Origin: Bdellovibrio bacteriovorus HD100
GTDB lineage: Bacteria > Bdellovibrionota > Bdellovibrionia > Bdellovibrionales > Bdellovibrionaceae
Assembly (NCBI RefSeq): GCF_000196175.1
Contig: NC_005363.1
Location: 1,302,001 to 1,366,000 of the forward strand
Length of the DNA stretch: 64,000 nucleotides
Direction of reading: 5' to 3'
Below the pieces are notes generated by a model. It was not told the origin of the DNA. It saw only the letters and a program-made list of their open reading frames with translations, and did no database searches. Below are positions 1 through 64,000 of this stretch, one piece after another. Both the position numbers and the translations under genes were made by a program. Position 1 is the stretch's first letter. Each line of letters starts with the position of its first letter.

Positions 1-2
1 AA

Positions 3-953
3 ATTGTCTTTGTGGCCCCCGAAGATCGTTATGTGTCAGATCCGTCTGTGAATGACCGCGGGGAAATCACTTACAGCCCTTATACCGAAGTGATGAGTGA
101 TGGTCTGTTCGTGTTCGATACCAAATCTGGAACAACCATCGAAAAGCTGGCAGGTCCGGCCCATAAAATAGTTTTTATGGCGTATGTTCAAACTTTGAAT
201 GACGGCACCTCGGTGTTCCGAGGCATGGGGACAGATTTTGACCGTGGCTTCTATGAAGTGAACGGCGGTCTTAAAACCATTGCGATGGAAGGTCAGAGAA
301 ACTTTGGCACTCCTTCCGCTTATCTGTTTAAGCCGGCCGTGAATGATAAAAAGCACTGGGCCTTCAAGGTTCGGGTGGGTGAGCGTGGTGAAATCGGCAA
401 TGAACAATCAGACCAGATCCTGCTGGTGAAGCCAACACCACAGGGATATGACAAGATCATCGTGGCTCAGGACAACAAAGGCGACGTGAATTCTCCGTTC
501 ACCGGATTTGGTAACGGTGTGTCCATGGCTCAAAACGGCCTGGTGGCCTTTGTTGGTCACGATAAGAACAACAGGAAGTCCCTGGTGCTCTGGGAAAACG
601 GCAGCATGACAACGCTGGTTCGTGAAGGGCAGGGCGGAATTTCTGAAATTGAGATGTTCTCTCCGAAAGTGAACTCCAGTGGGGTGGTGGCATTCCGTGC
701 GAAAAATGAAAAAGGCCTGCGTGGGATTTATGTGGCCTCCAAGGACGGCGTCAAGCGTCTGATCGGCGAGGGCGACAGCATCCCGACAGATCTGGGGCCG
801 GGGCAAATCCTGCAAAAGCAAGACTTCCCGGGCTTTGCCGGTGATATTGATATCAATGAAAAGAATGAGTTGGTCTTTGCCTGTGTGGTGGCCACCACCG
901 ACAATCAGATCACCGGAGATGCCGTTTACCGCATTTCGCCAGCGGGTCTTTAG
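3..953 (+). CDS. NxxGxxAF-repeat protein, 5' end outside window
   Basis: The reading frame is open to the left edge, so the true start lies upstream of the window. The visible 317 codons hold repeated units of the form N-x-x-G-x-x-A-F, for example VNSSGVVAFRA, AQNGLVAFVG and INEKNELVFAC, spaced about 50-60 residues apart. This is the signature of the tandem NxxGxxAF repeats found in exported bacterial proteins, which probably fold as a beta-propeller-like array. No catalytic motif is visible and the function is unknown. Its stop overlaps the stop of the convergent next gene by 4 bp. Confidence 0.75.
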   Translation: MVFVAPEDRYVSDPSVNDRGEITYSPYTEVMSDGLFVFDTKSGTTIEKLAGPAHKIVFMAYVQTLNDGTSVFRGMGTDFDRGFYEVNGGLKTIAMEGQRNFGTPSAYLFKPAVNDKKHWAFKVRVGERGEIGNEQSDQILLVKPTPQGYDKIIVAQDNKGDVNSPFTGFGNGVSMAQNGLVAFVGHDKNNRKSLVLWENGSMTTLVREGQGGISEIEMFSPKVNSSGVVAFRAKNEKGLRGIYVASKDGVKRLIGEGDSIPTDLGPGQILQKQDFPGFAGDIDINEKNELVFACVVATTDNQITGDAVYRISPAGL

Positions 954-1804
954 CGCGCACATTCCCGCAGCAAGCTGGCGCAGCGGTCCAGAATGGTGGC
1001 GCGGATTTTATCGCGCTGCTCTCGGAACTCGGGGTGCTGGCTGGTTTGCACGATTTTATAAAGGCTGATAGTTCTAACCAGATCTATCAGCCTTTGTTTT
1101 TCCGGTCCCCGTGACAGCGGAAACTTCGGGATCTCGCGGTTCAGGGACACGGCTTTTTCGACAGCTTCCGTCCAGTCAATTTCAGTCTGGGTCAAATAGA
1201 TGGTCGGCACAATGCCGGTCTTTTTGATGGCCTGCTCTTCACTTTTCAACTGGGTGTTCAGCCAGCGCAGCTCGTTGACGATAGCGTTGAATTCGGCATC
1301 GTGCTTTTTTCCAAACAGACTGAAGACGGTTTTTCTCCATGCCGCACAGAAATCATCAAAATCAATGTTCTCGGCTTTTTCAAAGAATGGCGGGTGCGTG
1401 ATGTAGTGCAGGGTTCTGCTTAAGACATCCGTTGAAATCACCGCGCTGTCTGTTTTGTGCCCCAGGCGCATCAGATTGTGGGCCCAGCTGACGATGTTCA
1501 TGACGGAATGGCTGTTGACCAGCCCGCTGCGAAAATTCAGATGAAAGCCTTCGTACACGGCCATGCTCATGGGGCGATTCAGCAGTTGATCCATGTGGGA
1601 TTTGCGGCGTTCGCTGCGGGCTATGGCAAAGAAGCTCTCCAGACGGTCCGAAAACTTTTCAAAGGATTCGTTCCACAGGCCTTCGTGCTGGCAGGTTTTA
1701 TAAAGTTGAAAGGCTTTGGCAGGAGTCGGCTCAGCCTCTTCCAGCAGGGCATTGATTTTTTGTTCCAGCAAACGTGGGAATGAATGCCAAAGTTCCTTGA
1801 TCAT
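950..1804 (-). CDS. conserved hypothetical protein
   Basis: A 284-residue soluble protein without signal peptide or membrane segment; I do not recognise the family. The open frame reaches back to 2023, but the ATG at 1804 (MIKELWHSFPRLL) is preferred because the longer version would run across the promoter and start of the divergent gene at 1980. The sequence is rich in charged and aromatic residues and looks mostly helical. It is convergent with the NxxGxxAF protein (4-bp stop overlap) and divergent from the PA2779/PA2778 pair, so it is probably a single-gene unit. Confidence 0.7.
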   Translation of the reverse strand: MIKELWHSFPRLLEQKINALLEEAEPTPAKAFQLYKTCQHEGLWNESFEKFSDRLESFFAIARSERRKSHMDQLLNRPMSMAVYEGFHLNFRSGLVNSHSVMNIVSWAHNLMRLGHKTDSAVISTDVLSRTLHYITHPPFFEKAENIDFDDFCAAWRKTVFSLFGKKHDAEFNAIVNELRWLNTQLKSEEQAIKKTGIVPTIYLTQTEIDWTEAVEKAVSLNREIPKFPLSRGPEKQRLIDLVRTISLYKIVQTSQHPEFREQRDKIRATILDRCASLLRECAR

Positions 1805-1948
1805 GGACCAAAGAATAGCACGTCTCTGACAGAGATTCTGATTTCCTTTTTTTGTCGAAATAATTGACGATTCCCCTCTGAAAAAACATCCAATGCCAGT
1901 TCGCAAATTGGTGCGGCGATCTTTGCCGCGCTTGAAACGGGGATTTAG

Positions 1949-1954
1949 TATAAT
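1949..1954 (+). promoter_or_regulatory. candidate -10 box for the PA2779-PA2778 pair
   Basis: A perfect TATAAT lies 26 bp before the ATG at 1980. No convincing -35 hexamer stands at 16-18 bp upstream, since TTGAAA at 1932-1937 is only 11 bp away. The box may depend on other contacts or be fortuitous. Confidence 0.4.
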
Positions 1955-1979
1955 AGAGCCTGAACAAGGAGGTTGCTCT

Positions 1980-2342
1980 ATGTTGTTTTCGAAACCTTTT
2001 AAAACGGTTTGTGCGCTTTCCATGGCGGCATTTATTTCTCAGGCACCGGCAGTGGCCTTTGCCGAAGTCAACCGCATGCTTCCCACCACGACCCTCATCG
2101 AAGAGTTGAACAGGGAAGAGGCCACCTCTCAGGTGCAGGAATTCCTAAGCCGCGACGATGTGCAGGCGGCCTTGATTCAGCGTGGACTTTCTCCTGCGGA
2201 AGCCTCTGATCGTCTTGCCAGTCTTTCAGTGGCTGAGCTCAATGACCTGTCTAAACAGGTCCAAGAAGCCAAAGCCGGAGGCGACATTTTGGTGACCATT
2301 CTAATTGTGGTCCTGATCATCTTCCTGATTAAGCGAATCTAA
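1980..2342 (+). CDS. PA2779-family membrane protein
   Basis: A 120-residue protein with an N-terminal Sec signal (ending near VAFAE) and a C-terminal hydrophobic anchor (LVTILIVVLIIFLI) followed by KRI. The middle carries the family signature: LPTTTLIEELNREE, then R-x-DVQAALIQRG, then a run ending in AGGDI before the membrane segment. The start at 1980 is fixed by AAGGAGG at 1966-1972. It precedes a PA2778-type cysteine peptidase by one base, the arrangement seen for these families in other proteobacteria. The pair probably works in the envelope; the biochemical role is not known. Confidence 0.85.
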   Translation: MLFSKPFKTVCALSMAAFISQAPAVAFAEVNRMLPTTTLIEELNREEATSQVQEFLSRDDVQAALIQRGLSPAEASDRLASLSVAELNDLSKQVQEAKAGGDILVTILIVVLIIFLIKRI

Positions 2343-2343
2343 G

Positions 2344-3273
2344 ATGAAGTTTATCCGCCAAATAACAGGTATAGTTTTGGTGACTGCGGGTTGTGCCAGC
2401 ACAACTCCGCAGGTGGACTCGTTGAATCTGCGCTCGGTGATCCCGCAAGAAACAGAAATATCCGGAGTGCCGTTCATTGAACAAAGTGAAGGTCACTGTG
2501 GCCCGGCCACCTTGACCATGGCTTTGCATTGGGCGGGAAACAGCGTGCCTTTGTCGACGGTGACCTCGCAGGTTTATACGCCGGGAATGAAGGGCAGTCT
2601 GCAGACAGACATGATCAGCGGAGCCCGCCGTCAGGGCATGATGGCGGTGCCGGTCACAGGGGTGCAGAATCTGCTGCGGGAAGTGCGGGGTGGACATCCC
2701 GTCATCGTCTTTGAAAATCTCGCAGTGAGCTGGCTTCCGCAGTGGCACTATGCCATTGTCTATGGTTTTGATCCCGTCAGGGAAGAAGTGATTCTGCACT
2801 CAGGCCCGGAGGCGGGAAAGCGCTGGGACATCCGCAAGTTTGAACGCTCGTGGAAGCTGGGTGACTACTGGGGGCTGGTGGTGCTACCGGCTGGACAACT
2901 GTCAGTCACCGCCTCGGAACGTGCCCATGTGACCGCGGCCGCGGCGTTGGAGGCATTGGGAAAAAATTCAGAAGCTGAAACGGCCTATCAGAGCATTCTT
3001 GCTCGCTGGCCGCAAAGTCTGGCCGCCTATGTGGGCCTGGGAAATATCCACTATTCACGAAAGCAGTATTCCCTGGCCATCAACAATTTACAGAAAGCCA
3101 CCCATTTACAGCCCGAGTCAGCAGTGGCTTGGTATAATTTGACAATGGCTCAGGCTGCTCTGGGGCATACTTCCGAGGCCCGAAAAAGTGCCAAAGAGGC
3201 TTTGCGTTGGGCGGCGCCAGAGTCAAAAAAACTTTATGCGCAGAATCTTCGTTCTTTTCTTGATGGTCCGTGA
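2344..3273 (+). CDS. PA2778-family C39-like cysteine peptidase with TPR repeats
   Basis: A 309-residue lipoprotein (lipobox VTAGC, Cys17). The peptidase domain spans about residues 38-185, with Gln47 and the candidate nucleophile Cys52 in EGHCGPAT and the candidate general-base His135 in WHYAIVYG. Residues 195-305 are tetratricopeptide repeats (AYVGLGNIHYSRKQY, AWYNLTMAQAALG). It starts one base after the stop of the PA2779-type gene, with no independent ribosome site, so translation is probably coupled. Family knowledge supports a papain-fold, C39-like hydrolase outside the cytoplasm. The substrate is unknown. Confidence 0.85.
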   Translation: MKFIRQITGIVLVTAGCASTTPQVDSLNLRSVIPQETEISGVPFIEQSEGHCGPATLTMALHWAGNSVPLSTVTSQVYTPGMKGSLQTDMISGARRQGMMAVPVTGVQNLLREVRGGHPVIVFENLAVSWLPQWHYAIVYGFDPVREEVILHSGPEAGKRWDIRKFERSWKLGDYWGLVVLPAGQLSVTASERAHVTAAAALEALGKNSEAETAYQSILARWPQSLAAYVGLGNIHYSRKQYSLAINNLQKATHLQPESAVAWYNLTMAQAALGHTSEARKSAKEALRWAAPESKKLYAQNLRSFLDGP

Positions 3274-3344
3274 TTGTTGACAGCCTTTCCGGGCGGCGAT
3301 GACGGTTTCCGTAAGCTCTTTTACCATTGTTGGGGGGAGCTTTG

Positions 3345-5939
3345 ATGCCAACAGAACAGGAACAGAACAACCAGCTTTGGCGACGCTATAAAACTATCTT
3401 TGAATCAAAGTTAGTCGGCATCCTTTCCACGGACATGAACGGTCAGATCCTCGATGCGAACGATTGCTTTCTGGAGATGGTTGGTTACAGCCGCGAAGAT
3501 CTGAATGAGGGAAGGCTGAATTGGAAGACATTGACCCATCCCAATTACCTTGAACAAAGCCGGCAGGTCGCAGAGATTCTGAAAACCAAAGGCTCTGTTC
3601 CGGTTTTTGAAAAGGAATACATTCACAAGAAGGGACATCTGGTTCCGGTGCGCCTGGGCCTGACCATGTTTGAGGATGGAACCGTTATCACTCTGGTTCA
3701 GGATATCACCCGGCAAAAGGACATCGAAAGGAAGCTGGAAGAGGCTAAATCCCTGTTAGAAGAAAGAGTGGCGGAACGCACGCGGCAACTGGTGGAATCA
3801 GAATCCTTTCTGATGGCGATATTTGAAAATATGCCGACCATGGTTTTTGTTAAAGATGCCCGGGACCTGCGCTTCGTCCGTTTTAACAAAGCGGGCGAAA
3901 ATCTGCTGGGGATTCCACGCAGTCAGTTGATCGGGAAAAATGACTATGATCTGTTTCCGAAGGAACAGGCGGATTTTTTCACCACCAAGGATCGGGATGT
4001 ATTAAAAGAATCAAAAATCGTCGATATTCCCGAAGAGCAGATCAACACGGCCCGGGGTGTTCGCTACTTGCACACCCGCAAAATTCCGGTCTTTGACAAG
4101 GAAGGCCGTCCTCAGTATTTGCTGGGCGTTTCTGAAGACATCACGGAACTGAAAGAGGCGGAAAAGCAGCGGGCTGTTCTGGTCAAAGAGCAGATCGCCC
4201 GCAGTTCAGCAGAGTTGCGCGCTCAGCAAATGGGTTTTCTGTCGGACTTGACCTTTGCGATGACCCAGTCTTTTGATTTGGATAACATTCTAAAAGCGTT
4301 TACGGAAAAATCCATCCCGACCCTGGCCGACATCTGCATTGTTGACTTGATGGACGAAGAGGGACTGGAGATTTCCCACACCCAGGTGGCCGCGAAAACA
4401 GATGAAGACAGACAGTTCATTCAAAGCTGGCGGGAACGGTTTCCTCTGCGCTGGGATGCCCCGTATGGTGCGGCCGAGGTGATACGCTCGCGCAAAACAG
4501 AGATCATCAACGGAGTGGATCTGGATCAGTTTTTGAAATCCACCTTCGGGCCCGAGGCCGCCATGACCCAACGGCCTATTCACGCAGAAGCATTCATGAC
4601 GGTGCCGATTTTGTTGCGGGATGAAAAACCCCTGGGGACCATCAGTCTGATCACAACGTCACCCGGAAGGCACTTTTCGCCTCTGGATCAGAGCATGGCC
4701 GAGGAAGTCGGCCGCCGTCTGGCGGTGTTGATTGAAAACTCGCGTCTTTATTACCGGGCTCAAGAAGCCAGTCGTGCCAAGACGGCCTTTTTGGCCAATG
4801 TCAGTCACGAAATTCGCACCCCGTTGGGGGCCATGCTGGGATTTGCTGAAATCCTGAAAGAGGATGAAAGTCTGCGGGAAGAACAGAAAGAGGCGGTGGA
4901 GACGGTCCTGCGCAACGGCCAGCAGTTGTTGCATATCGTGGACGAGATTCTGGATATTTCCAAAGTGGAATCCGAACGCATTCAAATTGAAAGCATTGTC
5001 TTTGATCTGCCGGATCTTTTACATGACGTGATTCATCTTTTGCGTGGTCGGGCCGAGGAAAAGGGCATTGAGCTTAGACTGCGTCTGGGGCCGTTGCCCA
5101 AAAAGATTCAGTCCGATCCAACGCGACTGCGCCAGATCCTGATCAATGTTATTGGTAATGCCATCAAGTTCACCGATTCCGGATTTGTTGAAATGGAGGC
5201 CCGGTCCCATAATGGCAAACGTCGCGACGGGCGCCAGCGCATCGAGTTTTTGGTCACGGACACCGGCATCGGGATTTCTTCAGAACAGCGGAACAATCTG
5301 TTTCAGCCTTTTTCCCAGGCGGACAGTTCGACCACACGGCGCTTTGGCGGCACGGGGTTGGGACTGTTTCTGTCCCGAAAGCTGGCAAGGTTGCTGGGTG
5401 GTGACGTGATTTTGAACACCAGTTCGGCGGGAATTGGCAGCAGTTTTTTGATTTCAATTTTAGGCAGGGAAGTCACTGACTCCCAGATCCGCGACTTAGG
5501 GAAAAAGAATGATAAGTCCGCGGAAGTGTCCTCCAGACAGGTTGAAAGTATTCTGGTGGTGGATGATGCCATGGATAATCGCGAGCTCTTCCGACGATTT
5601 ATTGTTCGGGCCGGTATTCCGGAAGAACGCATCGAGACGGCTGAGAATGGTGCCGAAGCCGTGCGTAAGGCCTTGGACAGATCCTATAGTGTGATTCTGA
5701 TGGACATTCAGATGCCCGAGATGGATGGCTTTCAGGCACTGAAGAAACTGCGCACCCAGGGATATCGCGGGCCCATCGTGGCGCTCACGGCCCATGCGAT
5801 GAAAGGGGACCGCGAAAAATGTCTGGCAGCCGGGTTTGATGGGTATTTACAAAAACCGCTGGATCGGGTCGAGCTCAAGCGGGTTTTGAATCTGGATTTT
5901 TCAAGTCAGCAGCCCGGACCGCGTGATGCCGAACTTTAG
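3345..5939 (+). CDS. soluble hybrid sensor histidine kinase (PAS-PAS-GAF-HK-REC)
   Basis: An 864-residue hybrid kinase without membrane segments. In order: PAS (about 15-125), coiled coil, PAS (about 150-280), GAF-like domain (about 300-460), HisKA with phospho-acceptor His488 in VSHEIRTP, HATPase with N box (NVIGNAIKF), DTGIGI and GTGLGL motifs, and a C-terminal receiver with phospho-acceptor Asp787 in LMDIQMPEMDG. The ATG at 3345 is chosen because GGGGGGAG sits 6 bp upstream; a TTG at 3327 would precede that site. No output domain is present, so phosphate is probably passed on to a separate phosphotransfer protein. Convergent with a second hybrid kinase. Confidence 0.93.
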   Translation: MPTEQEQNNQLWRRYKTIFESKLVGILSTDMNGQILDANDCFLEMVGYSREDLNEGRLNWKTLTHPNYLEQSRQVAEILKTKGSVPVFEKEYIHKKGHLVPVRLGLTMFEDGTVITLVQDITRQKDIERKLEEAKSLLEERVAERTRQLVESESFLMAIFENMPTMVFVKDARDLRFVRFNKAGENLLGIPRSQLIGKNDYDLFPKEQADFFTTKDRDVLKESKIVDIPEEQINTARGVRYLHTRKIPVFDKEGRPQYLLGVSEDITELKEAEKQRAVLVKEQIARSSAELRAQQMGFLSDLTFAMTQSFDLDNILKAFTEKSIPTLADICIVDLMDEEGLEISHTQVAAKTDEDRQFIQSWRERFPLRWDAPYGAAEVIRSRKTEIINGVDLDQFLKSTFGPEAAMTQRPIHAEAFMTVPILLRDEKPLGTISLITTSPGRHFSPLDQSMAEEVGRRLAVLIENSRLYYRAQEASRAKTAFLANVSHEIRTPLGAMLGFAEILKEDESLREEQKEAVETVLRNGQQLLHIVDEILDISKVESERIQIESIVFDLPDLLHDVIHLLRGRAEEKGIELRLRLGPLPKKIQSDPTRLRQILINVIGNAIKFTDSGFVEMEARSHNGKRRDGRQRIEFLVTDTGIGISSEQRNNLFQPFSQADSSTTRRFGGTGLGLFLSRKLARLLGGDVILNTSSAGIGSSFLISILGREVTDSQIRDLGKKNDKSAEVSSRQVESILVVDDAMDNRELFRRFIVRAGIPEERIETAENGAEAVRKALDRSYSVILMDIQMPEMDGFQALKKLRTQGYRGPIVALTAHAMKGDREKCLAAGFDGYLQKPLDRVELKRVLNLDFSSQQPGPRDAEL

Positions 5940-8074
5940 TTCAATGGCCCTTGCACCCGGGACAGGATATCGTTTAGCAGATTCATATCCACGGGTTTGC
6001 TTAAGTAGCCGTCAAAGCCGTGCTCCATGGATTTCTTCTGGCCTTCAACACTGGCTTGGGCGGTCAGTGCCACAATCGGGCGAGTGTAGCCATTGGTGCG
6101 CAGTTGGGTGGTGGCTTTATAGCCGTCCATCACCGGCATTTTGATATCCATTAAAATGACATCAAAGGGGCGGGCCATGGCTTTATAGACTGCCTGTTCT
6201 CCGTTTTCGGCCGTGTCGACATCGGCGCCTTGCTTTTGCAGATAGCGGTTCATCAGCAGGCGCAGGTCCTCGGAATCATCCACCACCAGCACACGTCGGT
6301 CTTTCAGAAAACCTGTTTCTTTCGCGATCTTCACTCGGTCCAGGGCCTGGTTTTTTTGTTTGGAGGGAGTGACAAGTCTCAGTTTGTGAACCGGTCCGAC
6401 ATTCAGGGAAAGTTCAAAGGAGCTGCCCTTGCCAAGTTCAGAAGACACCAGGCGCAGCCGGCCATTCATCATTCGCGCCAGACGCTCGGATAGAGCCAGC
6501 CCCAATCCCGAACCCTGCACCCGCTGAACTTCCGCGCTTTCACCGCGCACAAAGGGCTGGAACAGATTTTTTTGAGTGGCGTCGTCCATGCCCATACCGG
6601 TGTCGGTCACACAGATGGTGAGATGTCCGGTGTTGTCCGTGTCAGAATAAAAGCCCACGCGCACGGTGATGGTGCCCTCGTGAGTGAACTTCACGGCATT
6701 GGACAAAAGATTGATCAGCACCTGACGGAAGCGCACTGAATCTGATTCAATGATTTCTGGGATCTGGGATTCATAGTAAATTTGGATGTCATGTTTTTGA
6801 TCTTCCAGCGCCGAACGAATGACACTTAAAGAGTCTTCCAGCTCTCGGGCCGGATTCATCGGGGCTTTCTGGATGTACAAACGATTGGTTTCGATTTTGG
6901 AAAGATCCAGCAGGTCATTCACCAGCGAGGCCATGAAGTTCCCCTGGCGATGAATGGATTGCACGTCCCGGCGGCTTTGGTCATCCAGATGGGGACTGCG
7001 CAACAGGGTGTCGGCAAATCCCAGGATCGCCGCCAGAGGAGTGCGGATTTCATGGCTGGCATTGGCCAGCAGCACGGATTTGGCATTGTTGGCGGCTTCG
7101 TGCAGATCACGTTCCCGGCGCAACAGTTCTTCATTGCGCTTGGTGGTGATGTCCCAGGCGATCCCGGTGGCCCGGTAAGGCACGTTGTCCGGGTTGCGAT
7201 AGAAACGGCCCTTCAAAGCCACGTGGCGGGCTGAACCAAAACTGTCAGTGAAAATCGCTTCGGTATCGAGCTCCAAAGTGGCGCTGCGATTTTCTTTCAG
7301 CAGAGTTTTCAGCTGTTCGGTGCCCAGGGGGAAAAGGGCTGCGTTGCCTTCGCAGTGAAGGCTGTCAGTCGTCATGTCCCAATCCCAGGTCAAGGCATCG
7401 GAAGAAGCCATGGACATGCGCAGATGCTCTTCATTTTTTTGTAGTTTCGTATCCAAAGTCAGAAGTTTGATGATCGCCTGATTCAGGTTTTTTCCCATGA
7501 CGATCATCAGTCCGCAGTAAACCATCACCAGCATTCCCACCAGCAGGTGGTGCTGTTGTCCCGATGTCACATAGCCAATTCCCCAGCCCAGCATGGCGGG
7601 GGCCACCACACACATCATCGCCACCCGTGAAGACACGTAGGTGATCATCGCCCCAGCGGACATCGAACACACCAACAGGGCTGTCAGAATTTGTTGAATG
7701 GTGGATCCATAAGGTGCGACCAAACCCACGGCGGCCCAGCAAAGGCCGGAAATCAACAGCAACCCACACATGGTTCGATGCCAGAAGTGGGTTTCATCCA
7801 CATGGCGTAATGTGGGTTTCACACGCTTCCAGCGATATAGCATGGACAGACGGATCAGGACGGACGTGAACAGCACGGACACCCAGGTGAGTGAAAAAGC
7901 CTGCGAGACATTGTTCCATGAGATATACAAAAAAGCGGCGGCATTGGCGAAGATAACAATCACGCCATTGATGCTTTGGCGATAGATAAGATCGATTTTT
8001 CGAACCGCCAGATCCAAAGATTCGTAATTGGAGTTGTTCGAAGTGAGGGAGGGAAGATCCGTTTTGTTCGCCAT
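5936..8074 (-). CDS. membrane-bound hybrid sensor histidine kinase
   Basis: A 712-residue hybrid kinase. The N-terminal 200 residues contain about six hydrophobic segments and no large periplasmic loop, so the membrane domain itself probably senses. A short PAS-like region (about 215-310) follows, then HisKA with His341 in ASHEIRTP, HATPase (NLLSNAVKF, DTGMGM, GSGLGL) and a receiver with Asp643 in LMDIKMPVMDG. Its stop overlaps that of the soluble hybrid kinase by 4 bp. The two kinase-receiver modules are similar in layout, but the sensory parts differ completely. The ligand is unknown. Confidence 0.92.
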   Translation of the reverse strand: MANKTDLPSLTSNNSNYESLDLAVRKIDLIYRQSINGVIVIFANAAAFLYISWNNVSQAFSLTWVSVLFTSVLIRLSMLYRWKRVKPTLRHVDETHFWHRTMCGLLLISGLCWAAVGLVAPYGSTIQQILTALLVCSMSAGAMITYVSSRVAMMCVVAPAMLGWGIGYVTSGQQHHLLVGMLVMVYCGLMIVMGKNLNQAIIKLLTLDTKLQKNEEHLRMSMASSDALTWDWDMTTDSLHCEGNAALFPLGTEQLKTLLKENRSATLELDTEAIFTDSFGSARHVALKGRFYRNPDNVPYRATGIAWDITTKRNEELLRRERDLHEAANNAKSVLLANASHEIRTPLAAILGFADTLLRSPHLDDQSRRDVQSIHRQGNFMASLVNDLLDLSKIETNRLYIQKAPMNPARELEDSLSVIRSALEDQKHDIQIYYESQIPEIIESDSVRFRQVLINLLSNAVKFTHEGTITVRVGFYSDTDNTGHLTICVTDTGMGMDDATQKNLFQPFVRGESAEVQRVQGSGLGLALSERLARMMNGRLRLVSSELGKGSSFELSLNVGPVHKLRLVTPSKQKNQALDRVKIAKETGFLKDRRVLVVDDSEDLRLLMNRYLQKQGADVDTAENGEQAVYKAMARPFDVILMDIKMPVMDGYKATTQLRTNGYTRPIVALTAQASVEGQKKSMEHGFDGYLSKPVDMNLLNDILSRVQGPLN

Positions 8075-8124
8075 TTGGCTGCGATACTACAAGGACGGTG
8101 TTTTTTAGGCAAATTGCATCGGCT

Positions 8125-8844
8125 TCATGTTGGCGGCTTCCAGGAAAAAAGCTCATGGATTTGATTCCATTTGTCGCAGGCGGGAGCCTCAATGACCACT
8201 CTCTGACCGTTCCACGGACTTTCCATTTCGATCTTGGTCGCCTTCAAACACAGCCCTTTGATGTTTAAAGTGTCCCTGAAGAAGCGATTGTGGTGAGAAT
8301 CACCATGTTCGATGTCTCCCAGCAGTGGGTGAGCGATTCGGTCAAAATGACGACGGATCTGATGCCAGCGTCCGGTCACAGGGTGAGCCTGCACCAGAGA
8401 ATAACGAGAAGTCGGATATTTTTTACCTACTGCATAGGGAAGTTCCACCTGTGCAAGACTGCGGAACACCGTTTGGGCCTCAACAATGCTTTGTCCTTCA
8501 TCAACTTCCAGAGGCAAATCAATGCTGCCGGATGCAGGCACAAATCCCCGGACCACGGCATGATAGGTTTTGTGCATGCGGCGTTCAGCAAACAAGAAAT
8601 TAAGCTCGCGCGCATCCTGGCGGCTCATTGCAAACAGAACAATGCCGCTGGTCGGTGCATCCAGACGGTGCACTGGAAAGACGTCTTTTCGGAACATCTT
8701 GCGCAGATGCCACAGACAAATACGTTCTTTCGGAACAGGATAGGGCGATAGCTCGGGCGGATGCACGAAGAAGCCTGACGGCTTGTCGATCGCAAAAAAG
8801 TTTTCATCCTGATAGATGATTTTTAAAGGACTTTCGCTGCTCAT
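8125..8844 (-). CDS. truC: tRNA pseudouridine(65) synthase TruC-like
   Basis: A 239-residue RluA-family pseudouridine synthase. Catalytic Asp62 lies in the HRLDAPTSG motif, and the C-terminal YPTSRYSLVQ and VTGRWHQIRRH blocks plus GDIEHGD match TruC better than RluA, RluC or RluD. There is no S4 domain, as expected for TruC, which converts U65 of certain tRNAs. The start overlaps the stop of yaeQ by 4 bp (ATGA type), so the two are co-transcribed. The assignment to TruC rather than another RluA branch is by recalled motifs only. Confidence 0.8.
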   Translation of the reverse strand: MSSESPLKIIYQDENFFAIDKPSGFFVHPPELSPYPVPKERICLWHLRKMFRKDVFPVHRLDAPTSGIVLFAMSRQDARELNFLFAERRMHKTYHAVVRGFVPASGSIDLPLEVDEGQSIVEAQTVFRSLAQVELPYAVGKKYPTSRYSLVQAHPVTGRWHQIRRHFDRIAHPLLGDIEHGDSHHNRFFRDTLNIKGLCLKATKIEMESPWNGQRVVIEAPACDKWNQIHELFSWKPPT

Positions 8845-9395
8845 GCCGGATCTTTCAGATAAAACCTTGTGAATTCAGAGTTCAGAATTTCTTCTCCGCG
8901 GGTGATGGTCAGGGAGCCTTCCTGCACCATCAGGCTGAAACGAAATTCCCGCGAACTTTCTTCACCCAAAGTCGTCAGAAATTTGTCATCCAGCTGATAG
9001 ATTTCAATCTTTTCGGGCTGGTGTACATTTTCTTTTTCGCAGTCGCGCAGAATCTGAGAAGCGTCTTTGTACGTGTAGATTTTGACGGCTTGCGAGGCCT
9101 TTGAGGCTTTGTGCAGTTTTTTCGGACTGGGATTGCCGATTTCAATCCACAAAAGTGTTCGGCCACTGGTGGCATCGCTGTGGCTGAGGGCTGCGGACTC
9201 GGGATCGCCCAGTCCTTGCGCTGAAAACTGCAGGTCTTGGGAATAGTTGCAGGCATAAGCCAGAGCCCGTGTCAGCATATAGGGCATGGATTCGGACGGA
9301 TGCATCGCCAGACGGAAATCAAGCTGTTCATAAATGCCGCGGTCGATGTCGGAAAGATCAATCCGAAACCGGTACAGTTTGGAGGGTTGTGCCAT
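8841..9395 (-). CDS. yaeQ: YaeQ family protein
   Basis: A 184-residue YaeQ homologue, a compact PD-(D/E)xK-like fold whose cellular role is still unsettled. Recognisable blocks are YRFRIDLSDIDRGIYEQ, LAMHPSES, LLWIEIGNPSPKKLHKAS and IYQLD. The open frame extends to 9581, but that extension overlaps the divergent gene at 9475. The ATG at 9395 (MAQPSKLYRFRI) matches the usual family start; the ATG at 9407 is an alternative preceded by GGGGAA. It heads a two-gene unit with truC. Confidence 0.85.
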   Translation of the reverse strand: MAQPSKLYRFRIDLSDIDRGIYEQLDFRLAMHPSESMPYMLTRALAYACNYSQDLQFSAQGLGDPESAALSHSDATSGRTLLWIEIGNPSPKKLHKASKASQAVKIYTYKDASQILRDCEKENVHQPEKIEIYQLDDKFLTTLGEESSREFRFSLMVQEGSLTITRGEEILNSEFTRFYLKDPA

Positions 9396-9474
9396 GGGGC
9401 GTAGCATAGGGGTTTTCCCCAGTGAAAGCGAGAAAAGATTGTCCCGATAGCGGTTTTTTTGCTTCAATGAATCC

Positions 9475-10149
9475 ATGAAAATGATGGGACATCGCGGGGC
9501 TCGGGACCGGGCACCAGAAAACACTTTGCGTTCTTTCGAGTTTGCTTTGCAGTCCGGCGTTGCCGCCGTGGAATTCGACATTCACGAATCCCGGGACGGG
9601 GTGTGGGTGGTTCACCATGACGACACTTTGGATCGCACCACAACCAGCACGGGACGGGTGGGTGCCTGCACTTGGGCGGAACTTTCCCAAGTGCGAACCA
9701 ATGAGGGGGACTCTCTGCCGCGTCTGGAGCAGGTGCTGGAACTTTTTAAAAGGGCCCCAACCCAGTTGCAGATTGAAGTGAAATCCCCGGGGAATTTCCG
9801 TGCCCTGGCGGATCTGTTGGAAAAGAACTTTCCGGCAGAAAGACTGACCGTCATTTCTTTTAATCATCGCTGGCTGCGTGAATTCCGGGATCATTCTTCA
9901 ATAAAAACAACTTGCCTGCTGTTTGGTTTGCCTTTGAATCCGGTGCAGATCATGGAAAGCGCCAAGGCCCAGGGAATTTCGCTCAGTGTGAACTGGATTG
10001 ACCAGCAGTTGGTGGCTGAATGCCATGCGGCGGGATTTTCGGTCACGGCTTGGAATGCCAATGACGAAGCCACTTATCAGAAAATGAAGCAGCTGGGCGT
10101 GGACTGTCTGGGGACAGATGTTCCATTTACCGCCGCGTCGTGGGTCTAA
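9475..10149 (+). CDS. glycerophosphodiester phosphodiesterase
   Basis: A 224-residue cytoplasmic GDPD-family TIM barrel, about the size of short UgpQ-like enzymes. The diagnostic HRGARDRAPENT motif, the metal-binding pair in EFDIHESRDG, and VVHHDDTLDRTT are intact. The later IEVKSP strand also fits. The enzyme splits deacylated phospholipid head-group diesters into glycerol-3-phosphate and an alcohol. There is no signal peptide. The ATG at 9475 has no strong Shine-Dalgarno site, and an in-frame ATG lies two codons on. It is divergent from yaeQ and stands alone. Confidence 0.9.
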   Translation: MKMMGHRGARDRAPENTLRSFEFALQSGVAAVEFDIHESRDGVWVVHHDDTLDRTTTSTGRVGACTWAELSQVRTNEGDSLPRLEQVLELFKRAPTQLQIEVKSPGNFRALADLLEKNFPAERLTVISFNHRWLREFRDHSSIKTTCLLFGLPLNPVQIMESAKAQGISLSVNWIDQQLVAECHAAGFSVTAWNANDEATYQKMKQLGVDCLGTDVPFTAASWV

Positions 10150-10214
10150 GAGTAGAGCTTTCCTTCAATTAGAACCTGTGCTCTAGTGATTCTCATACAA
10201 TTTATGGGGATCCA

Positions 10215-11495
10215 ATGACCAAGAAAAAAGCGGCCAAATCCAAGTCACCAAGAACTCAAGCCATTCACGGCGAGTTTCTTTCCAAATCCTGGGAGTTCTC
10301 TCACCATTTGATTCCGCCGATGACGGCTTCGACGACATTCCGTCTGGAATCCCTGCAAAGAGGTGCGGAAGGTTTTAGCACTTTCGGCGCACAGAAGGGC
10401 GAAGAAAAACCCATCTGGATCTACGACCGTCTGGAAGAGCCGACAACAAAAATGCTGGAAGACCAACTGGCCCTTCTTGAAAAAGGCGAGTGTGCGGTGA
10501 CCTTCGGAAGCGGCATGGGCGCAATCGCCTCCACTCTGATGTCATTGCTTTCTTCGGGCCAGAAAGTCATTGCCCATAAAACTTTGTACGGGTGCACCTA
10601 CAGCCTTTTGACGAACTGGCTGCCGCGTTTGAATATTTCCACGCATCTGATGGATGTGAATGATTTCAAAAATCTTGAGCTGCAGCTGGCGGACCCGGCA
10701 GCACGCGTGGTGTACTTTGAATCTGTTTCCAATCCTATTTTGGAAATCGCGGATCTTCAAAAGATCACCGCGCTGGTGAAAGCTGCCAACAAAAAACGCG
10801 GCAAGGACAATCAGATCTATACTGTTGTGGATAACACTTTCGCGACTCCGTGGGCGCTTCGTCCGGTGGAATGGAACGTGGACTTCGTGATCCAAAGTTT
10901 GACGAAAAACATCTCTGGCTTCGGTACGGAAATGGGCGGGGCCGTGATCGCTCCAAGAACGCATGAAAGCATTCTGCGTGTGGCGCGCAAGGATTTCGGT
11001 GCGATTATCCATCCATATTCGGCATGGCACATTCTGGTGTACGGTATTTCCACCCAGGCCATTCGTTTTGAACAGCAGCAGGCATCAGCCTGGGCGGTGG
11101 CCAAGTTCCTGGAAGCGCACCCGAAAGTGGCCAGTGTCACTTATCCGGGCCTGAAAAGTCATGCTCAGCACAAGCTGGCGAAAAAATATCTAAAATCCCC
11201 GGAGGGCAAGTTTGCTCCGGGCACGATGATTTCCTTCCAACTTAAAGGTGACATGAAAAAGTGTCAGAAGTTTGTCGATGATATCGCCAAGAATTCATAC
11301 TCGATCACTCTGGCCGTCAGCTTGGGACTGACCAAAACGTTGATTGAGGTTCCGGGCTTTATGACTCACTCGGCGATCCCGGATGACAAGCGCGGCGACA
11401 GCGGTATTGATCCGCGCGCCATCCGTCTGAGTATCGGTTTGGAGAACGTAAATGACATTATTGAGGATCTGAAAGAAGCCCTCAAAAAAATCTAA
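10215..11495 (+). CDS. Cys/Met metabolism PLP-dependent enzyme (gamma-lyase or gamma-synthase type)
   Basis: A 426-residue fold-type I PLP enzyme of the trans-sulfuration family. The Schiff-base lysine is K231 in QSLTKNISGFG. The cofactor and substrate blocks FGSGMGAIAS, YFESVSNP and VVDNTFATP precede it, and the C-terminal HSAIPDDKRGDSGID and IRLSIGLEN close the active site. Sequence alone does not separate cystathionine gamma-synthase, methionine gamma-lyase and O-acetylhomoserine sulfhydrylase. The lysine-rich first 12 residues are atypical. It is a single gene whose stop overlaps that of the convergent secreted protein by 4 bp. Confidence 0.88.
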   Translation: MTKKKAAKSKSPRTQAIHGEFLSKSWEFSHHLIPPMTASTTFRLESLQRGAEGFSTFGAQKGEEKPIWIYDRLEEPTTKMLEDQLALLEKGECAVTFGSGMGAIASTLMSLLSSGQKVIAHKTLYGCTYSLLTNWLPRLNISTHLMDVNDFKNLELQLADPAARVVYFESVSNPILEIADLQKITALVKAANKKRGKDNQIYTVVDNTFATPWALRPVEWNVDFVIQSLTKNISGFGTEMGGAVIAPRTHESILRVARKDFGAIIHPYSAWHILVYGISTQAIRFEQQQASAWAVAKFLEAHPKVASVTYPGLKSHAQHKLAKKYLKSPEGKFAPGTMISFQLKGDMKKCQKFVDDIAKNSYSITLAVSLGLTKTLIEVPGFMTHSAIPDDKRGDSGIDPRAIRLSIGLENVNDIIEDLKEALKKI

Positions 11496-12115
11496 AATTC
11501 GCGTGGAGGACGCTGGGATTCGTCCTTCACATCCAGTGTATAGCTGGTGGCCGTGTCAGAGATCATGTAGCTCATCTCGGGCAGGCCCTCAGCGACCTGG
11601 CAAAGGCCGATTTCAAACTCGGATTCAAATTCACAATAGATAGTGCCTATTTTTTCAAACGGGGTCACAGGATCCAACTCGGCGACGTCCGACAGAGCAT
11701 CGCGCGTCTGCTGGATTTCTTTTTCCGTGGACAGGCTTAAGTTCTGACTGACCTTGATGTCATTCAAATCCAGATAAACGGATGTTAAAACATACGGGCA
11801 CGCGCCACGTTGGCCCGCCGTTGGAACGTTCACGGCATAACTGCCGTCTTGCTGGCGCAGGGCTTTGATGACCAGCGTGCGGTCGTGTCCGGCCGGGCTC
11901 ATGCGGTCTTCCGCAAATTTGCAAACGGAGGCATCCAGTTTTTTATTGAAGGTGAAGGCCGGAGAATAAAAAGCCATTGCCGAAATCTGCGTTGAAACGG
12001 GGGCTTGTCCTTGAATCAAGTGCCCCTCGGTGCTGGGTTGCAGCCGTGTTTCCGCCAACACGGTGGAGGTCAAAAGCAGGGTGAACAGGGCAGGCAGTAC
12101 GACGGGCAGTTTCAT
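11492..12115 (-). CDS. secreted hypothetical protein
   Basis: A 207-residue protein with a clear Sec signal peptide (MKLPVVLPALFTLLLTS, cleavage near VLAE). The mature part holds four cysteines, which could form disulfides in the periplasm. No family was recognised. It is convergent with the PLP enzyme and divergent from the DTW-domain gene, so it forms its own unit. Confidence 0.7.
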   Translation of the reverse strand: MKLPVVLPALFTLLLTSTVLAETRLQPSTEGHLIQGQAPVSTQISAMAFYSPAFTFNKKLDASVCKFAEDRMSPAGHDRTLVIKALRQQDGSYAVNVPTAGQRGACPYVLTSVYLDLNDIKVSQNLSLSTEKEIQQTRDALSDVAELDPVTPFEKIGTIYCEFESEFEIGLCQVAEGLPEMSYMISDTATSYTLDVKDESQRPPREF

Positions 12116-12297
12116 GTTTCATCCTTTGGCGGAAGCCTTAGCGTTTCGTCACAACCGGGAAATGCCAAGGCCATGCCATAAAATTCGGATCTTCAGGTGG
12201 AATTAGAGCCCGGCTCAGGGAAAATTCGCCCCGCAAGTGTGTCAATTTGTTGATCACGGCGGCCTTTGCGGGCAGTGTGAAAAAATAAGGTGAAGAA

Positions 12298-12912
12298 ATG
12301 ATCCAGCAACGAAAACGCAAAACCAAAGACCCTTGCCCTGAATGTTACCTGCACCGGGATTTGTGCCTTTGCAGTTTGATACCTCGCCTGGAATCCCGCA
12401 CCCGATTGTGTCTGGTAATTCACGCCAAAGAATTAAAACGCACCACCAACACCGGTCGTCTGGCTATCAAGGCTTTGCTTAACAGCGAGATGCGTGTGCG
12501 CGGGGACAGTCGGGAAGCACTGGATCTGTCTGATCTGCTGGTGCCCGAATACCGCACCGTTTTGTTTTTTCCTGCAGAAGATGCGCGCGAACTAGATGCC
12601 GAATTTATGGCGGAAGACCCAAGGCCTTTGCAGTTGATTGTGCCGGATGGAAACTGGCGGCAGGCCAGCAAGGTCAACACCCGTCATCCAGAAATTGCCG
12701 GGATTCCGCGAGTGATGATCAGTGCACCCAACAAATCCCAGCACCATCTGCGGGCGGAAACAACCGAGGAAGGCATGGCAACTTTGCAGGCGATTGCGCA
12801 GGCCTTTATGGTGGCGGAAGGCCCCGAAGTCGGTGGGGCCTTGATGGATTTGTATCAGGAAAAACTAAAAAGAACTCTGGCGGGACGGGGAGTTCTGCCC
12901 AAGCCGACTTAG
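12298..12912 (+). CDS. DTW-domain protein, probable tRNA-uridine aminocarboxypropyltransferase
   Basis: A 204-residue DTW/TapT-family protein. The N-terminal cysteines C13, C16, C23 and C25 form the expected zinc-binding cluster (CPEC and CLC). The family block VPDGNWRQASK stands at residues 115-125, with Asn where the DxTW name motif usually has Thr, so the signature is DGNW. Known members transfer the aminocarboxypropyl group of S-adenosylmethionine to uridine in tRNA. The start at 12298 is supported by AAGGTGAAG. Its stop overlaps that of the halogenase by 4 bp. Confidence 0.82.
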   Translation: MIQQRKRKTKDPCPECYLHRDLCLCSLIPRLESRTRLCLVIHAKELKRTTNTGRLAIKALLNSEMRVRGDSREALDLSDLLVPEYRTVLFFPAEDARELDAEFMAEDPRPLQLIVPDGNWRQASKVNTRHPEIAGIPRVMISAPNKSQHHLRAETTEEGMATLQAIAQAFMVAEGPEVGGALMDLYQEKLKRTLAGRGVLPKPT

Positions 12913-14510
12913 ACGTCGGCTTCCATGATCCAGGTGTCCGTGTCATTGAAGAGCTGCTCCAGGATCTCATCCTCAAACAGATGATCCCCCTTGAACAATT
13001 CAAACAACGACAGGGAACGGCTGGTCAGCTCTTGATAAGACTTCAGTTTGCCGAAGTATTCTTCCTTGCTCATTTCCGGAGCAGCCAGTGGCTTGTAAAC
13101 TTCCTTTTGCCCGAAGATCAAAGTGTCATAGCTGTAGCTGTTGAACACCAGCGCTTCTGTTGCCGTGAATTGCGAGTTGGATCCAAAGTTCCCCGCACTC
13201 AGCGGAGGTCTTTGATTGAACAGATTCACGATGGTTTGTGCGTGTCCAATATTGGTCTTTTCACGGCAGTGCTTCCAGAACGGGGTGTCCAGTTTCTTGT
13301 TGAACTTATAGTGCATGCCCACGAACCAGCGGAAGGTGTCCCAAGTCACGGCGATTTCATTGTTGATACCGGTGATGGAAATCTGATCGTCCAAAGTTTT
13401 GGGCATCAAACGGCACAAAACATTGATGCTGTGAACCGCGGTCTGGATGGCGGTGGATTCCAAAGGCTCGATAAATCCGTAAGAGTTCCCCAAAGAAAAC
13501 ACGTTTTTCACCCAGGCTTGAGTGTGACGACCCGAGCGGAATTCAACCATTTTGTATTTTTCAAAGTGACCGAAGCGGGCGCGGGCTTCAGCCAGGGCGG
13601 TTTCTTCGTCACAGAATTTGGACGAGAACACATATCCATAGTGATCTTCGGTGCGCATCGGGATTTTCCAGCACCAGCCATTGTTCATGGTGATCACAGA
13701 TGTGTAGCAGTCGACAACGTCTTTGTTGGGCATATCAAAGGTCAGCGCGCGGTCGGTGACCAATGTGTCCGTGAACGGCGTGAATTCGGTTTTTAGGGCT
13801 TGGCCCAGAATCTTGGAGCGGAAACCCGAGCAGTCAATATACAGGTCATAGGAAAGACTGTGGCCTTCCTTGGATTCCAAGGACGCCACATAGCCCCGTT
13901 CATCCAGTTTCACTTCGTGAACCTCGGCATCCAGAATATCAATGCCGCGGCTTTTGACTTCCTTGTTCAGGAAGCGGATCAGGTTTTTGTTGTCGATATG
14001 ATAGGAAAACGGAATGCTGGCAAGGAAGGAAGTCAAAGTGCCATTTTTGTTGCGAATGACCGGAATTTTATTTTCATTCATCAGCACCGAGGGCCAGTTG
14101 GAATTCTTGATGTCGTTTTCATAATAATAAGACTCGTACTGGTGTCCGGCAAAGAAGCTGAAGTTGAATTTGTAATCACCCGGGCAGCCCCAGTCAAAAC
14201 GAATGCCGAATTTCAAAGTCGGCTCGACTTCACGGAAGAATTCTGCCGGGTCAATTTCAAGTCCGCGGTGCAGGAACGGCACGATTTCGGTGGTGGTGGA
14301 TTCACCCACTCCAATCACGGGTATTTTACTGGATTCAATGACGGTGACTTCAACTTCAGGGTGATATTTTTTTAGTGCCAGGGCGGCAAGATATCCGGCG
14401 GTGCCGCCGCCCAGAATGCCGATGGTTTTGATGTCCGTCGGCGGGCATTTGGGGAAGTTCAGATAGCTAAGGTCAAAGGCATTGTCGATATGTTCTGAAA
14501 GTGTGCTCAT
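12909..14510 (-). CDS. flavin-dependent tryptophan halogenase family protein
   Basis: A 533-residue flavin-dependent halogenase. The FAD-binding GGGTAG is at residues 34-39. K100 lies in LKFGIRF, where PrnA and RebH have their catalytic lysine. The WxWxIP signature that marks halogenases is at 279-284 (WCWKIP). E348 in IEPLEST occupies the position of the second catalytic residue. It stands alone: no flavin reductase, synthetase or tailoring gene is adjacent. A free indole, a peptide or another phenolic compound could be the substrate. Length and motifs suggest an active enzyme. Confidence 0.88.
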   Translation of the reverse strand: MSTLSEHIDNAFDLSYLNFPKCPPTDIKTIGILGGGTAGYLAALALKKYHPEVEVTVIESSKIPVIGVGESTTTEIVPFLHRGLEIDPAEFFREVEPTLKFGIRFDWGCPGDYKFNFSFFAGHQYESYYYENDIKNSNWPSVLMNENKIPVIRNKNGTLTSFLASIPFSYHIDNKNLIRFLNKEVKSRGIDILDAEVHEVKLDERGYVASLESKEGHSLSYDLYIDCSGFRSKILGQALKTEFTPFTDTLVTDRALTFDMPNKDVVDCYTSVITMNNGWCWKIPMRTEDHYGYVFSSKFCDEETALAEARARFGHFEKYKMVEFRSGRHTQAWVKNVFSLGNSYGFIEPLESTAIQTAVHSINVLCRLMPKTLDDQISITGINNEIAVTWDTFRWFVGMHYKFNKKLDTPFWKHCREKTNIGHAQTIVNLFNQRPPLSAGNFGSNSQFTATEALVFNSYSYDTLIFGQKEVYKPLAAPEMSKEEYFGKLKSYQELTSRSLSLFELFKGDHLFEDEILEQLFNDTDTWIMEADV

Positions 14511-14693
14511 GGTGGGCTAATCTGCCCGCGAATTCGGTGATTTGCAACTTGAGAGATCCACGGGCCCGTCCTTGTATCTTTCAGCTGAAATAAATACTGT
14601 CCAAGAATTTGACACAGATCAATTCCTAGGAGTTTTCGCAACTGTTTGATAGATTCCCCAGCGGCGATTCACGCCGTTGTAAGGGGAGTCCCT

Positions 14694-15545
14694 GTGTTGA
14701 ATTCAAAGCTGTTGCTGTCGTCCTTGCTGCTTTTGACCCTTGTTGCCTGTACGAAAAATGAAAAAACAAACAATGTCGAACTGACCGGTTCAGAGACCTC
14801 GATTATTGGCGGCGAAAAGGCTGATGCCAATAGTCCGGTGACGGCCTCCACGGTTTCTTTGATTTACAACTATCAGGGCAAGCCTTACTCCATCTGCACA
14901 GGCACTTTGATTTCAAAGAATCTGGTTTTGACGGCCGCTCATTGCCTGGCGGAGCTTCAGGGCGCAGAAATCTTCGTTCATCTGGGGGAGGTTTTGCCGA
15001 CGGAAGTCGATGAAACCAAACTCTTGCGAATAGCGGAATTTGAAACTCACAAAGAATATCATCTGGTTTACAATGAACAGGGCTTCCCGGTGACGGGCCG
15101 CAATGACGTGGCCCTGATCAAGTTATTACTGGATGCTCCGGAAGGTGCAGTGCCGGTGCCGGTTCTGGATGAGTCCGTAGAGCTGAAAGCAGGAGAGACC
15201 TTGCTGCTTGCGGGCTATGGACTGTTGAATGAAATTGATAATCCGATTCCGGCAACGGGCCTGAACTTGGTGCGAGTGCCGCTGGCAAAATTGTGGGAAT
15301 CCATTTTGGTGACGGATCAAACGAATGCAAAAGGCGCTTGTTCGGGTGATTCCGGCGGCCCGGCTTACCTGGAAACTTCCAAAGGCCTTGTTGTTGTGGG
15401 CATCACTCGTGGGCCCCACGATCTGGCGCCGGACTGTCGTCATTTCGGTGAATACACCAATGCTTCCATGTTCAAAACATTCATCTTGGAAGAGGCGGCT
15501 GCCATGGGTGCTGACGCCCCTGTCTTTACGACCGAGCGTCAGTAA
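14694..15545 (+). CDS. trypsin-like serine protease lipoprotein
   Basis: A 283-residue S1-family protease with a lipobox LVAC (Cys19). The mature enzyme would begin at the IIGG of residues 37-40, as in trypsin activation. The triad is complete: H83 in LTAAHC, D138 in NDVALIKL and S220 in GDSGGPA. The start is a non-ATG codon: AAGGGGAG at 14681-14688 points to GTG 14694, with TTG 14697 next to it. An upstream in-frame TTG at 14646 lacks a ribosome site. Probably anchored in the envelope, facing the periplasm or the surface. Confidence 0.88.
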   Translation: MLNSKLLLSSLLLLTLVACTKNEKTNNVELTGSETSIIGGEKADANSPVTASTVSLIYNYQGKPYSICTGTLISKNLVLTAAHCLAELQGAEIFVHLGEVLPTEVDETKLLRIAEFETHKEYHLVYNEQGFPVTGRNDVALIKLLLDAPEGAVPVPVLDESVELKAGETLLLAGYGLLNEIDNPIPATGLNLVRVPLAKLWESILVTDQTNAKGACSGDSGGPAYLETSKGLVVVGITRGPHDLAPDCRHFGEYTNASMFKTFILEEAAAMGADAPVFTTERQ

Positions 15546-15551
15546 ATTGTC

Positions 15552-17648
15552 CTAAAGATTCGTCTGCAGTGTCAAAAACACACTGCGGACTTCCCCCGGG
15601 TACAGATAGATGTGCCCGTATTGAGTCGGGGATTCCTTCCAGTATCTTTCATCCGTCAGATTTTCGACGGACAGACGCACGACGGTTTTATCATCTTTTT
15701 TTCCAAATTCATAAGAAGCTCCGGCATCCCAGCGAGTCCATGCTGACAGCATCAGGGAATTATCGGCTGTCACCGCACGTTCGCCCTCATAGGACACGCG
15801 GGAGTTTACGGACAATCCTTGAACCGCAGGGATCAGATAGTTCACATGAGCCCGCAAAGTGTGCTCTGGCAGATTTGTTGGACGCTGGTCATTGACGGCA
15901 GGGTTCAAATTGCTGTCCAGACGGCGGGCTTTCAGCCACATCGCGGATGCCGCCCATTGCAGTCGTCCGGTCTCTCCAGTCAGCTCCGCTTCAATGCCCT
16001 GGTGGCGGCTCAGACCATCAATCTTATAGTCCGGTCGTTGATCTTCCACCTGAGGACGCTCGATCTGAAAAGCGGCAAGATTCCAAGTTACGGTTTCGCC
16101 ACCGCGAACACCGACTTCAACCTGTTTGCTGATCACATCAGGTACGAATTGACCTGGGTTGGTATAACCACTGCGGTTTGGGGTGACATAGGTTTCTACA
16201 CCTTCACCATAGCTGACATAGGTCATCCACGCCGGGAACTGATAAGACAGCGCCAGCCACGGCAGTACAAAGTTTTCGCGATAATCAGTGGCGCGGGAGG
16301 CATCCGTACGAACGCTGCTGCGATGAACATCACTGAAACGAAGTCCCAGCCACGCGCCCCAGGCACCCAATTTGACTGAATCAAAGGCAAACAGCTCGTT
16401 CACTTCAGAGTCTCTGTTGGTATTTTCATCTGTCAGGGCAGGGTCCGCTGGAAGTTTCGCCGTGCCTTGCACATTTCCCACACCCACCGGGTTGTAAGCC
16501 TGTTTGTCATAGCGTTCGCGGGACACGTGCCCCAGATAGCCGACGTTGATGTCGTGGGAAATGGACCCTGTTTCCGCTTTGATCTGCAGTGAGGTCTTTA
16601 CAGCTTGGGTGCTGCGGCGTTCGTTTTCACTTCTGAAGTCATACATGTCAAATGTGCCGTCAGAACAATAGCGGTCATAATTGTTTTCAGCAGAACACCC
16701 AAACGGATAAGCCAGACGGTCATCGGTGTGCAGTTCTTGCGCACCGGCGGCGGTGTGCCAGATCAGGTTCTGGTTCAAACGGTGAGTGTACTTCAGGCTT
16801 CCGGTCAGCCCTGTGAAAACCACCGGTTGGGACCAGCTTTGATTGTTCAAGTTCAAACGCGGATCAGACACTGAAGGCAGAGCATTTCCCAAAAGACTGA
16901 AGGCGGCCTGAGTCGGCTGGGACTTTCTGGACCATTCGATGTCAGACTCAAGCAATTGAGATTCGGAAATGCGCCAGCTGTTGGCCAAAGCCAAGACACT
17001 TCGTTCGCCCTTGCTGTCTTGCACTGCAGGGCTTAAGTTTTCATGGGCTACGTTCAGGCGATAGCCGAACTGTTCAGAACCTTTCACCGGCCCTGCGGCA
17101 TCGGCCGCGATCAGCCAGTCGCCATAACTTCCAACTTCCGTTTCAAGCAGCAGTTGGCGACGCGCGGTCGGGCGTTTGACGACATAGTTGATCATGCCTC
17201 CAGGGGAGCTTGCACCGGTTTGCAGGCCACTCAGGCCTTTCAGCACCTCAAGACGTTCTTTGTTTTCCAAAGGAATGGACGTCTGGGCGTTGATTGGCAG
17301 TCCCTCTCGCAGGAAGTTGGCGCGATTATCAAGGGTAAATCCTCGAATGGACATATAGTCCCAGTATCCTGAAGCGTTGTAGCTGTCGGTGACCGAGGCT
17401 TCTATCAACGTAATATCCGACAGACGGTGAATGCGGTTTTCACGCAGGGTTTTATCGCTGATTTGTGAGGTCGACAGCGGCAGGTTCTGGGCTGGAACTT
17501 CCGGGAAACCAAAGGCCTCTAAAGGTTCTTGAGCCTGATCGTCCTGAATGGTGATGGTGTTGATCTCTGAGGATGCGTTTTGTGCGTGCAGACCCTGGCT
17601 GGTCAGCAGAACTGTCATGGCAGTGAGGATTGATACGTGCTTTTTCAT
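15552..17648 (-). CDS. TonB-dependent outer-membrane receptor, probably for thiamine or a precursor
   Basis: A 698-residue TonB-dependent receptor: Sec signal to about residue 22 (GLHAQ), plug domain at about 50-160 (MSIRGFTLDNR, ERLEVLKGLSGL, PGGMINYVVKRP), then a 22-strand barrel closing with LTLQTNL. The domain resembles siderophore receptors. A TPP riboswitch in its leader instead argues for uptake of thiamine or its phosphates or precursors; this is inferred from regulation. AAGGAAGG stands before the ATG at 17648. No inner-membrane thiamine transporter or thi gene is adjacent. Confidence 0.9.
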   Translation of the reverse strand: MKKHVSILTAMTVLLTSQGLHAQNASSEINTITIQDDQAQEPLEAFGFPEVPAQNLPLSTSQISDKTLRENRIHRLSDITLIEASVTDSYNASGYWDYMSIRGFTLDNRANFLREGLPINAQTSIPLENKERLEVLKGLSGLQTGASSPGGMINYVVKRPTARRQLLLETEVGSYGDWLIAADAAGPVKGSEQFGYRLNVAHENLSPAVQDSKGERSVLALANSWRISESQLLESDIEWSRKSQPTQAAFSLLGNALPSVSDPRLNLNNQSWSQPVVFTGLTGSLKYTHRLNQNLIWHTAAGAQELHTDDRLAYPFGCSAENNYDRYCSDGTFDMYDFRSENERRSTQAVKTSLQIKAETGSISHDINVGYLGHVSRERYDKQAYNPVGVGNVQGTAKLPADPALTDENTNRDSEVNELFAFDSVKLGAWGAWLGLRFSDVHRSSVRTDASRATDYRENFVLPWLALSYQFPAWMTYVSYGEGVETYVTPNRSGYTNPGQFVPDVISKQVEVGVRGGETVTWNLAAFQIERPQVEDQRPDYKIDGLSRHQGIEAELTGETGRLQWAASAMWLKARRLDSNLNPAVNDQRPTNLPEHTLRAHVNYLIPAVQGLSVNSRVSYEGERAVTADNSLMLSAWTRWDAGASYEFGKKDDKTVVRLSVENLTDERYWKESPTQYGHIYLYPGEVRSVFLTLQTNL

Positions 17649-17713
17649 AGCCTTCCTTTGGCAGGTCGGCAGGACAGAAAGGGGCCTTTGGGATGAGCCG
17701 GATCTTTCTATTC

Positions 17714-17797
17714 TTGCTTCCCTGCGCGAGCATTATCTCTATCAGGTTCAAAGGGTTATTCTCAGTCGGTGAATTCACCAACACCCCTAGCGTCAGG
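17714..17797 (-). ncRNA. TPP (thi-box) riboswitch aptamer
   Basis: Read on the minus strand the segment shows the thi-box order: GGGGTG, a P3 stem formed by the palindrome GGTGAATTCACC, CTGAGAA, ACCCTTTGAACCTGAT, ATAATG and GCGCAGGGA. All conserved TPP-contacting blocks are present. About 65 nt separate the aptamer from the receptor start. In that gap there is a C/T-rich run that could mask the AAGGAAGG ribosome site and no evident U-tract, so control of translation is more likely than termination. Confidence 0.93.
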
Positions 17798-17912
17798 TCA
17801 GCGTTATGATTGAGGAGGCCGCCCAGGTCAAATTCTTTTTGGAAACAGCGGAGGTCGGGCGTTATTTTCATAAATTCCGCTTATTTCCACGAAGCCATGC
17901 TAAGCTTTATAT

Positions 17913-19013
17913 ATGAATATAAATCAAAGCCTGCTTTGCGAGTTCGTCATCAAGGGTTTGGTCTCTTATAAAAAAGAATTACGCGGGCCTTTCTTGCAGG
18001 ATTTTCGGCAGCAGTTTGCCAGCCTGAGTCCAGAAGAAGTGGCAGAGGCCTTTATTGATGTCACCTTTCTGGGGTCGGCTCTGACCTTTCTGCAGGGGGA
18101 GCAGTGGAACCTGAAAAAGGATCCTGATACCAGCTCCGAAAATTATCTTCGTTTCACCGAACAGACCTTTGCCTCCAATCTTTTGTCTTTGAATTATCTG
18201 CAGGAAACCCTGCAAACCTTGAATGCAAAAGAACTGCGCCAGACGGCCGAGCTCTGTGAAGAGCTGGAGCGTCTGCTGTTGTCCCACGTTCAGTCAGCGA
18301 GTCAGGAACAGAAAAACCGCTTTGTGGCCAGAGCCCTGCAGTTGATGGAAAATGTCTTTGCTCATGAAAACACGCTGTCGTTGCAGGGAAACATCCAGGC
18401 TCGTTCCCTGGCGCTTTCTTTGTATCGCACTTTCGACGGTCTGGATCAGATCTTTGGTTTGAACTATGACGCCGACGTGGGAATGAAAACTGACGTGAAC
18501 GGCACTGAAAGATTGTATGAAGGGGCGGGCCTTGGTGTGCAGTCTTCGTATTCAACGTTGCTGACGGCTTTGCGCGAAGTGCAGGCGTCACAAGGAACAC
18601 GCTTCATTGATCTGGGTTCCGGTTATGGACGGGTGGGCCTGGTGGTGGGTGTGCTCAGGCCGGACATTGACTTTATCGGGTACGAGTACGTCAAACACCG
18701 CGTGGATATTTCCAACGAATCCACGGCCAAGTTCGGTTTGCAGGATCACGTGCATTTTTTCACGCAGGATCTTTCTGAAAAAGACTTCCGCATCCCCGAT
18801 GCCGAGGTCTATTACATGTTTGATCCGTTCAGCAAAGACACCTATCAGCATGTCTTGAATCAATTGGTGGAAGTTTCGCGCCGTCAAAGAATTGTCGTGG
18901 TCACCAAGGGCAATGCACGATTGTGGCTGAAGGAAATCGCCGAACGCGAAGGTTGGTTGCCAGGTCAGGAGTTTGACGGCGGCAATCTGTCGCTGTTCCG
19001 TTCGCGCGAATAG
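17913..19013 (+). CDS. class I SAM-dependent methyltransferase-like protein
   Basis: A 366-residue cytoplasmic protein. The C-terminal third has a Rossmann methyltransferase core: motif I FIDLGSGYGRVGL, an acidic residue ending strand 2 (IGYEYV), motif IV YYMFDPFSKDTY and a later strand RIVVVTKGN. The N-terminal 200 residues are helical and not recognised. The substrate is unknown; the DPF motif differs from the N/DPPY of N-methyltransferases. It is divergent from the TonB receptor, and its stop directly abuts that of dbpA. Confidence 0.72.
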   Translation: MNINQSLLCEFVIKGLVSYKKELRGPFLQDFRQQFASLSPEEVAEAFIDVTFLGSALTFLQGEQWNLKKDPDTSSENYLRFTEQTFASNLLSLNYLQETLQTLNAKELRQTAELCEELERLLLSHVQSASQEQKNRFVARALQLMENVFAHENTLSLQGNIQARSLALSLYRTFDGLDQIFGLNYDADVGMKTDVNGTERLYEGAGLGVQSSYSTLLTALREVQASQGTRFIDLGSGYGRVGLVVGVLRPDIDFIGYEYVKHRVDISNESTAKFGLQDHVHFFTQDLSEKDFRIPDAEVYYMFDPFSKDTYQHVLNQLVEVSRRQRIVVVTKGNARLWLKEIAEREGWLPGQEFDGGNLSLFRSRE

Positions 19014-20402
19014 TTACTTTACAAATTTGACCTGGAACTTTTGACCTTTGATGCGGCCGTCACGCAACTTTTGCATGGCGCCGTCCGCGACTTTCGCAGA
19101 CACCGCCACAAAAGAGATCTTGTCCTGAATTTCAATTTTGCCCACATCTGCCGAAGTCAAACCACCCGCAGCGCCGGTCAAGGCCCCCAGAATATCGCCG
19201 GGACGAAGTTTATCCTTGCGGCCTCCCGAGATGGAGATGGTTTTCATCGGAGCTTCTTTCAGGGTTTTATTCAAACCATACTGATTTTTAAAGCCCAATG
19301 ACGGACGGGCGAACTTGCCGCCAGTCAGCTCTTCGAACTGGCCCAGTTTCAGAGTGTCTTTAGGGTGCGCAATCGTGACCGCAACGCCGGTTTTGCCAGC
19401 TCGGCCGGTGCGACCGATGCGGTGAACATAGATTTCCGGGGAAAGTGGCAGATCAAAGTTAATAACCAGTTCCAGGTTGTCGATGTCCAGGCCCCGGGCC
19501 GCCACGTCGGTGGCCACCAGAATGCGGTGGGATCCGTTGCGGAACATCGCCATCACGCGATCACGTTCACGCTGTTCCATGTCTCCATGCAGGCAGCCGC
19601 TGGCGGCACCCAGGTCATTCAGGCGTTCTGCAATTTCCGCCACTGCATTTTTGGTGTTGCAGAAGATGATAGTGGAATCCGAAGGATGCTGCTGCAAAAT
19701 ACGCATCAGCACGTTGGTTTTGTCGTTGTCTTCGCTGTCATAAACAAGTTGTTCAATCAGGTTTTGCTCTTCATCCTCGATGATCACCTGCTGGGCATGG
19801 CGCTGGTATTTGCGGGAAAGATGTTCGATGGATTCCGGGAAAGTGGCGGAAAACAGAACTGTCTGGCGGGACCCTGGCAGATCACGCATCACAGTTTTGA
19901 TTTCATCGGCAAAACCCATATCCAGCATTTTGTCGGCTTCATCGAGTACTACGGTTTTTACCGCAGAAAGATCAATGCGGTTACGGCCGACAAAGTCCGC
20001 CAGACGGCCTGGTGTGCCGACAACGATCTGCACTCCGTTTTCCAAAGCGTCAGCCTGTTCACGTCCGGATTGGCCTCCGGTCATGGCCAGAACTTTCAAT
20101 CCTGGAAGGCGGCGCCCCAGTTTGCGGATCTCTGTGACCACCTGGCTTGCCAGCTCGCGGGTCGGGCACAGAATGAGGGCTTGCAACAGCGGCTGATCCA
20201 GATTGATTTTGTTCAGGATGGGCAAAGAAAAAGCGGCGGTCTTTCCACTGCCGGTTTTGGCCTGGCCGATGATGTCTTTTCCTGCCAGCAGCAGCGGGAT
20301 GCTTTCCTGTTGGATGGGGGTCAGTGTCTCAAAGCCCAGCTCCTGAACCACAGTCAGAAGTTCCGGGGACAGGGGAAGAGTAGAAAATTCATTCTGGGAC
20401 AC
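19014..20402 (-). CDS. dbpA: ATP-dependent RNA helicase DbpA
   Basis: A 462-residue DEAD-box helicase, close to E. coli DbpA in length. Helicase motifs are complete: Q motif TPIQQ, AKTGSGKT, PTRELA, DEAD, SAT, HGDMEQ, ATDVAARGLD and HRIGRTGRAG. The C-terminal RNA-binding domain has the DbpA hallmarks (KLRPGDILGALTG, ADVGKIEI, GRIKGQKFQVKFVK) that bind 23S rRNA hairpin 92 during large-subunit assembly. The frame is open to 20849, but GTG 20402 is the likely start: GAGG lies 7 bp before it and MSQNEFSTL matches family starts. Divergent from the S1 protein gene. Confidence 0.92.
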   Translation of the reverse strand: MSQNEFSTLPLSPELLTVVQELGFETLTPIQQESIPLLLAGKDIIGQAKTGSGKTAAFSLPILNKINLDQPLLQALILCPTRELASQVVTEIRKLGRRLPGLKVLAMTGGQSGREQADALENGVQIVVGTPGRLADFVGRNRIDLSAVKTVVLDEADKMLDMGFADEIKTVMRDLPGSRQTVLFSATFPESIEHLSRKYQRHAQQVIIEDEEQNLIEQLVYDSEDNDKTNVLMRILQQHPSDSTIIFCNTKNAVAEIAERLNDLGAASGCLHGDMEQRERDRVMAMFRNGSHRILVATDVAARGLDIDNLELVINFDLPLSPEIYVHRIGRTGRAGKTGVAVTIAHPKDTLKLGQFEELTGGKFARPSLGFKNQYGLNKTLKEAPMKTISISGGRKDKLRPGDILGALTGAAGGLTSADVGKIEIQDKISFVAVSAKVADGAMQKLRDGRIKGQKFQVKFVK

Positions 20403-20540
20403 GGGCACACCTCGGAAAAAATGGAAAACACTTAGGTAACAGGGGGGGCTTTTAAAGTCGAGCCCTGAATGAAAATACGAAAAAATGACCGATCCCAGAT
20501 TTAGGTATCCCGACAGGCTCTTTTGTGGCATCAATTCGCC

Positions 20541-21377
20541 ATGGTTCAAATCGGTCAGATCAATAAACTTAAAGTCGTCAAAACAATGGAATACGGAGTC
20601 TTTCTGGATGGCGGAAGTGACGGGGAAATCCTGTTGCCTGCGCGCTATCAGCCGGAAAAATGTGAAGTCGGTGACGAACTGGAAGTTTTTGTCTGCTTTG
20701 ACTCTGAAGACCGTCTGGTGGCCATGACGGAAATGCCGTTTGCGATGGTGGGAACTTTCGGTTTGCTGAAAGTGAAATCCATTGAGCGTGTGGGGGCCTT
20801 CCTGGATTGGGGTTTGCCGAAGGATTTGTTCCTGCCATTCAGTGAACAAACCCGTGATTTGAAGATCGGTCAGAACGTGCTGGTGTATCTGTATCTGGAT
20901 AACACGGATCGAATTTCATCTTCCATGCGTCTGGAGCGTTTCATCGACAAAGAATCCGGGAATTACGAAGCCGGGCAGAGTGTGGATCTGTTGATCGCAG
21001 CCAAAACCGATCTGGGATACAAGGCCATTATCAATGGGCGTCACTGGGGCATGCTGTATGCGAACGAAGTGTTTCAGCAGCTTGAGTACGGTCAGCGCCT
21101 GAAAGGTTTCATCAAGCAAGTTCGTGACGATGGGAAAATCGATTTGCGCCTGAACGAAGCCGGTCACAAAGCCACGGCTGACATCGGTGAGCGCATCATG
21201 GAGTTGTTGAAATCCAAAGGCGGCTTCCTGCCAATCACCGACAAAACAGATCCGGAAGCCATCTATGATCTGTTCGGAGTCAGCAAAAAGAAGTACAAAA
21301 TGGCGCTGGGTGGGCTGTATAAAAAGCGCCTGATCACGGTCCATGACGACGGCATCCGCCTGGCAGTTGGCCGCTAA
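20541..21377 (+). CDS. CvfB-like S1 RNA-binding protein
   Basis: A 278-residue protein of the CvfB/YitL type: several S1-like OB domains (GVFLDGGSDGEILLP, GAFLDWGLPKDLFLPF, GRHWGMLYANEVF, DDGKIDLRLNEAG) and a C-terminal winged helix (YDLFGVSKKKYKMALGGLYKK). Members bind RNA and affect regulator expression in Firmicutes; the function in this group is not established. The ATG at 20541 (MVQIGQINKL) is preferred over 20523 because it matches the family start. It lies in an RNA-metabolism block between dbpA and an RRM protein gene. Confidence 0.85.
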   Translation: MVQIGQINKLKVVKTMEYGVFLDGGSDGEILLPARYQPEKCEVGDELEVFVCFDSEDRLVAMTEMPFAMVGTFGLLKVKSIERVGAFLDWGLPKDLFLPFSEQTRDLKIGQNVLVYLYLDNTDRISSSMRLERFIDKESGNYEAGQSVDLLIAAKTDLGYKAIINGRHWGMLYANEVFQQLEYGQRLKGFIKQVRDDGKIDLRLNEAGHKATADIGERIMELLKSKGGFLPITDKTDPEAIYDLFGVSKKKYKMALGGLYKKRLITVHDDGIRLAVGR

Positions 21378-21388
21378 ATGGCCGCCAC

Positions 21389-21455
21389 GGGGCTTCCCAA
21401 GCCCCCCGATAGGTCTAGACGTCTTACATGGTGGGATTTTGCCCGCAAAACCCAC
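21389..21455 (+). terminator. two hairpins after the S1 protein gene, possible terminator region
   Basis: GGGGCTT and AAGCCCC (21389-21405, loop CCC) form a perfect 7-bp stem. A second hairpin at 21431-21455 pairs GTGGG-TTTTG with CAAAA-CCCAC around loop CCCG, leaving one bulged A. Neither is followed by a clean U-tract, so termination is uncertain. They could instead be part of a long leader of the RRM gene, which starts 246 bp downstream. The rest of 21378-21659 shows AT-rich short inverted repeats (GCTAG...CTAGC at 21601-21617) but no gene. Confidence 0.4.
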
Positions 21456-21659
21456 TTTGGGCCTTTAAGTCTTTGATTTTACAATATTTTGTTTGTTTTT
21501 GCGCGCCGCCGCCCCAAGCCCGGGTGTTCGCAGCTTTCAGCGAAATAATGCTCATTTAGCCTATTCTCATTTTAATTGCTTCCCCTTTTCCGAGAAATTC
21601 GCTAGAAATTCTCTAGCAAGAATTTAGTCTCTGGAGAGTTTTCGGGCATAGGGCCCAAG

Positions 21660-21697
21660 ACCTCTTAAGAGCTTCCCAAAAGCAAATCTTAGGAGGT
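21660..21697 (+). promoter_or_regulatory. hairpin burying the Shine-Dalgarno site of the RRM gene
   Basis: ACCTCTTAAG (21660-21669) pairs with CTTAGGAGGT (21688-21697) over 10 bp, with one U-G wobble. The whole AGGAGG of the ribosome site lies inside the stem. Inside the loop, GCTT (21671-21674) pairs with AAGC (21680-21683). The ATG follows 4 bp after the stem. Such a structure should limit initiation unless it is melted or remodelled, by temperature, by an RNA chaperone or by the product itself. Confidence 0.6.
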
Positions 21698-21701
21698 TTA
21701 T

Positions 21702-22052
21702 ATGGGTAAAAAAATCTACGTTGGAAATCTTTCTTATTCTTTGGATGATCAGTCTTTGGCTGACACTTTCGCTGAATTCGGAAATGTTGAATCTGCACGC
21801 ATCGTGATCGATCGTGAAACTGGTCGTTCTAAAGGTTTCGCTTTCGTTGAAATGTCTACTGACGACGAAGCAGCAACTGCAATCGCTAAATTGAACGGCG
21901 TTGAGTTGATGGGTCGCGCGATGAACGTATCTGAAGCTAAACCAATGGCTCCTCGTGAGAACCGTGGTGGCTTCGGTGGCGGTCGCGGCGGTGGCGGCGG
22001 CGGTAACCGTGGTGGCGGCTTCGGCGGCGGCAACCGTGGTGGTCGTTTCTAA
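21702..22052 (+). CDS. glycine-rich RRM RNA-binding protein
   Basis: A 116-residue protein with one RNA-recognition motif (residues 3-80) and a tail of G/R/N repeats. RNP2 is KIYVGNLSY and RNP1 is SKGFAFVEM, both with the aromatic residues needed for RNA stacking. It belongs to the class of bacterial single-RRM, glycine-rich proteins linked in other bacteria to cold response and RNA chaperoning. Codon use is very regular (GGT/GGC Gly, GTT/GTA), suggesting high expression. AGGAGG precedes the ATG but sits in a hairpin. A strong terminator follows, so the gene is monocistronic. Confidence 0.93.
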   Translation: MGKKIYVGNLSYSLDDQSLADTFAEFGNVESARIVIDRETGRSKGFAFVEMSTDDEAATAIAKLNGVELMGRAMNVSEAKPMAPRENRGGFGGGRGGGGGGNRGGGFGGGNRGGRF

Positions 22053-22074
22053 TTTAAGATTTTAATCTTAGTGA

Positions 22075-22107
22075 AAAGGGCGGAAAGAAATTTCCGCCCT
22101 TTTTTTA
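22075..22107 (+). terminator. rho-independent terminator of the RRM gene
   Basis: AAAGGGCGGAAA (22075-22086) and TTTCCGCCCTTT (22091-22102) form a perfect 12-bp stem with loop GAAA, continuing into a run of T. Confidence 0.95.
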
Positions 22108-22264
22108 TTTCTGAATTCTGTCTTTTCTGTCGACGCTTCAGTCAGCTTACACTTTCCCTGTAATTCACCAATTCCACATCCACGCTAAGTTCCCGATTTC
22201 AGTCACCTCAGCAGTTTTGATTTATTGGCTCTGTCCTTGCTTTAAAAACCTGCAGGAGGACGGC

Positions 22265-22816
22265 ATGACCACACTGGGTATTCGTGTCTCATTTTTGTTC
22301 TTGTTTGCTTTGGCGCTGGCGGCCTGTGGGGGCGGCGGTGGTTCGGGCAGAGTATCGCCTGCCGGGGGTGATTCCAGCGACCAGGAATCCTCTGGAGAAA
22401 GCAATGGCTCCGAGTGTGGAACCATGGTGGACATGGCCTGCGAAGTCCTTGTGGCGGTCAACCAAGAGCGCACCAGTCGCGGGCTGAATGCGCAGACGGC
22501 CCTGCCAGCCTGTGTGGCCGAAGCCCAGGCCCATGCTGATGACATGGTGGCGCGAAATTTCTTCGCCCATGACAGTCCGACGGAAAGCACCTCGCAGCGT
22601 TTTGCACGGTTCGGTCTGTCGGGAAGTTATTGGGGGGAAAACATCGCCGCCGGGTATTCAACCGCCGCCCAAGTGATGGCGGGATGGATGAGTTCCACCG
22701 GGCATCGCAGTAACATCTTAAGTTCCAACTTTCGCACCATGGGTGTGGGGATCGCTGCCAATTCACAAGGCATGCTCCACTGGGTTCAATGTTTTTCGGG
22801 TAAGTCCGCGCTCTAA
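22265..22816 (+). CDS. CAP/SCP-domain lipoprotein
   Basis: A 183-residue lipoprotein with lipobox LAAC followed by a glycine-rich linker. Residues 55-180 are a CAP (SCP/PR-1) domain like bacterial YkwD proteins: VNQERTSRGL, HADDMVARNFFAHDSP, GENIAAGY, WMSSTGHRSNIL and MGVGIA, with the two conserved His and the Glu of the central cavity. The biochemical role of bacterial CAP proteins is mostly unknown. The ATG at 22265 follows CAGGAGGA closely. The gene stands alone. Confidence 0.88.
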   Translation: MTTLGIRVSFLFLFALALAACGGGGGSGRVSPAGGDSSDQESSGESNGSECGTMVDMACEVLVAVNQERTSRGLNAQTALPACVAEAQAHADDMVARNFFAHDSPTESTSQRFARFGLSGSYWGENIAAGYSTAAQVMAGWMSSTGHRSNILSSNFRTMGVGIAANSQGMLHWVQCFSGKSAL

Positions 22817-22854
22817 ATCTGGAGCCAAAATTTCTGGCACTCTTCTTGAATTGA

Positions 22855-24017
<1,163 letters not shown>

Positions 24018-24142
24018 GAAAATCCCCTCGCGGTGGTGTATAACTAAGCCTAGGTTAAATCTGGTAAATTACAAGGTATTCTATTTTGGTGATTCCTCAA
24101 AACCGCCTTAACGTATTTTGATATTTTCGCGGGAGGAATTCT

Positions 24143-24685
24143 ATGTACAAAGCCCTTAGTAAAGCTCTGGTGCTGACTCTTCTTGGTGCAAGCTCTGTAT
24201 CTGCGCAGCAGGACCCTGTAGCCATTATCATTCGCAATGCCAAGGGTGAACAGGTGGGAAATGCGACGCTCACAGATGTGACCAACGGGATGCGTATTCA
24301 GATGGAACTGCAAAATCTTCCGCCGGGAGAAAAAGCCTTCCACATTCATGAAAAGGGGCTTTGTACGGCTCCTGATTTCAAGTCAGCCGGAGGCCACTTT
24401 AATCCGGACAAAAAGAAGCATGGCCACAAGGTCAAAGGCGGACCCCACGCAGGAGATTTCAGCAATATTGTCGTGAAAGAAGATGGGACGGCATCAGTGG
24501 ATGTGGTTAATCCTATGTTGACCGTCCATGCGGGGAAAAATTCGGTGATCTCCAATGAGGGGACCTCGATTGTGATTCATGCCAAAGCGGATGATTATAA
24601 ATCCCAGCCTGCAGGCGATGCCGGAGATCGGATCGCCTGTGGAGAAATTAAAACTCCGCCGGAGTCAAAGCCTGTGATCAAGTAA
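24143..24685 (+). CDS. sodC: Cu/Zn superoxide dismutase
   Basis: A 180-residue periplasmic superoxide dismutase. A Sec signal ([21 protein letters not shown]) is followed by the SodC core. Copper ligands are in HIHEKGLC and in the later VIHAKADD; zinc ligands are in [13 protein letters not shown] and GPHAGDF; a disulfide is expected between the Cys of GLC and that of RIACGEI. It converts superoxide outside the cytoplasm to peroxide and oxygen. GGGAGGAATT precedes the ATG. Its stop directly abuts the convergent L,D-transpeptidase-like gene. Confidence 0.95.
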
Positions 24686-25432
24686 TTACTTGGCAAAGGC
24701 GTAAATCAAACTTCCGCCCTTAAGCATGCCGATGACTTTGTCACGCAGGTGATTTGCCACTGCCGGGCAACCCCAGCTGCGCCCTTGAATGACACTGGAT
24801 TCTTTTACATAGCTGGCTCCATGAATCACTACAGCGCGGGCACGGGCTTTGGAGTTTGTGCTGGAAAGACCATCCAGTTTCAAAGACAAACCGTGTTTTC
24901 CATAATAGGTCTCTGCTGCCAGATAGTAACCCAAGGAGCTGGCGTTGGAACCGGAGTTGTTGCTGAACTTTTCAGCGTAGCCGTCGTGGTTGGCATCAGA
25001 GCCTTTGCCGTGGGCTGTGTGAATCGCAGTCACTTCCCCAGTGGACATGTTGATGATAAAGAAGCGGGCCTGTGTGGAACGTTTGCCGAAATCGATCAAG
25101 GACATGTATTTTTTGTTCTTGATGCGAGACTGATTTTTGTCGAAGTAAAGAACGGCTTCTGCCAACGCTTTGGAGTTGATCATCCTTTTTGGATCCAGGT
25201 GATCATAGTTTTTCAGTACGGCGGCACTTTCCATCAGGGTGGTGGTGTCTTCCAAAGCGGCGGGTTCGGTTTCTTCGGCTGTGGTTTTGTCTGCGGTGTT
25301 CGTTTCAGGAATTGTCTGCTCCATCTCAGTGTCGTCCGGAAGGACTTCGGCGGAGCTGTAGTCTTGGCCTGCACAGGCGGTCATGGAAAGAAAAGCGGCC
25401 AATACCAGGGATTTTTTAGAGATAAGATTCAT
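24686..25432 (-). CDS. lipoprotein with L,D-transpeptidase (YkuD-like) catalytic domain
   Basis: A 248-residue lipoprotein (lipobox MTAC) with an acidic Thr/Glu linker and a C-terminal murein L,D-transpeptidase catalytic-domain-like region. His204 lies in VVIHGASY and Cys222 in GRSWGCPAV, the HxxxxxxSxGC-type pair of the family. Such enzymes cross-link or modify peptidoglycan stem peptides. The frame is open to 25483, but ATG 25432 has GGAGG 5 bp upstream. Its upstream region is the structured gene-free stretch to 25970. Confidence 0.85.
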   Translation of the reverse strand: MNLISKKSLVLAAFLSMTACAGQDYSSAEVLPDDTEMEQTIPETNTADKTTAEETEPAALEDTTTLMESAAVLKNYDHLDPKRMINSKALAEAVLYFDKNQSRIKNKKYMSLIDFGKRSTQARFFIINMSTGEVTAIHTAHGKGSDANHDGYAEKFSNNSGSNASSLGYYLAAETYYGKHGLSLKLDGLSSTNSKARARAVVIHGASYVKESSVIQGRSWGCPAVANHLRDKVIGMLKGGSLIYAFAK

Positions 25433-25563
25433 CGATCCTCCGTGAAAGATGCTGTGTGTTCTTCGACAGATGCTAGCTGACACGAGGTGTTCGTCGGAAA
25501 AATTGTTACTGCGACATAATTTTTAGGACCTTGTGCGTGGGGGAATCTGCAATGGATTCGGTT

Positions 25564-25609
25564 TTTTCAATTCCTTTGTTCAGTGAACAAACCAAAGTAA
25601 GATTGAAAA
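25564..25609. repeat. nested inverted repeats in gene-free region
   Basis: TTTGTTCA (25575-25582) and TGAACAAA (25584-25591) form a perfect 17-bp palindrome around one G. It is framed by TTTTCAAT (25564-25571) and ATTGAAAA (25602-25609). Read as DNA this is an operator-like dyad; read as RNA it is a two-stage hairpin. Confidence 0.6.
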
Positions 25610-25639
25610 GTCCTGCTGGGGCTTAAGATGCAGTAAGGG

Positions 25640-25926
25640 AGCGGGTTTGCGGTTTTCATCTGCTGCTGAAAGAGTAGTATAGGGGTATGAACTCTGGATG
25701 AATGAAAGTTAGAAATAACTGAAACATCAAAGAGTCCAAAGAGGACCGTGAACGGGTCAACTGGTTTGATCCCTCACCAAAAGGAGCTTGAACAATATAG
25801 TTGTTTCTTAGATGAAAAAAATAGAGTGTGCTTTTGAGTGACTCTGATTCTATTCAAACAAGAACAATTTGTTTTTCTCCAGATCCTCTGTGCCCATGTG
25901 TTTTACACGTGGGCATTATTTTTTTA
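25640..25926 (+). ncRNA. candidate structured RNA or long leader upstream of the VOC gene
   Basis: The 538-bp stretch 25433-25970 has no credible ORF. Its second half contains consecutive hairpins on the plus strand (GTCC...GGAC at 25734-25745, GGGTCAA/TTTGATCCC at 25754-25773, AACAA/TTGTT near 25790-25805) and ends in a terminator at 25891-25925. This is what a small-RNA gene or an attenuated leader would look like. I could not match it to 6S, tmRNA, RNase P, SRP or a c-di-GMP aptamer. The 5' end given is arbitrary. Confidence 0.35.
25891..25925 (+). terminator. rho-independent terminator upstream of the VOC gene
   Basis: TGCCCATGTG and CACGTGGGCA pair over 10 bp (one U-G) around a TTTTA loop and are followed by TTATTTTTTT. 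It ends about 45 bp before the VOC-gene ATG, so it stops a transcript begun in the gene-free region or attenuates that gene. Confidence 0.8.
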
Positions 25927-25970
25927 AGAGCCTGCCTTTACAATGGACTTCATCACACAAAGGAGTCCTT

Positions 25971-26336
25971 ATGCATATCTGCGGTTGGTTTGAAATTCCC
26001 GTTAAAGACATGGGCCGTGCCATGAAGTTCTATGAACAGTCCTTTGATGTCTCTTTCACTTTAAGCGAGATGGGGCCGGTAAAAATGGCCATGTTTCCCA
26101 TGAAGGAAAAGGAGCCGGGCGCCACGGGGGCGCTGGTGCAGGGGGCTGAATACAAGCCGTCGCATGATGGCTGTCTTTTGTATTTCACTGTGAACAGCAT
26201 TGAAGACAGCTTGAAAAAAATAAAAGACAAAGGCGGCAAAACCCTGAGCGAAAAGAAAAGCATCGGACAATACGGCTTTATCGCAACCTTCGAAGACAGC
26301 GAAGGCAACAAAGTGGCTTTACACGCCAAACACTGA
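25971..26336 (+). CDS. VOC (glyoxalase/bleomycin-resistance fold) family protein
   Basis: A 121-residue protein with the two beta-alpha-beta-beta-beta modules of the vicinal oxygen chelate fold: FEIPVKDMGRAMKFYEQSF at the start, MAMFPMKE, LYFTVNSIEDSLKKIKDKGG in the second module and GFIATFEDSEGNKVALHA at the end. Substrates range widely in this superfamily, so no reaction is assigned. AAAGGAG at 25959-25964 fixes the ATG at 25971; a longer frame from 25869 would read through the terminator hairpin. Confidence 0.9.
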   Translation: MHICGWFEIPVKDMGRAMKFYEQSFDVSFTLSEMGPVKMAMFPMKEKEPGATGALVQGAEYKPSHDGCLLYFTVNSIEDSLKKIKDKGGKTLSEKKSIGQYGFIATFEDSEGNKVALHAKH

Positions 26337-26436
26337 TTGGTGGCGTCGCACGCCAAATTCCACCTTATTGAAAGCCAAGTAAGACTGACGACGGTGACAC
26401 TTGCAAATCATGAGGGGCTTCAGGTAGAAGTCCTTC

Positions 26437-26883
26437 ATGAAAAAACTGATGATTTCTGCCTTTGTCCTTTTCTTGTCCCTGAATGCAGGGGCTTCTGTTT
26501 CCAAGCTTGTCTGTGTGCCAGGGTATGAGCCGATGCGTGCTGATGCTGTGATTGAAATTGTCTTCAATCGCACGATCGATCCTCTTAAGCCTGTGATTGG
26601 CAGTTACAACCTTGGTGCGGTTTTAAAACTTCATGATAAAATCACAGGGCAGACTTACACGCGTTCTGATGTTGTGTTTGTTCCAGCGACTTCCATGGAT
26701 GACGTGAATCTGCGCGGGGGCGCGGCGGGCATGGTGCACATCCGGGTCAGCCCGGTGATGAAGAACGGTGCATTCATGGGCCGTTATACCGGAGACCTTT
26801 TCGTAAACGATCTGGATTCCCGGAACTACTACAATCTGACCGGCTCGGTACAAGAGCCGGGAATTGTTTGCGAAACCCGCTAA
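26437..26883 (+). CDS. small exported hypothetical protein
   Basis: A 148-residue protein with a Sec signal (MKKLMISAFVLFLSLNAGAS). The mature part is beta-rich with two cysteines, one near its start (KLVCVPGYEP) and one near its end (GIVCETR), which may form a disulfide. No family was recognised. It may be co-transcribed with neighbouring small genes, but the 87-bp gap to the next one contains a separate ribosome site. Confidence 0.7.
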   Translation: MKKLMISAFVLFLSLNAGASVSKLVCVPGYEPMRADAVIEIVFNRTIDPLKPVIGSYNLGAVLKLHDKITGQTYTRSDVVFVPATSMDDVNLRGGAAGMVHIRVSPVMKNGAFMGRYTGDLFVNDLDSRNYYNLTGSVQEPGIVCETR

Positions 26884-26969
26884 AAGCTTTTTAGGCAGTC
26901 TTGTTCCGGGACTGTTCCATTCTGCCTCCATAGTCCTTTTCTATTCTTGAAGAGGACGAGGAGGTCCTT

Positions 26970-27275
26970 ATGATTCAAACTCTTAAAAAACAAATGATGG
27001 CGACTCTGATTCTTGCGGGGCTGACAACGGCTCATACAAGCTTTGCTCAGGAAAAATCCCATGAAGCTTTGCGGGAGGCATTCCGTGCCTGTCACGATGA
27101 ACTTGGTATTGAACAGCCAGAGCCTGGCCAAAGACCGCAGGCCCCCGATGAAGAAACCCGAAAAAAAATTGATACCTGTCTGAAAGAAAAGGGCTTTGAA
27201 GTCTCTAAGTTCGGGCGTGGTGGCGGGCCTGGCAAAGGTCGACCTGAGCGTTCCTCGGACGGCGGTGTGCAATAG
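26970..27275 (+). CDS. small exported hypothetical protein with a Cys pair
   Basis: A 101-residue exported protein (signal to about residue 26, TSFAQE). The mature part is a short helical segment with two cysteines (FRACHDELGIEQPEP and DTCLKEKGFE) about 35 residues apart, then a G/R/P-rich tail. This helical two-Cys pattern with a glycine-rich tail recurs in small exported proteins of this lineage in my experience, but I cannot name a family. GAGGAGGTCC precedes the ATG. Confidence 0.7.
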   Translation: MIQTLKKQMMATLILAGLTTAHTSFAQEKSHEALREAFRACHDELGIEQPEPGQRPQAPDEETRKKIDTCLKEKGFEVSKFGRGGGPGKGRPERSSDGGVQ

Positions 27276-27359
27276 TCAGATTGAGATCGGAAGGGACTCT
27301 TGGATTTTGGTGGACTACACTGAATTTCAAGAGTCCAGAGGAACTTTTTAGGAGGGCTT

Positions 27360-27641
27360 GTGAAAACACTGGATAGATGCTCACTGCGCGTGGGCCAGGA
27401 ATTAGTGATCAGGGAATCAGAGCGCGGAGATGATCTGCATCGCGGGGATCGTTTGCGGGTTGTCGGATTTCAGATGCTTTCAGAGACCGTCAGTCAGAAC
27501 TTCCGGATTGGAAGTTCCTTTTACTGGGAGGGGGAGGCCGTTTTTACACGCCTGTATGTGGCGGAACTTAACGGCGGCATGTATCTGGTGTGGCCGGAGG
27601 AAACCACCAACGGCCACTTTGATGTCCAATATCTGCGTTAG
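27360..27641 (+). CDS. hypothetical small cytoplasmic protein
   Basis: A 93-residue protein without signal or membrane segment. It begins with GTG, supported by TAGGAGGG 6 bp upstream. The predicted fold is mostly beta (SLRVGQELVI, GDRLRVVGFQM, YVAELNGGMYLVWPEE). No family was recognised. Its stop overlaps that of the TolC-like gene by 4 bp. Confidence 0.65.
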   Translation: MKTLDRCSLRVGQELVIRESERGDDLHRGDRLRVVGFQMLSETVSQNFRIGSSFYWEGEAVFTRLYVAELNGGMYLVWPEETTNGHFDVQYLR

Positions 27642-28987
27642 TTGCCGCAGACTTCATCCAGGGTGACCTGGTATTTTTCCGGATTGAAGACGCGACCCAG
27701 TTTGCCTTTAATACCGCCAGAACCGCGTCGCTCGATTTCACAGTCTTCCACTTTCGCGAACTGTTCTGAAATCATGATGCGGTGAAGGCTGATACGCAAA
27801 GTATTCAGAGCTGTTTGCGCCTTGATTTTGTTCGTCACGGAATTTGTCAGGCCATTGGAAGCCTCAAGCACATGCAACAGGTCCGTCATGCCCAGCTTAT
27901 AGCGCAGAACTTCAGCATCATAGACTTTGACAAGATTCGCGTGGGCCAGGGCTGCGGCGTTGTACTGCTTTTGAGCTTCCATCAATGAACCCAGGGTCAC
28001 TTCAATCAGGTTGGCCTGTTCAAATTGCAGCTCTTTTTTGCGCAACTTCAGCTGTTCGATGTTCAGGTTGCTGATCTTCAAGTTAGGGAAATAAGCAAAC
28101 CCAAAGTTCACGGAACCGGAGTGTTCAAGACTTCCCATTGCGCCGTTCATGCGGGATGCGCCCAATGAATGTCCGCCCAGGAAGCTGAAGGCCTTGCTCC
28201 ATTTGTTGTACTGAGCCGAAGTGATCATGGCAGCCATTTGACGGCTTTCCGGGGACTTTTCGTGGACCTGGGTCAGCAGGGACTGCGGGGACCAGTTTTC
28301 AACCGGCGAAACCGCGACCGCAGCGTCCTCGAAAACAATTTCAGTTGTCAGGGGCAATCCCAGCAATTCGCGGATCGCAGCTTTTTCCTGAAGAACCAGT
28401 TCGTCAACCTGGGACAGCTGAACCAAGGCCATCTGGGTCTGAGCCTGGGCTTGCAGGTATTCTTCTTCACGGATCATACCCAGCTGAGCCGGCAGGCGCA
28501 GTTGTTCTTCGATGGCTTTCAGATTTTCGTACTGCAGACTCAAGATGCCGCGCAGTTCGATATCCCCCAGAATCGTCATGTAGATGGAGTAAGCGGAGGA
28601 ATAGCCGTTCAGTTGAGCGATATAGTGGGACATGCCCTGCGCTTTAAGCAGGTAGGTGTTTTCTTTCAGGTCCATCCAATTGGAAGGCATCAGGAAAGGC
28701 AGCAGGAAAGAAACGGAATTCAAAGCGAAAGAAGGACCACTGGAAATGGCGCCGCCCAGATTCACGGAAGGCAGCAGGTTTCCACGCGCCACATTGACGC
28801 GTTCTTTGGCCTGGTGAACGTTGTTCAGGGAAATCGCGATTCCAACGTTGCGGTCCAGGAACAGGCGGCGAAGAGTGTCGGGATTGATTTTAACGGTGGC
28901 ATTGTTTTGAGCCGTGGTTTTTGGCGCGGCAAAGGCGGCTGATGACGTGACAAGAGCGGCCAGCAGAAGAGCAGCAAATACTTTCAT
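27638..28987 (-). CDS. TolC-family outer-membrane efflux protein
   Basis: A 449-residue TolC-like protein: Sec signal (MKVFAALLLAALVTSSAAFA), then two long helical hairpin repeats with barrel strands between them (ERVNVARGNLLPSVNLGGAIS; a second repeat with LKISNLNIEQLKLRKKEL and EAQKQYNAAAL). TolC proteins form trimeric channels for efflux or type I secretion. No membrane-fusion protein or inner-membrane pump is adjacent, so its partners are encoded elsewhere. The ATG at 28987 follows GGAGGG; an upstream ATG at 29026 is unlikely. Confidence 0.85.
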   Translation of the reverse strand: MKVFAALLLAALVTSSAAFAAPKTTAQNNATVKINPDTLRRLFLDRNVGIAISLNNVHQAKERVNVARGNLLPSVNLGGAISSGPSFALNSVSFLLPFLMPSNWMDLKENTYLLKAQGMSHYIAQLNGYSSAYSIYMTILGDIELRGILSLQYENLKAIEEQLRLPAQLGMIREEEYLQAQAQTQMALVQLSQVDELVLQEKAAIRELLGLPLTTEIVFEDAAVAVSPVENWSPQSLLTQVHEKSPESRQMAAMITSAQYNKWSKAFSFLGGHSLGASRMNGAMGSLEHSGSVNFGFAYFPNLKISNLNIEQLKLRKKELQFEQANLIEVTLGSLMEAQKQYNAAALAHANLVKVYDAEVLRYKLGMTDLLHVLEASNGLTNSVTNKIKAQTALNTLRISLHRIMISEQFAKVEDCEIERRGSGGIKGKLGRVFNPEKYQVTLDEVCGN

Positions 28988-29250
28988 GAATCCCTCCGAA
29001 ATAAACCCTGAAAGATGTATTGCCACCCCGTTTCCTTGTCAAACGGAGTGTTATTCGGACTCCAAAATAGGGGGGCTCAGGCGCTTTCCAGGGCCTTTTG
29101 CCACGCTGCCCCTCGGGGAAAAGTCGTGAGCGTCCCAAAGCAACCCAAGGGCTTGAATCAAGTTGATATGGATATCTGGGAAAACTTTAATGCTGCAGTG
29201 CTTGTGGTACCATGGAAAAAATAAAGAAGCCGATTTCTAGGAGTAGTACG

Positions 29251-29616
29251 TTGGAAGATCAGAAGTCGTTTCAGTATAGTTTTAACCAGAAAAATAAAAT
29301 GCTGGTGGTGAGTTTCTCTGGTGAGATCAACACGCCTGTGTTGCCGGCCCTGGAGGCCTGCCGTCAGGAACTGCTGGCCAAGCGCGAGGTCAGCTGTGTG
29401 GTCCTGTATTTTCAGGATGTTGAGACCATCAGTGCGGATGCAATTCCGTGGCTTGCGCAGGTGCAAAGAGAAATTCGTCTGAAGCCTGCAGAAATCCGCC
29501 TTTGTTCTTTGCGCGAAAACCTGCGAGAGCGTCTGGTGCGTATGGGTGTCATCCGGGGGTTGGAGGTTGCTGATGATCTGAAGTCAGCACTTTTGTCCTT
29601 CAGTCGCGCCAGCTGA
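29251..29616 (+). CDS. STAS-domain protein (anti-sigma-factor antagonist-like)
   Basis: A 121-residue single STAS domain: LVVSFSGEINTPV, VSCVVLYFQDVETISADAIPWLAQV and IRLCSLRENLRERLVRMGV. The position before SADA that is a phosphorylatable Ser in SpoIIAA is occupied here by Ile-Ser, so Ser may still serve. I choose TTG 29251 because TAGGAG lies 7 bp upstream; ATG 29212, giving 134 residues, has no ribosome site. No anti-sigma kinase or sigma factor is next to it, so the partner is unknown. Confidence 0.8.
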   Translation: MEDQKSFQYSFNQKNKMLVVSFSGEINTPVLPALEACRQELLAKREVSCVVLYFQDVETISADAIPWLAQVQREIRLKPAEIRLCSLRENLRERLVRMGVIRGLEVADDLKSALLSFSRAS

Positions 29617-29633
29617 CGTGCTAGTGTGGGCGC

Positions 29634-30278
29634 ATGAACAACTACAGCTTTAAAAAATATCAGCCATTAAGTCTGCGTCTTTGGCACTGGTTCAATGCTT
29701 TGGTGATCCTGGGATTGCTGGGAACGGCATTCCTGCGAAAAACTTTTTTAAGCTGGCGCACCAATGCCGCCCTGATTGAAAGCAAAATGCTCGAGGCTGG
29801 AACCTCCATCACGCCTGAGCTGGCCAAAGACATCGCCGTCGGAATTCGCACGCCGATGTGGGACTGGCACTATGTGCTGGGTTTCACTCTGGGGGGGCTG
29901 TTGATTGTGCGGCTGTTGGTCGGCATTTTTGCCGTAAAGAAATGCCCGGCCGCCCATGCCGCGCAAAGTGCTTGGAACCTTAGTAAGGTTCCGGCCGGTC
30001 AGAAAACTCACGCTCTACATTATACCTTGGTCAAAACGGGTTATGCGCTGTTTTATCTGGTCACTGTGTTCATGGTGGTTTCGGGTCTTGTCATGTATTT
30101 CAAAAATGATCTGGGACTTGCAAAAGAAACCATTGAGCCGGTTAAAGAAATTCACGAACTGATGATGTGGTTCTTTGTGGCTTTTGTATCCGGGCATATT
30201 CTTGGGGTGGTCATTGCTGAGAATCGCCAGGACAAGGGGCTTGTGTCTGATATGATTCACGGTGGAACCAAAGATTGA
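29634..30278 (+). CDS. b-type cytochrome, four-helix membrane protein
   Basis: A 214-residue integral membrane protein with four hydrophobic helices and histidines in the positions typical of cytochrome b561 or hydrogenase-type di-heme b subunits: LRLWHWFNAL in helix 1, MWDWHYVLGF in helix 2, THALHYTLVK before helix 3 and KEIHELMMWF...SGHILGVV around helix 4. It should move electrons between quinone and a periplasmic or membrane partner. No partner gene is adjacent. It begins 18 bp after the STAS gene and may share its transcript. Confidence 0.82.
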   Translation: MNNYSFKKYQPLSLRLWHWFNALVILGLLGTAFLRKTFLSWRTNAALIESKMLEAGTSITPELAKDIAVGIRTPMWDWHYVLGFTLGGLLIVRLLVGIFAVKKCPAAHAAQSAWNLSKVPAGQKTHALHYTLVKTGYALFYLVTVFMVVSGLVMYFKNDLGLAKETIEPVKEIHELMMWFFVAFVSGHILGVVIAENRQDKGLVSDMIHGGTKD

Positions 30279-30309
30279 TTTTTGGTTCCCCGGCTTTCCG
30301 CGCCTGATC

Positions 30310-31071
30310 TTACTTGCAGACTGACAGGCCACTGACGATTTTTTTGGTCCATTTGAATTTCTGCTTGCGCCCCTGAGGGCGCAGAACTTCCCAGTGGGAA
30401 GACCGACTGAACAATTCACCTTTGCCGGCAAACTGCATATCCAGCAGATGCAAACCGCATTTCAACGAGCTTTCCGGTTTCTCGCCATCGCCGTTTTTAC
30501 AGCCGATCTCGGGCCCGTGCCCATGGCGGTGGTCGCTTTCGTAAGAGCCTTCCTTGCCGCGATGAAGCTGCAACAGGCCTACGGCGGTGCCGTTGGGACC
30601 TCGGGCCGTATGTGGACCCGCGCCGCAGGTGCTTTCTCCCAGGGCCATGACATTCATGATGGCGACAAAGACCACTTTCTTTTCTTCGGGGCCCAGTTGC
30701 GGGAATGCCGGGCAAAGACTGACCAGATCCGGGGTCCCGTCAAATAAGTTCGGATATTCGCGTTCGTTGAGGATGTTCATCACATGACGACCCAACGGAC
30801 CATAGCCGGAATCTGTTGCAAAGTTGCTGCAGACTTCGGCGACCTTGCGGTCCTTCTGTTTGTTGTAATTGTATCGATAGATGTCTTTATAAGACTGGTC
30901 TCCGCCCACCGTGGTGCGCAGGGCGCGGATTTGATCCACGGAGCGGTCTCCGCGATCCTCACACCCCAGGCAGACGCCGCGAACGCCGTCAGAGCGCAAA
31001 GTCTTGCGTGTCTCTGCAATGGCCGGCAGTCCCAGCGCAAATATGATTAGTGCCGTTAAGAATTGTCTCAT
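30310..31071 (-). CDS. secreted lysozyme-like protein, paralogue group member 1
   Basis: A 253-residue exported protein (signal to about residue 20, AIAE), with eight or more cysteines. The C-terminal half has a lysozyme-like core: candidate catalytic Glu146 in MALGEST and a GLLQL motif at 165-169, as in soluble lytic transglycosylases (ExS...GLMQ). It ends with LSVCK, like the lipoproteins at 33240 and 53825, which share the same layout. GGAGACATT precedes the ATG at 31071. Probably acts on peptidoglycan, by inference. Confidence 0.72.
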   Translation of the reverse strand: MRQFLTALIIFALGLPAIAETRKTLRSDGVRGVCLGCEDRGDRSVDQIRALRTTVGGDQSYKDIYRYNYNKQKDRKVAEVCSNFATDSGYGPLGRHVMNILNEREYPNLFDGTPDLVSLCPAFPQLGPEEKKVVFVAIMNVMALGESTCGAGPHTARGPNGTAVGLLQLHRGKEGSYESDHRHGHGPEIGCKNGDGEKPESSLKCGLHLLDMQFAGKGELFSRSSHWEVLRPQGRKQKFKWTKKIVSGLSVCK

Positions 31072-31113
31072 AATGTCTCCGCAACATTGCAAAGCAAGCA
31101 TGATGCCGGAGTC

Positions 31114-31150
31114 TTAAAACGAAAAGAGCAGACTCTAAGAGTCTGCTCTT
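31114..31150 (-). terminator. terminator of the DEAD-box helicase gene
   Basis: A perfect 13-bp inverted repeat (AAGAGCAGACTCT at 31124-31136 and its complement at 31138-31150) reads on the minus strand into TTTTCGTTTT. Confidence 0.88.
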
Positions 31151-31209
31151 GATCAGAAATATCACACCGTCGTGACAAAACTGCGCTGTCTCAGATTGAG
31201 ACAGGAATA

Positions 31210-33072
31210 TTACTGCTCGCGGAACTGGCGCTTCGGACCACGGAAGCGTTTGATGCCCGGGTGGTCACCACGACGCTCTGGACGGTCGGTCTCTGCGCGC
31301 TGAGGGCGCTCAGAGCGCTCGCTGCGCTCCGCGCGGGCCGGACGGTCGCTGCTGGCGGAAGCGCGGTAAGAACGTTCGGAACGCTCGGCACGTTCAGCAC
31401 GTTCGCTGCGCTCAGGACGCTCGGCTCTTTCAGGGCGCTCAGTTCTTTCTGGGCGGTCACGGAAAGCCGGTCTTTCGGTTCTTTCTGCGCGCTGTTCGCC
31501 ACCGCTGAATTCAGCACGGGCGCCTTCAGAGCGGAAGCCACGGGCAGGGGCGCTGGCGCCACGGCCACCACCGAATGGACGGCGGGCACGGTAATCATCA
31601 CGGTCATCGCGACGGTCGTTGCCACGGCCACCACGGGTGAAGCGGTTGTCGTTTGGATCGCGTGGCAGAAGCTCACGCGGAACACGGTCACCCATGTAGT
31701 CAAGCATCAGATCTTTCTTCACGAACACGTTCGGGAAGTAAGCGGCGATAAAGCGCGCCAGCAGTTCTTCTTTGGAAAGTTCTTTGAAGTTGATGTCTTC
31801 AGCCTGGATCAGATCCTGAATCAGGTCGGAAGCCAGCTGCAGTTGAACTGCTTCTGGATCCATGGAAGTGACTTTGTCCATTACGTCTTTGATTTTCAGG
31901 CCAGCCACTTCGTCAGCAGAAGGGATCACACCTTTGGTCAAAACAGCTTTCGTGTTTTGCATCACACGGCGAAGAAGAGTCAGTTGCTCCGGGTTCACCA
32001 GAGTGATCGCAGTCCCTTTTTGACCATTACGGCCGGTACGACCGATACGGTGAACATAGGACTCAGAGTCCCAAGGCAATGAGTGATTCACAACGTGGGT
32101 CAGGTCTTTGATATCCAGACCACGGGCCGCAACGTCTGTTGCCACGATCACCTTTACCTGACGCTGTTTGAATTTCTTCAAAGTCGCTTCACGTTCCTGC
32201 TGGGATTTGTCGCCGTGCAGGGAATCTGCCGGGAATCCACGTTGAGTCAGAACGTCCGCAAGTTCTGCCACTTCCATTTTCGTCTGGCAGAAGATGATGC
32301 CATAGAATTCCGGAAGAGTTTGCAGCAGGCGGCCGATCACTTCAGTTTTATAGGAATTTTTAACTGTGTAGTAAACCTGCTCGATAGTGTCAGCAGTGCC
32401 GCCCACTTTGTTCACAGAGACAGTTTCAGGATTTTCAAGATAAGTGGAAGTCAAACGACGAACTTCAGAAGACATGGTTGCAGAGAACAACCAAGTACGG
32501 CAAGCCGCACGAACAGAGTCGGAATCATCCGGCTGAGTCGCGGAAAGGATTGTTTCCAGAGCTTCTTTGAAGCCCATGGAAAGCATTTCGTCCGCTTCAT
32601 CCAGAACCACAGTTTTCACGCTCTGAAGTTTGATCATTTTCTGTTCAAGGAAGTCCACCAGACGGCCCGGAGTCGCCACGACGATGTGAGCGCCACGTTT
32701 GATGCCGTCGATCTGGGTGCGGTAAGAAGCGCCACCGTAGATTGTTACTACGCGAACGCCTTTTTTCTTACCCAGCAAAGTCAGCTGTTCTGCCACTTGC
32801 AGAGCCAGCTCACGTGTCGGGCTCAAAACAAGAGCTTGAGTGTCTTTCACAGTGCTGTCGATGTTTTCAATCAGCGGGATACCGAAGGCCGCGGTTTTAC
32901 CGGTGCCTGTGGATGCCAGACCGATAAAGTCATTGGCACCGGCCAGCAGAATCGGCAAAGCCTGACGCTGGATGGGGGTTGGAGTGGTGAAACCCATGTC
33001 TGCCATCGCAGCCATCACGGGTGCACTCAGTCCAAAGCTTTCAAAATTATCTACGGTTGTCAGTGGAGTCAT
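31210..33072 (-). CDS. DEAD-box RNA helicase with long Arg/Glu-rich tail (CsdA/DeaD-like)
   Basis: A 620-residue DEAD-box helicase with all motifs: TPIQRQ, ASTGTGKT, PTRELA, DEAD, SAT, HGDKSQ, ATDVAARGLD and HRIGRTGRNG. A helical extension follows the helicase core. The last 140 residues are disordered-looking, with RGG-like segments and repeated ERPER, AERSER and ERAER units. DeaD/CsdA-type enzymes unwind RNA in ribosome assembly and cold growth. ATG 33072 has AAAGG upstream; the longer frame to 33180 overlaps a terminator. A hairpin covers part of the ribosome site. Confidence 0.9.
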   Translation of the reverse strand: MTPLTTVDNFESFGLSAPVMAAMADMGFTTPTPIQRQALPILLAGANDFIGLASTGTGKTAAFGIPLIENIDSTVKDTQALVLSPTRELALQVAEQLTLLGKKKGVRVVTIYGGASYRTQIDGIKRGAHIVVATPGRLVDFLEQKMIKLQSVKTVVLDEADEMLSMGFKEALETILSATQPDDSDSVRAACRTWLFSATMSSEVRRLTSTYLENPETVSVNKVGGTADTIEQVYYTVKNSYKTEVIGRLLQTLPEFYGIIFCQTKMEVAELADVLTQRGFPADSLHGDKSQQEREATLKKFKQRQVKVIVATDVAARGLDIKDLTHVVNHSLPWDSESYVHRIGRTGRNGQKGTAITLVNPEQLTLLRRVMQNTKAVLTKGVIPSADEVAGLKIKDVMDKVTSMDPEAVQLQLASDLIQDLIQAEDINFKELSKEELLARFIAAYFPNVFVKKDLMLDYMGDRVPRELLPRDPNDNRFTRGGRGNDRRDDRDDYRARRPFGGGRGASAPARGFRSEGARAEFSGGEQRAERTERPAFRDRPERTERPERAERPERSERAERAERSERSYRASASSDRPARAERSERSERPQRAETDRPERRGDHPGIKRFRGPKRQFREQ

Positions 33073-33074
33073 TA

Positions 33075-33103
33075 GAGACCTTTCAGGTATTGGAAGTGGT
33101 CTC
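33075..33103 (-). promoter_or_regulatory. hairpin overlapping the ribosome site of the DEAD-box gene
   Basis: On the minus strand GAGACC (33103-33098) pairs with GGTCTC (33080-33075), ending 2 bp before the ATG. The GG of the AAAGG ribosome site is inside the stem and the AAA lies in the loop. Together with the similar structure before the RRM gene this suggests a common mode of control. Confidence 0.45.
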
Positions 33104-33163
33104 AAATAAAAAACACCATATGTGCATTGATACCGCACTGCTTGCGGCAGATCCAAGCCCACT

Positions 33164-33198
33164 TCAAAAAGATGCGCCAAGATAGTCGATCTTGGCGC
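33164..33198 (-). terminator. terminator of the lysozyme-like lipoprotein gene at 33240
   Basis: GCGCCAAGAT (33174-33183) and ATCTTGGCGC (33189-33198) form a perfect 10-bp stem. The minus-strand reading continues into CATCTTTTTG. Confidence 0.85.
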
Positions 33199-33239
33199 GA
33201 AAAGCTTTATATATTTTTAATATTTCCCAGAATAATGAA

Positions 33240-34055
33240 CTATTTGCACAAGGGAAGAGTCTTGACGATAGCAGCGATGTTATTGATTTGTTGGTACTTT
33301 CCGCCGGATTTGATCACCGCCCAATACACCCCTGAACTTACGACAATGCGACCTTTACTTTTGATTTGGCCGGCCATGATGCCGACTCCGCAGTGCAGAT
33401 TGATGTAGGGATCCAAAATGGTTTTCTTTGGATCGGTGGGCGCCAGATTCTTGTCCTTTTGCCAGTCGAATTTGCAATAGCGGGCCCATTGCACGTCCTG
33501 ATAGGAAAGCTGCAAAAGCCCTTCAGAGTAAACCTTGCCTCCGGTCACGGGGTCTGTGCCCATCGTGGTTTCGTGCATTCGCGAAACGGGACTGTAGGCG
33601 CTCTCATATTTGGCGATGGCGACAAAGAGCTGGGCCCAGGCGTTGGCCCGCTGGTTGTTGTCCAGGGTGTTGTATTTCGGGCAGAAGGTGGTGATGTCAT
33701 CTGCGCCGGGCAGCAGGCTGCTCCATTCGTTCAGAATCAGCTCCTGCAGGTATTTGGACCACTCGGTTCGCTCTGGATACTTGGTGCTTTCCCAGGCCAG
33801 GGCCTGCATCTTATAGCCGGGCTCTGGTTCAGGCTCTGGAGCCGGCGTTGGAGTGGGTGTCACGCCGGTGTCGGTATCATCCCCGGGATCGGTGCTGCCA
33901 GGGTCGGTGACCCCTGCACTTTGGTTGGAATCTTCCAGACTGGTGACTGGAAATTGACTGGAATTTGCACAACCTGTGAACAGAACAACGAGTGAAATCA
34001 AGGCGGCGGCGATTGTATAGTTTTTAACTGCAGTGTGGTTCTTTGTTGCGATCAT
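33240..34055 (-). CDS. lysozyme-like lipoprotein, paralogue group member 2
   Basis: A 271-residue lipoprotein (lipobox FTGC, Cys29) with a low-complexity Pro/Asp/Thr/Glu linker (residues 35-80). The folded part carries a candidate catalytic Glu151 in AKYESAYS and GLLQL at 179-183, the layout of lytic transglycosylases. It is clearly paralogous to the lipoprotein at 53825, sharing long identical blocks such as MHETTMGTDPVTG and YSEGLLQLSYQDVQWAR. It ends with LPLCK. Likely acts on peptidoglycan in its own or a prey envelope, by inference. GGGGGTTA precedes the ATG. Confidence 0.78.
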   Translation of the reverse strand: MIATKNHTAVKNYTIAAALISLVVLFTGCANSSQFPVTSLEDSNQSAGVTDPGSTDPGDDTDTGVTPTPTPAPEPEPEPGYKMQALAWESTKYPERTEWSKYLQELILNEWSSLLPGADDITTFCPKYNTLDNNQRANAWAQLFVAIAKYESAYSPVSRMHETTMGTDPVTGGKVYSEGLLQLSYQDVQWARYCKFDWQKDKNLAPTDPKKTILDPYINLHCGVGIMAGQIKSKGRIVVSSGVYWAVIKSGGKYQQINNIAAIVKTLPLCK

Positions 34056-34268
34056 GTGTAACCCCCGCAGAGCTACCAGAGCAACGTCGGGACCATGTGA
34101 GGCGGGTCTGTATTTGGCGAAGTCCTTGATATCTCTTGGGGATTTGGACCAGAAAAATCGCGAATTTGGGATTTTTTGTGTAGACTCTGAGAGGTGCTAA
34201 AAAAGAAGGCAGATTTTCCCGAAATTTTTTGAAGCCTTCACAGTTAAAAAAAGTTATACGAAGGACCT

Positions 34269-35900
34269 ATGATTCATTTATCGAACATCACCAAGCAGCA
34301 GGGTAACAAAGTCCTCTATCGCAACGGATCTTTCCAGATCAATGCCGGAGAGAAAATCGGTCTGGTCGGCCCCAACGGCGCCGGTAAAACCACCATCTTC
34401 CGCATCATCATGGGCGAAGAGGGCATCGACGGCGGCACTATTTCCAAATCAGATCGCACTGTGATCGGCTATTTCTCCCAGAACATCGAAGAGATGAAAG
34501 GCAAGTCCGCTCTTGAGGAAGTGAAGTCCGCTGTGGGTAACATCGGCGATATGCAAGTGCGCATGCAGGAATGTGAAGCCAAGCTGGCGGATCCGGATCT
34601 GGATCCGGATGAGATGATGAAGATCCTGGAGGTCTACGGTGAACTGCAGGGTGAATTTGAGCGCCTGGGTGGTTATGACCTGGAATCCCGCGCCGCGGAA
34701 ATCCTGACCGGTCTTGGTATCGGCCCGGATGATTATCACCGTCCCAGCGAAAGCTTCTCGGGCGGTTGGAAAATGCGTATTGCTCTGGCAAAAATCCTGG
34801 CTTTGAATCCAGAAGTTCTGCTGATGGATGAGCCGACGAATCACTTGGACGTGGAATCCATCGTCTGGCTTGAAGAGTGGCTGGTGAATTTCAAAGGCGC
34901 CATCCTGATGACAAGTCACGATCGTGACTTCATGAACCGCCTGGTTGGCAAGATCGTCGAGATCGCCAATAAAACCATCACGGTCTATGGTGGCAACTAT
35001 GACTTCTACGAAAAAGAGCGCGACATCCGCAAAGAACAGCTGATCGCCGCAGCCAAACGCCAGGAAGACATGCTGGCCAAGGAAGAGGAGTTTATTGCCC
35101 GCTTTGCGGCCCGTGCCTCCCACGCAGCGCAAGTTCAGTCCCGTGTGAAGAAACTTGAAAAAATCGACCGTATTGAAATTCCGGATGAGGAAGCTGAAAT
35201 CAAGTTTGAATGGCCGGTGCCTCCGCGTGGCGGGGACGAGGTTGTGAAACTAGAAGGCCTTTCCAAAATCTGGAAACGTGATGACGGCAAAGAAAAACTG
35301 GTTTTCTCTGGAGCAAATGCATTGGTGAAACGCCTGGACCGTATTGCGGTTGTGGGTGTGAACGGCGCGGGTAAATCCACGCTGTTGAAAATCATCGCGG
35401 GTCACGCCGATGCCACCGAAGGCAAAATGACTTTGGGTGCTTCCATTAATCTGGGTTATTTCTCTCAGAACTCTTTGGACGTTCTGGATCCGAAAATGAC
35501 GATCGTGGACGAAGTTCACTCTCGTATTCCGAATGCTGGCATGGGCACGGTGCGAAGCCTGTTGGGTGCTTTCAAATTCTCGGGCGAAGAGGCCGAGAAA
35601 AAGATCTCGATCCTGTCGGGTGGTGAAAAGTCCCGCGTGGTTCTGGCCTGCATTCTGGCGCAGCCGGTGAATTTGCTGATTCTGGATGAACCGACGAATC
35701 ACTTGGACATCAAGTCCCGCGAATTGCTGCTGGATGCGATCAAGAACTTCCCGGGCACTGTGATGATCGTATCGCACGATCGTCACTTCCTGCGCGAAGT
35801 GACCACAAGAGTATTTGAAGTCGATAAGAACCAGATTCGCATCTACGACGGCGACTACGAATACTATCAGCTTAAAAAACAACAAGAGCAGATGGCTTAA
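34269..35900 (+). CDS. ABC-F family ATPase
   Basis: A 543-residue protein with two ABC cassettes and no membrane domain. Cassette 1: GPNGAGKTT, SGGWKMRIALAK, LLMDEPTNHLD. Cassette 2: GVNGAGKST, LSGGEKSRVVLAC, LILDEPTNHLD. The charged linker between them (about 245-320) is the P-site tRNA-interaction motif region of ABC-F factors, which act on stalled ribosomes. Which subfamily (YbiT, EttA, Uup or YheS) is not certain; the length fits YbiT-like members. The next gene begins within its stop codon. Confidence 0.92.
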   Translation: MIHLSNITKQQGNKVLYRNGSFQINAGEKIGLVGPNGAGKTTIFRIIMGEEGIDGGTISKSDRTVIGYFSQNIEEMKGKSALEEVKSAVGNIGDMQVRMQECEAKLADPDLDPDEMMKILEVYGELQGEFERLGGYDLESRAAEILTGLGIGPDDYHRPSESFSGGWKMRIALAKILALNPEVLLMDEPTNHLDVESIVWLEEWLVNFKGAILMTSHDRDFMNRLVGKIVEIANKTITVYGGNYDFYEKERDIRKEQLIAAAKRQEDMLAKEEEFIARFAARASHAAQVQSRVKKLEKIDRIEIPDEEAEIKFEWPVPPRGGDEVVKLEGLSKIWKRDDGKEKLVFSGANALVKRLDRIAVVGVNGAGKSTLLKIIAGHADATEGKMTLGASINLGYFSQNSLDVLDPKMTIVDEVHSRIPNAGMGTVRSLLGAFKFSGEEAEKKISILSGGEKSRVVLACILAQPVNLLILDEPTNHLDIKSRELLLDAIKNFPGTVMIVSHDRHFLREVTTRVFEVDKNQIRIYDGDYEYYQLKKQQEQMA

Positions 35901-36700
35901 TGCCTGGACAAACCCTGGATCTGAAAAGTTTCAAAATCCCGCTGGGAAAACTTTCCCCGCTTGAAACTTTTCGCACGCGCCAGGGGGATGTCCTGTCTTA
36001 TCGCCTGTACCCCGCATGGTCAGACAACCTGATTGTCCTGTATCACGGGGTGGGCAGTGACAGCCGGTACATGTGTGTGCTGGCCACCGCCATGGCCCAG
36101 GCCGGACTGGGCACCGTGGTGACCCCGGATCTGCGCGGTCACGGTGCCAGCCTGAATGCGGCCGATCCGCAGTCACAGCATCAATTCGAAATCGATCTTG
36201 AAGAGCTTATCATCCACATCAAAATGACCCGCGCGGTTTCCCGCGTGATGCTGGCCGGGCACTCGTTGGGTGGCGGTTTTGTGTTGCGTGTGGCAGTGTC
36301 TGATATTCGCAGGCAATTTGCCAGATTCCTGGCGATCTCGCCGTACCTGCCTCCCAGCCTGAATGTTTTCCGTGAGGACTTTGGCGGGTGGATTTCACCT
36401 GATGGCAACGGTGGTTTTAAAGTTAACATGCCTGTTGAATTTGTCTCTGGCCAGGAAAAGCTGACTTACAGTGCGGCTTATCTGGCCGCCGTGACTCCGT
36501 CGAAAAACATCCTGGCGGACCTTCAGAAGTTGCAGCCGCCGGTGCAGGTTGTGGTGGCCGAGCTGGATGAACTTATTATTCCGCAGCGCCAGGTGCAGCT
36601 GTTCACTGACGCTGGAGCGAACATCCGCGTGGTGAAGGACTTGAATCACCTCACGATTGTCTCGAAACCGGATGTCTGGCTGCCAGAAATTTCACTTTGA
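35900..36700 (+). CDS. alpha/beta hydrolase
   Basis: A 266-residue cytoplasmic alpha/beta hydrolase of the serine-aminopeptidase or monoglyceride-lipase type. The nucleophile elbow is GHSLGGG, the oxyanion region is VLYHGVGSDSR, the candidate acid is Asp in VAELDELIIP and the His is in DLNHLTIV. The start codon shares one base with the stop of the ABC-F gene (TAATG), so the two are translationally coupled. The substrate is unknown. Confidence 0.85.
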   Translation: MPGQTLDLKSFKIPLGKLSPLETFRTRQGDVLSYRLYPAWSDNLIVLYHGVGSDSRYMCVLATAMAQAGLGTVVTPDLRGHGASLNAADPQSQHQFEIDLEELIIHIKMTRAVSRVMLAGHSLGGGFVLRVAVSDIRRQFARFLAISPYLPPSLNVFREDFGGWISPDGNGGFKVNMPVEFVSGQEKLTYSAAYLAAVTPSKNILADLQKLQPPVQVVVAELDELIIPQRQVQLFTDAGANIRVVKDLNHLTIVSKPDVWLPEISL

Positions 36701-36821
36701 GTCGTGAAAATTACGATTGATCCCCCAGGTGGGGAATTTACTCTAAACCGCTTTAGCTCTATCAATGTCCTGCCGAAAAGTTATACGAAATAACCAAAAT
36801 AATTGAACGTAGGTGGTGGTT

Positions 36822-37091
36822 ATGAATACGGAGCTTGGCGCATTTGCGCTCAGGCAGGTGCTTGCCTCAACAGCAGTTCTTGGGCCGATCTTAATCCTGA
36901 TCGGACTCTGCTACTTCCTCTTTAACCAAAGCAGAAGAAGCGTGACCTTATACATAGGCACGGGGTTGATTCTGACCGTCATAGGAGTCACCTGTTTGTA
37001 CTCCGAACTTCGAAGCGAAGATTCGCGGGCTCACCATGAAGCAGCCATCGAACAGGTCGAAGTCATCGCGGAGGAAGCTGTTCGGAAGTAG
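36822..37091 (+). CDS. small membrane protein, two helices
   Basis: An 89-residue protein with two hydrophobic segments (VLASTAVLGPILILIGLCYFL and LYIGTGLILTVIGVTCLYS) joined by a short basic loop (NQSRRS), ending in an acidic helix. No family was recognised. AGGTGG at 36811-36816 favours the ATG at 36822 over GTG 36813. It directly precedes the inverted hairpin repeats. Confidence 0.65.
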   Translation: MNTELGAFALRQVLASTAVLGPILILIGLCYFLFNQSRRSVTLYIGTGLILTVIGVTCLYSELRSEDSRAHHEAAIEQVEVIAEEAVRK

Positions 37092-37112
37092 CTTCTGAAT
37101 TGCTTGGTCCGT

Positions 37113-37280
37113 TTTGGCGCGGGGATTTGCTGGCGAACTTGGCCAGTCCCAGCGCTACGGGGGACGCCGTCCGGGCTCAGTTGTCGTTCGGCCCGCCGGG
37201 CCGAATGCGCGCCATCCAGGCGCCGACAAAGCCCCCTTCGCGCTGGCACTGTCCAAGCTCACCAGCAAACTTGCGTTGTC
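37113..37280 (+). repeat. hairpin repeat element, copy A
   Basis: Imperfect 29-bp inverted repeats (37126-37154 and 37241-37269, 25 of 29 matching) enclose a GC-rich core with an inner perfect hairpin (TTCGGCCC/GGGCCGAA, loop GCC, at 37186-37204) and a conserved core CCATCCAGGCGCCGACAAAG at 37212-37231. It begins just outside with a GCGCGGGG motif. Copy B, in the opposite orientation 130 bp on, has the same order of modules. No ORF is credible. The 37281-37399 spacer shows nothing recognisable. Confidence 0.7.
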
Positions 37281-37399
37281 CCAATCAATTCAGAAACAAC
37301 TTCCGAAAATCCCATCACAAAGACATCGGTTCCAAAGGGCATCGTCGTGCACCTGCGCAGTTAAGAACACATTGATAGTTATTAGCTATTTCCGACTGG

Positions 37400-37522
37400 A
37401 ACAATTTGGATGGGGACTTGAGGGAGCCCGACGCAGCGGTCTTTGCCGGCGCCTGGATGGTGTACCGCGGAGGCGGGATCCCTCAAGACCCCAGCCAAAC
37501 CCCGCGCCACCCGGCAACGAAC
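37400..37522 (-). repeat. hairpin repeat element, copy B (inverted)
   Basis: 21-bp inverted repeats (37405-37425 and 37479-37499, 19 of 21 matching) enclose the same core as copy A, read on the minus strand as CCATCCAGGCGCCGGCAAAG, and the outer motif GGCGCGGGGTTTGGCTGG. It is shorter than copy A and lacks the inner TTCGGCCC hairpin. It lies 10 bp from the end of the binding-protein gene, so it could also end that transcript. Confidence 0.7.
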
Positions 37523-37532
37523 AAACCCACAA

Positions 37533-38579
37533 TCAGTGAGTTTTAATTTCTGTCCAAGAGTCTTCGAAGAGTTTGTTTTTTTCGCCTTGGTCTTGGATTC
37601 GTTCCAGCTTCTTTAGAGTGGCTTCATCCGGGAACAGGGCGCGGTTGTTTTGCAGTTCTTTTGGCAGGGCGGCTTTGGTGTTTTTCAGGACCGGGCCTCC
37701 CAAGATTGTTTTTACGCGGTTGATCTCTGCCTGTTCGCTTAGCAGGAAGTTGATCAGCTTGTGGGCGGCTTCGGGGTGTTTGGCGCCTTTGATGATGACC
37801 AGGTTGTCGATGGCGAATGTTCCGCCCTCTTCCGGGATGATGTATTCGATTTTGCCAGGGGACTTGTCTGCTGCTTGAAGGGCGTCAGAGGAATAGGTCT
37901 GGGCCGCGGCGACTTCTTTGTTGTTCAGGATGTCGATGGTGTCGGACGCAAACATCTTTACGTTCTTTTTTGCTTTCAGCAACGTGGCCTTGGCCTTGTT
38001 GATTTCTTCCGGGTTGGTGCTGTTCACGCTGAAGCCGTTCATTTTCAGTGCGGCACCCAGGGTTTCGCGCACGTCATCCAAAAGGGCGAATTTGCCTTTC
38101 AGTTGCGGATTTTCCAGAAGGTCTTTCCAGCTTTTGATCGGGCCTTTGTAAAGGTCGCGATTGACGGCGATGCCTGCGGTTGTCCAAATGTAAGGCAAAG
38201 AGAACTTGTTCTCTGGATCGTAGTTCTGTTTCAGGAACTGAGGATCAATCAGAGTTTTGTTTGAAATCTGATCTGGGTTCAGTGCTTCCAGCAGATTCAT
38301 CTTGGACATGACTTCGACCATATAGTCCGAAGGCACGGCCACGTCGATGCCCGAAGAGCCCATTTGCACCTTGGCCAGCAATTCTTCATTCGAGGAATAG
38401 TTGGAAATATTGATCTTGATGCCGGTTTCTTTCTCGAACTGAGCCTGCAGTTCCGGAGAGATATAATTGCCCCAGATGGACAGGTTGACTTCTTTGGCTT
38501 CAGAAACTTCAGCAGACTTCTTTGTACATCCCGCCAGCAGCCCACAAAGAGCCAGGCCGACCATCAATATTCTCGACAT
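37533..38579 (-). CDS. potD: polyamine-type ABC transporter substrate-binding lipoprotein
   Basis: A 348-residue lipoprotein (lipobox LAGC, Cys18) of the PotD/PotF spermidine-putrescine binding family: LSIWGNYISPEL, SNEELLAKVQMGSSGIDVAVPSDY, the PYIWTTAGIAVNRD hinge and IPEEGGTFAIDNLVI. It delivers substrate to the permease encoded on the other strand. The gene is divergent from the ATPase gene, with only 29 bp between the start codons, so at least one promoter must lie inside coding sequence. Substrate specificity between spermidine, putrescine and others cannot be read here. Confidence 0.88.
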   Translation of the reverse strand: MSRILMVGLALCGLLAGCTKKSAEVSEAKEVNLSIWGNYISPELQAQFEKETGIKINISNYSSNEELLAKVQMGSSGIDVAVPSDYMVEVMSKMNLLEALNPDQISNKTLIDPQFLKQNYDPENKFSLPYIWTTAGIAVNRDLYKGPIKSWKDLLENPQLKGKFALLDDVRETLGAALKMNGFSVNSTNPEEINKAKATLLKAKKNVKMFASDTIDILNNKEVAAAQTYSSDALQAADKSPGKIEYIIPEEGGTFAIDNLVIIKGAKHPEAAHKLINFLLSEQAEINRVKTILGGPVLKNTKAALPKELQNNRALFPDEATLKKLERIQDQGEKNKLFEDSWTEIKTH

Positions 38580-38608
38580 TTTTTTATTTCCTTCTTATTG
38601 TTAGAAGC

Positions 38609-39487
38609 ATGTTGGAACTTCTGAATATCGGCAAGAGTTTTTCCAGTCAAACGGCCCTGAAGGGAATCAACCTTTCCATTGGGGAAGGGGAGTTCTTTTC
38701 CCTGTTGGGTCCCAGCGGCTGTGGAAAAACAACACTTCTTCGCATCATTGCCGGTCTTGAAAGTGCCACTTCCGGTCAAATTCTGCTGGATGGTCAGCGC
38801 GTGGATCATCTTCCTGCTCAAAAACGTCCCTTTAACATGGTCTTTCAGCGCTATGCTCTTTTTCCGCACATGACGGTGGGGGAAAATATCGCCTATGGTC
38901 TGCGCCTGAAGGGGTTGGGGAAAGACCAGATCGAGGCCAAGGTGGCAGAAGTCCTGGCCTTGGTGGATATGGGCGAGTTCCGGGACCGCAAGCCTGAAAC
39001 TTTGTCCGGCGGTCAGTCGCAGCGTGTGGCTGTGGCCCGCGCCTTGGTGAATGAACCCCGTGTGCTTTTGCTGGATGAGCCTTTGTCGGCGCTGGATTAC
39101 CGCATGCGTGAGCACATGCAAAAAGAGCTGCGCGCTTTGCAACAAAAGCTGGGTCTGACATTTATCTGTGTGACTCACGATCAGGAAGAAGCTCTGGCGC
39201 TGTCAGATCGTATCGGTATCATGAGTCGCGGGGTTTTGGAACAGGTCAGCTCTCCGCGTGAGATTTATGAGAATCCGGAAACGATCTTCGCCTCTCAGTT
39301 TGTAGAATCCACCAGTCTGCTGCGTGGTGAGTTGGTGGAGGTCAGTCAGGATCTGGCCACCATCCGTCTGGGAGATGGCAGCCTTATCAAAGGTAAAATC
39401 AATGTCCCACCGGATCAGATCCGCCTGGGGATGAGCATTGAAGCCTACGTCCGTCGCGCCATGGTCTTTGGCGAGCGTGAAAAGTGA
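38609..39487 (+). CDS. potA: polyamine-type ABC transporter ATPase
   Basis: A 292-residue ATPase: Walker A GPSGCGKTT, Q-loop MVFQRYALFPHMTV, signature LSGGQSQRVAVARAL, Walker B VLLLDEPLSALD and switch His in CVTHDQEEAL. A C-terminal regulatory OB-like domain (about 230-290) marks the PotA/MalK class. The ATG at 38609 gives the usual N terminus (LELLNIGKSF); the longer frame from 38522 overlaps the binding-protein gene. It overlaps the first permease by 4 bp (GTGA). Confidence 0.92.
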   Translation: MLELLNIGKSFSSQTALKGINLSIGEGEFFSLLGPSGCGKTTLLRIIAGLESATSGQILLDGQRVDHLPAQKRPFNMVFQRYALFPHMTVGENIAYGLRLKGLGKDQIEAKVAEVLALVDMGEFRDRKPETLSGGQSQRVAVARALVNEPRVLLLDEPLSALDYRMREHMQKELRALQQKLGLTFICVTHDQEEALALSDRIGIMSRGVLEQVSSPREIYENPETIFASQFVESTSLLRGELVEVSQDLATIRLGDGSLIKGKINVPPDQIRLGMSIEAYVRRAMVFGEREK

Positions 39488-40317
39488 AATTACGAGATCT
39501 GTTCCTTCTGCCGGTGGGATTGTGGTTTGTGGTCTTTGTCCTGCTGCCACTTATTATCGTCGCTGTGGTGAGTTTTGCCACGCGGGGAACCTATGGTGGT
39601 GTGGAGTGGTCGTGGACCCTTGCCAACTATGTACGGGCTTTTTCGCCGACCTATCTGGGAATTTTTGCTGAAAGTTTCAAGCTGGCTTTGATCACCACCG
39701 GGGTCTGTCTGGTTCTGGGCGTTCTGGTGTCCTGGGCCATGGCGACGGCATCCACGCGTTTGCGTCAGCTTTATCTGATGGCTGTGGTGCTGCCGTTTTT
39801 GACCAATCTGGTGATTCGTATCTATGCCATCCGGCTTTTTGTTGGTGCCGACGGTCCGCTGCAGGCGGGGTTGACATTATTGGGAGTTCCCTTTGATTCC
39901 TTCGCGCTGACGCAGAACAAGTGGCTGGTGCTTTACGGAATGGTCACGACTTATCTGCCATTCATGGTGCTGCCGTTGTACGGGGCTTTTGAAAAGTTTG
40001 ATTTTTCCTTGGTGGAAGCGGCTCAGGATCTGGGCGCCGGGATCTGGAAGATTCTTTTCACAGTGATTTTACCCAACCTTAAGAAAGCTCTGTGGGCGGG
40101 GGCTTTGCTGGTGTTCATTCCTTCTTTGGGTGAATACGTGATACCGGATCTTCTGGGGGGCGCTAAAAACATGCTTTATGGAAATCTGATCACCGAACAG
40201 TTTTTGAAAGCCCGCGACTGGCCCTTTGGGGCGGCATTGTCGGTGCTGATGATGCTGCTTTTGCTGGTGATGGCGCTGGTGTTCAGAATGTGGGAGGCGC
40301 GCCGTGCCCGTGGTTGA
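39484..40317 (+). CDS. potB: polyamine-type ABC transporter permease 1
   Basis: A 277-residue inner-membrane permease with six hydrophobic helices and the EAA loop (VEAAQDLGAGIWKILFTVILP) that docks on the ATPase. It starts with GTG inside the 3' end of potA and itself overlaps the second permease by 14 bp, indicating one operon. Forms a heterodimer with the PotC-type protein. Confidence 0.9.
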   Translation: MKLRDLFLLPVGLWFVVFVLLPLIIVAVVSFATRGTYGGVEWSWTLANYVRAFSPTYLGIFAESFKLALITTGVCLVLGVLVSWAMATASTRLRQLYLMAVVLPFLTNLVIRIYAIRLFVGADGPLQAGLTLLGVPFDSFALTQNKWLVLYGMVTTYLPFMVLPLYGAFEKFDFSLVEAAQDLGAGIWKILFTVILPNLKKALWAGALLVFIPSLGEYVIPDLLGGAKNMLYGNLITEQFLKARDWPFGAALSVLMMLLLLVMALVFRMWEARRARG

Positions 40318-41143
40318 ACGAAGCCGTCCTCAGGCGCCCATGTTTGCGAAAGTCGTTCTGTGGATAACACTGCTTTTGCTGCACACTCCGATTCTGGTGA
40401 TGATTCTGGGCGCTTTGATTGAAAAGAAACCGGATTCCTGGAGCTGGACACTGCGCTGGTTCTCCGAAGTCGTGAATGATCAGGCCCTGATGGACGCCTT
40501 GAAAAACAGTCTGCTGGTGGGTGTAGCGGCAAGTCTGCTTTCAACCGTGATTGGCACCAGTGCAGCTGTGGGGTTGCACCGTTCGGCCGGCGGCTGGCGT
40601 TGGGCGGTCGAGGGGTTGTCCGTGGTTTCGCTGGTTTTCCCTGAGATTGTTTTTGCCTTGTCGCTGTTGTCGTTGTTTTTCATTTTACAGTTTGAGCTGG
40701 GTCTGATGACTGTGGTGATTTCCCACGTCAGCTTCAGCATCTCCTATGTGATGATCACGGTCGGGGCCCGGCTGGCGACGCTGGATCGCAGTTTTGAGGA
40801 TGCCGCCCGGGATCTGGGGGCTTCAGAGTGGCAGACCTATCGTTCGGTGGTGCTGCCATTGCTGGGGCCTTCGATCGTCGGTGGTGGGGCGTTAAGTTTT
40901 CTGCTTTCCTTTGATGATTTCCTGATCACGTACTTTGTGAATGGCGTGGGGCAGGACACGCTGCCAGTCAAACTTTACACGGCGATGAAGCTGGGGGTCA
41001 GCCCCAAACTCAATGCGCTTTCCAGTCTGATGTTTGTTATGACTTTGCTGGCGCTGATTTTCTTCTTCCGTTCTTCCGCGTTCCGTGTTTTCTTTGAAGC
41101 GCGGGGGAAGCATGAATCCAAATCAGAAAAAGAAAATCCTTAG
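40304..41143 (+). CDS. potC: polyamine-type ABC transporter permease 2
   Basis: A 279-residue permease with six helices and the EAA motif (EDAARDLGASEWQTYRSVVLP). The GTG start at 40304 is supported by GGGAGG at 40292-40297. Its end overlaps the following MFS gene by 32 bp. The C-terminal residues are very hydrophilic (ARGKHESKSEKENP). Confidence 0.9.
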   Translation: MPVVERSRPQAPMFAKVVLWITLLLLHTPILVMILGALIEKKPDSWSWTLRWFSEVVNDQALMDALKNSLLVGVAASLLSTVIGTSAAVGLHRSAGGWRWAVEGLSVVSLVFPEIVFALSLLSLFFILQFELGLMTVVISHVSFSISYVMITVGARLATLDRSFEDAARDLGASEWQTYRSVVLPLLGPSIVGGGALSFLLSFDDFLITYFVNGVGQDTLPVKLYTAMKLGVSPKLNALSSLMFVMTLLALIFFFRSSAFRVFFEARGKHESKSEKENP

Positions 41144-42368
41144 CTGGGCTTTTTATGACTGGGCCAACAGTGGTTATGCCACGACGGTCATGGCTGCATT
41201 TTTCCCGGTCTTTCTGAAGCAATATTGGAGCGTCGGCACTGACGCTGTCGTGACCACGGCCCGCCTGGGCGTCACTATTTCCGTTTCAAGTCTGGCTATT
41301 GCCTTGATGAGCCCCACTTTGGGCGTTATCGCGGACATGAAGGGCTACAAGAAGCTCTTTTGCATGCTCTTCACTTTGATTGGTGTTGTGGGCTGTGCGT
41401 GGATGGGGTTCATTCCGCAAGGGGACTGGGTCAGTGCTCTGTGGGCTTATGGTATCACACTGGCGGCGTTTAATGCGGCCAGTGTTTTTTATGATTCGCT
41501 TCTTCCTTACGTGGCGGAACACAAGTACATGGACTTTGCTTCGTCGCTGGGATACTCGCTGGGGTATCTGGGCGGCGGGGTGCTGTTGCTGCTGAATGTG
41601 CTGATGGCGCTTTATCCTCTTAGTTTTGGGATCCCGGATGCGACTGTGGCCACCAAACTTTCGTTCATGATTGTTTCGGTGTGGTGGCTGGCGTTTTCCC
41701 TTCCGCTGATGAAGAACGTGCCTGAACCGGAAGCGGAAAGATCCGTGAAAGGCCTTGGAACCTTGACGCTGGAAAGCCTGCGCACACTGAAAGGCACTCT
41801 GAAAGCCCTGATGAAGGAACGCAACCTGTTTATGTTCATGGTGGCTTACTGGCTTTACATCGACGGCGTCTACACCGTGATGACCATGGCGGTGGATTAC
41901 GGAATTTCGATCGGTTTTGAATCCAAGGATTTGATTGCTGCCCTTTTGATCACGCAGTTTATTGGATTCCCTTGTGCTTATTTCTTCGGGACTTTGACCA
42001 AACGCTGGGGGGCGAAGATGCCCATTCTGGTTTGTATCGTGGTGTATGGGGTGACCGTGATTGCCGCCACCCAGATGAAGACGGCGACGCATTTCTATTT
42101 GCTGGCGACGGTGATAGGACTGGTGCAGGGTGGGGTGCAATCGCTCAGCCGTTCCATGTTTGGCCGTATGATCCCCAAAGAGGCCAGTGGAGAGTATTTT
42201 GGTTTGTTTAACCTTGTGGGCCGTTTTGCCTCGATCCTGGGTCCACTGCTGGTGGCTGCGGGGGCGATGCTTAGCGGAAGTTCACGGTGGGGCATGGTGG
42301 GATTGTTGATCCTATTCGTTTCTGGCGGTATTCTGCTGGCGATGGTGAAAGAGCCTCGCGAAGCCTAA
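41112..42368 (+). CDS. MFS transporter, UMF1 (Atg22-like) type
   Basis: A 418-residue transporter with about 12 hydrophobic helices. The N-terminal SWAFYDWANSGYATTVMAAFFP signature in helix 1 is characteristic of the UMF1/Atg22-like family, which is linked in eukaryotes to amino-acid efflux from the vacuole; bacterial substrates are unknown. GGGGGAAG precedes the ATG at 41112. Being the last gene of the transporter operon it may export or import a related amine or amino acid. Confidence 0.85.
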   Translation: MNPNQKKKILSWAFYDWANSGYATTVMAAFFPVFLKQYWSVGTDAVVTTARLGVTISVSSLAIALMSPTLGVIADMKGYKKLFCMLFTLIGVVGCAWMGFIPQGDWVSALWAYGITLAAFNAASVFYDSLLPYVAEHKYMDFASSLGYSLGYLGGGVLLLLNVLMALYPLSFGIPDATVATKLSFMIVSVWWLAFSLPLMKNVPEPEAERSVKGLGTLTLESLRTLKGTLKALMKERNLFMFMVAYWLYIDGVYTVMTMAVDYGISIGFESKDLIAALLITQFIGFPCAYFFGTLTKRWGAKMPILVCIVVYGVTVIAATQMKTATHFYLLATVIGLVQGGVQSLSRSMFGRMIPKEASGEYFGLFNLVGRFASILGPLLVAAGAMLSGSSRWGMVGLLILFVSGGILLAMVKEPREA

Positions 42369-42433
42369 TCCTTTTTACCGAGGCCCCAAAAAGGGGTGGA
42401 CTTTGACGGGGGTTCGCTGGATAACCCTCCGAT

Positions 42434-43024
42434 ATGACTTACAATCCCCGTGATCACTACTTCAGAAAAGCAAAGCAGGAAAACTTTGCGGCTCGTTCCG
42501 TCTTCAAACTTGAAGAGATCGACCAGAAATTTAAAATGTTCAAGCCCGGCCAGGTGGTGCTTGATCTGGGGGCTTCTCCGGGATCCTGGTCGCAGTATGC
42601 TTCCAAGATGGCTGGTGAAAAGGGCCGTGTCCTGGGCGTGGATCTGAGCCCGGTCACCGTGAAGTTGAAGAACGCGGTTTTCATTCAGGCCGATCTTCGT
42701 GATTTGAATCTGGAAGACATCTTCAAAGAACATGGCTTCGTACCTCCGTTTGACATCGTGATGTCAGACATGGCACCAAAGACCACCGGCATTCGCATGA
42801 CCGATCAGGCCAGATCCATGGAACTTTGTGAACTGGCTCTGGATGTCGCTCGTCGTTTCCTGAAAAAAGACGGGCATTTCGTGTGCAAGCTCTTCCACAG
42901 TGATGACTTCGGAAAGCTTCGTGATGAGATGAAAAAGACCTTCGCCAAAGTGGAGGCGGTGAAGCCGGATTCCACCCGCAAGATTTCCAAAGAAATCTTC
43001 CTCGTAGGCCTTAGTAAAAAATGA
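42434..43024 (+). CDS. rlmE: 23S rRNA (uridine-2'-O-)-methyltransferase RlmE
   Basis: A 196-residue FtsJ/RlmE methyltransferase. The K-D-K-E catalytic tetrad is present: K25 in RSVFKLEEID, D112 in VMSDMAP, K152 in FVCKLF and E187 in SKEIFLV. Motif I is DLGASPGSW. The enzyme methylates a universally important uridine of the A-loop (U2552 in E. coli numbering). Overlaps the pseudouridine synthase gene by 4 bp. Confidence 0.94.
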   Translation: MTYNPRDHYFRKAKQENFAARSVFKLEEIDQKFKMFKPGQVVLDLGASPGSWSQYASKMAGEKGRVLGVDLSPVTVKLKNAVFIQADLRDLNLEDIFKEHGFVPPFDIVMSDMAPKTTGIRMTDQARSMELCELALDVARRFLKKDGHFVCKLFHSDDFGKLRDEMKKTFAKVEAVKPDSTRKISKEIFLVGLSKK

Positions 43025-43698
43025 TTCAGATCGTATTTGAGAATACTCACTTTATCATCTGTGACAAACCCGCGGGTGTGCTTTCCACACCCAGCCGCTT
43101 TGAAGAGGATGACGCCCGTCTGTGTCTGGGCACAGCCCTGCAGAAGGAAAAAGGTTTTCAAATCTTCCCCGTGAACCGTCTGGATTTCGAGGTGTCAGGG
43201 CTGGTTGTCTATGCCAAAACCGCAGAAGCCCATCGTAAAGCCAATGCCTGGTTTGAACACAAGACCGTCAAAAAGACTTATCGCGCTTTGACCACCGGGC
43301 AGAGCTATGCGCACATCCCGGCCAACGTGCCCAATGAAAAACTGAAACTCACACCTGAAGTGGGGAACACCTTCGAGTGGCGCTGTCGGCTGTTGCGCGG
43401 AAAGCGCCGGGCGTATGAAAGCCCTCAGGGCAAGGAATGCCTGACTGTCGCGGTTTTCCGGGGCATGCAGGGCGATTATCAGGTCTGGGATCTGAATCCT
43501 GTCACTGGACGTTCGCACCAATTGCGTTTTGATTTAAGTCGTCATGGTTTTCCGATAGTGGGCGATAAACTTTATGGATCAACTGTGGAGCTTGCAGACA
43601 ATCGCATCGCTCTTCGCTCATACAGAATTGACTTTGCGAACGCAAATGGAGCCTCAGCTCTAGGCTTGCCGGAGTTTCTCGAGATCTCATCACTGTAG
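43021..43698 (+). CDS. RluA-family RNA pseudouridine synthase
   Basis: A 225-residue pseudouridine synthase with catalytic Asp55 in VNRLDFEVSG, an N-terminal FIICDKPAGVLS and the C-terminal TGRSHQLRFDLSRHG and GDKLYG blocks. No S4 domain. The site it modifies in rRNA or tRNA cannot be told. ATGA overlap with rlmE makes an rRNA substrate plausible. Confidence 0.88.
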   Translation: MIQIVFENTHFIICDKPAGVLSTPSRFEEDDARLCLGTALQKEKGFQIFPVNRLDFEVSGLVVYAKTAEAHRKANAWFEHKTVKKTYRALTTGQSYAHIPANVPNEKLKLTPEVGNTFEWRCRLLRGKRRAYESPQGKECLTVAVFRGMQGDYQVWDLNPVTGRSHQLRFDLSRHGFPIVGDKLYGSTVELADNRIALRSYRIDFANANGASALGLPEFLEISSL

Positions 43699-43786
43699 GT
43701 TCTGTTTGGCTTTGCAAAATGTCATGTATGGCAATGCATATAAAAATCGTTTGCACGATCTCAGCGAATAGTTCTTAATTGTTTTC

Positions 43787-44278
43787 ATGAGTAATACTTA
43801 TTCCGAGTACAGGTCCGAGGTGGGTGAAGTCATGGACTATATCCGCCATATCTTCAAAGCCCTTCGTGTTTCTTCCAGTCAGTTTGAGAAAGATCTAGGT
43901 TTGAGTGCCGCACAGATTTTTGTGATGAAGAAACTCAAAGAAGAGCCAGGGCTTTCGATCAATGACCTGGCTTTGCGGACCACCACCCACCAAAGCTCCG
44001 TTTCTGTGGTGGTCAAAAAGCTCGAAGAGCAAGGTCTTGTATCCCGCATGATCTCGAAAGAAGACTCCCGCAAAGTGGTTGTATCGCTCACTCCCTCCGG
44101 TCTGGAAAAACTCAGCGAAATCCCCCGCACAGTTCAAGAACACATGATCGAAACTCTTCAGAATATGCCGCCGGAAAAAACCGCATCGCTGGCTGAATTG
44201 ATGCGTGAATTTGTCACCGAAGCGGGAATCGTGGAGTCAGTGCCCGCGCCCATGTTTGGCGAGGACAGCGGTCGTTAG
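43787..44278 (+). CDS. MarR-family transcriptional regulator
   Basis: A 163-residue winged-helix protein: recognition helix TTHQSSVSVVVKKLEEQGLVSR, wing SKEDSRKVVVSLTPSG, and flanking dimerisation helices. MarR proteins usually repress a neighbouring gene until a small ligand binds. The adjacent genes (pseudouridine synthase, HD hydrolase) are not obvious targets. No cysteine is present in the helices, so oxidation sensing of the OhrR type is unlikely. Confidence 0.88.
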   Translation: MSNTYSEYRSEVGEVMDYIRHIFKALRVSSSQFEKDLGLSAAQIFVMKKLKEEPGLSINDLALRTTTHQSSVSVVVKKLEEQGLVSRMISKEDSRKVVVSLTPSGLEKLSEIPRTVQEHMIETLQNMPPEKTASLAELMREFVTEAGIVESVPAPMFGEDSGR

Positions 44279-44916
44279 ATTTCCCTTTTGATCTGATCCA
44301 GATAAGTTCTGATGAAGGCGACACGATGTTCGCCTTCTTTTTTTGCTGTCGGTGTGTTCAGGTGTTCCACCAGTTTGAACAGTTTCGAAAAGAAATGATC
44401 AATGCCGTAACTTTTGTCATCCAGCTCTCGGGATTCGGCCCAGGGGTCTTCCTCGGCATAGAAGGGGCGGCTCATCTGTGTGGACACGGCAAAGCAGCGG
44501 GCGATGCCAATGGCGCCCAGGCTGTCCAGGCGGTCGGCATCCTGGATGATGCGGGCCTCGAGGGTTTCAGGTTTGATACCCGCACTATAGCTGTGCGCCT
44601 CTATGGCGTGGCGGATGTCTTCGAAGAATTCTTCCGGATAGTTCACTGACTTCAGGTATTCAATCGTCGCTTCAGCTGACAATTTCGAAGCATAGGGCCG
44701 GCGGGGATCATTCTTTGGGACATTGATAAAGTCATGAAAGAAGGCCGCAGGCATGACGACTTCCCAGCGGGCCTTTTCCGCCTGGCACAGCTGCTTGGCG
44801 GTGTTCACCACGCGCATGATATGAAGATAGTCATGCGCCGGGTCCGAGCTCGGGTAAAGAACCCGGGCCTTGTTGCTGAACATGTGGTACCAGTGCTTTT
44901 CCTGAAATGCGCTCAT
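44275..44916 (-). CDS. HD-domain phosphohydrolase
   Basis: A 213-residue HD protein like E. coli YedJ. Metal-binding residues are His in HDYLHIMRVV, HD in AAFFHDFINVPK, and a later Asp in IQDADRLDSLGAIG. Enzymes of this group hydrolyse nucleotide-like or small phosphate compounds; the substrate is not known. Convergent with the MarR gene, 4-bp overlap. Confidence 0.82.
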   Translation of the reverse strand: MSAFQEKHWYHMFSNKARVLYPSSDPAHDYLHIMRVVNTAKQLCQAEKARWEVVMPAAFFHDFINVPKNDPRRPYASKLSAEATIEYLKSVNYPEEFFEDIRHAIEAHSYSAGIKPETLEARIIQDADRLDSLGAIGIARCFAVSTQMSRPFYAEEDPWAESRELDDKSYGIDHFFSKLFKLVEHLNTPTAKKEGEHRVAFIRTYLDQIKREI

Positions 44917-44930
44917 GGCTTCAATTTAAG

Positions 44931-45761
44931 CTAGGGTTCGATGACTCTCACCATGGGACCGGTGAGTTTGTCAAAATACGCTGTTAAAGGCTGATCCGAG
45001 AAGCCATCGACATGATCGAAGGTCACATAGCCATATCCTTGGTTGCCCCATTTCGGGCCCCACGAGTTCTTAAACATAAACACTTTTTGTTCGTCGTCAT
45101 AGCCAACGATCAGGACGGCATGGCCACCACAGCTGATTTTGCCACTGTCACAGTCGGCGTTGATCTGCGGGCTGAAAGTGAAGGTGCCTTTTTGATCGTT
45201 GATGTGGGACAGGGACACTTTCAAGGTCACAACCACGGGACGCTTGGCATCCAGTTCCTGCATGAAAATTTCGGACCACGGCTTGCGCACCCACATCTGT
45301 GTGAGGATTTTCGTGCGCAGGCTGCGATAGTCGACACTGGAAACCTTTTGTTGGCGCAGATCAAAGAAGCTGGTTTGTTCCGGGGTGAAGGGCTTAGTGA
45401 AATCCAGGCTGCTTTCCTGATAAGGAAGATCCTTTTCCTGATAGAATCTGCTGCCGTTTGAGAAATTCAAAAGCAACTGATAGGTGTTGCCGAACTCCAC
45501 TTCGGGGCGCCACGGAGAAAGCACCTTGTGCCGGAAGATTTCGTACTCTTCCGAAATATCATAATCCTGGCCGTTGAAGGATTTGATGGTGGATTCAATC
45601 AATGCTGACACAGCAAAATAGGCACAAGTATCGCGGCTCTTTTGATCTTTAACTTCGGTTTGGAGAGGGCGAAGGTCCACCTGTTTGGCCAGGGCCATTT
45701 CCAAGAAGAACGAGCACAACAGGCCCACAGCCAGAATAAGACGGGTCAGCAGCAACTTCAC
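44931..45761 (-). CDS. secreted papain-like (C1) cysteine protease
   Basis: A 276-residue exported C1-family protease without a long propeptide. The oxyanion Gln40 and nucleophile Cys46 are in DQKSRDTCAYFA, His214 is in CGGHAVLIVGYDD and Asn232 is in FKNSWGPKWGNQGYGY. I choose GTG 45761 because GGAG lies 6 bp upstream and the signal MKLLLTRLILAVGLL starts cleanly; GTG 45773 is 4 codons earlier. The 270-bp gap upstream has hairpins (GCAAG/CTTGC near 45806, CCACCTG/CAGGTGG near 45818-45846) and no gene. Confidence 0.87.
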   Translation of the reverse strand: MKLLLTRLILAVGLLCSFFLEMALAKQVDLRPLQTEVKDQKSRDTCAYFAVSALIESTIKSFNGQDYDISEEYEIFRHKVLSPWRPEVEFGNTYQLLLNFSNGSRFYQEKDLPYQESSLDFTKPFTPEQTSFFDLRQQKVSSVDYRSLRTKILTQMWVRKPWSEIFMQELDAKRPVVVTLKVSLSHINDQKGTFTFSPQINADCDSGKISCGGHAVLIVGYDDEQKVFMFKNSWGPKWGNQGYGYVTFDHVDGFSDQPLTAYFDKLTGPMVRVIEP

Positions 45762-46034
45762 AAAACACTCCACTGTTTAAAAAGCATTCAATCTTTAAAG
45801 ACAAAGCAAGCTCCTTGCCACCTGAAATGCTTCACCATGCAGGTGGGGCGGGGACGGGGGCTTGGATCGAGTAAAAACAACAGGATTCGCTTCTCTTTAG
45901 ACAGGGGTTTCGGGGCTGAATCAGATGCGGCTTTGTCCCTGCTTTTACTGGTATGGGAGCCAAAATAGGTTGAATATTTTCACGGTCAATATCATGCTGT
46001 TCCGAACTCAATTTTGAACGTATGGGCAGTGAGT

Positions 46035-46778
46035 ATGTACCGTCTTTTTCTTTTTTTGTGTGTTTTTACTTTGGCAGTGGGGGCGCGTGGCGAAAAGATC
46101 GTCTTCGCCTCTTATGATGACATTCCTCCGAAAATTTACCGGGAAGGGGCCGAGCTGAAAGGCACCTATATTGAAATCATCCGTGAAGTCTGCAAACGCA
46201 TGAAGGTCGAGCCGGTCTTTGAAACCTATCCATGGCCGCGGGCCGTGATGATGGCTGAAACCGGCAAGGTCGATGCCCTGTTTCCGCCATTTGAAACAGA
46301 AGAGCGCAGGAAGGTGTTCCACTTCCCAAATGAACCCGTCAGTCAGACACGCAATCTGGCTTTTGCCCTGAAAAAAAGGAAAGTCAGGGTCAAAGGATTG
46401 GAGGACTTCAAAGGTCTGACGGTGGGGGTGAATGATCGTTATTCCTATGGGCCCTCCTTTGATGAGTTCAAAAAACAGCTGCGCCTGGATCACAGCACGA
46501 CACAGGAAATGCTGGTCAAAAAGCTCAAAGCTGACAATATCAAGCGGGTCGATGTGGTTGTGGCCTCGGAAGAAGCTTTTTGGTTCTTGGCCAAGCGCTT
46601 GGGATATAAGGACGAATTTGAGCAGGTGTTTGTGGTTTCAGAAAATCCGTCTTACGTTGTGTTTTCCAAAGCCGCGGGCAAAGATCGCGCGCAACTGGCA
46701 GAGCGTTTTAACACCACCCTTTTGCAGTTGAAAAAAGAGGGCGTGACAAAAAAGATCTTCGACCGATATCTGAAGTGA
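46035..46778 (+). CDS. periplasmic solute-binding protein (family 3-like)
   Basis: A 247-residue exported protein: signal MYRLFLFLCVFTLAVGARG, then a bilobal binding fold (FASYDDIPPKIYREG, EVCKRMKVEPVFETYPWPRAV, KVDALFPPFETEERRK, LEDFKGLTVGVNDRYSYG). It resembles amino-acid type ABC binding proteins of which many in this group stand alone without permease genes, as here. ATG 46035 is preferred; GTG 46029 is in frame two codons earlier and there is no strong ribosome site for either. Confidence 0.8.
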   Translation: MYRLFLFLCVFTLAVGARGEKIVFASYDDIPPKIYREGAELKGTYIEIIREVCKRMKVEPVFETYPWPRAVMMAETGKVDALFPPFETEERRKVFHFPNEPVSQTRNLAFALKKRKVRVKGLEDFKGLTVGVNDRYSYGPSFDEFKKQLRLDHSTTQEMLVKKLKADNIKRVDVVVASEEAFWFLAKRLGYKDEFEQVFVVSENPSYVVFSKAAGKDRAQLAERFNTTLLQLKKEGVTKKIFDRYLK

Positions 46779-46779
46779 T

Positions 46780-47100
46780 TCAGTCCGGCTCTGGCATGTT
46801 GATCAGATTGTTTTTCCAGGGGGCGGGTTCCCACAATTCAATGCGCAGTCCTTGCGGGTCATGAATCCACGCAAACGATCCAAAATCGTTTTCAACCACC
46901 TGTTCTTCAATTTGAATCCCTTTGTCAGCCAGCTCATTCAGCAGCACTTTAAGACCGTCCACGCGAAACCGCAGGTCCGATGTTTTAGCGGAAGGCGTAA
47001 AGTCCCGCGTGTCGATATCACGGGTGCTGTCAGTGATATGACTTCCTAATGTGGAACGATGCCAGTCCGAAATTCGCTGTTTTTGAAATTCATGTGCCAT
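46780..47100 (-). pseudogene. shortened VOC-family protein, possibly degenerate
   Basis: A 106-residue frame whose C-terminal half is a clean VOC module (LRFRVDGLKVLLNELADKG, GSFAWIHDPQGLRIELWEP). The N-terminal part is too short and lacks the first beta-alpha-beta strand order: the segment DWHRSTLGSHITDSTRD recalls only the helix and loop of a normal first module. Either an internal deletion has removed about 30 residues, or it pairs as a half-module dimer. Its frame is intact, so it may still be expressed. Confidence 0.5.
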
Positions 47101-47169
47101 GGAGTTATTCTGGCCAAAGGGACGCAGACCCGCAATATTGGCGAGCCTGGCTGTGCAATCATGCAGGTA

Positions 47170-47670
47170 CTAGCGGCTGGCGGGCTGGCGCAAAGACTTG
47201 CACCAGTCCGGATGGCTTTTGGTGCCGCCATCATAGGCATAGGCCAGGTTGTTCTTTAGCAGGATGTCCGCCAAAGATCTGCCGTCAACCATGACGTCCG
47301 CCAGAATGCGGAAGTATTTGTCGCGCTGAACATTGTGCAGTTCGACGTTCTTGGCGCTTTTCAGGGTGCTGGCCACAAGGTTGCGGGCAATGCGCCCGGC
47401 TTCCTTTTCACATTTGTTTTTCGTTTTCACTTCAGGAGTGTCGATGCCGGACACACGCACGCTGATTTTTTTACCGATAAGCGCCGGGACGTTGGGAATA
47501 TTCACAGTCAAGGTGTCACCGTCATAATTCTTCAGCACCTCCACACAGCGGAAGGTCTTTTCATCATGTTCACAAGAGGCTTTGATGGTCGCGACCTCGC
47601 GGGCTTGAAGACGTTCAGAGCAGGCGGTGATCATCAGGGGCAGCAGCAGAATCAATGCAGGTTTCAACAT
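47170..47670 (-). CDS. lipoprotein thermonuclease (SNase-like)
   Basis: A 166-residue lipoprotein (lipobox ITAC) with a staphylococcal nuclease domain: NYDGDTLTV (calcium Asp), VSGIDTPEVKTKNKCEKEAG (catalytic Arg of the canonical enzyme is replaced by a Ser in VSGID; the following IDTPE is intact), RDKYFRILADV (second Arg) and NNLAYAYDGG. SNases cut DNA or RNA to 3'-phosphonucleotides. Four cysteines may stabilise it in the envelope. Relevant to degradation of external or prey nucleic acid, by inference. Confidence 0.85.
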   Translation of the reverse strand: MLKPALILLLPLMITACSERLQAREVATIKASCEHDEKTFRCVEVLKNYDGDTLTVNIPNVPALIGKKISVRVSGIDTPEVKTKNKCEKEAGRIARNLVASTLKSAKNVELHNVQRDKYFRILADVMVDGRSLADILLKNNLAYAYDGGTKSHPDWCKSLRQPASR

Positions 47671-47706
47671 ACGCCCAGTGTAGCGTCATTTGGTGACTGC
47701 GAGCAA

Positions 47707-48618
47707 CTATTCCAGATTCAGTCCCGCCTGAAGGTTTGAAATGCGAGTCTGGGAACGGATTTTCTTTGAAAGCTGGCGGTCCTTGATGCCACTTTTCACC
47801 AGGGCATTTTTAATTTCCTGCGGTGCCAGGGTTTCCCAAGGGCGGTTCAGCATCAAAGAGGCGGCCAGGCCACTGACCCAGGCGGTGGCCTGGGAGGTGC
47901 CGCTCATGTATCCGTACTTTCCACCGGGAAGGGCGGAAAACACATTCTTTCCCGGAGCAGCGATGTCCACCGAGCCCGTGCCGAAGTTGCTCGAGGCCAA
48001 CAGGCGCCTTTGTGAATCCATGGCGGCCACGGAAATGATGTTGTTCAGTTTGTATCCCGCGGGGTAATAGCCCACCAGGTCGGTGTTGCGCCCTTCGTTG
48101 CCGGCGGCAGCGACAAATAGAATGCCCTGTTCCTGGGCGTCGCGAATGGCTGCCTCTTCCATGGGGCTTCTTTCGTCGCCACCGCCGGAATAGTTGATAA
48201 TATCCGCTTTCATCTTTGTGGCATAACGAATGGCCTTCACAGTATTCATAAGGTTGTCGTTTGCCGGAATCGACGGATCATAGTACTTCAAAATCATGAA
48301 CTTCACGCGCGACGAACGGGTGCGCTGCTGGATGATGCCCGCCACGTGGGTCCCGTGACCGTGGTTGTCGGTCAGGTCATTGTTGTTGGAAACAAAGTTC
48401 CATCCATGGAGGTCATCGGCATATCCATTGCCATCATCATCTTTCATATTGTCTTTTTCGCGGGGGTTCACCCACAGGTTGTCGCGAAGCAGTGGATGGT
48501 TCACATCCACGCCGGTGTCGATGATCGCGACCACAATATCCTTTTCTGAATTCTCTTGAGAGTATGAATTCATCGAGGCCCCCAGAACTGTAGTGATTAA
48601 AAACAGAATTGCTTTCAT
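47707..48618 (-). CDS. subtilisin-like (S8) serine protease, secreted
   Basis: A 303-residue exported S8 protease. The catalytic triad is D34 (IIDTGVDVNHP), H88 (NHGHGTHVAG) and S242 (MSGTSQATAW). The signal peptide is followed directly by the catalytic domain with no I9 propeptide, which is unusual for subtilisins and suggests it folds without an intramolecular chaperone. A DDDGNGYADD acidic loop may bind calcium. It lies next to the nuclease gene. Confidence 0.9.
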   Translation of the reverse strand: MKAILFLITTVLGASMNSYSQENSEKDIVVAIIDTGVDVNHPLLRDNLWVNPREKDNMKDDDGNGYADDLHGWNFVSNNNDLTDNHGHGTHVAGIIQQRTRSSRVKFMILKYYDPSIPANDNLMNTVKAIRYATKMKADIINYSGGGDERSPMEEAAIRDAQEQGILFVAAAGNEGRNTDLVGYYPAGYKLNNIISVAAMDSQRRLLASSNFGTGSVDIAAPGKNVFSALPGGKYGYMSGTSQATAWVSGLAASLMLNRPWETLAPQEIKNALVKSGIKDRQLSKKIRSQTRISNLQAGLNLE

Positions 48619-48711
48619 GCTGAAGTGCTAAAGCAAGCATGAAGCCAACACGGGGAGTGGGTTGAATGTATCTGAACCGGAAATTCACTGCGGGTGTTCA
48701 GAAATCTCTGA

Positions 48712-48745
48712 ACATAAAAAAAGCCCGAACGATTGTTCAGGCTTT
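48712..48745 (-). terminator. terminator of the diguanylate cyclase gene
   Basis: On the minus strand AAAGCCTGAAC and GTTCGGGCTTT pair over 11 bp (one U-G) around loop AATC and run into TTTTTTTATG. Confidence 0.9.
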
Positions 48746-48794
48746 TGTAGTCACCATAGTTCTATAGACAACTGTCTAAAAGTTGGACAGTGCC

Positions 48795-49904
48795 TCAGGC
48801 CACACGTTTGATCTGGGAACCCTTGGACACAGTGTATTTGTTGCGTCCCGTCTGCTTGGATTCGTACAGCGCTTCATCAGCGCGCTTATATAAGGCGTCC
48901 GCTTTTTCGCCCGGCATCACTTCGGCGATACCCAGGGACACGGTGAAGCGGATTTCAAACTTTTCGTGAACAAAGACTTCTTTGCGGATGCGGTTCATGG
49001 CTTCTTCGGCCATGCGCACAGCTGCCTGGGCATCACAGCCTGGCAAGATCACCGCGAACTCTTCACCGCCCAGGCGGGCAATGAAATCCTCTTCGCGAGA
49101 GAAGCTTTCCTGGATCAGGCGCACGCATTCCTGCAGGACAAAGTCGCCAATGTCATGTCCATAAGAGTCATTGATCTTCTTGAAGAAGTCGATGTCCATG
49201 ATAATCAAGGTCATCGGATCTTTGTCGATTTCATGCAACTGCAGGTAACGGCGGATTTGCTCGTCATAGCTTCTGCGGTTGTGAGCCCCGGTCAGATGGT
49301 CTTTTCTCATGGTGGTGTTGGCCTCCATAAGCTGTTTTTTGACCGTGGTCAGATTCTTTTTGATCGCCTCCATACGTTTGGAGCGGCGTTCGTTGTGGGT
49401 GCTTTGATGCTTCAGATAGAAGTTGATGAACTCGCGGGATTTGGCCCGCAGGTCTTCGATAGAGTTGGACTCCACGGCCTCACGCAGTTGTTCCAGGCTC
49501 TGGTTGATGTCGCCGCTGGCGGAAGCCTCGGCGTCGACCTCTTCGCTGAGATGATCGGCGAATTCCCAGATGATGCGTTTGAAATCATCAAAGGTGTTTT
49601 GCACATAGCTGTATTCATCAATGCGATAGCTGGAAATAAACTGACGTATTTCAAACAGCACACGCTCGGTGTCGGCATGATCCTGCTTCACTAATGATTT
49701 AGAGAAGTTATCCAGCTTGTTGCGCACTTTGCGCACCGAATGGTTTTGGATTTCAAAAAGGTGTTTGTTCATGACGTCGAGGATAAAGAGCAGTGTCGCA
49801 CGCTCTTCGCTCATGGCAGGAACATCCTTGGCTTTTTCAGTGCCACTGTTCGAGCCCCAGTCCATGTCAAACTGATCAACTAGTTTTTTCACCCACTGTT
49901 TCAA
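48795..49904 (-). CDS. GGDEF diguanylate cyclase
   Basis: A 369-residue soluble protein with a helical N-terminal region (about 1-190) and a C-terminal GGDEF domain (DIDFFKKINDSYGHDIGD, active-site LGGEEF at 279-283). The RxxD inhibitory product-binding site is present (REED, 270-273). It should make cyclic di-GMP and be subject to product inhibition. The frame is open to 50021; I choose TTG 49904 because CAGGAGG stands 5 bp upstream. No receiver, PAS or membrane sensor domain is seen; the helical part may be the input. Confidence 0.88.
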   Translation of the reverse strand: MKQWVKKLVDQFDMDWGSNSGTEKAKDVPAMSEERATLLFILDVMNKHLFEIQNHSVRKVRNKLDNFSKSLVKQDHADTERVLFEIRQFISSYRIDEYSYVQNTFDDFKRIIWEFADHLSEEVDAEASASGDINQSLEQLREAVESNSIEDLRAKSREFINFYLKHQSTHNERRSKRMEAIKKNLTTVKKQLMEANTTMRKDHLTGAHNRRSYDEQIRRYLQLHEIDKDPMTLIIMDIDFFKKINDSYGHDIGDFVLQECVRLIQESFSREEDFIARLGGEEFAVILPGCDAQAAVRMAEEAMNRIRKEVFVHEKFEIRFTVSLGIAEVMPGEKADALYKRADEALYESKQTGRNKYTVSKGSQIKRVA

Positions 49905-50130
49905 GTCAGCCTCCTGGCCACGGATACAACACTTTATTATCGGACTTATTGGGCTTTGTTTGAAGATGGTTGGGGTGATTTTTGCGGGGGCTGTTTCACC
50001 TTGAGACACTGAGAAATACATTTAATTCTATTTACATTGCAACTGTGTTGCTTTTTAGCATTTTCGTCGAGGTCCTGCTCCAGCCTGAAGCGGAAAATTA
50101 CTATGATATGCCCATTCAAAGGAGTGTCTG

Positions 50131-51696
50131 ATGGGAACCAGTGCTGAATTGAAAGGACCGAATTTATCCAAGGGAGTGGATCTCAGCGAGCTGCGTGAAG
50201 ATAAAAGTCTGCTGGGCTATGTCGGGGAAGAGCCGGTGATTCTGGTTCGCCATGATGAAGAGTACTTTGCCATCGGTGCGACCTGTTCACACTATGGCGG
50301 TCCTCTGGCTGATGGACTGGTGGTCGGAGAAACTGTGCACTGTCCATGGCACCATGCCTGTTTTGATCTGCGCACGGGGGAGGCATTGAAGGCTCCGGCT
50401 TTGAATCCTGTTTCGGCCTACAATGTGGAAGTGCGCGGAAGCAAGGTCTTTGTCACCAGCAAAAAAGAAAGCACGGTGCGGCCGCGGGAGTGGAGTGAAT
50501 CGCAGAGGTACGTCATCGTGGGTTCCGGAGCTGCGGGGACCGCCGCGGCAATCATGCTGCGCAAACAGGGTTTTATCGGTTCCATCACTATTGTCAGCGA
50601 AGACAAGTCGTTGCCTTATGACCGTCCGAATCTGTCGAAGGACTATCTGGCGGGGAATATCCCGGAAGACTGGGTGCCTTTGGAGACCGAGGAATTCTAT
50701 CAGACTCACAAAATTCACTTTGAACTTTCAACGAAGGCGGAAAAGGTCGATGCTCACAGGCGCAGTGTGTTCCTGTCGAATGGAAAAACTTTGCGCTATG
50801 ACCGACTGTTGCTGGCGACAGGTGGGGAACCGATCCACCCGCCGATTCCGGGCATCAAGCAGGATCACGTGTTTTATCTGCGCACCCTGCAGGACTGCCA
50901 GCGCATTATCGGTCGCACATCCTGGGCGCAAAAAGTGGTGATTGTGGGGGCCGGATTTATCGGCCTTGAGGTGGCGGCAGCCCTTCGCCAGCGCAATCTG
51001 GAAGTGCATGTGGTGGCACCGGAAGAGATGCCCTTGTTGAAAGTTGTCGGCGTCCATGTTGGAAGTGTGCTGCACAAACTGCATGAAGAACACGGGGTGA
51101 TCTTCCATCTGGGGCACACGATCAAAGAAATCCGTCAGCGCAGTGTTCTGCTGGATGACGGGCACAGTGTGGACTGTGACTTTGTGATAGTGGGCACGGG
51201 AATTCACCCTAACACTCAATTGGCTGAACAGGCGGGTTGCTGGGTCGAAAATGGGGTGCTGGTGAATGAATATCTTGAAACCAGTGTGCCTGGCATTTTT
51301 GCGGCGGGGGACATTGCCAGATGGCCAGACCCTCACAGTCAGCGCTCCATCCGGGTGGAACACTGGGAGGTCGCCGAACGCCAAGGGCAAACGGCGGCAT
51401 TGAACATGATGGGGGACCGGATAAAGTTCCAGGATGTGCCGTTCTTCTGGACACAGCACTATGATTTGAGCTTGGGATACGTCGGACACTCAGATCGCTT
51501 TGATAGAATGGATGTGATGGGGGATCTTAACAGCAGAGATTTCGCTGTGGCCTATTATGAAGATCAAAAAGTGGCTGCAGTACTGACGCTGGGCCGTGAT
51601 CGGGAAAGCCTTTTGGTCGAAGAGGCGATCGGCCAGTACGATGAGAAGAAGATCCACGAGATCTTCCATCAACACGAACGTGATCATCATCCCTAA
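50131..51696 (+). CDS. Rieske-FAD oxidoreductase (AIFM3-like)
   Basis: A 521-residue fusion. Residues 10-110 are a Rieske [2Fe-2S] domain with ligands C52, H54, C71 and H74 (CSHYGGPL, CPWHHAC). From about 125 on it is a two-dinucleotide-binding flavoprotein (VIVGSGAAGTAAA, VVIVGAGFIGLEVAAAL, ETSVPGIFAAGDIAR) with a C-terminal reductase-dimerisation-like domain. It resembles ferredoxin or AIF-like reductases that transfer electrons from NAD(P)H to the Rieske centre. AAGGAG precedes the ATG. The electron acceptor is unknown. Confidence 0.9.
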   Translation: MGTSAELKGPNLSKGVDLSELREDKSLLGYVGEEPVILVRHDEEYFAIGATCSHYGGPLADGLVVGETVHCPWHHACFDLRTGEALKAPALNPVSAYNVEVRGSKVFVTSKKESTVRPREWSESQRYVIVGSGAAGTAAAIMLRKQGFIGSITIVSEDKSLPYDRPNLSKDYLAGNIPEDWVPLETEEFYQTHKIHFELSTKAEKVDAHRRSVFLSNGKTLRYDRLLLATGGEPIHPPIPGIKQDHVFYLRTLQDCQRIIGRTSWAQKVVIVGAGFIGLEVAAALRQRNLEVHVVAPEEMPLLKVVGVHVGSVLHKLHEEHGVIFHLGHTIKEIRQRSVLLDDGHSVDCDFVIVGTGIHPNTQLAEQAGCWVENGVLVNEYLETSVPGIFAAGDIARWPDPHSQRSIRVEHWEVAERQGQTAALNMMGDRIKFQDVPFFWTQHYDLSLGYVGHSDRFDRMDVMGDLNSRDFAVAYYEDQKVAAVLTLGRDRESLLVEEAIGQYDEKKIHEIFHQHERDHHP

Positions 51697-51703
51697 AGCA
51701 GAA

Positions 51704-51733
51704 ACCCCCGGAAAGATCCGGGGGTGTTTGATT
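51704..51733. terminator. terminator between the Rieske reductase and osmC genes
   Basis: ACCCCCGGA (51704-51712) and TCCGGGGGT (51717-51725) form a 9-bp stem with loop AAGA. The plus side reads into GTTTGATT and the minus side into TTTCTGC, so it may serve both convergent genes. Confidence 0.85.
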
Positions 51734-51735
51734 GA

Positions 51736-52188
51736 CTAGTGTGCAGTGGCGGACGGGGAACGAAGTTCGTGGAAGTCGATTTCTAAAGAAATCTCAGCCT
51801 TGAGCACTTTGGAAACCGGGCAGTTGACCTTGGCATCCTGGGCGATGGTTTCAAAAAGTTTCCGGTCAATGCCCGGAACCAGCGCACGCAGCTTCAGTTT
51901 GGAAGACTGAATAACAAAGCCGTCGCCAGATTTTTCCAAGGTCACAGTTGCAGAGACATCCAATGACTCCGCATTGAATCCTTTTTTAGCAAGGGCTCCG
52001 GAAAGAGCCATAGCGAAACACCCAGAGTGAGCCGCGCCAATCAGTTCCTCGGGGTTGGTTCCCATGCCATTTTCAAAGCGGTCGGAAAATGAATAGGGAA
52101 GATTTTTAAGAGCGCCACTTTCCGTAGACAGTTCGCCGCTGCCATTTTGAAGATTTCCCTGCCAGTGAGCTGAACCTTTGCGTTGCAT
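51736..52188 (-). CDS. osmC: OsmC-family peroxiredoxin
   Basis: A 150-residue OsmC/Ohr-fold protein with both peroxidatic and resolving cysteines (C57 in AAHSGCFAMAL and C123 in VNCPVSKVL) and the GTNPEELIGAAHSGC signature of OsmC. It reduces organic hydroperoxides. The ATG at 52188 follows AAGGAGGTTGCA; the longer frame from 52260 is not used. It is divergent from the YeiH-type gene, and both share a 39-bp dyad. Confidence 0.92.
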   Translation of the reverse strand: MQRKGSAHWQGNLQNGSGELSTESGALKNLPYSFSDRFENGMGTNPEELIGAAHSGCFAMALSGALAKKGFNAESLDVSATVTLEKSGDGFVIQSSKLKLRALVPGIDRKLFETIAQDAKVNCPVSKVLKAEISLEIDFHELRSPSATAH

Positions 52189-52237
52189 TGCAACCTCCTT
52201 TGTTCGTGGAAAGCATAAGATGTTGAATCGGCTTTCG

Positions 52238-52276
52238 CCTAGCACTCCGACAAAATGCATTTTTGCGAATGCTAGG
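52238..52276. promoter_or_regulatory. 39-bp dyad in the osmC / yeiH-like intergenic region
   Basis: CCTAGCA (52238-52244) and TGCTAGG (52270-52276) are exact inverted ends, and the centre is the palindrome AAATGCATTT; 31 of 39 positions are symmetrical. It lies between the two divergent starts, 35-50 bp from each, where a shared regulator would bind. Confidence 0.55.
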
Positions 52277-52310
52277 TGACAGAAGGATGCCTGCCGCGCA
52301 TAGTGAGTCT

Positions 52311-53264
52311 ATGAACAAAACAAAAATAGCAAAAATTGCGTTTCCGATAGCGGCACTTTTGTGCTTTTTCCCTTTTGTCTCTTCAGCGGCCGCCCTGGTT
52401 CTGGGAATCGTATTAGCCGTGGCCCTGGGGAACCCATATGTCGACAAAACCCGCAGCTACACTCATCATCTGCTAAGTCTTTCTGTGATCGGCCTGGGGG
52501 CCGGGATGGATTTGATGGTGGTGGGTCGAGTGGGTTTGCAAGGCATCGGTTACACCGTGGTGGGCATATCGTTCACTCTGCTGCTGGGAATGTTGATCGG
52601 GCGTATGCTTAAGATCGAACGGGATACTTCTACATTGATCACAGTGGGCACTGCGATCTGTGGTGGCAGTGCCATTGCGGCGGTGGCTCCTACAATCCGC
52701 GCCAAATCTCATGAAGTGTCGGTGGCTTTGGGAACAGTGTTTATGTTGAACGCCTGTGCTCTGGTGATTTTTCCTTGGATTGGACATCTGCTAAATCTGA
52801 CACAAACCCAGTTCGGCCTTTGGAGTGCGCTGGCAATTCACGACACAAGTTCGGTGGTGGGCTCCACACTGCAATACGGTCCTGAATCTTTGCAGGTGGG
52901 AACAACAGTTAAACTTGCGCGCGCATTGTGGATTGTTCCGGTGACCTTCCTGATTGGTTTGTTCTATTTCCGCGGTCAAAAAGTGGAGGGCGGAGCCGGC
53001 AAAGCAAAGAAGCCATGGTTCATTCTGGGCTTTTTGATTGCAGCGGCTTTGGTGACTTGGATTCCGGAACTTCGCCCGGTGGGCCATGTGGTTGAAACCG
53101 TGGCAAAGCGCGCCTTGGTGGTGACCTTATTCCTGATTGGTGCCAATCTCACGAAAGAAACCCTGAAAAGTGTCGGCATCAAACCCTTTCTGCAAGGAGT
53201 GGGTTTGTGGATCGTGGTGGCGTCCTGCACACTGGGTGCGATTCTGATTGGTTGGATTCACTAA
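52311..53264 (+). CDS. YeiH-family putative sulfate exporter
   Basis: A 317-residue membrane protein with about ten helices and the family blocks LVLGIVLAVALGNP, IGLGAGMD, TAICGGSAIAAVAPTIRAKSHEVSVALGTVFMLNA and SALAIHDTSSVVGSTLQYG. YeiH-type proteins are annotated as putative sulfate exporters; the substrate is not established. ATG 52311 is chosen because MNKTKIAKIAFP gives a normal N terminus; the ATG at 52287 would have the AGAAGG immediately adjacent. Divergent from osmC. Confidence 0.85.
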   Translation: MNKTKIAKIAFPIAALLCFFPFVSSAAALVLGIVLAVALGNPYVDKTRSYTHHLLSLSVIGLGAGMDLMVVGRVGLQGIGYTVVGISFTLLLGMLIGRMLKIERDTSTLITVGTAICGGSAIAAVAPTIRAKSHEVSVALGTVFMLNACALVIFPWIGHLLNLTQTQFGLWSALAIHDTSSVVGSTLQYGPESLQVGTTVKLARALWIVPVTFLIGLFYFRGQKVEGGAGKAKKPWFILGFLIAAALVTWIPELRPVGHVVETVAKRALVVTLFLIGANLTKETLKSVGIKPFLQGVGLWIVVASCTLGAILIGWIH

Positions 53265-53268
53265 AACA

Positions 53269-53302
53269 AAAAGGCGCTGGTGACAGCGCCTTTTTTATTT
53301 TT
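53269..53302. terminator. bidirectional terminator after the YeiH-type gene
   Basis: AAAGGCGCT and AGCGCCTTT form a stem (53270-53293) followed by TTTTATTTTT on the plus strand. The A-run on the other side gives TTTTGTTTT on the minus strand, so it can also end the DUF1328 gene. Confidence 0.9.
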
Positions 53303-53305
53303 CCG

Positions 53306-53476
53306 TCAGGGCTTTCGACCACTGACCAGATTGATGACAAAGCTGATAATGGCCAAGGCCAGGAAGACGAACAGCAGAATTCGCCCGATCTCCACCGACA
53401 TCCCCGCTACGCCGCTGGCACCGAAGATGTAGGCAACAATCGCAATGATAAAGAAAGCTATCGCGGCTCTAAGCAT
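53306..53476 (-). CDS. DUF1328 small membrane protein
   Basis: A 56-residue DUF1328/YtjA-like protein of two hydrophobic helices: MLRAAIAFFIIAIVAYIFG and GRILLFVFLALAIISFVI, with the family loop ASGVAGMSVEI between them. AAAGGAG precedes the ATG at 53476; the longer frame from 53533 overlaps the upstream small gene. Function unknown; members are often stress-related. Confidence 0.85.
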   Translation of the reverse strand: MLRAAIAFFIIAIVAYIFGASGVAGMSVEIGRILLFVFLALAIISFVINLVSGRKP

Positions 53477-53678
53477 AAGAGCTCCTTTCAGTTGGGGCGG
53501 GAGGAGAGTGCGGGTGCAGATAGTAGTCTTCAAAGTTGTCCCGCGAGCTGTTCATCTGCGACGGATACGGGACGGTTTCGCGCTGATGGCGCTTGGATGC
53601 TCTTTGCATCTCGTCCAGCTCCCAGATGGGGCACAGTTCCTGGATATGTTTTTCAGACTGATCCAATGGCTCCTGCAT
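53469..53678 (-). CDS. small hypothetical protein
   Basis: A 69-residue hydrophilic protein (MQEPLDQSEKHIQELCPIWE...) without known family. GGGAGGAATC directly before ATG 53678 is a near-perfect ribosome site, which is the main evidence that it is real. Its stop lies 8 bp inside the DUF1328 gene, so the two form a coupled unit. Confidence 0.65.
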   Translation of the reverse strand: MQEPLDQSEKHIQELCPIWELDEMQRASKRHQRETVPYPSQMNSSRDNFEDYYLHPHSPPAPTERSSYA

Positions 53679-53824
53679 GATTCCTCCCACGTATGTGGTG
53701 GTCTATAGGATCGGTGCAGAATATTTGAAAGGCTAAGATTTTAAAGGAAATGTTTTAGAAAACAAAAAGATCGTGCGGAACGGGCGCCCCCCGAGGGAAA
53801 TCAGAGCGACGCCCGACCGTCTTG

Positions 53825-54625
53825 TTACTTACAGAAGGATAATTTTTTGACCATGCCAGAGATCTCGGAGATCTTCTGATATTTGCCACCGCTTTTTAGC
53901 ACAGCCCAGTACGCGCCGGAGCCTACTGTGATCAGACCTTTGTTTTTGATCTGTTTGGCCATGATGCCGACTCCGCAATAAAGATTTTTGTAGGGATCCA
54001 GAATTGTTTTGCGTGGATCTTTGGCGGCCAGGTTTTTGTCTTTGCTCCAGTCAAACTCACACCAGCGCGCCCACTGCACATCCTGATAAGACAGTTGCAG
54101 CAGACCCTCCGAATAAACCGGATTGCCAGTCACAGGATCGGTGCCCATGGTGGTTTCATGCATGCGTGAAGTCGGGCTGTAAGCGCTTTCGTATTTCGCC
54201 ATGGCCGAGAACAGGGCCGCCCACACGTTGGCCCGCTGATCGTTGTCCAAAGAATTGTAGCGAGGGCAGAACTTGCTCATGTCATCTGCGCCACCCAAAA
54301 GAGTGTTCCAGTCATCCAGGATGATCTTGTGCAAATATTCTGACCACTGTCTGCGCTCAGGATTTGTGGAAGTTTCCCAGGACAGGGCCTCTATTTTGTA
54401 GCTGTTGTCGGGGACGGAGGGTGCGGACGGCTCTGTCGGATTGGAGGGTTCCGTCGGAGTTTGTTCACCGGTGTCCGGTGTTCCTGCGCTGCCGTTGCCA
54501 TCTTCGATGGTGCTGGCCAGATCTTTCAGGGAAGTAGAGGAAGGGGAGCAACCTGCCGCCAACAAAAATGCAATAGCAATGGCAGCGAAAGAAACAGCTT
54601 TCGTTAGATGCTTAGGGTTCGTCAA
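53825..54625 (-). CDS. lysozyme-like lipoprotein, paralogue group member 3
   Basis: A 266-residue lipoprotein (lipobox LAAGC, Cys26) with a Pro/Ser/Thr/Glu linker. Candidate catalytic Glu146 lies in AKYESAYS, with GLLQL at 174-178 and C-terminal LSFCK. It is closely related to the lipoprotein at 33240 over the folded part and more distantly to the secreted protein at 30310. Upstream 54626-54797 contains nothing recognisable. Confidence 0.78.
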   Translation of the reverse strand: MTNPKHLTKAVSFAAIAIAFLLAAGCSPSSTSLKDLASTIEDGNGSAGTPDTGEQTPTEPSNPTEPSAPSVPDNSYKIEALSWETSTNPERRQWSEYLHKIILDDWNTLLGGADDMSKFCPRYNSLDNDQRANVWAALFSAMAKYESAYSPTSRMHETTMGTDPVTGNPVYSEGLLQLSYQDVQWARWCEFDWSKDKNLAAKDPRKTILDPYKNLYCGVGIMAKQIKNKGLITVGSGAYWAVLKSGGKYQKISEISGMVKKLSFCK

Positions 54626-54797
54626 AAGACCTCCAAAGTGTCGGGGGCTCCTGCTTGAAGAACGTGCGAACGGTGCCGGGTAAACTGTTATGGGTTCAAA
54701 ATCATGTCACCGGTGTAAGACAAAGCTGTACTTTCAAAATACAAGAAGGCCTTTGAAGTATGTTAACTTTCACACTGAAACATAAAATTTCAGGACG

Positions 54798-54881
54798 ATG
54801 GAAGTGGAAATGCAGACCGAGGTCTGGTGGCTGATGGCCGGGGATGCGGAAAAAGACGAGCTGAAGAAAATGCTGGAATAA
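54798..54881 (+). CDS. candidate 27-residue protein before a terminator
   Basis: A short frame of 27 codons (begins MEVEMQTEVWWLMAG, ends KMLE) ends exactly at the A-run of a strong terminator. Its residues make an acidic amphipathic helix. The ATG has only a weak AGGA two bases away. It could be the end of a decayed gene rather than a functional peptide. Confidence 0.3.
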   Translation: MEVEMQTEVWWLMAGDAEKDELKKMLE

Positions 54882-54918
54882 AAAAAGCCAGGTTCATCAA
54901 CCTGGCTTTTTTTTGTTT
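54881..54918. terminator. bidirectional terminator
   Basis: AAAAAGCCAGGTT (54882-54894) and AACCTGGCTTTTT (54899-54911) form a 13-bp stem with loop CATC, flanked by an A-run and a T-run. It can serve both the 27-codon frame and the cysteine-rich protein gene on the other strand. Confidence 0.95.
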
Positions 54919-54924
54919 TAGAAC

Positions 54925-55233
54925 TTAGTCGTTGCACTGAGCGAAGCTGAAGTCGGTGTCTTCCAGGCGGTCCATCCACCAGTCAACACAACCACCAGAA
55001 TCATATTGGCTGCATTTAATCTCGGAAGTGGACAGTGCGCCATCGATGCAAGTGCGCGTGCGGGCCGTGCTGTTGCATGTGTAGTTAGGGCCGATTTGTT
55101 TTGTCGGTTCGGCGCTGTAATACATACGAACAGTTTTGCCGTTAGGGATGATCAATCCATCCGCAGAAACGCAGTTGTGAGCCTGAGCCGTCGCAGAAAC
55201 GCCCAAAGCCAGGGCCAAGATAAGTGCTTTCAT
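54925..55233 (-). CDS. small secreted cysteine-rich protein
   Basis: A 102-residue exported protein (signal MKALILALALGVSATAQAH). The mature part has six cysteines in an irregular pattern (HNC, YTC, RTC, IKC, GGC, AQC), suggesting three disulfides, and a GLIIPNGKTVRMYY strand. No family was recognised. GGAGATAAC precedes the ATG. Confidence 0.72.
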   Translation of the reverse strand: MKALILALALGVSATAQAHNCVSADGLIIPNGKTVRMYYSAEPTKQIGPNYTCNSTARTRTCIDGALSTSEIKCSQYDSGGCVDWWMDRLEDTDFSFAQCND

Positions 55234-55362
55234 GTTATCTCCTTATGGTTTTACAGAGCCGGGACTATAACCAATTTGTTCCACGAAAGTTGTCAGGAGA
55301 TTGTCAGGGAATGGTTGGGGCTGTCTTTTTTTTGTGCAACTCGGACAGAAATGGGGGCCTTT

Positions 55363-55875
55363 CTAGTGCGAATAAATTTCTGACAAAGCAGAATCCAGAT
55401 TTTTGAACAGCAGGTTCAAGGCTTCTTCGTAAGCCTTGGTGATATCCGTGCCCATTTTGAAGCCGAACGGGTGTTTGGTTTCAAAGCAACTGGAAGCTTC
55501 GGCCTTGGCCTTGGCTTTGTTGGGAATAGTCAGGACACCAGAAACTTTCACGCAGCCTTCTTTGAACTGGCCAGTCTGATAGTCTTCAATTGTTAACAGC
55601 AAAGAATTAGCCCCCGGCGTTTTCACGGCCACCCCTTGGCGTTCCAACGCCTCGGCAACCGCACGGCGGACTTCCGAACGCAGTTCATCACTCTGAGCTT
55701 TCACTTCATCTTTGCGGGCATCCACCACGCTGATGGTCACTTCTTTTTTCGGAAGGTCGCGCAACGGTGCTTGAATGTTTTGAGAGTTGATAGTGGGAAC
55801 ATCACGAATGCTTTGCCCCTTCATCGCGCAAGAGGAAAGAAGTGACAAAGCCACCAACACCAGAAGTTGTTTCAT
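55363..55875 (-). CDS. YajG-like lipoprotein
   Basis: A 170-residue lipoprotein (signal MKQLLVLVALSLLSSC). The pattern of a VTISVVDARKDEVK strand, a helix with EALERQGVAV and an ANSLLLTIEDYQTG strand resembles YajG-family lipoproteins. ATG 55875 is preferred over 55884 because AAGG lies at the right distance. Role unknown, envelope-located. Confidence 0.7.
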   Translation of the reverse strand: MKQLLVLVALSLLSSCAMKGQSIRDVPTINSQNIQAPLRDLPKKEVTISVVDARKDEVKAQSDELRSEVRRAVAEALERQGVAVKTPGANSLLLTIEDYQTGQFKEGCVKVSGVLTIPNKAKAKAEASSCFETKHPFGFKMGTDITKAYEEALNLLFKNLDSALSEIYSH

Positions 55876-55889
55876 ATCCACCATCCTTG

Positions 55890-55923
55890 AAAAGAAAAAG
55901 GGGGACTTGAGATCCCCCTTTTA
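55890..55923 (-). terminator. terminator of the large subtilisin gene
   Basis: On the minus strand AAAAGGGGGA and TCCCCCTTTT pair around a 7-base loop and read into TTTTTCTTTTC. Confidence 0.92.
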
Positions 55924-55958
55924 AGTTTATGGATGTTGGCGAAAATTTCAAACTAAAA

Positions 55959-58900
55959 TTAATTTTCGTCGCTGAACGTGGCTGGAATCAGCTGGGACTG
56001 GTTGTCCTCAAGCAGAACGTCACGAACCGAGCGATTCTGAGGAGCGTACAGGATCAGGTCGCCAGCGCCGTAACCTTTGATCAGGTTCACGGTTGTGCTG
56101 CTTTGAGCCTCCAGTTCGATCACTTCCGGAATCTGGGTGTAGGCCTGAGCATTCGTATTCACAGAAACCTTTTCCCATTGAGAGCTGTGCTCGCCCAGAT
56201 AGTCGTCATATTCGATGGCGCCGTTGTCACCGTGGGTCGTAGAGACCTTCAGGCTGATTTCGCCAGTTTCTGCAAAGGAAAGCATGGAAATATCAGCTTC
56301 GATGATTGCTAGCGTGGAGTTGTCAAAGACACCCATGCCACGCATGTCCAAAACCGCCCCGCTGTAGTCTTCTTTGGCCTTGCTTGGATCCGTGACAAAG
56401 TCTTTTTCATACTGACGACGCATTTCACGGGCCTGATTGCCATCCAGAAGAAGGCTGACAAACTCATCCCCAGTCATGCCTGGAAGGTCCGAAGCGGGCA
56501 GTCCCGCCAGCTCCTGATCCGCCAACCCGTCACCGTTGGAATCAATTTGCACGTTCACTTCACAACGCTGCCAAGTGGTCATGCCTTCATAAAGCTTCAA
56601 AGCCACTTGCAGCACGCGGCCTTTGTCAGACTCATTCACACGATAACCCGCAGACTGAAGGTCACAGTTACGGTTGTGAACCAGGTCCTGCTTCGGAGAT
56701 TTCTTACGGCCGTCAGCACCCAAAAGGTTGAACAGGTAAGCTTCACCCGGATTCACGCTGTCATTTTTCAGAACCACTTCCGCCAGACTGCCAGCGCTGT
56801 CTGCTTTGGAAGACGAGTGAACCACAACAGGAGACGCCGAGATTTTGGAAATCTTGCGAGTCACTGCTAAAGCCGGCAGTTGTGCCAAAGTTTTGTCCTG
56901 GGCCTTGAAGGTCAGGAAGCCATCCAGCTCGTCTGTTGAGTTTTGCATCAAAGAGCTGTTGATTTTTCCCTTAACCAGAACAGTTTTGGATTCGCCTGCT
57001 GCCAAAGTCACAGTTGCTGCCGTGATTTGCAGGGCCTCAGAGCCGGACCATTGAGCTGTCAAAGTCACAGTCTCGTCGCTGATGTTTTTGACAACGATTT
57101 CTTTGGCCAGGGTCTTTTGTTTTTCAACGTCAGTAATACCAAAAGAGATCACAGACGGAACCGTCACAATTTTGGCATTCAAAGATTCAGCCACCTGAAC
57201 ACGGCCGGCCCCCTGACGGCTGACGGAGTAAACCTTTTTGTCTGCTGCGTGGATCACCTTGCCGTGCGCCAGCAAGACTGATTTCAGCTCTGCCGGTGAA
57301 AGTGTGTTGTACTTTTGCTTCAGCAACGCCATCACACCCGCAATGTGGGGACTGGCCATGCTGGTTCCGGTCATTGTTGCGCCTTTTTCACCAGCACCGC
57401 TGGCGGCAGAGATAATGTTCGTTCCCGGAGCCGAGATTTCAGGCTTGATGATGCCGTCTTCAGAACGGGGACCGCGGGAAGAGGACGGGGAGATCGTGTC
57501 CGCCATCCACGGTTTTTCAATCTGAGCCGTGGTTTTAAGGTTGGCTTCAACCGGGCCTTGTGCCAAGGCGGCCTTGATGCGTTTTGCAGAGGTCAGATCA
57601 ATCATGATTCCTGGGATGTCAAATTTCCCGTCGCCTCCCATAACGATCGGAGCCCCTTCGGCATTGTTGGCAACAACAACACCGATAGCGCCGTTGTCCT
57701 GGGCCACTTGAATTTTAACCGAGAAGTTCACTTCACCACGGTCGATGAAGGCGATTTTTCCAAGCAGGCGGGCTTTGGTCGCCTCATCCAAAGGTTTGGC
57801 AGCGGTGCCGATATAGACCAGCTCCGCTTTCAGATCAGTCACATCAGCCAAAGGTTTGGTGATGGCACCCTCTGTGGCTTCCACGATCAGCGCCTCACCA
57901 TTAACAGCAAATTCTGCCGCCGGGAAAAGCACGTTCTGGTTCATGTTGTCGATGCTGTTGGCGACAGAAATTGCGTCATCAGAAACAGAAGGGGCACCCA
58001 CGATGTATGGCAGGTCCCCGCTGTTACCCGCGGCCGCCACAACAACAGTTCCGCCACGCACCAGATTTTTGATCGCGTGGTTGTACATGATATGAGGATT
58101 GCCGTAACCGCTGCCCAAAGACAGATTCACAACGTCCAGTTGTTTTTGGAAAGTCAGATCCCCTGTTGGGTCGGCAGCATATTCAAGGGCCGCGATCACG
58201 ACCTCATCACTGGTGGAGCCTTTGGCACCGAAAACCTTGATGGCATAAAGATCCGCATCCGGAGCCACACCATCATAAGTGTTTACACCATCACCCACGC
58301 CCGCCACGGTGCCGGCCACATGCGTTCCGTGCGTGGCTTCATCCAATGGATTGGCATCGGGAACCGGAATGCGCTTCAAAGGGTTTGGGGCGCCTGAATT
58401 GTACTCAGAGCCCACGATGTCGATACCGCCCACAACTTTTTTGTTCGGGAAGGAGGGGTGAGTTTCGTTTGGGTTGACCGCTTTATAGGCTTCTTCCGTG
58501 CCTTCACCACCCAGCATTTTATGAGTGTAGTCGACACCTGTGTCGATCACGCCCACGCGCATGCCCTGGCCACGGATGTTCTGGGCATAAGCCGCCTCAG
58601 AGCCGATGAATTTCACGGAGGTGTTTTTGCCAACCAGGCCCTTCAGGTTGATTTCATCTTCAGAAGGGCGGGCGAAAGAACCGGCTTTTTCAGAAAGAGT
58701 GATGTTGGGAACAGCCTTGATTTTGTCATAGACGTTGGCGGGAGCCCAGACCGCGAAACCGTTTAGCACCAGTTTGTAGCGAATAAGAACTTTGATGTCA
58801 GAAGAGATCTTTTTAAGTTCTTCGATCGTGGCTTCCTGCTCAGCTTGAATTGCGGCAAGAAGTCTTTTGTCGATGACCAGTTTGCCGTCTTTTCTTTGGG

Positions 58901-59114
58901 CTGTTTCAAGCAATGCCGGATTGGAAAGTTTGACTATAAAGATGTACGGATCTTCAACAGTGGGGCGGTTGCTGTAAAGTCCTTCCAGAAAGTCTGAATT
59001 GAAGATCTGATCCTTCGGAGCTTGAGCCGAGGGGCTGCAGGCAGTGAACAGCAAAGCTGAAATCAACAGGGATGAAAAAAATCTTGGTGGTGTGTTCGTT
59101 TTAAACGTTCTCAT
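55959..59114 (-). CDS. large subtilisin-like (S8) protease lipoprotein with PA domain
   Basis: A 1051-residue lipoprotein protease. Lipobox FTAC (Cys26); an I9-type propeptide-like segment (about 55-145, YIFIVKLSNPALL); S8 domain with D191 (VIDTGVDYTH), H262 (THGTHVAGTV) and S585 (MTGTSMASPHIAG). A protease-associated domain is inserted at about 415-535. After residue 640 come beta-sandwich domains with a Ca-like DSNGDGLADQ. It resembles large surface proteases that degrade host or prey proteins; being lipidated it should stay on the cell envelope. The start at 59114 is upstream of the signal without a strong ribosome site. Confidence 0.9.
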   Translation of the reverse strand: MRTFKTNTPPRFFSSLLISALLFTACSPSAQAPKDQIFNSDFLEGLYSNRPTVEDPYIFIVKLSNPALLETAQRKDGKLVIDKRLLAAIQAEQEATIEELKKISSDIKVLIRYKLVLNGFAVWAPANVYDKIKAVPNITLSEKAGSFARPSEDEINLKGLVGKNTSVKFIGSEAAYAQNIRGQGMRVGVIDTGVDYTHKMLGGEGTEEAYKAVNPNETHPSFPNKKVVGGIDIVGSEYNSGAPNPLKRIPVPDANPLDEATHGTHVAGTVAGVGDGVNTYDGVAPDADLYAIKVFGAKGSTSDEVVIAALEYAADPTGDLTFQKQLDVVNLSLGSGYGNPHIMYNHAIKNLVRGGTVVVAAAGNSGDLPYIVGAPSVSDDAISVANSIDNMNQNVLFPAAEFAVNGEALIVEATEGAITKPLADVTDLKAELVYIGTAAKPLDEATKARLLGKIAFIDRGEVNFSVKIQVAQDNGAIGVVVANNAEGAPIVMGGDGKFDIPGIMIDLTSAKRIKAALAQGPVEANLKTTAQIEKPWMADTISPSSSRGPRSEDGIIKPEISAPGTNIISAASGAGEKGATMTGTSMASPHIAGVMALLKQKYNTLSPAELKSVLLAHGKVIHAADKKVYSVSRQGAGRVQVAESLNAKIVTVPSVISFGITDVEKQKTLAKEIVVKNISDETVTLTAQWSGSEALQITAATVTLAAGESKTVLVKGKINSSLMQNSTDELDGFLTFKAQDKTLAQLPALAVTRKISKISASPVVVHSSSKADSAGSLAEVVLKNDSVNPGEAYLFNLLGADGRKKSPKQDLVHNRNCDLQSAGYRVNESDKGRVLQVALKLYEGMTTWQRCEVNVQIDSNGDGLADQELAGLPASDLPGMTGDEFVSLLLDGNQAREMRRQYEKDFVTDPSKAKEDYSGAVLDMRGMGVFDNSTLAIIEADISMLSFAETGEISLKVSTTHGDNGAIEYDDYLGEHSSQWEKVSVNTNAQAYTQIPEVIELEAQSSTTVNLIKGYGAGDLILYAPQNRSVRDVLLEDNQSQLIPATFSDEN

Positions 59115-59419
59115 TTACGCCCTTTGCTCTCAGGTTGCATTTCAGTGCCATACCGACACTGAAAAACGGGTTTGGGTCATTCCAGTGGGGAATATTCCAA
59201 GATCCGTGCCGGAAAAAATGCCACCAGTTTCGGCACTTTTTGTAGTGCTTTAGGGGGCTTAGCGCAAGCTTATTGTGGGGATTTGAGGGCTCATTGCTGA
59301 CGCCTCATAGTCCTGAAAACAACCTTCCGTTTGCGGTCGAGAAATGGATGGGATCCTGAGGCCCGGACTTGAGCCCCCCAAAGATCTTTTTTACGATGAG
59401 GACTTCATGAGGAGATTTT
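59115..59419 (+). promoter_or_regulatory. 305-bp gene-free leader with two hairpins
   Basis: No credible ORF. TTTCAGTG and CACTGAAAA (near 59146-59173) form an 8-bp stem. GTGCCGGAAA and TTTCGGCAC (near 59202-59241) form a stem with one bulge and are followed by TTTTTG, resembling a terminator or attenuator ahead of the beta-barrel gene. The remainder, to the ribosome site AGGAGA, shows nothing else. Confidence 0.4.
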
Positions 59420-60094
59420 ATGATGAAGTGCTCTGTTGTCGTCGGTTTGTTTTCATTGATCGTGTCTGCCACGGCGTCCGCCGCGGTGGAAATCCCGGTT
59501 CAGGCCCGCTTCTTTGCGGGAATGACGGGTGTGAAGCTTGATGAACTGAATGACAGTCTGGAAGCTCAATCCATGAAAAAAATTGAAGGCGTCACACAGT
59601 TGGGTCTGGAAATTACCTATCCTGTGATGAAATATCTGGATGTGGGCGCTCGTTATGCCAAGAAGCTCGCTGACAGTGAAGAAAATCCGGCCGACCCTAA
59701 TACCGACTATTCTGCCAAAATTGATCAGGATGCGTTCCTGCTGATTGCACGTGTCCCCATTGTTCGTGAGGACTTCTATCGCGTCGATGCCTTTGCTGGT
59801 GTTGGCGGCACCAATACGAAAGTCACGATGAAGACTCTGGCACAAAACGGTGACTACACCAAGAGTGTCGGAGAGAGCTGGTATGCATCCCCTTACGCTG
59901 CGGCGGGAGTCTCTTTGGCTTTGGGTTACAAGCGATTCTATTTTGTATTTGAAGGCGCTATTGAGCACAACAAGGTGGATGACCTGAAGCGCTCCGGTTC
60001 GGTCAGCACCAGTGTGAACTCTCTGGATCTGTCGGGTTCTTACTTTACGGTGGGGATCATGTTTGACGGGATTCCCGGAACTGTCGGTCGCTAA
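59420..60094 (+). CDS. outer-membrane beta-barrel protein
   Basis: A 224-residue exported protein with a signal peptide (to about ASAAVE) and alternating polar/hydrophobic strands typical of an 8-10-strand barrel: GLEITYPVMKYLDVGARYAKK, AFLLIARVPIVREDFYRVDAFAGVGG, YAAAGVSLALGYKRFYFVFEGA and SYFTVGIMF. No substrate motif. AGGAGATTTT precedes ATG 59420. A terminator follows at once. Confidence 0.8.
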   Translation: MMKCSVVVGLFSLIVSATASAAVEIPVQARFFAGMTGVKLDELNDSLEAQSMKKIEGVTQLGLEITYPVMKYLDVGARYAKKLADSEENPADPNTDYSAKIDQDAFLLIARVPIVREDFYRVDAFAGVGGTNTKVTMKTLAQNGDYTKSVGESWYASPYAAAGVSLALGYKRFYFVFEGAIEHNKVDDLKRSGSVSTSVNSLDLSGSYFTVGIMFDGIPGTVGR

Positions 60095-60105
60095 GATCGA
60101 AAAAC

Positions 60106-60135
60106 AAAAGGCCTGCATTGCGCAGGCCTTTTTTA
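60106..60135. terminator. bidirectional terminator after the beta-barrel gene
   Basis: AAAAGGCCTGC (60106-60116) and GCAGGCCTTTT (60122-60132) pair over 11 bp; a T-run follows on the plus strand and an A-run precedes, so it may also end the large minus-strand gene. Confidence 0.92.
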
Positions 60136-60136
60136 T

Positions 60137-62968
60137 TTAGAACACAGCTAAGTTCGTGCCCAGGAAGATTTCACCTTCACCCTCGGCCGGTTCCACTTTC
60201 TGAATATAGCGGAAGCCAAAGTCGATTGGCAGGAAGCGGAAGATCACAGATTGTGCGATCAACTCTGCACCATAACTGTTCAGGTTGGCGTTGTTGTTGC
60301 CAAGGATGACTTTGGTGTGATCCATGTACAGATTTCCATAAAGACGTTTGAAATAGATCCACGCCCCCAGGTTGTAGTCCGGATAAGACAGCGGGAACAT
60401 GTACTCGAAGCTGCCCTTTACAAAACGATCTGCCGGCAGGTAATCAAAGCCACGGGAATAGATGTAACCCACCGGATTGAATGCCGGAGTCGGGAAGATG
60501 TAATTGCCGGTGCCTTCGCGGTTCTCCTGTCCATTCCCAGTCAGACGAATGCCATTATTAGCAAGGAAGCCTGGCAGGTACAGACGAACCTGTCCGTAAG
60601 TTCGGTAAGAACCCGGAGCTTCTTCGTTGGACACTCCATCCACGTCTTCATAGAACGCCTGAACGTCGACCCCCAGCGGAGGCAGAATCGCACGGTGCTG
60701 CGCGGATTTGGTGTAAGAGAACAAAAGGCCCACTTTTTGATCCGCGTAAGTGGAAGCTTGAGATCCCGGCACAGACACCTTGTCCAGTCGGAAGCTTTCC
60801 GTTTTTAAAAGCTTCGCAGAGTAATCAACCTGCAGGTATCCGTTGTACAGGTGGTGTTTAAAGGCATACGGCAAGGCCACGCCCAAACCGTAAGAGCCCT
60901 CGCGCCAGGTCAGTTCCTGCGTGTTCAGATTCACATCGGCAGCACGGTTGCGGATGTCGCCCAGAATGCTGAAGACCGGCCAGTACCGTTTAAAGTCGAT
61001 CTTGACGGAAGTAAATGGGGTGTTTTCCTCGCCATCAGAACCGACCGTGATGGCGGAACCGAAATCGCGAAGATAGTTGTCCGTGATCACCGTCAAAGCC
61101 AAGCCGCGACCGCCAAAGAAGCTCCAGGTGTGCGGAGTGAAACCCCGCGCATCAAACATCCCATAGTCTGATTCGGTGTATTTGGCAGAATCCGCCGTGT
61201 AGAAGGTTTCCTGGCCGCTCAGTGGTACCGGCTGGAACTTGTTGTAATTATCACTGGGGTTGTCGCCCAGATAGTTGAAGTCAACCAGTTGGGAAGCCGG
61301 CAGGGCCGCGCATGAGCTCAACTCCGCTTTCTTGGTACGGGCTCCGTAGGGGGTTTCTTCGGTGTAAACCAGGCTTGTTCCATCAAAGGTTGGAGCGTAA
61401 GCAGAAATTTTGCTCTGGGTGCATTGCCTGAATTCACCCAGGGTGTTTCCGTGGAAGATTTCGTTGGCGCCTTTGTACTGTGCCTCGAACAGAATTTCTT
61501 GGTTTGAGTTTGTCTGCAGCCAGAAGATATTGTTGCGGGAAAACGGCAAAAGCACCTTATATTGATCCGAACCGAAGCGCGCCTGAATCAAGGCCTTGTG
61601 TCCGGTGTTGTTGGAAGCCACGGCGATAATTTCATCCCCGTTCAGCGAAGCGGCCTCCATCAGATCAAGGTCTTTAAGGGACAGAGTGCGCAGGTTCTTT
61701 CCATCAAAACCAATTTCTTGAATGTCCCAGGTCATCTTGTCATTGAACTCCGCTGCCAGAATGGATTTACCGCTGGCGCTGAATTTCGGATTGTAAAGGC
61801 GGCGTCCTGAAGTGATGTAGGACTTCGATCCACCGGTCAGATCCACCAGAACAAGATTTGCCGAGCCCTCAAATCCATAGCGCGGGTGAGGCACATAATC
61901 CGTGTACACAGCATGGGTGCCGGAATAGTCAATGCGGCTTAAGTCTTCTGAATACGGCACTTCGGCGATTTTTTCTTCACCCTGTGCTGTGGATTTGTAG
62001 ATGGCCGGGACCGTATTGAGGTCAAACTTCACATAGTACAGACTGTTATTGGAAACCTTGGGATTGAATCTTACCGTGTAGTCGGTTTTGGGAGCGTCGG
62101 TGAAGGCGTCTTTCTTCCATGCCTCGCGCAGTTCGTTGAAAGTCTCATAGTAGAAGCTCTGGAACTCAACGCCGGTCAGTTCCCTGAACGCGGATTCCAG
62201 ACGGAACGGGTGGGGACCGCGGGTGATTTTGTCGGTCAGTTTTTCCCAGAAATCATCACCATATTTTTGATACGCGCGGGAAATCAGCACGTAACCGTAA
62301 ACATACTGATTCACCAAAGCGTCACGATAGGTCCCATTCACAAATTGATCGTAAGTCGGGGTTTCGCCCCCCAGCAAAATACCTTTAAGACGCGTCAGGA
62401 AACGCGGGGACCGGCCCCGGCCACCATCCGTGTATTTTGTTTCGGCATAGACGGCATCACCTTCCGCCATCCATGGTTTTTTAGAGATCACATCGGCCAG
62501 ATTCAGCCCCAGATCCCCGAAGAGGTAATCGAAATAGCGAACCGTGTTTTTATTGAAGTCATCCATCTGCTGTACGTGACGGTATTCGTGGATGGAAAGA
62601 ATCTGCAGCCATTCCAGAGATCCCACCATGGGGCTGTAGGCACCGGCATTGAACCACTCTGTGCGGCGGGGAGCGCGAGCTACAAAACCATTGGGAAGAG
62701 CCACCTCATTGCGGATAATAAGGGTGATTTTCTTCGGTTTGCTGATTCCATAGCTCAGGCCCACAACGGCGGCGTTGTGTTTGATGAGATTCGCCACATA
62801 CACCGCTTTGGGACGGAAGGCTTCAGGATAGATGACTTTAACGTATTCGTTTTCAATCGTCTTCCACTGACGGGGCGGGCTTTGTGAGTTGTCGATTACT
62901 TCGGATTGAGACATGGCTATGGTCGGCGCCAAAAGGCCGGCCATTAAGGACAAAAGTAGTTTCTTCAT
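60137..62968 (-). CDS. outer-membrane protein with HExxH peptidase, beta-propeller and beta-barrel
   Basis: A 943-residue exported protein (signal to about AMSQS). N-terminal part: a gluzincin-like zinc peptidase with H127-E128-x-x-H131 (SIHEYRHVQQ) and a likely third ligand E169 (KPWMAEGD). Middle (about 290-600): TolB/PD40-like propeller blades (YNPKFSASGKSILAAEF). C-terminal 300 residues: aromatic, strand-rich barrel of the BamA/Omp85 or surface-antigen type, ending in NLAVF with a terminal aromatic residue as for barrel sorting. Such a layout would display a protease at the cell surface. Confidence 0.8.
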   Translation of the reverse strand: MKKLLLSLMAGLLAPTIAMSQSEVIDNSQSPPRQWKTIENEYVKVIYPEAFRPKAVYVANLIKHNAAVVGLSYGISKPKKITLIIRNEVALPNGFVARAPRRTEWFNAGAYSPMVGSLEWLQILSIHEYRHVQQMDDFNKNTVRYFDYLFGDLGLNLADVISKKPWMAEGDAVYAETKYTDGGRGRSPRFLTRLKGILLGGETPTYDQFVNGTYRDALVNQYVYGYVLISRAYQKYGDDFWEKLTDKITRGPHPFRLESAFRELTGVEFQSFYYETFNELREAWKKDAFTDAPKTDYTVRFNPKVSNNSLYYVKFDLNTVPAIYKSTAQGEEKIAEVPYSEDLSRIDYSGTHAVYTDYVPHPRYGFEGSANLVLVDLTGGSKSYITSGRRLYNPKFSASGKSILAAEFNDKMTWDIQEIGFDGKNLRTLSLKDLDLMEAASLNGDEIIAVASNNTGHKALIQARFGSDQYKVLLPFSRNNIFWLQTNSNQEILFEAQYKGANEIFHGNTLGEFRQCTQSKISAYAPTFDGTSLVYTEETPYGARTKKAELSSCAALPASQLVDFNYLGDNPSDNYNKFQPVPLSGQETFYTADSAKYTESDYGMFDARGFTPHTWSFFGGRGLALTVITDNYLRDFGSAITVGSDGEENTPFTSVKIDFKRYWPVFSILGDIRNRAADVNLNTQELTWREGSYGLGVALPYAFKHHLYNGYLQVDYSAKLLKTESFRLDKVSVPGSQASTYADQKVGLLFSYTKSAQHRAILPPLGVDVQAFYEDVDGVSNEEAPGSYRTYGQVRLYLPGFLANNGIRLTGNGQENREGTGNYIFPTPAFNPVGYIYSRGFDYLPADRFVKGSFEYMFPLSYPDYNLGAWIYFKRLYGNLYMDHTKVILGNNNANLNSYGAELIAQSVIFRFLPIDFGFRYIQKVEPAEGEGEIFLGTNLAVF

Positions 62969-63039
62969 GAGGATCCTCTGTTTAGTAAACCCCTAAAATT
63001 TAGGAGAAACGCAGAGGGTTAATCAAGCAGTGATTTGGT

Positions 63040-63999
63040 TTAGTTAGGGAAAGGCCCCATGGAAACCGGCGCCAGACGGAACGGCTTTCTGTTTGTTCCC
63101 AGCTCGCTGTTCGTGTCGATACCCGAACAGTACCAGTTTGTGCCAATTTTACCGCAAATACCATAAGCGCCACGAACTTCCAGATCAGTCACAGTGCCGA
63201 TGGCGTTAAGAGTCGTCAAAGCCGTCGGAGAAAAATGGTATTCATTCGTCTGATAGTCATTCAAGCCGTGTTGGTCATAGCGATTAAAGCCCCAGCAATA
63301 GGCGGCGCCGTTGTTGATCGCGCAGTGGTTGGTGTAACCGCTGATCAGTCGGGTCACGTTGGTGAAGCTTCCAATATCAACAGGTGTCTTTTGGTTGGTG
63401 TTGGTTCCATTTCCTGTTATTTGCCCCCAACACTTGATGGACGTTGTTCCGATGCGGGCACAAGTTCCATAACTGGAAGCCTGCAATTCATCGACATTCG
63501 TCAGACCCGGCACCTGATGCAGACTGATTCGGTCAGTGGTGTCCCCCTGGCCCAACTGACCGTGGGCATTGTAGCCGGTGCACCAGACGGTTTTGTCTGT
63601 TTTCAACACGCAAGCATGATGGCGGCCCAAAGTGACGGACACGTTATTGGAACCAGCAGCGGTGATTTCGACGGGCGCATAATAGAAATCAACAGCAAGG
63701 TCCAAGTAAGGGATGATATCAACCTGACCCCAACAGTAAAGTTTGCCTGCCTTAATGGCGCACACAGTGCTGCCAAAACTCATTGCCAAGTCCGTAGCTC
63801 CTGAAGACAGTCCCGCCGGAATATTCGGATTTCCCGACGTGCTTCCTGAAGCGCGAATAAAGTTGCGACCCCAGCATTGAACACCGCCTGACACAACGGC
63901 ACATGTGCCGGTGCTGGAACTGACAAGCTTGGTGGCTCCAGAGGTCAAATTTTTCACCTGGGTCGGAGCCTGATAAATACGATCTGTCAGCAGATTTCC
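63040..63999 (-). CDS. RCC1-repeat protein, 5' end outside window
   Basis: The frame stays open from the GTG at 63957 to the window edge, so the true start lies beyond. The visible 320 codons contain about six RCC1-like units with paired cysteines of the form C-A-x...Y/K-C-W-G: GGVQCWGRN, GKLYCWGQ, HACVLKTDKTVWCTGYNAHGQLG, SIKCWGQ, NGAAYCWGFNRYDQHG, NWYCSGID. Such propellers in secreted bacterial proteins are often surface or adhesion modules. The end (PFRLAPVSMGPFPN) is a normal stop. Confidence 0.82.
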   Translation of the reverse strand, partial: GNLLTDRIYQAPTQVKNLTSGATKLVSSSTGTCAVVSGGVQCWGRNFIRASGSTSGNPNIPAGLSSGATDLAMSFGSTVCAIKAGKLYCWGQVDIIPYLDLAVDFYYAPVEITAAGSNNVSVTLGRHHACVLKTDKTVWCTGYNAHGQLGQGDTTDRISLHQVPGLTNVDELQASSYGTCARIGTTSIKCWGQITGNGTNTNQKTPVDIGSFTNVTRLISGYTNHCAINNGAAYCWGFNRYDQHGLNDYQTNEYHFSPTALTTLNAIGTVTDLEVRGAYGICGKIGTNWYCSGIDTNSELGTNRKPFRLAPVSMGPFPN

Positions 64000-64000
64000 G

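Follow-up and report, generated by a model that had tools for sequence, protein, structure and literature searches.

Architecture of the facing hairpins

In Bdellovibrio bacteriovorus HD100, two long imperfect hairpins face each other between two convergent genes, raising the question of whether such a pair is a structured RNA, a mobile DNA element or a chance arrangement. The window analysed here is a 64,000-nucleotide stretch of the HD100 genome (NC_005363.1, positions 1,302,001 to 1,366,000, forward strand), and its relevant features are summarized in Table 1. The initial annotation had described two copies of a composite hairpin repeat in opposite orientation, a description that is borne out: the arms, the inverted core common to both copies (37212-37240/37432-37460, 86%) and the inverted outer motif GCGCGGGG were all located. 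In copy A, pairing of the inner arms starts at about position 37125 and runs inward, and an outer arm pair that had been overlooked (37081-37107/37281-37307) extends over 27 nt at 89%. The left outer arm overlaps the final codons and stop codon of the upstream gene; this contiguous arm crossing the stop codon is the sole claim of inverted coding sequence made for the window. In the sister genome G008, the far arm of copy A additionally repeats TGTTCGGAAGTAG. The arms of copy B (37405-37440/37464-37499) are 83% complementary over 36 nt. At the position of the outer motif, the opposite arm has a different sequence in nearly all copies.

Table 1. Features of the palindromic locus, in window coordinates
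Feature	Position	Strand	Basis or remark
Copy A, whole palindrome including outer arms	37081..37307	+	Arm matching, folding
Copy A, conserved T-shaped core (P1, P2 hairpin with loop RTCCG, P3, P4, P5 hairpin)	37159..37236	+	Covariance model R1, 86.5 bits, E 1.7e-13
Copy A, outer motif GCGCGGGG, ATTTG next	37117..37124	+	On one arm only
Copy B, opposite orientation, 47-bp internal deletion between P2 and P5 hairpins	37405..37499	-	G008 orthologue L136 intact
Copy B, outer motif GCGCGGGG	37500..37507	-	Inverted relative to that of copy A
Spacer separating the facing copies	37308..37404	.	Belongs to the insert (missing at the empty site)
Upstream gene, 89-aa putative two-helix membrane protein	36822..37091	+	Stop codon abuts copy A
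Convergent gene, extracellular solute-binding protein (PotD-like)	37533..38579	-	End abuts copy B
APsRNA6 transcript	36787..37441	+	Published coordinates shifted by window start

Folding of copy A gave -86 kcal/mol (z -4.2), with none of 200 shuffles as good, while copy B, which has lost part of the core, reached -54 (z -1.9), with 7 of 200 shuffles as good. In G008 it is copy B that is intact and copy A that is deleted between P2 and P5, the reverse of HD100, and the two deletions are independent. This swap of the deletion state implies that the core previously seen in copy B is a fusion left by the P2-P5 deletion. Of the 24 Bdellovibrio genomes, 22 keep the 89-aa upstream protein, whose helices were judged from sequence, and 15 have the convergent gene for the solute-binding protein.

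A dispersed family of T-shaped palindromes

The HD100 genome, a single contig of 3,782,950 bp, served as search space. The exact 13-mer CATCCAGGCGCCG occurs just twice in it, so that a search by sequence alone would suggest no more copies, and sequence-only genome searches returned weak partial matches and nothing more. These weak matches, combined with the motif CGCCRTCCGGGCTC, gave further copies that have the same core and long outer stems unlike in sequence. For family searches, a covariance model of the core was used, capturing structure as well as sequence. The genome-wide count proposed in the initial annotation yielded 14 copies in HD100 with this model (E 2e-14 to 0.012), and the repeat is thus not confined to the window. 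Copies were found in 26 of 66 family genomes, namely 22 of the 24 Bdellovibrio genomes and 4 genomes of other genera, with 3 to 31 copies in each Bdellovibrio genome that has the element and a few in the other genera. In the core, of about 76 nt, a long stem P1 bears the small hairpin P2 as well as stem P3, which in turn holds hairpins P4 and P5; the unpaired residues of the core are kept and its helices are variable.

Comparison with Rfam, at gathering and at relaxed thresholds, left the element unmatched, the sole matches being TPP and SRP RNA. The former is an ordinary TPP riboswitch (RF00059) at window positions 17702-17798 on the reverse strand. A scan of viral contigs with the core pattern gave no match, and a strict core pattern run over the genome collection found three Bdellovibrio stretches. 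Pattern matches in Azotobacter, Hyphomonadaceae and Acidimicrobiaceae lacked the fold and were treated as chance. In three genomes of other genera (G035, G037 and G038), 1300-2300 first-look candidates were seen, among which a more divergent and more numerous form of the element may be concealed. Copy number, covariation and genus-wide presence exclude chance as the source of the window hairpins, which are members of a Bdellovibrio family of T-shaped palindromes not previously described within the searches made. A genus-wide repeat family in a model predatory bacterium, absent from Rfam and from the literature searched, is thereby added.

Coordinated evolution of the arms

The initial annotation had also supposed that structure is kept while sequence drifts, and had asked for covarying stem positions; an alignment of the dispersed intergenic copies confirmed both. 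Across the base pairs of 112 distinct cores, 577 cells were changed on both sides and only 5 on one side (wobble), against 0 of 500 shuffles. SRP RNA of the same genomes gave about 27 one-sided changes and no more than 8 double ones, a comparison in which SRP RNA is less diverged than the cores and in which L282, apparently taken on the wrong strand, is the source of several double-change cells.

Orthologous copies illustrate how such changes arise. Between L103 and L080 (orthologues in G004 and G007), the flanks are 97% identical and the left arms identical, whereas the right arm matches the left near-perfectly over the inner 30 bases in L080 and does not in L103. Between L147 and L105, with flanks 96% identical, the arm has changed at 9 of 46 positions, with mirror-image changes in its partner arm. 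In L071, L075/L125 and L143, the far side contains an inverted copy, 149-305 bp long, of the end of the neighbouring gene. A ranking test for inverted coding sequence under free alignment was weak overall (6 of 86 elements ranked first, the window copy 14th), and the signal is clear at about four independent loci. Furthermore, G-C and T-A pairs, read from the 5' arm, are in excess in 91 of 108 elements, an asymmetry expected from intrastrand template switching (PMC8794818).

Taken together, the excess of double changes, the rewriting of one arm in orthologues, the inverted copies of coding sequence and the 5'-arm asymmetry point to copying at the DNA level, by which the arms apparently change together. 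Where both arms change, template switching alone supplies no new sequence, and copies may also have to exchange sequence with one another. Strong covariation, usually read as proof of a functional RNA, here seems to reflect largely DNA arms copying each other, and the compensatory changes of this element should not be taken as such proof.

Strand polarity and transcription

The mismatches that interrupt the stems are distributed unequally between the strands. On the gene-sense strand they are pyrimidine-pyrimidine and A.C, and on the other strand purine-purine and G.T; sense-strand counts were 171 versus 9 in favour of pyrimidine-pyrimidine, and 90 A.C versus 23 G.T. Scored by element, polarity favoured folding of the antisense strand in 85 cases versus 10, and this strand was the more stable in 101 of 112 elements when DNA energies were used and in 77 of the 112 under RNA energies. 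Such polarity speaks against an element working as sense RNA and fits folded single-stranded DNA, although antisense RNA or strand-biased repair could also produce it.

Transcription across the locus has been reported: APsRNA6 was mapped to the + strand of HD100 at 1,338,787-1,339,441 as an attack-phase-specific transcript with a FliA promoter (Karunker et al., PMC3627812 Table 2). It spans the 89-aa reading frame, passes through copy A and stops inside copy B. Because this frame is kept in nearly all Bdellovibrio genomes, the published "sRNA" is probably an mRNA.

These observations bear on the initial suggestion of an RNA-level element, in which the upstream gene's transcript would be stabilised or terminated by a hairpin within it and ordinary compensatory selection would keep the helices. 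Most copies do begin at stop codons in the sense orientation, attack-phase cells transcribe copy A within APsRNA6, and strong covariation accompanies conserved loops. However, sense-strand mismatches are not of the G.U type, wobble pairs are almost absent, unlike in SRP RNA, one arm is rewritten in orthologues, APsRNA6 reads through copy A and Rfam offers no match, so that the suggestion finds no support and a structured 3'-UTR element is considered unlikely. A transcription roadblock in antisense orientation, folding in transcripts that arrive from the other side, stopping them and shielding the 3' ends of convergent genes, would agree with the polarity of the folded strand and with the passage of APsRNA6 through copy A, met in sense, and its 3' end at 37441 in the first arm of copy B, met in antisense. 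This argument draws on one transcript, whose end may be a drop of coverage in a hairpin, and co-directional genes flank many of the copies (36 in '++' versus 49 in '+-' context); in addition, the strands are better separated by DNA than by RNA energies, and the roadblock is accordingly given a low probability.

Placement, insertion and proposed mobility

The position check proposed earlier showed that copies often lie at gene 3' ends and between convergent genes. In 98 of 114 copies, a sense reading frame ends within 260 bp before the core, and in 65 of these 98 the core lies 41-75 bp past that end. The upstream genes look unrelated, and no common function was seen among them. Wherever two cores occur less than 1 kb apart, they face inward (17 of 17 loci, the window pair included). 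In G000 (C1:3606859-3607115; L068, L279), as well as in G005, G008 and G009, a copy also occurs about 80 bp upstream of the SRP RNA gene.

The window locus is empty in G009, G023, G004, G007 and others, where the convergent stop codons are 0-35 bp apart versus about 445 bp in HD100, and G011 likewise has empty sites at the positions of L148 and of the doublet L151. The elements at these three loci are therefore insertions. In G010, a genome more distant than the element-free relatives, an element (L119) lies between the same two convergent genes, reflecting either a separate insertion at this site or more than one loss. Several element loci are common to distant species, which also fits old insertions kept for function.

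Among Y1/RAYT and IS1-like transposases, the candidates examined, no mobilising enzyme of general role was found. Assignment to the REP elements of a RAYT (TnpA_REP) system would account for dispersed palindromes at gene 3' ends and for REPIN-like inward-facing doublets, and Y1 transposase genes are present in 21 of 24 Bdellovibrio genomes. A Y1_Tnp (PF01797) match is nevertheless absent from G003, G013 and G016, which have 15, 6 and 11 copies, respectively; among the matches listed, no element adjoins a Y1 gene, the sole neighbour lying about 1.8 kb away in G014; and the units, which measure about 170 bp or more and have a core of three hairpins, are not 20-40 bp REPs. This assignment is thus quite improbable, and the earlier label "REP-like or MITE-like" stands as a description but not in the sense of a classical REP with its HUH/RAYT transposase.

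An origin as passenger part of an IS1-like insertion sequence is suggested by three copies in G003 (L241, L242 and L245) that sit inside related IS1-like units, one of which (L242) shows a 9-bp target duplication, TAAAGAATC. This duplication belongs to the IS1-like carrier; for the palindrome itself, no such duplication was established. The IS1-like units have a degenerate transposase, and the remaining three copies analysed in G003 (L243, L244 and L246) have the palindrome in common but no IS-like flank. The IS1-like transposase was therefore rejected as a general partner, and the passenger reading is very improbable. Rather improbable, too, is a reading with a new kind of mobiliser, in which each inward-facing doublet would supply a non-autonomous element with its two terminal T-shaped hairpins, the element would travel as single-stranded DNA with hairpin ends, and fold-back synthesis would copy neighbouring gene ends into the far arm. 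Doublets read in this way resemble parvovirus terminal repeats in overall shape only.

The explanation we favour, with somewhat better than even confidence, is a family of non-autonomous mobile palindromic DNA elements, REPIN-like in habit, that acts as folded single-stranded DNA and whose arms are matched by template switching. The unit comprises the conserved T-shaped core and the long arms, and inserts just past stop codons singly or as an inward-facing doublet, as copies, positions and empty sites show. Judging from the mismatch polarity, its active form is probably a single DNA strand folded antisense to the neighbouring gene. During DNA synthesis, one arm would serve as template for the other (quasi-palindrome template switching), allowing fast change with complementarity kept, and in some copies this switching may have overrun the element and copied the 3' end of the neighbouring gene in inverted form. 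Template switching can be put to the test at a dozen or more sites in a single genome.

Comparison with known systems

REP and REPIN sequences with their RAYTs are the closest in habit, sharing dispersed extragenic palindromes, singlets and inverted doublets, location at gene 3' ends and a suspected strand-specific folding. The Bdellovibrio element differs in its larger three-hairpin T core, in its arms of 20-90 bp of private sequence and in its occurrence without a Y1 transposase. Instead of a 20-40 bp hairpin with a GTAG or CGTC tag, the copies compared have a core of about 76 nt and GCGCGGGGATTTG as their recurrent outer motif. MITEs and ERIC-like imperfect palindromes are likewise non-coding, intergenic and provided with long inverted arms, and the presence/absence polymorphism with empty sites that marks MITEs is seen here; however, conservation in the Bdellovibrio element is limited to the centre and short outer motifs, and its arms do not form a conserved terminal sequence.

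Integron attC sites lie directly 3' of genes, favour the folded antisense strand and keep structure over sequence. Compared with them, the Bdellovibrio element differs in being conserved at the apex rather than at the base and in being scattered over the chromosome. The wobble-tolerant covariation on the transcribed strand expected of a structured RNA family was not observed. Template-switch hairpins show the same multi-base changes mirrored in both arms and an excess of G-C/U-A by 5' base (PMC8794818). Those hairpins were studied in RNA genes, whereas the Bdellovibrio case concerns dispersed repeats, a few loci of which contain the inverted coding sequence of a neighbour.
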